In this document: piece after piece, positions 1-21,920 of the stretch
How positions within the stretch are numbered: the stretch's first letter is position 1
Layout of the letters: every line of letters begins with the position of its first letter
Virus record (IMG/VR): IMGVR_UViG_3300050014_000044
Span: 1-21,920 of that record
Reading direction: 5' to 3' (one strand)
DNA length: 21,920 bases
Source of the DNA: a virus
Position numbers and translations under genes: made by a program
The notes under the pieces: generated by a model
What the model saw: the letters and a program-made list of their open reading frames with translations, nothing else
The model's database searches: none
Told to the model about the DNA's origin: nothing

Positions 1-1
1 T

Positions 2-1105
2 TGGTTATTAATAGCATCATTTCCTGATTTATATAATGCAATTAAAAATACAGATCCAAACTCAATATATGGATATAAATGTCTTTCTAATGGAGTAAGA
101 GATGCCGCAGGTACTTATTTTAAATTACCAGATTTACGTGGGGAATTTCTTCGTGGATGGGATCATGGAAGAGGAGTAGATGTAAATAGAACTGTTGCAA
201 GTGCCCAATCAAGTTTGGCGGGAGGTCATTATCATGGAGTAGGTACATTTGGAGCAATATCAAATGATGATGGATTTTTTATAACTAATAATTCTCCATT
301 TACAACACCCACAAAAGTTCCATTAAGACAAGTTGCTGGACAATCTCAGGATGGAACACAAACACTTACTTCTGATTTTCCATTCCCAATTATAACTACA
401 GGACCAATCACATCAATATCAGGAGATTCAAATCCAAGAAATGTTGCTGTAATTTATATAATTAAATATTCAAATGCAGTTAATTTTGCCAATAGTACAA
501 CAACATTAAATGGAGATGTTACGGGCAATGTGTCTTCTACATATGTTCAAGGATTAAGAGGAATTGGTATATCTAATACTGGACCAACTGATCAACAAGT
601 ATTGACATATGATGGAGGATTAAATCTATGGATACCAAAACCTTATGCGGTGCCAGTAGTAACATCTAATGGACCTACATATTTAGATACTCCAATAGAA
701 GTTTATTCTATAAGTATGATAACTAATGAATTAACTAATGAATTAACAAATATTCCAAATCCAAATGTTTATGTTACATATGATATTCCATTATTAATTC
801 CATTATCAGCCACATTTATTATAATGGATGCTAGTTTAGGTATAGGATTCACACAATTTGGATCTTTTAAAATAAGAAAAAGTTCAGATTTGGGTGTGGC
901 AGAATATACTTTAGTAAGTTGGAGTGACGTGTCTGGAACAACTACATATGTAGAAAATAATACGTTTAGTGGACAAGGATGTTTTCCAATTATTACTACA
1001 GATACTCCTGCACCACATAAAACATTCCAGTACATGTTTAAATCAAAATTGCAATATCCGACTATGAATGCTAATGCAAAGATTAGAATAATTGGATATT
1101 ATTAA
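2..1105 (+). CDS. Phage tail-collar fibre protein, 3' part (5' end outside window)
   Basis: The frame is open from the first full codon at position 2 to TAA at 1103-1105 (367 residues visible) and has no start inside the window, so the N-terminus lies upstream. Residues about 43-61 read LPDLRGEFLRGWDHGRGVD, the classic phage tail-collar motif. A His-rich AGGHYHG follows, and PRNVAVIYIIKY, the usual closing strand of this family, lies near nt 437-472. The remaining roughly 210 residues form a separate, Thr/Asn-rich C-terminal domain that I do not recognise. The family forms short or side tail fibres that touch the host surface. It is the last gene before a strong terminator, so it ends a transcription unit. 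The collar call is secure. Whether this is a gp12-like short fibre or another fibre is unknown. Confidence 0.85.
   Translation, partial: WLLIASFPDLYNAIKNTDPNSIYGYKCLSNGVRDAAGTYFKLPDLRGEFLRGWDHGRGVDVNRTVASAQSSLAGGHYHGVGTFGAISNDDGFFITNNSPFTTPTKVPLRQVAGQSQDGTQTLTSDFPFPIITTGPITSISGDSNPRNVAVIYIIKYSNAVNFANSTTTLNGDVTGNVSSTYVQGLRGIGISNTGPTDQQVLTYDGGLNLWIPKPYAVPVVTSNGPTYLDTPIEVYSISMITNELTNELTNIPNPNVYVTYDIPLLIPLSATFIIMDASLGIGFTQFGSFKIRKSSDLGVAEYTLVSWSDVSGTTTYVENNTFSGQGCFPIITTDTPAPHKTFQYMFKSKLQYPTMNANAKIRIIGYY
721..744 (+). repeat. 12-bp perfect tandem duplication in the fibre gene
   Basis: AACTAATGAATT occurs twice in a row and is in frame, giving the peptide TNELTNEL in the C-terminal domain of the tail-collar protein. 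A change in copy number would add or remove four residues without a frameshift. Confidence 0.8.
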
Positions 1106-1131
1106 TTAGAATAGTTATTGAAATTAGTATG

Positions 1132-1154
1132 ACCCCGCTTCGGCGGGGTTTTTT
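1132..1154 (+). terminator. Rho-independent terminator with TTCG tetraloop
   Basis: ACCCCGC (1132-1138) pairs perfectly with GCGGGGT (1143-1149) around a TTCG loop, followed by a T run to 1154. This GC-rich 7-bp stem stands out in AT-rich sequence and lies 26 bp after the fibre gene's stop codon. It should end the upstream transcription unit. Confidence 0.95.
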
Positions 1155-1156
1155 GT

Positions 1157-1172
1157 TATTAAAATTTTAATA
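1157..1172. promoter_or_regulatory. 16-bp AT palindrome just upstream of the putative -35 box
   Basis: TATTAAAATTTTAATA is a perfect palindrome ending 7 bp before the TTGACA hexamer. Its position suits an UP-element or an operator. About one perfect palindrome of this length is expected by chance in 22 kb at this base composition, so only the location makes it notable. Confidence 0.3.
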
Positions 1173-1179
1173 TAATAAG

Positions 1180-1208
1180 TTGACATAGTAATAAAAATAA
1201 TATAATAT
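1180..1208 (+). promoter_or_regulatory. Putative sigma70-type promoter for the sigma-factor unit
   Basis: A perfect TTGACA is at 1180-1185. TATAAT follows at 1201-1206 with a 15-bp spacer, and an alternative TAATAT lies at 1203-1208 with the preferred 17-bp spacer. It lies directly behind the terminator and ahead of the first gene of the next unit, as expected for a promoter read by host RNA polymerase early or mid infection. Two exact hexamers are meaningful, but AT-rich DNA makes -10 matches cheap. A Bacteroidota host would not use this consensus, which counts against that host or against this promoter. Confidence 0.45.
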
Positions 1209-1295
1209 GTTAATAATAAGTAAAAAATGTTTATATTTTCTATTATTTATTCTCTATGTATATGCGATTTAAATAAATAAAAATGCCAAATACTT

Positions 1296-1433
1296 ATGGA
1301 CCAAAGCGATATAAAATATATTCTAGAATTACTTAATGACGCAGTCTTAGAAAAAGAATGGGATAAAATTGAGGATGCTCGTGAAGCTCTAAAAGAGTTT
1401 TTAGATAATAAAGATGCATCTGAAGAAAATTAA
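1296..1433 (+). CDS. Small acidic hypothetical protein (45 aa)
   Basis: ATG at 1296 opens a 45-codon frame ending in TAA at 1431-1433. The product (MDQSDIKYILELLNDAVLEK...) is rich in Glu, Asp, Leu and Lys and should be almost entirely alpha-helical, perhaps one or two amphipathic helices. It is the first gene after the putative promoter and ends 8 bp before the next start, so it looks like the head of a three-gene unit ending with the late sigma factor. There is no Shine-Dalgarno site. I do not recognise a family. Its charge pattern suits a small binding or regulatory protein, but this is only inference. That it is a real gene rests on protein-like composition and tight packing. Confidence 0.6.
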   Translation: MDQSDIKYILELLNDAVLEKEWDKIEDAREALKEFLDNKDASEEN

Positions 1434-1441
1434 AAAAAAAT

Positions 1442-1732
1442 ATGTTTACATTTCTTTTAATAACTGGTTTAATTATTTCTTTAATATTTAATGCTTTCAC
1501 TATTATCTTGATTAGAAGACTCCTTTATAAAACAACCACTTACGAGTCATGGATATTAGAAATTAAAGAACACGTTTTAACTACGTTAGAAAAAATGCAT
1601 GATATAGATAAAGTAGGAACTTTTGCGACAAGTATGAATGATAAAGGAACGTTTGAATCAGATGATCAAGTGGGACAAGTATTTAAAGATTTAATAGAAC
1701 TTGTGGAGAAATTGAACCAAAGGATTCAATGA
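1442..1732 (+). CDS. Small membrane-anchored protein (96 aa)
   Basis: An N-terminal hydrophobic segment (about residues 2-23, FTFLLITGLIISLIFNAFTI) is followed by Arg/Lys residues, which suggests one membrane helix with the rest in the cytoplasm. The soluble part contains YESWILEI, then KVGTFATSMNDKGTFESDDQVG and VFKDLIELVEKLNQ. It looks helical, with an acidic 'ESDDQVGQVFK' patch. I do not assign a function. Similar short one-helix proteins occur in many T4-like phages beside regulatory genes, but I cannot name a family. The stop TGA overlaps the next gene's ATG (ATGA at 1729-1732), so translation is likely coupled to the sigma factor. The start has no Shine-Dalgarno site, only a poly-A leader. 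Confidence 0.8.
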   Translation: MFTFLLITGLIISLIFNAFTIILIRRLLYKTTTYESWILEIKEHVLTTLEKMHDIDKVGTFATSMNDKGTFESDDQVGQVFKDLIELVEKLNQRIQ

Positions 1733-2622
1733 GAAAACAAAAAAAAGTTCTACTTAAAAATTTACAAATAAATAAAAAAAAAGTAAAATTAAGTAATTTA
1801 AAGAAGAAAAATAAAAAAAATATAGTTACAACCATAGATGTTCCTGTTGTATCTATTTCATCCCCAGCCAAATTACCTCGTAAACGAAGAACGAAAAACG
1901 TTACTCGAATGTATTTTACTCAAGATACTGAGGATGCAATTGTTTTGTACAATAACGAAACTGATGTAGAAATAAGAGAAAAAATATTTCGGGAAAGAAT
2001 ATTTTTTGCATTTTCAAAATTAGTAGAAAACGTATTTAATACATTTAAATTTAGTTATTTTAAAACTGGACCAATGGATGTTCAAAAAGAATGTCTAAGT
2101 CACCTCGTAGCAAATATGAACAAATTTGACCCGAACCGTCAAAGTAAAGTTGATCCTACCAAGAAAACAAAAGCATTCGCTTATTTTTCAATTATTGCAA
2201 AACACTATTTAATTCTTCTTAACAATAACAACTATAAAGAATTTAATCAGAACATGGAGATTAGTGATGAGCGAGAAGAAAATACAATTCAACTTCAACA
2301 AGATGATAAGTATTATGCTCAACAAGAAATGGCAGACTTTATTCACCTCATAATTGAATTCTGGGAAAAAAATGTAAATAAAATATTTACTAAACAACGA
2401 GATTTAAATATTGCCAATGCAGTTGTGGAATTATTTAGAAATTCGGATAGAATAGATGCATTCAATAAAAAAGCTCTATATCTTTATATTAGAGAAATTG
2501 CTTCGTGTAAAACACAACAAATTACCAAAGTTATTCATAAAATGAAACAATATCATATTAATATTCAAAAATCTTACTCAGATGATGGATGTATAAATAC
2601 TGATCGTTACAATTTGGTATAA
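1729..2622 (+). CDS. 55: Late-transcription RNA polymerase sigma factor, T4 gp55-like
   Basis: In T4, gp55 replaces the host sigma factor on RNA polymerase and directs it to late promoters, together with the sliding clamp and gp33. Here residues 62-69 read YFTQDTED. They are followed by an Arg/Glu-rich helix, a FNTFKFSYF core, then NMNKFDP and KAFAYFSIIAKHYLI (148-162), the most conserved gp55-type signature (sigma region 2-like). Residues 1-60 are a very Lys/Arg-rich, probably disordered extension. At 297 aa the protein is longer than T4 gp55 (185 aa), and the extra C-terminal helices (about 195-297) may form another promoter- or polymerase-binding part. It overlaps the membrane-protein gene by ATGA, and an AAAGGA motif 5 bp upstream gives it one of the few good ribosome sites here. 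It likely controls the structural genes that follow. The family call is by recognised motifs only. Confidence 0.8.
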   Translation: MRKQKKVLLKNLQINKKKVKLSNLKKKNKKNIVTTIDVPVVSISSPAKLPRKRRTKNVTRMYFTQDTEDAIVLYNNETDVEIREKIFRERIFFAFSKLVENVFNTFKFSYFKTGPMDVQKECLSHLVANMNKFDPNRQSKVDPTKKTKAFAYFSIIAKHYLILLNNNNYKEFNQNMEISDEREENTIQLQQDDKYYAQQEMADFIHLIIEFWEKNVNKIFTKQRDLNIANAVVELFRNSDRIDAFNKKALYLYIREIASCKTQQITKVIHKMKQYHINIQKSYSDDGCINTDRYNLV

Positions 2623-2641
2623 AATTCCGTTAAATATAATA

Positions 2642-2670
2642 AGAATATCACTTAAAACGGGTGATATTCT
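2642..2670 (+). terminator. Hairpin after the sigma gene, possible weak terminator
   Basis: AGAATATCAC (2642-2651) is perfectly complementary to GTGATATTCT (2661-2670) with a 9-nt loop, 20 bp after the sigma factor's stop. The following bases (CTATTTATTT) are T-rich but not a clean U-tract, so it may terminate weakly, attenuate, or act as an mRNA processing or stability element. The next start (2685) lies 14 bp past it, so it could also affect that gene's translation. Confidence 0.5.
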
Positions 2671-2684
2671 CTATTTATTTGCAT

Positions 2685-3092
2685 ATGGCTAATTTTAATT
2701 TTGAAATATTTGATGGAACAACGTTTAAAGATCTATGTAAAGAGATAGTTCAAAGATCTACGTCAAAAAAAGATCAATTAGATACGTTGGTATCTGATAT
2801 TCGCACATATATTAAATCTGCCAACGATGTTCAAGTATTTATGCCTAGAATTAAAGAACTTATAGAGATTGGTATTAAAAACGATGAACAAATGATTAAG
2901 CTTGGAGCAGTAGTTCAACGGTTACAATCTACACAGTTAGAAACGACTGGAGGAGAAGATGGGGTATTAACTGAAGATGAAAAAGAACAACTTATGCAAG
3001 CAAGACTTAGAGAAATTAACGACTTAAAAGATATCAATAAAGAAGTTAAAATTCCAATAAGTATTACTCAATCACCAACGGGATCTATATAA
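2685..3092 (+). CDS. Hypothetical helical protein (135 aa), first gene of baseplate cluster
   Basis: I start at ATG 2685 (MANFNFEIFDG) rather than the in-frame GTG at 2661. The GTG lies in the 3' arm of the hairpin and would add eight residues (MIFSIYLH) that look like leader sequence. The protein begins with a short aromatic stretch and then is mostly predicted helix: KDLCKEIVQR, LVSDIRTYIK, MPRIKELIEIGI, and an acidic segment EDEKEQLMQARLREINDLKDINKE that could form a coiled coil. It ends in a short tail rich in Ile, Ser and Thr. No catalytic motif is visible. It sits 3 bp upstream of the spike gene, so it is probably co-translated and may be a virion or assembly protein. I do not recognise the family. 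Confidence 0.75.
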   Translation: MANFNFEIFDGTTFKDLCKEIVQRSTSKKDQLDTLVSDIRTYIKSANDVQVFMPRIKELIEIGIKNDEQMIKLGAVVQRLQSTQLETTGGEDGVLTEDEKEQLMQARLREINDLKDINKEVKIPISITQSPTGSI

Positions 3093-3095
3093 TAT

Positions 3096-4658
3096 ATGTC
3101 ATACTGGAAAAGTATAAGTAAGAATACGAGAACTCTTGATAGTTTTGGGTTATCAACTAATAATACTTCTGGTGCAAATGGAAATTCTGGAGAGTTTTAT
3201 GAATTAGAACAAGGCGTTGTGTTGGATGTCGTTATTGATGATACACATCCAATTTTTAATGGAACCGAGAATGTTCATTCTAAAATTGATCCAGATAGAT
3301 GGCCATCGGATTTGGAAAATAAACCACCAACAAACAAAGAATTTGATTACACTTGGATTGGAAGAGCATTAATAAGACCAATAATTTCTGAAAAAATAAC
3401 AAACAAAGATCAATTACTTTGGGCATATCCATTAGAATCCAACATATCTGAATATCCATTAATTAACGAAACCGTAGTTTTAATAGTTCAAAATAATAAA
3501 CTATACTATACCAGAAAATTAAATTACCATAATTGGACAAACAACAATTTAGATTTTAGTATAGAAAATGCCACATCTGGTAAAGTAAATAATATATTGT
3601 TTTCTAAAGAACCGATGACTGGTAAAACAGAATCATTAACGAATTATAAAGGGAATGATGGATTTCACGGATTCGCTGGAAAATATTTTGTTGCCAATAA
3701 CAAAATTAGAACGATAAAACGATTTGAAGGAGATTTTTTATTAGAAAGCAGACATGGTCAGACAATTCATTTTACTGCGTATGATAACAATAGATCCAAC
3801 GATGTAGGTAAATATCCAGACTATAAAGATGGGGGTAACCCCATGATATTAATAAGAAACAGACAAAGACCCCTTGTAAAAGAAGGTAAAAAACTATATC
3901 CACATTCTAAACTTCCACCAATTAATGGGACAAAACAAGAAAAAAACGTGGGTGGATATTTAGAAGAAAATATTAATCATGATGGGTCATCAATACATAT
4001 TACATCTGGACAGACTATAAGTGGATATGTTACAACATGTTATAAGAAAATTTTTGGAGATGGAGAAGAAACTTCAAAATTTCAAGGAACAACTTCTTTT
4101 AAAACTCCAATATTTAATGGTGACCAGATTGTTATTAACACAGATAGATTGATATTATCTTCTAGATATGGAGAAACTTTACATTATTCTAAAAAAAGAT
4201 ATGGAATTGTAACAGATAATGAATTAACAATTGATGCTCATCAGCAAATTGTTTTAACTACAAACACTAAAACAGTTATCAATTCTCCAGCTATTTATCT
4301 TGGTGAGTATGATATGACTAACGAACCAGCATTACTTGGACAAACAACCATTAACTGGATGTATGAACTTTGTAATTGGTTAATAGATCATACACATTGG
4401 TATAAGCATTCACACGAAGATGCGGGGGTAGAATCACCATCACAAACTCAAATTCCAGTTCAAATACAACAATTAATAGTATTAAGAGATAAATTACATA
4501 CATTATTAAGTAAAAGAGTCTTTATTACTGGTGGAGGATTTGCACCAGGACAAAACGGGGGTTCCATTACTGATGGTTCCAATCCATTAAAAATAAATAT
4601 AGCAAATGGAGAAGGATTACCAGGAGGATGGAAAGGAATGAATTATAGATCTTCTTAA
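3096..4658 (+). CDS. Baseplate hub/spike protein, gp5-like, no lysozyme domain seen
   Basis: The 520-residue product has the architecture seen in T4-like central spike proteins. An N-terminal region contains an OB-like strand set (about residues 105-140, YPLINETVVLIVQNNKLYY). A middle region contains FEGDFLLESRHGQTIHF (about 211-227), GNPMILIRNRQ (about 247-257) and DGSSIHITSGQ, motifs I associate with spike proteins of T4-like phages. A C-terminal beta-rich part follows (INTDRLILSSRYGETLHY, then TIDAHQQIVLTTNTKTVINS), which resembles a gp5C/VgrG beta-helix. After it come a His-rich helix (LIDHTHWYKHSH) and a Gly-rich tail. I see no lysozyme domain or catalytic triad, unlike T4 gp5. In the particle it should form the membrane-piercing needle. 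Neighbours gp25 and gp6 support this. The spike call is fairly good; gp5 orthology is not proven. Confidence 0.65.
   Translation: MSYWKSISKNTRTLDSFGLSTNNTSGANGNSGEFYELEQGVVLDVVIDDTHPIFNGTENVHSKIDPDRWPSDLENKPPTNKEFDYTWIGRALIRPIISEKITNKDQLLWAYPLESNISEYPLINETVVLIVQNNKLYYTRKLNYHNWTNNNLDFSIENATSGKVNNILFSKEPMTGKTESLTNYKGNDGFHGFAGKYFVANNKIRTIKRFEGDFLLESRHGQTIHFTAYDNNRSNDVGKYPDYKDGGNPMILIRNRQRPLVKEGKKLYPHSKLPPINGTKQEKNVGGYLEENINHDGSSIHITSGQTISGYVTTCYKKIFGDGEETSKFQGTTSFKTPIFNGDQIVINTDRLILSSRYGETLHYSKKRYGIVTDNELTIDAHQQIVLTTNTKTVINSPAIYLGEYDMTNEPALLGQTTINWMYELCNWLIDHTHWYKHSHEDAGVESPSQTQIPVQIQQLIVLRDKLHTLLSKRVFITGGGFAPGQNGGSITDGSNPLKINIANGEGLPGGWKGMNYRSS
3829..3844 (+). other. GC-rich intragenic hairpin with GNRA-type loop
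   Basis: ATGGGG (3829-3834) pairs with CCCCAT (3839-3844) around GTAA, a GNRA-type tetraloop. It lies in the spike gene with no T run. It may be an mRNA element or incidental. Confidence 0.35.
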
Positions 4659-4672
4659 GGATATTTATATAT

Positions 4673-5389
4673 ATGAAAAAGTCAGAACTTACACAACTCA
4701 CACAGATAATTGAACATTTAGTCGCACGAGAAGTTCGAAAACAACTTCCTGCTATTATATCGGAAACATTTCAGAATATGATGGGGAAACCCGTTATAAC
4801 TGAACAACGTAAACAGGTAGAAATTCCTCAAGAACAAACAACGGAGGAATTATCTCAAGAACCATCAGAACATATTGATTTTAAAGCATCTTTAAAAGAA
4901 CTTTTTGCTGGAACATCTGTAATGAAAAATGAACCACAATATCAACAACAAAAAGTTCAGCAACCACCAAGACAATTCACAAAAAATCCAATTTTTAATC
5001 AGATACTAAACGAAACTACATCTGATTTAAGAGATAGAGAACGATTGGTAGGTGCCGCAGCATTTCAAGGTGGATACTCACCATCTTTAACAATGATACC
5101 TGGGTTTAATCCATCTGAGGCAACAATGCCAATGAGTGAAGAACCAACATTCATGAGAAATATTCCTACTATGCCAGGAAATGTAATGGGACATTCCCCA
5201 ATGCAGGCAACTCCTCCACCACAAATGGTTGATGGACAAATAAGTAACCATGCTCCATTAGAATCTTTACCAACTGGAGTATCGGTGTTGGATATGAAAG
5301 CATACGCACCAGCATCGGTTGCAGGAGCATTAACTAGAAATTATTCACAAATGATGAAATTAATTGATAAAAAGAAGGGTAAAGTTTAA
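4673..5389 (+). CDS. Gln/Pro-rich hypothetical protein with N-terminal helix (238 aa)
   Basis: The N-terminus (KKSELTQLTQIIEHLVAREV...) is an amphipathic helix, a style of opening I have seen in proteins of large myoviruses. Residues about 45-110 are rich in Gln, Glu and Pro and look disordered. Residues about 115-200 are rich in Pro, Met and Gly, with repeated MP dipeptides (IPGFNPSEATMPMSEEPTF). A Lys-rich tail (MMKLIDKKKGKV) ends the protein. No enzyme motif is visible. It lies between the spike gene and gp25, directly abutting gp25's GTG, so a baseplate or assembly/scaffolding role is plausible but inferred. An AAGGA lies 11 bp before the start, too far for a strong ribosome site. Confidence 0.7.
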   Translation: MKKSELTQLTQIIEHLVAREVRKQLPAIISETFQNMMGKPVITEQRKQVEIPQEQTTEELSQEPSEHIDFKASLKELFAGTSVMKNEPQYQQQKVQQPPRQFTKNPIFNQILNETTSDLRDRERLVGAAAFQGGYSPSLTMIPGFNPSEATMPMSEEPTFMRNIPTMPGNVMGHSPMQATPPPQMVDGQISNHAPLESLPTGVSVLDMKAYAPASVAGALTRNYSQMMKLIDKKKGKV

Positions 5390-5809
5390 GTGGCCATTAT
5401 AAAAAATACACCAATTGGTTTAATGTTTCCATTACAAAGTGGAAATGTTGGGTATTTTGACCAATCGTTTGATAGTTTGACGGCTTATAGAATGAACATT
5501 ATAAATTTAATACGAACTAAACCAGGAGAACGTAGAATGAATCCAACGTTTGGTTGTAGATTATGGAATATTGTATTTGAACCAAATGACTCATTTATTC
5601 CAGATAAAGTCGGAAAAATAATAAAAGAAGATATTTCCAGATGGATACCTGGCGTATCGGTTACTTCTGTTGATGTTAAATATTTTCAAAATGATCAAAG
5701 TATATATCTAAAAGATATTTATAAATTATATATTGTGACTACATTTGTTGTAGAATCAATAAATAAAAAAGATGTTGTAGGTATCACATTAGATATCAAT
5801 AAAATTTAA
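5390..5809 (+). CDS. 25: Baseplate wedge protein gp25 (GPW/gp25 family)
   Basis: The 139-residue length is close to T4 gp25 (132 aa), and the family signature is clear: KPGERRMNPTFGCRLW (44-59), followed by IVFEPND. The GER-R-NP-FG-L motif marks the GPW/gp25 fold shared by phage baseplates, type VI secretion TssE and related contractile systems. In T4, gp25 helps hold the wedges at the sheath end of the baseplate and nucleates sheath polymerisation. The start is GTG at 5390, immediately after the previous stop TAA (5387-5389). The next ATG (5423) would remove the first eleven residues. gp6 starts 2 bp after its stop, the gp25-gp6 adjacency known from contractile systems. Confidence 0.93.
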   Translation: MAIIKNTPIGLMFPLQSGNVGYFDQSFDSLTAYRMNIINLIRTKPGERRMNPTFGCRLWNIVFEPNDSFIPDKVGKIIKEDISRWIPGVSVTSVDVKYFQNDQSIYLKDIYKLYIVTTFVVESINKKDVVGITLDINKI

Positions 5810-5811
5810 AT

Positions 5812-7791
5812 ATGGCAAGTAATATTAAAAAAACATTTATGCCGAATAGCAAAGATATTCGGTATTTGAATAGGGATTTTTCACAATTTCGTGATGCTTT
5901 AATAAGCTTTGCCAAAACGTATTATCCAAATACATATACCGACTTTTCCCCCGCTTCTCCTGGTATGATGTTTATGGAACAAACTGCATATGTGGGAGAT
6001 GTATTAAGTTATTATACTGATTATGCCTTTAAAGAAGGTATAATGAATACTGCATCGGAAAGAAAAAACATTGTCAATTTAGCAATGTATCTTGGATATA
6101 AAGTTAAACCATCTAAAGCATCTACAGGAAATATAGATATAATGCAATTATGTCCTGCGATTGCAGATGGAGTTGGAAATTATATCCCAGATCCTAGTTA
6201 CATGCTTACTATTAAAGAAAATAGTCAATTTGCTAATAACGCTGGATCATATTATATCTTAAATTCTACAGTTGATTTCTCAATTAATTCATCATTTTCT
6301 CCAAGAACCGAAACGGTTTATGCAAGAAATCCCGATGGTACACCAACATTCTTTTTATTAACAAAACAAGGAATAATTAGCGCAGGACAAATACTTATAA
6401 AAACTGTTTCTGTTGGAAATCCATCTTCATTTTTTAAAATTACTTTAGATGAACCAAATGTTTTGGGGGTTTTGGATATAGTCGATTCCGATAATAATAA
6501 ATGGTATGAATCAGATTATTTGGCACAAGAACTTGTTCCTATAGCTATACCAAATAATGTCAATTATGAGGGGTCTCTTTCACAATATAAAGACTCGGTG
6601 CCATATATTATGCAGTTTTTAAAAACTTCTAGAAGATTTATTACTACGGTAGATGAAGTTAATTTTACTTCTATCCAATTTGGAGCAGGCACAAATGGGA
6701 TTGATGATGAAATTGTAACATTTGATTCCAATTTAATAGGTATTGGATTATCAAATGCTTCCAAAGTTAATATTCCGTTAGATCCTTCAAATTTTTTAAA
6801 GAATGAAAATTATGGTATTGCACCTCAAAACACAACTCTTACTATAAGATATTTAGCAGGTGGAGGATTAATATCAAACTGTCAATCAAATGAAATTAGA
6901 ACTATCGTATCTGTAGATTTCGATAATCCATCGGAAGGTCTATTACCTGAACAAATAGATTTATTAAATGTAGTAAAAAATTCATTAGCGGTTAACAATT
7001 CGTCCCCATGTGTTGGAGGTAAAGATTCCGAAACTGATGATGAAATTAAAATGAATGCAGTGGCTAATTTTGCTGCACAAAATAGAACAGTAACTCAAAA
7101 TGATTATTTAGTTAGAATATATTCATTACCTTCACAATATGGATCCGTCGCTAAAGCACAAGTAATTTCAGATTCTAATTTAAACATTGGAATAAATAAA
7201 GTTTTGGTAGGTGTAATTGATCAAAACAATGTTGGAACAGTAATAAATAATAATGTTAATAATCATTTTAGAAATATTGCATATGATGCAACAAACCCAT
7301 TTTCAATAAATGTATATGTTTTATCATATGATGCTAAGAAAAAATTAGTTCAACCAAACCAAGCTTTAATAACTAACTTAATTACCCATCTTAAAAAAAC
7401 TCGTATGATTACAGATGGAGTTAATATTATAGATGGATATATTATTAATATTGGAGTGAATTTTTCAATTATTGTATATAAAGGATTTAATAAAAAAGAA
7501 GTATTGTTAAATTGTATTCAATCTGTTCAAAACTTTTTTAATATAGATAATTGGAATTTTTCTCAACCAATAAATATAAGTCAATTAAATTTGGAAATTG
7601 CAAAAGTAGATGGGGTGCAATCAGTTGTAAACATAGATATTTATAATAAAACAACTTTGGATGGTGATTATTCATCAATTCAATACGACATTGCGTCAGC
7701 AACAAAAAATGGCATCATATATCCATCAATAGATCCTTCAATTTTTGAAGTAAAATTTCCAGATGGTGATATACGTGGAAACGTTTTGTGA
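5812..7791 (+). CDS. 6: Baseplate wedge protein gp6 (baseplate J-like)
   Basis: At 659 residues it matches T4 gp6 (660 aa). The N-terminal motif is typical of T4-like gp6: RYLNRDFSQFRDALISFAKT, then YPNTYTDFSPASPGMMFME and TAYVGDVLSYYTD (about residues 17-70). The middle contains the J-like repertoire (GGKDSETDDEIKMNAV, QNDYLVRIYSLP, about 400-440). gp6 dimers form the ring that holds the baseplate together, and J homologues do the same in simpler phages. The gene follows gp25 and its stop TGA overlaps the GTG of the acetyltransferase gene. No truncation or missing part is evident. Confidence 0.93.
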   Translation: MASNIKKTFMPNSKDIRYLNRDFSQFRDALISFAKTYYPNTYTDFSPASPGMMFMEQTAYVGDVLSYYTDYAFKEGIMNTASERKNIVNLAMYLGYKVKPSKASTGNIDIMQLCPAIADGVGNYIPDPSYMLTIKENSQFANNAGSYYILNSTVDFSINSSFSPRTETVYARNPDGTPTFFLLTKQGIISAGQILIKTVSVGNPSSFFKITLDEPNVLGVLDIVDSDNNKWYESDYLAQELVPIAIPNNVNYEGSLSQYKDSVPYIMQFLKTSRRFITTVDEVNFTSIQFGAGTNGIDDEIVTFDSNLIGIGLSNASKVNIPLDPSNFLKNENYGIAPQNTTLTIRYLAGGGLISNCQSNEIRTIVSVDFDNPSEGLLPEQIDLLNVVKNSLAVNNSSPCVGGKDSETDDEIKMNAVANFAAQNRTVTQNDYLVRIYSLPSQYGSVAKAQVISDSNLNIGINKVLVGVIDQNNVGTVINNNVNNHFRNIAYDATNPFSINVYVLSYDAKKKLVQPNQALITNLITHLKKTRMITDGVNIIDGYIINIGVNFSIIVYKGFNKKEVLLNCIQSVQNFFNIDNWNFSQPINISQLNLEIAKVDGVQSVVNIDIYNKTTLDGDYSSIQYDIASATKNGIIYPSIDPSIFEVKFPDGDIRGNVL

Positions 7792-8288
7792 TTAAATTAA
7801 TATCATTAATAAAAGAAGGTAGTGATGATGTAATTGAAAAATTCATATCATTACTTTCTAATTATGATCTTAATTATATTTCTCCAGAACAAGAAAGTGC
7901 GTTTAAATGGAATGGATCAATATATCCAACAATAACTGATAAAGATAATATAGTTAAAGTTGCATTAGATAGATCTAATATATTTGGGCACGATGGTAGA
8001 GTTTTTATAGGTAGTCATCCAATGTTAAATGGATATGTTATTCAAGCAATTGTAACAGATCCAAATCATAGAGGACAAGGAAAGGCAAGAGAAATTTTAA
8101 AGAAGATTTTATTAGCAGCAAATGAATCTGGATTAACATTAAAATTGGAACCAGTTCCTATGAAAGACTTTATTAAAAAAGGCGATAAAAAATTATCACA
8201 AACCCAATTGCAAAAATGGTATTCAAAATATGGGTTTGAAAAAGAAAAAGATGTTAATATAATGACTAGAATGCCTAAAAAAGATTAA
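7788..8288 (+). CDS. GNAT-family N-acetyltransferase embedded in baseplate operon
   Basis: Residues 87-107 (IQAIVTDPNHRGQGKAREIL...) are the GNAT motif A with the acetyl-CoA pyrophosphate loop R95-G96-Q97-G98-K99-A100. A C-terminal WYSKYGFEKEKD matches the usual motif B beta-strand/aromatic turn. The 166-residue length fits a single GNAT domain. The acceptor substrate cannot be told from sequence; it could be a protein, tRNA-like or small-molecule amine. It starts at GTG overlapping gp6's TGA (GTGA), so it is translationally coupled to a structural gene. A GGAA 7-10 bp upstream may help. N-terminal KLISLIKEG is a short helix common at starts of small phage proteins. Whether it modifies a virion or a host protein is open. 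Confidence 0.85.
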   Translation: MIKLISLIKEGSDDVIEKFISLLSNYDLNYISPEQESAFKWNGSIYPTITDKDNIVKVALDRSNIFGHDGRVFIGSHPMLNGYVIQAIVTDPNHRGQGKAREILKKILLAANESGLTLKLEPVPMKDFIKKGDKKLSQTQLQKWYSKYGFEKEKDVNIMTRMPKKD

Positions 8289-8289
8289 G

Positions 8290-8511
8290 ATGAATACTAT
8301 TCCTTTAGAAAAAAAAGAGAAAGAACCCCTTCGTGATTGGTTAAGGGGTCACGTTATTCGTGATTCGGAAGGAAATATGATTAATCACAGAATTTGGTTC
8401 AAGAATATATTTAATCCATTTTTGCGGTCTATGGGATGGGTAATAGTTACAAAAGTAAATGATGACGGCATAGTGTCGGGTTATCAAATTAAAAAATATA
8501 ACAAAAATTAA
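8290..8511 (+). CDS. Small hypothetical protein (73 aa)
   Basis: A short basic protein (NTIPLEKKEKEPLRDWLRGH...) with a Trp/Phe-rich core (RIWFKNIFNPFLRSMGWVIV) that may form a helix packing against beta strands (TKVNDDGIVSGYQIKKY). It lies 1 bp after the acetyltransferase stop and 1 bp before the next ATG, so its expression is tightly coupled on both sides. A GC-rich hairpin lies in its first 20 codons (8325-8349). No family is recognised. The tight packing and coding-like composition support a real gene. Confidence 0.65.
   Translation: MNTIPLEKKEKEPLRDWLRGHVIRDSEGNMINHRIWFKNIFNPFLRSMGWVIVTKVNDDGIVSGYQIKKYNKN
8325..8349 (+). other. GC-rich intragenic hairpin at start of 73-aa gene
   Basis: ACCCCTT (8325-8331) pairs with AAGGGGT (8343-8349) around an 11-nt loop. 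There is no T run after it. It may form in the mRNA near the start codon of this small gene, or be incidental. Confidence 0.35.
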
Positions 8512-8512
8512 T

Positions 8513-11125
8513 ATGCACCACTTTATATATCCATCTAAAGACACCTATATAACAAATCGTCCAACATTGGATGATAAGAATTTTGGGGTTGATGAAATTC
8601 TTCAAATTGGAACCGCCAATACATTAGTAAGAACATTAAGTTCTACTAAAAGTTATGTCTATACAAATTTATATTTAGATCGTCAGTCCATACCATCTTT
8701 TACAGGAACATTTACTGGTTCTTTTGGTGGGACTGTGGCAAACGGAGTTGGAACAATATCGGGCAGTGATATAATTTTAACAGCATCTTATTTTTCAGGT
8801 TCTATTGATAATATAGTTCAAGAAGGAACTACAAACATTTCTGGAAGTCTAGTTAATGGAATAATTTCGGGGTCTATTACAGCACCATATGTTATTGGAA
8901 TTTTTACTGGTCAGTTAACTGGATCAACCGCTTGTTTTACTGGAACAGCGAATGGAGTAGCAGTATTTAATGATCCTAATTGGATTACTACAGATACAAA
9001 GTATGTCGATAGGTCTTTATTATCATTTGATTTAACTGAAATTTCAAACTCTATTGTAAATGGTGATATAGTTAATCCAAAATTTATACTAAATTTAAAA
9101 GTTTGTAATGAGTTTAATCTTCCAATAACTTATAAAATATATGCATTACCAATTAGTCAAAGTTGGAATATGGGTGATGGATACTTATCTGATAATGGAT
9201 CTGATGTAGGTGTCAGTTGGAGATATAGAGATGCTAATTTAGAATCTCCTTGGTACACCACATCTTCAACAACACCAAGACCATCTATAGATTTTATTAA
9301 TAATCCATCATTAGTTTCATCATCATTTTCATATGGCGGTGGAACGTGGTACACAACTAGCTACTGTTCTCAAAGTTTCTCATATAAATCTGATGATATA
9401 TCAATGGATGTAACTCCAATTGTAAATTCTTGGATAAATGGGAATATTCCAAATGAAGGCATACTTCTTATTCAATCAGATGAACTTGCATCTACTGGTT
9501 CTGGATTTGTATTAAAATATTTTAGTCGTGATACAAACACGATTTATTCTCCATATCTGGATGTTGCTTGGTCGGATATAACATATAGAACTGGTAGTGG
9601 ATTTACTAGTAGTGTTCAAATTACAACCATTCCTCCTAGAATTTCCGCATCAATTAGTCCAGGGTCTTCATTTTATATTAACCAAGGTATAAGTGGAAGT
9701 TTTTCAGCAAGTGCGGCGATTACATTAGGTTCAAATTATATTACTGCAAATAATCAAATTTTTAATTATATTGCACCAAGCAATGTTTCTGCTAATGATA
9801 CTTGGTATGCTAATAACGGATATCACTACGATAGTTGGCAAACTGCGTGGCAATTAGATCCTTTTCATGGTGGATTTTTACCAAATACTGATATAAGAAT
9901 GATATTTGTTCCAGATTTTGGAAGTGATCCTATTTTAAAGTTTACTGGAAGTTTTACTGGATCATTCAGTGGAACAGCATCATATGTTGACGGAACTATT
10001 ATTGGAAGTAATATTGAATTTAGTGTGGATTATTTTAGTGGATCTATAGATGGTGTTTCACTCATTACGTATGGAAACATATCTGGAAATAATATTGATG
10101 GATATGTTTCTGGAAGTATGACTAGTATAACCCAAACTGGATTATATACTGGACAATTAACAAGTTCGTTAATCTACTTAAATGGAAATGGGTCTGGATA
10201 TTACTTAGATTCCACTTATTACGCATTTAGTGGATTTATAAATGGAATGGGATTGACTGGTAATATTGTTGGAGTTCCTGTATTTGGAAATGCAAGGGGA
10301 ATTATAACTATTTCACAATCTTTAGTTAATGCTCCATGTGGAAATGTATTTAGTGCATCTCTAGCCAAAGCAATTTTTATTGATGGACCATTTAGTGGAA
10401 GTTCATTCACCTCATATTATGTAGATTATTCTTTTGAAAATGCACAATTAGTTGGAACTTGGACTCCGACCGCTTTATTCGCATCCAATGTAACTATTCC
10501 TATTTCTTCTTCTGGAATAGATCCAAATGCATATGCTTATATAACTGGACCATATATAAATGGAACCGCATTGGGATCGTATTCTATTGGAGGTTATAAT
10601 AGTGCAAGTTTTGATGGGCAATTTATTAATGGAAGTTTACTTGGGGGACATTTATATCTACAACTTACGGGAAGTGTTTACACATCTAGTTATACTTATA
10701 CAAGTAGTGTAGTTATAACATCTAGTTATCTTTCACCATTAGATATACACAAACCATTTACAATAAATGTTCAAAATTTACAACCACAATATAAATCGGG
10801 TGATATTGTAAAAATAGATTTGTTTGGTCGTAAAAAATTCCCACTTAAATATTTTGGGAGATCAACACAACAAGAACAATATATGATTCCAGAAGTTTTA
10901 CCTTCTCAATCATATTATGCTATAAAAGATAATCAAACCAATGAAATGGTTATGAATTTTGATAATTATACTCAAATCTCGTGTAATTATCCAAACGGGA
11001 ACTATTTTATATTAGATACGACAGGATTACCACAAGAAAGATATTATAGAGTTATCATCAGAACTGGCGATGACACATCTACTTATACTATAGACACTGG
11101 AAAAACATTTAAAATAACAAGATAA
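8513..11125 (+). CDS. Large virion protein, DNRLRE-type domain with duplicated beta modules
   Basis: The 870-residue product begins with a DNRLRE-type domain, a beta-sandwich common in surface and cell-wall proteins: KDTYITNRP...NFGVDEILQIG (about 9-33), RSLLSFDL (167-174) and MDVTPIVNSWING (298-310), which leads into GILLIQSD. A Gly/Ser/Thr-rich module (63-153) is inserted inside this domain. The same module recurs at 477-566, and the two align without gaps, with about 41 of 90 residues identical by hand. The C-terminal ~130 residues (FTINVQNLQPQYKSGDIVKI...) look like another beta-rich domain. Repeated FTGSF and SGSI motifs suggest beta-strand-rich fibre parts. The position between gp6 and the gp7-like gene implies a baseplate or fibre component. 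Enzyme activity is not suggested. Confidence 0.75.
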   Translation: MHHFIYPSKDTYITNRPTLDDKNFGVDEILQIGTANTLVRTLSSTKSYVYTNLYLDRQSIPSFTGTFTGSFGGTVANGVGTISGSDIILTASYFSGSIDNIVQEGTTNISGSLVNGIISGSITAPYVIGIFTGQLTGSTACFTGTANGVAVFNDPNWITTDTKYVDRSLLSFDLTEISNSIVNGDIVNPKFILNLKVCNEFNLPITYKIYALPISQSWNMGDGYLSDNGSDVGVSWRYRDANLESPWYTTSSTTPRPSIDFINNPSLVSSSFSYGGGTWYTTSYCSQSFSYKSDDISMDVTPIVNSWINGNIPNEGILLIQSDELASTGSGFVLKYFSRDTNTIYSPYLDVAWSDITYRTGSGFTSSVQITTIPPRISASISPGSSFYINQGISGSFSASAAITLGSNYITANNQIFNYIAPSNVSANDTWYANNGYHYDSWQTAWQLDPFHGGFLPNTDIRMIFVPDFGSDPILKFTGSFTGSFSGTASYVDGTIIGSNIEFSVDYFSGSIDGVSLITYGNISGNNIDGYVSGSMTSITQTGLYTGQLTSSLIYLNGNGSGYYLDSTYYAFSGFINGMGLTGNIVGVPVFGNARGIITISQSLVNAPCGNVFSASLAKAIFIDGPFSGSSFTSYYVDYSFENAQLVGTWTPTALFASNVTIPISSSGIDPNAYAYITGPYINGTALGSYSIGGYNSASFDGQFINGSLLGGHLYLQLTGSVYTSSYTYTSSVVITSSYLSPLDIHKPFTINVQNLQPQYKSGDIVKIDLFGRKKFPLKYFGRSTQQEQYMIPEVLPSQSYYAIKDNQTNEMVMNFDNYTQISCNYPNGNYFILDTTGLPQERYYRVIIRTGDDTSTYTIDTGKTFKITR
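8699..8971 (+). repeat. Beta module copy A (inserted in DNRLRE domain)
   Basis: Codes for residues 63-153, starting FTGTFTGSFGGT and containing YFSGSID and GQLTGS. It shares about 41 of 90 residues with copy B at 9941-10210 by hand alignment, without gaps. It separates the N-terminal DNRLRE strand from the RSLLSFDL strand, so it looks like a domain insertion. Confidence 0.75.
9941..10210 (+). repeat. Beta module copy B
   Basis: Codes for residues 477-566, starting FTGSFTGSFSGT and containing YFSGSID, NISG and GQLTSS at the same positions as copy A. The match lies far downstream of copy A and outside the DNRLRE domain, so the module was probably duplicated or acquired twice. Confidence 0.75.
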
Positions 11126-11126
11126 T

Positions 11127-11588
11127 ATGGCTGATTTTTCGCAAGATATTCAGAATTTTAAAAAATATGGAACCTACACATATAAATTTGATGTAGTGGG
11201 GAATCTTATTTTTAACAGTTCTTCTGTGGATTTTTCACAAGTATATATTGCGTTTCCATTATCTAATCTTGTATATAATGATTCAAAATTAAACTCATTT
11301 TTTAATCCAGAATTTACCGAATTCATTCCAAACTCGGGGTCTGTTGATACCACAATAAATGTTGACAATTTACAACAAGAATTAGATATAGTTCAACAAG
11401 AAAACACAACTTTAAAAAATCAACTGGATTATCTTATTTCACAAAATGAAAGCAGTAGTTCTATAGCAGATTCTATGGCAACGAAACAAGTAATATTAGA
11501 ACTTCGTAAAGCAATCGGGCAAGGAAGAGTTGATACAGATTTTTCTTTAACATTTCCTTACACCGCAATAAAGAAACCAACATCATAA
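11127..11588 (+). CDS. Hypothetical coiled-coil virion protein (153 aa)
   Basis: The N-terminal half (about 1-70) has mixed beta strands with many aromatic residues (YTYKFDVVGNLIF, QVYIAFPLSNLVY). Residues about 80-105 (NLQQELDIVQQENTTLKNQL) form a heptad-like coiled coil, consistent with a trimer or a short connector. The C-terminus is a short helix and a flexible tail. Its stop precedes the next ATG by only 1 bp (TAATATG), and it lies between two giant structural genes, so a tail or baseplate role is probable. I do not recognise its family and no enzymatic motif is visible. Confidence 0.7.
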   Translation: MADFSQDIQNFKKYGTYTYKFDVVGNLIFNSSSVDFSQVYIAFPLSNLVYNDSKLNSFFNPEFTEFIPNSGSVDTTINVDNLQQELDIVQQENTTLKNQLDYLISQNESSSSIADSMATKQVILELRKAIGQGRVDTDFSLTFPYTAIKKPTS

Positions 11589-11589
11589 T

Positions 11590-14500
11590 ATGGAGTTTAT
11601 AGCATATCAATTTACAGGAAGCAATCCCGATGGATTGGTTACTGGATCATATTTAAATCAAACTGAAGTATCACTTTTTGTTAATGGTTATACATCCGAT
11701 TTATGGTATGGTGCGTCTTCACATGATGTTATTGAATTGGGAGTATGGGATAGAAATGAAAAATTACTTGGTTGGACTACATTAAACCAATCTCAAAGTT
11801 ATAACGCAGTTACACTGTCATACAATAATGCATTAAACTCATCGACTGAATATACATATTCCGAGTTTAATCAAGATTTCATAATGTATAAAAATAATGA
11901 AATTTTGGTTAACCCAACTAATCAAATATCATCTTCGTTTGGAATTTTAGAGGGAAGTTATTTCGTAACATATAATTTTACTCGTGAAATGGCAGGCACG
12001 ATGGATAATCCTCTTGTTATAAAAGAAATTTCTCCATCAAGAAAAGAATTGAAACTGGTTCCTCTGAATTCTTCAACTCCATCATACGAAGCTTTTTGTA
12101 AAAAAAATATATTATTGAGTGATGTATCTTCATTATACTTACAAACTTTAAAAAATTGTCCATACGAACAAATATATAATAAAGTAAATTATTTATACAC
12201 ATCACAAATTAACACCATCAAATCGTTATTTTTCTTAAATACCGATGGGGAATTTGTTAATTTTTTGAAGAATATATACGAAGATACTTTTATATATTCA
12301 GCAACTCCATTGAAATTAAATTCTGTTAATTCTCAATATATTACTGGAAGTACAATTAGAATTCAAGGTATAAAATCATATTTTAATAATTATCTACTAT
12401 TAAATTCTAACATTATTACTAATTTTTCTGATATAAATAATCATTTTGAAACATATACATCTGCATCCATAGAAAGAAAATTCCGTCCTATTGGACCAAC
12501 TCCATCACAGCAATATGTTGATGCTAAAAGTTTTGTATATGATTTTTTTATAAAATATTTTTATAATCCAATTTCCAATACACTTTCTTCCACGTATAAT
12601 GAGAAATATTTTGGATCATTAAGAAATTCATTAAATTTAGGAAGTAATAATTTATTTCCGATTGTTAGTGTTGGTATGATGGATGAAAGATTAACACCGT
12701 CAGACTCATTAACATTATTACTTAAACTTAAATCTGAATTACCAAATGATATAATGGCACAAAGTAGATGTTGGGTTTCCAATGTTTCTTTTACTCCATA
12801 TGCAATTAGTGCTATTTTTAAAAATTCGATTGAAACTATTACACATAAAATTGGTCCTCCAAACTTTTCGGTACCAATATCAAACATTAGTGTAACCAAT
12901 GTTAATTCATCGTATTCTTCAGATGATTTAAAAAATAATGATTCAACAGATAGAGATTTAATAGTAAGTAAAAATATAAATGAATTATCTGTAGATTATA
13001 CGAATTTTAATAATTTCGTAGTGTTTTCATCCGCAGAACTTAGATTAAAAATTTTTAAAAATAAAATAATAAGCATTTCGGGATTGAATTCTTCGTTAGA
13101 TGTTCTCAATAATAAAAATATTTTACAACTATCATCGTCTGGATATAAATATCCATTTTATACCCAAGAATATACATCCATTCAAACCCAATTAAATGAA
13201 GTTATAAATTCGTTTGATGGTTACGAATCATATCTTTATAATAGTAATAATTACAAATATTCCAATGGCGAGTTTCTAAGTGCAAGTTATGTTGCTGAAA
13301 TGGATTCTTCAGCGAGTTTCTATGATAAAAATAATCGTGATAGTATGGTTAAAAATTGTCCTGAACATGTATTAACCGATTCTAATAATGATGATTATAT
13401 TATATTTTTATCAATGATTGGTCATTTTTTTGATGAAATATATATCTACATTTCTAATATTCCTTCTGAAAGAAGAGTTGGTTATAATGCTACGGAAGAA
13501 TTTACTAGAAGAATAGTAGATTATATGTTGGAAACTTTTGGATGGAATTTGGACGATTCCATGGAACAATCTAATCTGATTAATAATTATTTAACATCTA
13601 ATCAAATGGATGGATTAAATAGTATGTCTTCGGAAAATAGATTAAAAACTATTAGAAACCGAATTTTAATAAATCTTCCTCAAATTTATAAAACAAAAGG
13701 TACTGAAGAAGCAGTTAGATTAATATTGGCGTGTTATGGAATTCCATCTTCTCTTCTTAATATTAGAGAATATGGTGGAGTTAATTATACAGATGATTCT
13801 GCGGAATATACTACATATGAAAGAGTATATATGCGTCAGTGGGATACGTCATCTATAAACGATACATATTATTTACAGAATCCAACTGGTTCAAAATCAT
13901 TTTTGTTTAAATTTTCTATTGATAGTTCTAAACCATACACTTATGGAAAAGAACAAATACTATTTGGAACTCCTGATGGGGCATCTAATAGTGTCAGTGG
14001 ATCTGGGAAATGGGCAGTTGGATTTATACGTGAACCAAAGTTAAACACTGGGAAGTTGTTTTTTAGAATAGGATATTCGGGATATGAGACATTTAAAATG
14101 TATAGTCCCGAGTTTCCAATGTTTGATGGAAACATTTATAGTGTAATGTTAAGAAAAAATTCTCCAGATGAACAGTTTGAATATACAACAAATATAGATT
14201 CCGTTCCAACTAAATATGATTTATATGTTCAAAGAAATGAATTTGGAAATGAAATTCTTAAATTAAAATCTAGTAATATTTGTTATGATACCGAATCCAT
14301 TATAAAATTTGGATCTGGTGGTATAATAAATCTAATTGGTTGGTTTTCAACCTATAATGAACAAGGTTATACTGGAACATTTGATAAATTTCAAATATGG
14401 AATGATACTCTTTCCGATGGAAATTTTACAGATTATGTTAATAATATAAATTCATATAGTTTTAGTGGTTCTATAATTCCACATAAATCACTATTATTCC

Positions 14501-15450
14501 GTATGCATACGGATTATCCATTTAATCAACAAAACAAAGTATGGCAAAATGCAAATCCATATTATGCTACAGGATCGTATCAAAAAATCGGAGATAATGT
14601 TGATTATATGGTTAATTCTATGGCATGGAGTGGATCACAAACATTAGTTTATGATTCGGCATCATGTCAATATGTATCACAATCCACATATCCTTATCAA
14701 TTTAAAGTTATAGATTATCCAAGTACATGGGCAATTTCAAAATATGGTCCTAATAAGTTTAGAAATGAAAAAGTTAAACACGTAGTTCAATCTGTAGAAA
14801 CTAGACTGGATGACAAAGAAAGATCCACAAACACCATATCAAAACAAATATCACCCGATTCCAACCAAGTGGGATTATTTGTAGATCCACAAGATTTTAA
14901 AAATCGTAATATTATAAGATATTTTGGAGATTTCAATTTTATGGAGACTATTGGAGATCCTTCAAATCAGTTTTCATCCAGTTATGATTCGCTTAGGTTT
15001 TATAGAAATGAGTTTAACTTGGCAAGAACTCAATTTAGTGGAAGTAAAACATTATTTAATGAACTTTCTATTTTATATAAATTATATTTTAATCGTTCAA
15101 TATTCGATGCTATTAAAAATGTCATTCCTTCCAGAACTAATATTTTAACTGGAGTGTTAATTGAACCAACTATACTTGAACGTCCAAAATATCAATCGAA
15201 AGAAATTTTTGGAGAATTGAATTCGGGGTCCGCATATTATTTTGATGTGACTGCTTCACATTATTTTAGAGATACAAATACGAAAATTGTTGTTGTTACA
15301 TCATCAGTAGATTTTGGAAAATCCGTTAATATTAATTTATCATATATAAATAATGTAAATAGGAATTATCCAACTAATTATGGTGGAAACTGTATTGGTA
15401 GTTTATCTGATATGTATTCATTCGGGCACTTTCCAAAGGATAATCATTAA
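11590..15450 (+). CDS. Giant baseplate wedge protein, gp7/tail-protein-I-like, with LamG-like domain
   Basis: The 1286-residue product is longer than T4 gp7 (1032 aa). A conserved core lies near residues 610-730: FDEIYIYISNIP, RRIVDYMLETFGW, KTIRNRILINLPQIYKTKGT, EEAVRLILACYGIP and then LNIREYGG. The last three are hallmarks of the tail-protein-I/gp7 wedge family. After this, residues about 765-955 look like a concanavalin A/LamG-type jelly roll: KSFLFKFSIDS, a repeated-strand region, and YTGTFDKFQIWNDTLSDGNFTDY, the typical LamG ending. The N-terminal ~600 residues are Asn/Ser-rich and unassigned. The wedge core joins gp6 in the baseplate. The LamG-like part could bind a glycan or stabilise the arm. 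The wedge call is good, but the gp7 versus gpI assignment is open. Confidence 0.75.
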   Translation: MEFIAYQFTGSNPDGLVTGSYLNQTEVSLFVNGYTSDLWYGASSHDVIELGVWDRNEKLLGWTTLNQSQSYNAVTLSYNNALNSSTEYTYSEFNQDFIMYKNNEILVNPTNQISSSFGILEGSYFVTYNFTREMAGTMDNPLVIKEISPSRKELKLVPLNSSTPSYEAFCKKNILLSDVSSLYLQTLKNCPYEQIYNKVNYLYTSQINTIKSLFFLNTDGEFVNFLKNIYEDTFIYSATPLKLNSVNSQYITGSTIRIQGIKSYFNNYLLLNSNIITNFSDINNHFETYTSASIERKFRPIGPTPSQQYVDAKSFVYDFFIKYFYNPISNTLSSTYNEKYFGSLRNSLNLGSNNLFPIVSVGMMDERLTPSDSLTLLLKLKSELPNDIMAQSRCWVSNVSFTPYAISAIFKNSIETITHKIGPPNFSVPISNISVTNVNSSYSSDDLKNNDSTDRDLIVSKNINELSVDYTNFNNFVVFSSAELRLKIFKNKIISISGLNSSLDVLNNKNILQLSSSGYKYPFYTQEYTSIQTQLNEVINSFDGYESYLYNSNNYKYSNGEFLSASYVAEMDSSASFYDKNNRDSMVKNCPEHVLTDSNNDDYIIFLSMIGHFFDEIYIYISNIPSERRVGYNATEEFTRRIVDYMLETFGWNLDDSMEQSNLINNYLTSNQMDGLNSMSSENRLKTIRNRILINLPQIYKTKGTEEAVRLILACYGIPSSLLNIREYGGVNYTDDSAEYTTYERVYMRQWDTSSINDTYYLQNPTGSKSFLFKFSIDSSKPYTYGKEQILFGTPDGASNSVSGSGKWAVGFIREPKLNTGKLFFRIGYSGYETFKMYSPEFPMFDGNIYSVMLRKNSPDEQFEYTTNIDSVPTKYDLYVQRNEFGNEILKLKSSNICYDTESIIKFGSGGIINLIGWFSTYNEQGYTGTFDKFQIWNDTLSDGNFTDYVNNINSYSFSGSIIPHKSLLFRMHTDYPFNQQNKVWQNANPYYATGSYQKIGDNVDYMVNSMAWSGSQTLVYDSASCQYVSQSTYPYQFKVIDYPSTWAISKYGPNKFRNEKVKHVVQSVETRLDDKERSTNTISKQISPDSNQVGLFVDPQDFKNRNIIRYFGDFNFMETIGDPSNQFSSSYDSLRFYRNEFNLARTQFSGSKTLFNELSILYKLYFNRSIFDAIKNVIPSRTNILTGVLIEPTILERPKYQSKEIFGELNSGSAYYFDVTASHYFRDTNTKIVVVTSSVDFGKSVNINLSYINNVNRNYPTNYGGNCIGSLSDMYSFGHFPKDNH

Positions 15451-15455
15451 TTTAT

Positions 15456-16181
15456 ATGAGCGGAGAAATATTTTTTGATATGACGAGAGAATATCATTCC
15501 ATCTTGGGAATGGAAAAATTTCTTCTTAAACGATGGAAAAAACATACTATTTATGTTAAAAGTGGTCCATATGCTCATACCGAAAATCCAAAGGATAATA
15601 CATTTTTATCATCATCTATTTATTTGTATGATTATGTAATAGTTAGTCAAGAATGGTTTAATTCAATGGTCTATACTTCAGATACTATAGATGGAACCCC
15701 GTCATTAGATGTTGATAATGCTCCAGGAAATTTGTGGTATCATAGAAAAAATACATTTAAAAATAGTCCTAATGCAATTGTTAATAATTATATATGGAGA
15801 TATAACCCAGAAGCAAGTATCGTTGCATCCAGACCAATATATGGATATGCACCATCAAAATATGATGCTCCTGCATCTCAGGAATGGAAAAATGAGTTAA
15901 TGAAAACCCCTATTTATAAAGATACTGGAGAATATTTTGAAATTGTTAATGGTTATCCTAGAAATCATTTTACACATAAAAGAGATTTATTTTCATTATT
16001 TTCAGAGAAAACTTATAACTTAGTTAATAAAACTATAATAAATGGAATTTATACAAGAAATAAACAAAATAAATACTCTACTATTGGTAGAGATGGATTG
16101 GAAGATGGAAGTTTACCAGTTGAACCAACACAAGTTGGAAATGTCAATCTTGTTCAAACGAATAACGTAATAAACCAATAA
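15456..16181 (+). CDS. Hypothetical virion protein (241 aa)
   Basis: The protein starts SGEIFFDMTREYHSILGMEKF and contains many aromatic residues (WYHRKN, IWRYNPEA, YGYAPSKYDAP) and the motif GYPRNHFTHKRDLFSLFS (about 168-185). The C-terminal ~40 residues are Asn/Gln-rich and look disordered. It follows the giant wedge gene with a 5-bp gap, so it is probably translated with it. A structural role in the tail or baseplate is inferred from context. I do not recognise a named family. It is followed by the short inverted repeat before the next gene. Confidence 0.75.
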   Translation: MSGEIFFDMTREYHSILGMEKFLLKRWKKHTIYVKSGPYAHTENPKDNTFLSSSIYLYDYVIVSQEWFNSMVYTSDTIDGTPSLDVDNAPGNLWYHRKNTFKNSPNAIVNNYIWRYNPEASIVASRPIYGYAPSKYDAPASQEWKNELMKTPIYKDTGEYFEIVNGYPRNHFTHKRDLFSLFSEKTYNLVNKTIINGIYTRNKQNKYSTIGRDGLEDGSLPVEPTQVGNVNLVQTNNVINQ

Positions 16182-16193
16182 AAAGGATTATTC

Positions 16194-16209
16194 ATCTATA
16201 CTTATAGAT
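16194..16209. repeat. Inverted repeat in 60-bp gap before the 214-aa gene
   Basis: ATCTATA (16194-16200) and TATAGAT (16203-16209) are perfect inverted copies separated by two bases. This is one of the few true gaps in the cluster. There is no T run, so it is not a normal terminator; it might be an operator or RNA-processing site. AGGA at 16231-16234 lies 7 bp before the next ATG. Confidence 0.35.
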
Positions 16210-16241
16210 AAGAGCACATTTCATAACATTAGGAACATAAT

Positions 16242-16886
16242 ATGGCATATATAGACAATTTAAGTATCACCGTAGATGCAGTTTTTACAAAACGTGGCAG
16301 AGAACTATTGGCAAAAGGAGGTAATTTAAATATTACATCATTTGCTTTGGCAGATGATGAAATAGATTACACACTTTATGATTCAAATCATCCAAATGGA
16401 AGTGCATTTTTTGATATTGCATTAAGAAATACACCTATATTTGAACCACTAACTGATGAGACACAAATAATGAAATATAAACTTGTGACTTTAAATCAGG
16501 GAGTAACTGCAATTCCAGTGATTACTATTGCTCAAGATAAAATTCTTGTTCCAAAAGACTATACAGGAGATATTATTGTTAATCCATCAACAAATCCCGC
16601 ATATAATTTACAGGCAGGATATACCGCAATACTTGGTAATAAGAATGTTGGGACTCTTATAGTTCAACAATCTAACTCTATTAATTCGGTATCAAATACT
16701 ATTCCAACATTTGCTGGAGATATTAATACAACAAGTGCTCAAGTTGTTGTCGGAAATACATTTAGATTTGTTCCTAATAGTAGTCTTGGAAAAACAACAA
16801 CGACAAATTTAACAATTATTGGAAATGAATCTGGTGGAAGTATTTCCATAGAAGTGACCGTTACAGTTCCAACAACCTTAGCGTAA
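16242..16886 (+). CDS. Virion structural protein (214 aa), 'RGRELLAKG' N-terminal type
   Basis: The N-terminus AYIDNLSITVDAVFTKRGRE and LLAKGGNLNITSFALADDEIDYTLYDSNHP is a signature I associate with small tail/baseplate proteins of T4-like and large phages, though no exact function is known to me. The C-terminal half (about 110-214) is Thr/Ser/Ile/Val-rich and looks like an Ig-like beta domain (NTFRFVPNSSLGKTTTTNLT, ESGGSISIEVTV). It starts at ATG 16242 behind AGGA, 60 bp after the previous gene, and its stop is 9 bp before the next start. The role is probably an accessory part of the baseplate or a fibre attachment point. No enzyme motif is visible. Confidence 0.75.
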   Translation: MAYIDNLSITVDAVFTKRGRELLAKGGNLNITSFALADDEIDYTLYDSNHPNGSAFFDIALRNTPIFEPLTDETQIMKYKLVTLNQGVTAIPVITIAQDKILVPKDYTGDIIVNPSTNPAYNLQAGYTAILGNKNVGTLIVQQSNSINSVSNTIPTFAGDINTTSAQVVVGNTFRFVPNSSLGKTTTTNLTIIGNESGGSISIEVTVTVPTTLA

Positions 16887-16895
16887 TAAAGATAT

Positions 16896-18026
16896 ATGAT
16901 ATTTAATCAATTTGATCCTAATAAAGATATTGTTGCAGGTCGCACTACCCGTGTTGCAAGTGGATTTTGGCCAAGTGGAGAAATGACATTATCTCAACAA
17001 GGACTTGCCGATGATTTTTGGTCATTGACTGGATCTGGAACTCCATCACCATCGTATGGAACATCTGTATATGATGTCAGACATACTATGTATTATTTAA
17101 ATGTATATCCATCATTGGATTATTTAAATAATTCAGATCCATATTTTTCAATAGCGTATGGACATGTTGGGGGAGATATTGGTAGTGGATCATTTTCTAC
17201 AGAAATTTCCAGTATTAAAACATCTCCAGCAAAGACTATTTATACACAATATAAAAATATGTTACTTGGAAGTTCTGACTTGGATGGAAAATTTTCAATG
17301 AAAAGTTCAAGTGTAACTATAAATGCAGATGATATTTGGGTAATTGATTTTTCAGCATACAAAATGAAAGATAAAATAGACGAAGGATTATTTCAAATAT
17401 CATTTAGTGGATCTAATGGACAATTTACATTTATAGATGATTCTAGATATATTACACAAACTCAAGCAGTTTATCAAATAATTACTGGAAGTTTGACTAA
17501 TCTTCCATCTAATGCAACATACGGTGGAATTGGATTAATATATCCATCTAATGGAATTGTTATTTTAAATGCATCAGTGTTGGCTAATATACTTGGTATA
17601 AACGGAACGAATGGAGTTGGAAGCGGATTTCCATCAATCAATGGAACATGGCCATATACTCCAGGAACTAATGGAACTGAATATACTTACAATCATAAAA
17701 CATTATTTGAATCTATAAAATTATGCAATACAAATATGTCTGTTCGTAAAAGTGAATATGTTCCATCAAGACATTATTTTGTAAGAGTAATGAATCGAGA
17801 TTTTAACTACAGTAATAATCCAACTTATGTATATGATGGAACCGATGGAATTCATCCAAAAGGAACCATTTTTAATTCGGATTTTGTTAATGATCCAAAA
17901 ACATATATTACTACAGTTGGATTATACAATGATAGTAATGAATTAGTAGCAGTAGCAAAATTAAGTCGTCCAGCAATTAAAGATTTTTCGAGTGAATTAT
18001 TAATAAAAATAAAATTGGATTTTTAA
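16896..18026 (+). CDS. Virion structural protein (376 aa)
   Basis: The N-terminus reads MIFNQFDPNKDIVAGRTTRV followed by WPSGEMTLSQ. The C-terminus holds YVPSRHYFVRVMNRDFNYSN and DPKTYITTVGLYNDSNELVAVA, then SSELLIKIKLDF, a pattern I recall from structural proteins of large T4-like phages. Between these, Gly/Ser/Asn-rich segments (about 95-120 and 215-245) look like exposed loops. The protein is expected to be beta-rich, part of the tail or baseplate. It starts 9 bp after the 214-aa gene, and a 28-bp AT-rich gap follows. Function beyond 'structural' is not supported. Confidence 0.75.
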   Translation: MIFNQFDPNKDIVAGRTTRVASGFWPSGEMTLSQQGLADDFWSLTGSGTPSPSYGTSVYDVRHTMYYLNVYPSLDYLNNSDPYFSIAYGHVGGDIGSGSFSTEISSIKTSPAKTIYTQYKNMLLGSSDLDGKFSMKSSSVTINADDIWVIDFSAYKMKDKIDEGLFQISFSGSNGQFTFIDDSRYITQTQAVYQIITGSLTNLPSNATYGGIGLIYPSNGIVILNASVLANILGINGTNGVGSGFPSINGTWPYTPGTNGTEYTYNHKTLFESIKLCNTNMSVRKSEYVPSRHYFVRVMNRDFNYSNNPTYVYDGTDGIHPKGTIFNSDFVNDPKTYITTVGLYNDSNELVAVAKLSRPAIKDFSSELLIKIKLDF

Positions 18027-18054
18027 TTTATTTAAATAGAGTAAATTTAAATAT

Positions 18055-19146
18055 ATGATTAAACAACTTTCAAAAAATAATATAATAATTTCACCGTTTA
18101 ACACGATGAAATCTTGGGAGTTGTTTAACATACAAAATGAAGATGTACTTTTATTGGAACCTATGGTTGCGGGTTCCAATATTCCAGATACTGCGTTTGC
18201 AATGGATTATGTAGATTACAATGGGGGTAGTCCATTATTAAACAGAGAATGTAATTTAGCATTTGAACAACAATCTAAAGATGTTGCTTTGTTTGAAGAA
18301 GGTATAAGTGGAAGTGGAACATTTAATTCAAATGATTCACAAAATTATACTGGAACTTATAAACATCTTTTATATACTCAGATAGATAAAGCATTCTATA
18401 ATAAATATCAAAACCCATTGCAAATATTTGGAATGGAGAATATAGATTTTCCACTTAATAAAACCAACAGATATTTAGCAGAAGAATTTAGACTAATTAC
18501 AATTCCCCAAAGAATGTTTGGAGATAAATTAGTTGAAGGAAGTATTGAATTTTACGATGCTACATTTGATGATAACGTTAATATTTATGATGATAAATTT
18601 GGAAATTTAATAGCAGGAAATAATTTATTTTCTAAAGTACAAGAAGTAAGAGCATTTGGAAACACCATTATAACTGGATCCGATGCTTCATATGAATGTC
18701 CAACATTTAAAGAGTTTATTACGACATTTTCAAGTGAAAATTCTTCTATGAATTCTTCGTTTTTATATGGAAGTATTGCAAACACTTATTTCGGAGATAA
18801 TTCCAACTTAAATACATCATTTAATTCAGGGGAAACTATGATGGGGGTGTTCACTGAGAATGGATTGGAAAATTCATCAATAAATACTAACTTTTTAAGT
18901 GGATCAATATCTAATTTAATAAATATTATTAATGAAAATGATTTATATCAAACATCTAGTGTATCGTTTTTAAATGGATCAATATCTAATTTGATACATA
19001 TTGTTGGGGGAAATGATTTATATCAAGCAACATCAAGTGTATCGTTTTTAAATGGATCATATAACTTAATAGCATTCCCAAAAAATGGAAGTGATTTATA
19101 TCAAACTACGTCAAGTGTAACATTTTTAACGGGTATATGTTCGTAA
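18055..19146 (+). CDS. Virion protein with C-terminal tandem repeats (363 aa)
   Basis: The N-terminal ~230 residues (KQLSKNNIIISPFNTMKSWE, LLLEPMVAG, YKHLLYTQIDKAFYNKYQNP, EEFRLITIPQRMFGDKLVEG) form an apparently globular part with no recognised enzyme motif. From about residue 274 the protein consists of about 26-residue repeats ending in NDLYQ, with a serine-rich start (SSVSFLNGS). More divergent SS-N-x-F-L-x-G-S units occur from about residue 230. This suggests a solenoid or beta-roll extending from a compact head, like a fibre tip or adhesin. It precedes the 430-aa gene by 37 bp. The role is inferred to be surface-exposed on the tail. The family is not recognised. Confidence 0.75.
   Translation: MIKQLSKNNIIISPFNTMKSWELFNIQNEDVLLLEPMVAGSNIPDTAFAMDYVDYNGGSPLLNRECNLAFEQQSKDVALFEEGISGSGTFNSNDSQNYTGTYKHLLYTQIDKAFYNKYQNPLQIFGMENIDFPLNKTNRYLAEEFRLITIPQRMFGDKLVEGSIEFYDATFDDNVNIYDDKFGNLIAGNNLFSKVQEVRAFGNTIITGSDASYECPTFKEFITTFSSENSSMNSSFLYGSIANTYFGDNSNLNTSFNSGETMMGVFTENGLENSSINTNFLSGSISNLINIINENDLYQTSSVSFLNGSISNLIHIVGGNDLYQATSSVSFLNGSYNLIAFPKNGSDLYQTTSSVTFLTGICS
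18874..19134 (+). repeat. Degenerate tandem repeats, 78-81 bp period
   Basis: Units start at 18874 (27 codons), 18955 (26), 19033 (26) and 19111 (8, partial). Each starts with two serines, continues with SFLNGS or a close variant, and ends in NDLYQ or SDLYQ. Copies 2 and 3 are nearest to each other. The tract stays in frame to the last codons of the gene. Confidence 0.85.
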
Positions 19147-19183
19147 CAATATTTATAAAATAACTAAATTTGGAAAATAATAT

Positions 19184-20476
19184 ATGAGTAATAAAAAAAA
19201 TGGCATAAGCCAAACCGTAGAGGGATTTTATAAACTTTCAGTTATAAACGAAGTTGGGGATGTTGTTTGGGAACAACCAAACTGGCAAAAAAACTTGGTT
19301 CTTAATAATGGAATGGATATGATTGCAAGTGTTGCATATGAAGGATGTATGTTATATGCATTTGCTGGAAATGGAACTCGCCAAAACAGTATTTTTAGTA
19401 ATGCCTCCACCATTACTCAAACAGGAACTACAATAACGCTTAATCCATTAGGATCATTACAACATTTTACACAGTCTGCTGGAGGATATATATCGGGAGT
19501 CTCAGCGGGGGATGTCATTGTATATGCAACAAGTAGTATTCAAACGAATGTTATCAGCGTATCTGATATGACATGTGTAGTGGATCAATCTCAAACAATC
19601 GGAGTTGGTGAACAGTTTACAATTTGGAAAACTTCACAATCAGGACTACAAAACCCCCTAACATCAGGGGGAGGCAGAGCAGTAGGTTCTTGGACTCAAC
19701 CATCTGGATCATATTGGTTACCTGGATATTGTGGGTCAGAATGGGTTGGAAATATATTTCAAATGACTAGAACATATGATTTTGGAGTTGAGGCATCTTT
19801 ACAAAATTATACTGAAATTGGAGTTGGAAAAACTTATACTCTTTATACTCCAGGATATTGTTTTAGTAGAATTTTACTTACTAATCCAGTTGCAATAAAT
19901 GTTGGACAACGATTAAGAGTCGCATATCAATTAAATGTATCGGTAGAACCATCTACTCCAGTTTATAGAAGTGGGGTAACTCAACCAATTATTACAAATT
20001 GGCCAGTATCTCCATCAACAAATACAAATGCAACAGAATCATTGCAATATATTGATACTGCTTTGGAAGGAATTAGTTCCAATGGAGATCCCTCATTTAA
20101 TAATAATGATGGATCAACTTTAGATCCAAGTAGTCAAGGATATGTATGTTATGCGTGGATATCCCCAGATTCTAAATCTTTAGCTCCGTTTGGTTTATCA
20201 TATGATAGGACTCCCAATAGTTCTAATGCAACTATGACTAGAGCATCATATCCAGGAAACGGATCATATTATTGTGATAAAAGCGTAACATTTGATTTAA
20301 CACAAATAAATAGAAATGATATTCGTAGTTTTGGGTTTGGATATGGTATTAATTCTGCGGGAAACAATTCACATGCATATGCATTATTATTTGACCAAAC
20401 CAAAACCAATATTCAAACATTATCATTATCTTGGAGATTCCAATGGAATAGAACATTAACCAATGGGTCTAATTAA
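19184..20476 (+). CDS. Virion structural protein (430 aa)
   Basis: The N-terminus contains VEGFYKLSVINEVGDVVWEQ followed by KNLVLNNGMDMI and MLYAFAGNGT. I have seen this opening (a 'backbone' strand, then 'L..NG.D.I') in tail proteins of large phages. The middle is Gly/Ser/Thr-rich, with a Cys pair region (WLPGYCGSEWVG, YTPGYCFSRI) and YDFGVEASLQN. The C-terminal part (DLTQINRNDIRSFGFGYGIN, then LSLSWRFQWNRTLTNGSN) is beta-rich. It lies between the repeat-bearing protein and the FG-GAP gene and so belongs to the same fibre/baseplate group. TGGAAA 9-14 bp upstream is a weak ribosome site. No catalytic residues are recognisable. Confidence 0.75.
   Translation: MSNKKNGISQTVEGFYKLSVINEVGDVVWEQPNWQKNLVLNNGMDMIASVAYEGCMLYAFAGNGTRQNSIFSNASTITQTGTTITLNPLGSLQHFTQSAGGYISGVSAGDVIVYATSSIQTNVISVSDMTCVVDQSQTIGVGEQFTIWKTSQSGLQNPLTSGGGRAVGSWTQPSGSYWLPGYCGSEWVGNIFQMTRTYDFGVEASLQNYTEIGVGKTYTLYTPGYCFSRILLTNPVAINVGQRLRVAYQLNVSVEPSTPVYRSGVTQPIITNWPVSPSTNTNATESLQYIDTALEGISSNGDPSFNNNDGSTLDPSSQGYVCYAWISPDSKSLAPFGLSYDRTPNSSNATMTRASYPGNGSYYCDKSVTFDLTQINRNDIRSFGFGYGINSAGNNSHAYALLFDQTKTNIQTLSLSWRFQWNRTLTNGSN
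19654..19671 (+). other. GC-rich intragenic hairpin in 430-aa gene
   Basis: CCCCCT (19654-19659) pairs with AGGGGG (19666-19671) around a 6-nt loop. No T run follows. Its base composition contrasts with the surrounding AT-rich gene. Confidence 0.35.
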
Positions 20477-20534
20477 TGCTAATCACATACGGGTTCTACT
20501 ATTTTTCATAATATTTATCATTTGAAACCTGTTT

Positions 20535-21920
20535 ATGTATATTGATGTAAAACACGAAAATTCTGGATACGCAGTCGCAACTTATGGTGATTATGTAGTT
20601 GTTTCCAACCCTTCTGTAACTAAATATGATGTTTTAACGTCTAGTCTTTATAGAACTGGATCCGTAGATTATTTTAGATATAATAAATCCACTGATGAAC
20701 ACGATTATATAGGTTCTTTTTATAAACATCCAATAGATATTGATGTTTTACTTACCACAGAATCTATTAACTTAGGTGGAATGGAAACCGAAATTAATGG
20801 AACATATGCAAATGATGGAATATTAATTGACAAAGATTTATATACCGCATCAGTAGATAATGGATATGGTCTTTCATTAGACATGTATAATAAAATGTTA
20901 GTTGTTGGATCTCCATATTATACACAATATGTTCAAACATATGCTAAAACCATAGTTACAACTGGAGCATCAATAGATATATATGACTTAAATTTAACTG
21001 AGTTTACTAATGATAGTTCAAGTGCCTATGTTTATACTATAGAAGATCCCGATATTTTATTACCAACCACAATCACTGGTTCTTTTGGAACATCAGTATC
21101 TATTAACAACGAATGGATAGCGGTAGGATCGCCATTCGTAAGTTCTTCAAATGGAATGGTTTATATGTATAGAAACATTTCTACTGGAAGCAATTATAGT
21201 TGGTCATTATATCAAAAAATAAATCCAGAAAATGCTATTGTTGGGGCTGAGTTTGGATATAGTTTAAAATTAAATAAATCAACGGGATCATATAGTTCCA
21301 GTATGGTTATTGGATGTGGTAATGATGTAAGTAATGCGGCATATTATTATCAACTCATTGATAATGTATGGACCCAAACATTTATATTTAAACCAGATTA
21401 TACTATAAAACCAATGACATTTTCGGATTATATGCCACATCTTCCGACAATGAACACAACAAATGGGTTTGGTAAAGCAGTATCTATTTATGGAAACTCG
21501 GTAATAATTGGGGAATATTTGGATAGATCTTTTTATGAGTTTGATGGGTCCACTCAATATCAACAAGGATCTGTTTATATTTTTGAAAAATGTATTAACC
21601 CACCATATACGACTGTTCCAAATGCACTATTTAGTCAAGTTTTTAAATCGTATGGAACATCTCTTACATTAAAAAATAATAGAATGGGATTTTCAGTTGA
21701 TATTTTTGGAGATAATGCCGTAGCGGGAATTCCAAAAACAAATATATTTAATTTAACTTCGTGTTATGTTGGCGGAACATTGGAACAATTACATAATAGT
21801 GATATTCAATCTTTGTTAACTGGACAGACAATGTTAATACAGAAAAATACTTCTTCCTACGAGTGGGAAATTACAAATGTATATCAAAAAAAGAAAAAGT
21901 TTCTAAGTCCTTATAGAAGT
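20535..21920 (+). CDS. FG-GAP-like beta-propeller protein, 5' part (runs off window)
   Basis: ATG at 20535 opens a frame that stays open to the last codon, giving 462 residues and no stop. Six FG-GAP-like units are visible: GYAVATYGDYVVVSNP (from residue 11), GYGLSLDMYNKMLVVGSP (about 110), FGTSVSINNEWIAVGSP (about 185), FGYSLKLNKSTG (about 240), GFGKAVSIYGNSVIIGE (about 311) and MGFSVDIFGDNAVAGIP (about 384). Several are followed by strands such as GMVYMYRN and GSVYIFEK. This is the integrin-alpha type propeller pattern, usually seven blades, so the end of the fold probably lies outside the window. FG-GAP proteins often bind surfaces or ligands. It is the last gene seen, 58 bp after the 430-aa gene. 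An in-frame TGA at 20523 supports this start. Confidence 0.8.
   Translation, partial: MYIDVKHENSGYAVATYGDYVVVSNPSVTKYDVLTSSLYRTGSVDYFRYNKSTDEHDYIGSFYKHPIDIDVLLTTESINLGGMETEINGTYANDGILIDKDLYTASVDNGYGLSLDMYNKMLVVGSPYYTQYVQTYAKTIVTTGASIDIYDLNLTEFTNDSSSAYVYTIEDPDILLPTTITGSFGTSVSINNEWIAVGSPFVSSSNGMVYMYRNISTGSNYSWSLYQKINPENAIVGAEFGYSLKLNKSTGSYSSSMVIGCGNDVSNAAYYYQLIDNVWTQTFIFKPDYTIKPMTFSDYMPHLPTMNTTNGFGKAVSIYGNSVIIGEYLDRSFYEFDGSTQYQQGSVYIFEKCINPPYTTVPNALFSQVFKSYGTSLTLKNNRMGFSVDIFGDNAVAGIPKTNIFNLTSCYVGGTLEQLHNSDIQSLLTGQTMLIQKNTSSYEWEITNVYQKKKKFLSPYRS

Follow-up and report, generated by a model that had tools for sequence, protein, structure and literature searches.

Gene neighbourhood of the 870-aa protein

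The window, i.e. the whole stretch of DNA that was analysed, comprises 21,920 nt of IMG/VR virus record IMGVR_UViG_3300050014_000044. A gene on its plus strand encodes a protein of 870 aa that is built from a carbohydrate-binding-module (CBM)-like core, an Ig-like domain and two inserted blocks (Table 1). The gene belongs to a gp25/gp6 baseplate wedge cluster, both of these genes being located 5' of it in the window. In a neighbourhood table of 103 loci, some of them near-duplicates, a gp6-like gene was found upstream of the family gene at every locus and lay within 120 nt of it in 80. At one locus (L004) the end of gp6 directly abuts the start of the family gene. In the window the two are separated by an ORF for a GNAT-type acetyltransferase (PF13508, E 1.1e-6) and a 73-aa ORF (7788-8511), which together look like a small cargo insertion in the baseplate operon. 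GNAT homologues were also present at L011/L016, L087/L120 and L094. A search of PHROGs at the thresholds used assigned no family to the window protein or its short relatives. The identification of the 870-aa protein as a baseplate component of a contractile-tailed phage, here an uncultured bacterial virus, is supported.

Further ORFs were recognised in the window. Positions 2-1105, 5' of the baseplate genes, encode the final part of a tail collar fibre-like protein (phrog_523, E 1.3e-22), and a tail-fibre-like ORF (phrog_4176) lies at 19184-20476. Near the latter, an ORF that matches the FG-GAP_2 repeat profile (PF14312, E 3.6e-16) starts at 20535 and runs off the window edge at 21920.

Table 1. 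Features of the 870-aa protein gene and its baseplate context (window coordinates; residues refer to the 870-aa protein)
Feature	Position	Strand	Evidence
gp25-like baseplate wedge gene (context)	5390..5809	+	PF04965 E 1.2e-10; phrog_261 E 3.9e-18
gp6-like baseplate wedge gene (context)	5812..7791	+	phrog_219 E 1.9e-14; phrog_10646 E 1.8e-14
Whole gene, 870-aa baseplate-region protein (CBM-like core and Ig-like domain, two inserted blocks)	8513..11125	+	ORF; family alignment
N-terminal strands of CBM-like (DNRLRE/CBM96-type) domain, residues 1-36, before site 1	8513..8620	+	Short-form alignment
Site-1 block, residues 37-163 (hairpin turn, CBM-like domain)	8621..9001	+	Exceeds L047 by about 120 residues in the interval between L047 residues 36 and 40
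Module copy A, residues 63-153	8699..8971	+	41/91 identical to copy B; module HMM E 9e-36, copy A being itself among the seeds
Rest of CBM-like domain (RSLLSFDL strand onward), residues 164-355	9002..9577	+	NF033679 best stretch 240-351; 8wab match spans 1-354
Site-2 block, residues 367-750 (CBM-like/Ig-like linker)	9611..10762	+	377 residues more than L047 after its residue 235
Low-confidence linker with conserved WYANNGYHYDSW...LPNTD stretch, residues 424-466	9782..9910	+	pLDDT <50 over 424-440 and 446-466
Module copy B, residues 477-567	9941..10213	+	Ungapped match to copy A; module HMM
Rest of site-2 block, residues 568-750, common to 680-730-aa relatives	10214..10762	+	hhalign of site-2 inserts; segment identities
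C-terminal Ig/macroglobulin-like domain, residues 751-870	10763..11122	+	Short-form alignment; structural matches

The CBM-like core and its C-terminal domain

The sequence-only reading had proposed a DNRLRE-type domain whose two halves are separated by a 91-residue module. Both halves, 'FIYPSKDTYITNR...DEILQIGT' (to about residue 34) and 'RSLLSFDL' (167-174), were found where they had been placed and the split held; the spacing was revised, since the gap amounts to about 130 residues with the 91-aa repeat (63-153) as its centre. Short relatives have about 10-25 residues between the two halves. The DNRLRE profile NF033679 recognised the window protein with 33.4 bits (E 4.4e-8), just under its curated cut-off of 34, the domain being split by the insert. 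The same profile matched 24 of 26 short relatives at E <=0.01 (best E 7.3e-16), and in the short relative L047 the match was continuous over residues 10-224 with 41.4 bits, above the cut-off.

The fold of CBM96 has been tied to DNRLRE domains (PMC9971899). With the CBM96 profile (PF24517), 7 of the 26 short members were matched at E <=0.01 (best 4.8e-9), Microcystis phage Mel-JY01 scored 23.5 bits (E 5.5e-5) and the L004 protein 19.4 bits, the latter two under the gathering score of 26 bits. The window protein was not matched even at E up to 1 and by the gathering score lies outside the family. We do not file it as a member; it probably works like CBM96, with a fold common to both.

AlphaFold models were obtained for the window protein (pLDDT 84.9, pTM 0.50) and for L047 (pLDDT 78.7, pTM 0.80). 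The highest-scoring structures among the matches listed were 8wab, a chondroitin-sulfate-binding CBM, and 7vbo, the alginate-binding CBM96 structure TM6-N4. The window model matched 8wab with Z 18.6 over 169 residues, insert included, and 7vbo with Z 14.4; for L047 the values were 17.1 and 13.7, and among the matches listed the rows below these two had Z 10.2 (window) and 11.1 (L047). Both predicted models thus have the beta-sandwich fold of 7vbo/8wab, and a CBM fold is predicted with the insert present as well as without it. Within residues 1-36 the predicted strands are E2-5, E7-14 and the start of E29-43. For residues 746-870 the model gave structural matches to SKICH and macroglobulin domains with Z up to 9.5; this Ig-like domain is also found in the short forms. 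A sequence search of the PDB with the core profile returned nothing convincing. Antibody matches from single-sequence searches were weak and implausible and were discarded; other such searches gave none. None of the fold matches listed could be recognised as a solved baseplate wedge protein, although this does not show that none exists.

Two copies of a 91-residue module

Residues 63-153 and 477-567 align without gaps and share 41 of 91 residues, confirming the intragenic repeat that had been proposed. As both stretches are rich in Gly, Ser and Thr, the role of chance was assessed with full shuffles and with shuffles of 20-residue blocks. The Smith-Waterman score of copy A against copy B was 195, compared to a mean of 44 (sd 8.5, max 84, n=500) when one of the two copies was fully shuffled. 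The best ungapped 91-mer self-match in the whole protein scored 194 (starts 58/472), far above the maximum of 53 reached by block shuffles with composition kept (mean 22.7, sd 8.3, n=200). The block shuffles rule out a likeness due to chance or low complexity. An assembly artefact is unlikely, A and B co-occurring in more than 10 different contigs.

At the DNA level the copies are identical at 148 of 273 positions and at 39 of 91 third codon positions, indicating that the pair is old. From this comparison we infer an old duplication that may have run in either direction. Both copies are predicted to form a run of strands of about 11 residues joined by tight turns, copy A with pLDDT of about 85-94 in 10-residue blocks, and the alignment showed many module residues to be invariant across relatives. 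A short motif, hydrophobic-x-Gly-polar-hydrophobic (h-x-G-S/T-h), occurs 4.2 times per 100 aa in the inserts, compared to 0.34 in the cores and 0.67 in shuffled inserts.

Among the ORFs of the fetched loci, the module HMM matched the family gene alone. At E up to 1, tblastn with copy B retrieved nothing from 50,697 phage records, and a 31-nt DNA match at 11352-11382 did not correspond to a module match.

Two insertion sites in a constant core

Relatives were gathered from IMG/VR and phage records and aligned, giving 84 distinct proteins. Bare cores of 343-396 aa account for 37 of them, including the proteins of Microcystis phage Mel-JY01 and Flavobacterium phage immuto, and the other 47 are longer (525-1733 aa). 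The sequence-only reading had named related phages without the module as a means of dating it. Such relatives exist: in all 37 short forms the DEILEL-type strand is followed directly by the R-x-L-x-K-F-D strand, and the site-1 block is lacking. Of the 47 long forms, 46 carry 34-225 aa at site 1, between L047 residues 36 and 40, and 38 carry 187-1234 aa at site 2, after L047 residue 235 and between the two core domains; the exact borders of the inserts vary with the alignment program. These two core positions are therefore insertion sites. Length also swings between close relatives, as in L029 (555 aa) and L031 (630 aa).

In the L047 model site 1 is a turn between core strands E27-34 and E41-50, in line with the loop insertion that had been suggested. 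A reservation is that in the window model the strands of the module, predicted with confidence, carry on those of the core hairpin (E29-43, E46-84 ... E130-152, E156-172). Within the site-2 block, the WYANNGYHYDSW...LDP..GG.LPNTD stretch is strongly conserved in the window-like group, and residues 424-466 are perhaps a binding segment that becomes ordered only with a partner.

Some loci deviate from this arrangement. L035 (8001-10457) has a third site with about 280 aa near core residues 144-147, Ser-rich and unlike the window module. At L043 (5075-7483), L065 (8001-11048) and L125 (8001-10188) the family match is divided over two separate ORFs, which could reflect a split gene, a frameshift, a sequencing error or neighbouring gene copies.

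In a tree of the core columns, a single branch with support 100 sets the long forms apart. The short, empty-site state is likely ancestral, because the general DNRLRE profile and the solved CBMs lack such a segment. The reverse, a long ancestor from which the short forms arose by deletion, would draw on the fact that this tree came from a quick search on core columns only and was midpoint-rooted. We regard it as very improbable: the profile runs through L047 as one stretch and solved CBMs of this fold have 176-182 residues, so that the domain outside the family is without the insert, and the single well-supported branch of long forms also speaks against it.

Distribution and tandem growth of the module, and a probable exchange

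The module HMM was seeded from nine window-like proteins, whose own matches are by construction; both copies were detected in the window-like group. Seven relatives (L017, L091, L094, L095, L100, L106 and L107) carry the module at site 1 only, and L093 and, at the threshold used, L126 at site 2 only. The sites at which the module is present differ among close relatives. The long forms labelled as lacking it are those in which the window-type module HMM did not reach E 1e-4. In two of these groups the site-1 inserts may be diverged relatives of the module (hhalign E about 1e-13, E-values between Gly/Ser-rich inserts being inflated by composition). The profile comparison demonstrated no module relationship for the 525- and 555-aa groups.

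L018 carries one copy at site 1 and at least 12 tandem copies at site 2. The array keeps a single reading frame and repeats every 237 nt or so; its copies are 61-91% alike to reference copies, and a 474-nt unit is 91% alike. The 11 copies of sufficient length for tree building form one clade (98/90), indicating that the array grew within its own lineage. Tandem multiplication of site-2 content is thus shown in L018. Outside L018, copies group mostly according to whether they sit at site 1 or site 2, in a poorly resolved tree.

Conflicting relationships were found in L089. Its core groups with L100, L106 and L107 (support 100), and compared to L106 its core segments are about 77-88% identical and site 1 70%, while the end of the site-2 block is only 38% identical. 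Against the window clade the end of this block reaches 54% on average and the core 45-52%. Across 666 pairs, the strongest downward deviation from the trend involved L089, as did most of the strongest upward deviations. The simplest reading of these identities is that the site-2 block was probably exchanged between lineages; divergence and repeated loss keep a small residual chance.

The proposal of modular growth by insertion is supported and extended by empty sites in 37 relatives, filled sites in the others, the L018 array and the L089 conflict. The 870-aa protein illustrates well how a virus protein can grow by modules.

Proposed function and alternative explanations

The core would be anchored in the baseplate beside the gp6-like wedge, and the inserts would project from it and add contacts to surface glycans. 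Sites 1 and 2 hold beta-rich Gly/Ser/Thr segments of short strands with the h-x-G-S/T-h motif. In the lineage of the window an old copy event would have put related 91-aa modules at both sites. Site-2 content can be multiplied in tandem, as in L018, and is probably swapped as a cassette, as in L089. Changes in the number or sequence of the inserts would then alter how far the protein reaches, how avidly it binds or how specific it is for the glycans on the host surface. We lean, by a modest degree, towards this reading of a baseplate-held CBM-like core with projecting inserts that tune its contact with host glycans. Host contact, as the sequence-only reading had suggested, is plausible from the fold, the gene position and precedent. 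Alginate binding by CBM96, whose groove residues fall within Lys10-Arg36, needs Lys22, Lys25, Lys27, Lys31 and Arg36 among others (PMC9971899). As these residues share the N-terminal part of the domain with site 1, the site-1 insert may, by analogy, sit at the ligand groove.

The main rival is a scaffold role: as arms of beta structure, the inserts would attach to adjacent subunits of the baseplate or the tail fibres, and their number would follow partner size. CBM-type beta-sandwiches can be purely structural, and the strict conservation of the family gene next to gp6 (within 120 nt in most loci, 80/103) would also fit a scaffold part. A precedent is the Dit extension of lactococcal phage p2, which anchors the receptor-binding protein (PMC7291167). 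However, the 37 insert-free relatives keep the same gene position, and the length variation between L029 and L031 and the 12 copies of L018 fit free projection better, so we hold a scaffold role to be the less probable of the two. Nearly neutral growth, in which loops that tolerate it are extended by repeat slippage and unequal recombination and the added segments have no role of their own, would explain the short repeated motif, the tandem period of about 237 nt and the range of likeness among the copies. It is improbable given that A and B keep 41 of 91 residues while third codon positions fell to 39 of 91, that the structure is confidently predicted and that many module residues are invariant across relatives.

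Should the inserts indeed bind glycans of the host, the family would provide a ready-made series in which adsorption can be related to module number. A bolder and rather doubtful extension of the glycan-contact reading is that the core has acquired a private beta-repeat module that is copied from site to site, multiplied in tandem and passed between phage lineages, making an adsorption organ independent of the tail fibres. Its sites would be fixed, possibly at the rim of the core's own groove, and its length or avidity would be tunable; the case would concern a widespread, unnamed baseplate protein of contractile phages.

Arguments for the gain of modules in phage baseplates usually rest on a handful of phages. 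In the present family, over 80 distinct relatives with one constant core include the empty site, single and double copies, a tandem array of 12 copies or more and a cassette that was probably exchanged. Because one family keeps all these states, the steps of growth can be compared side by side. Sequenced phages carry this conserved baseplate gene under a hypothetical annotation, for which the analysis offers a provisional identification.

Comparison with known systems

The proteins of Mel-JY01 (WWT39509.1, 386 aa) and immuto (QQO92077.1, 369 aa), both annotated as hypothetical, have the same two-domain core and the same position after a gp6-like gene as the window protein, and are without the module and the site-2 block. 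The family resembles the DNRLRE (NF033679) and CBM96 (PF24517) domains and 8wab in core sequence profile and predicted fold; it differs from them in its baseplate context, its fused Ig-like domain and the large hairpin insert after about residue 36.

Evolved Dits of siphophages carry CBMs in loops (PMC7291167), and common to both cases are extra modules in the loops of a conserved tail-tip protein. Dit, however, forms a ring in the tail and combines a galectin-type domain with CBM inserts, whereas the inserts of the present family were not recognised as CBMs. Dit was absent among the fold matches listed, which does not exclude it, and no Dit family of PHROGs was matched.

In phage Vp4, the baseplate wedge protein Gp119 bears a CBM and decorates cells; its homologue without the CBM does not (PMC11406892). 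The family has in common with Gp119 and other CBM-bearing myophage baseplate proteins a carbohydrate-binding fold in a wedge-region protein, and a part that only some of the relatives have. The difference lies in what is gained: Gp119 gained its CBM, whereas the present family keeps the CBM-like core constant and gains other beta modules. CBM-bearing phage baseplate proteins are the nearest known kind, and the family of the 870-aa protein is a variant of them.
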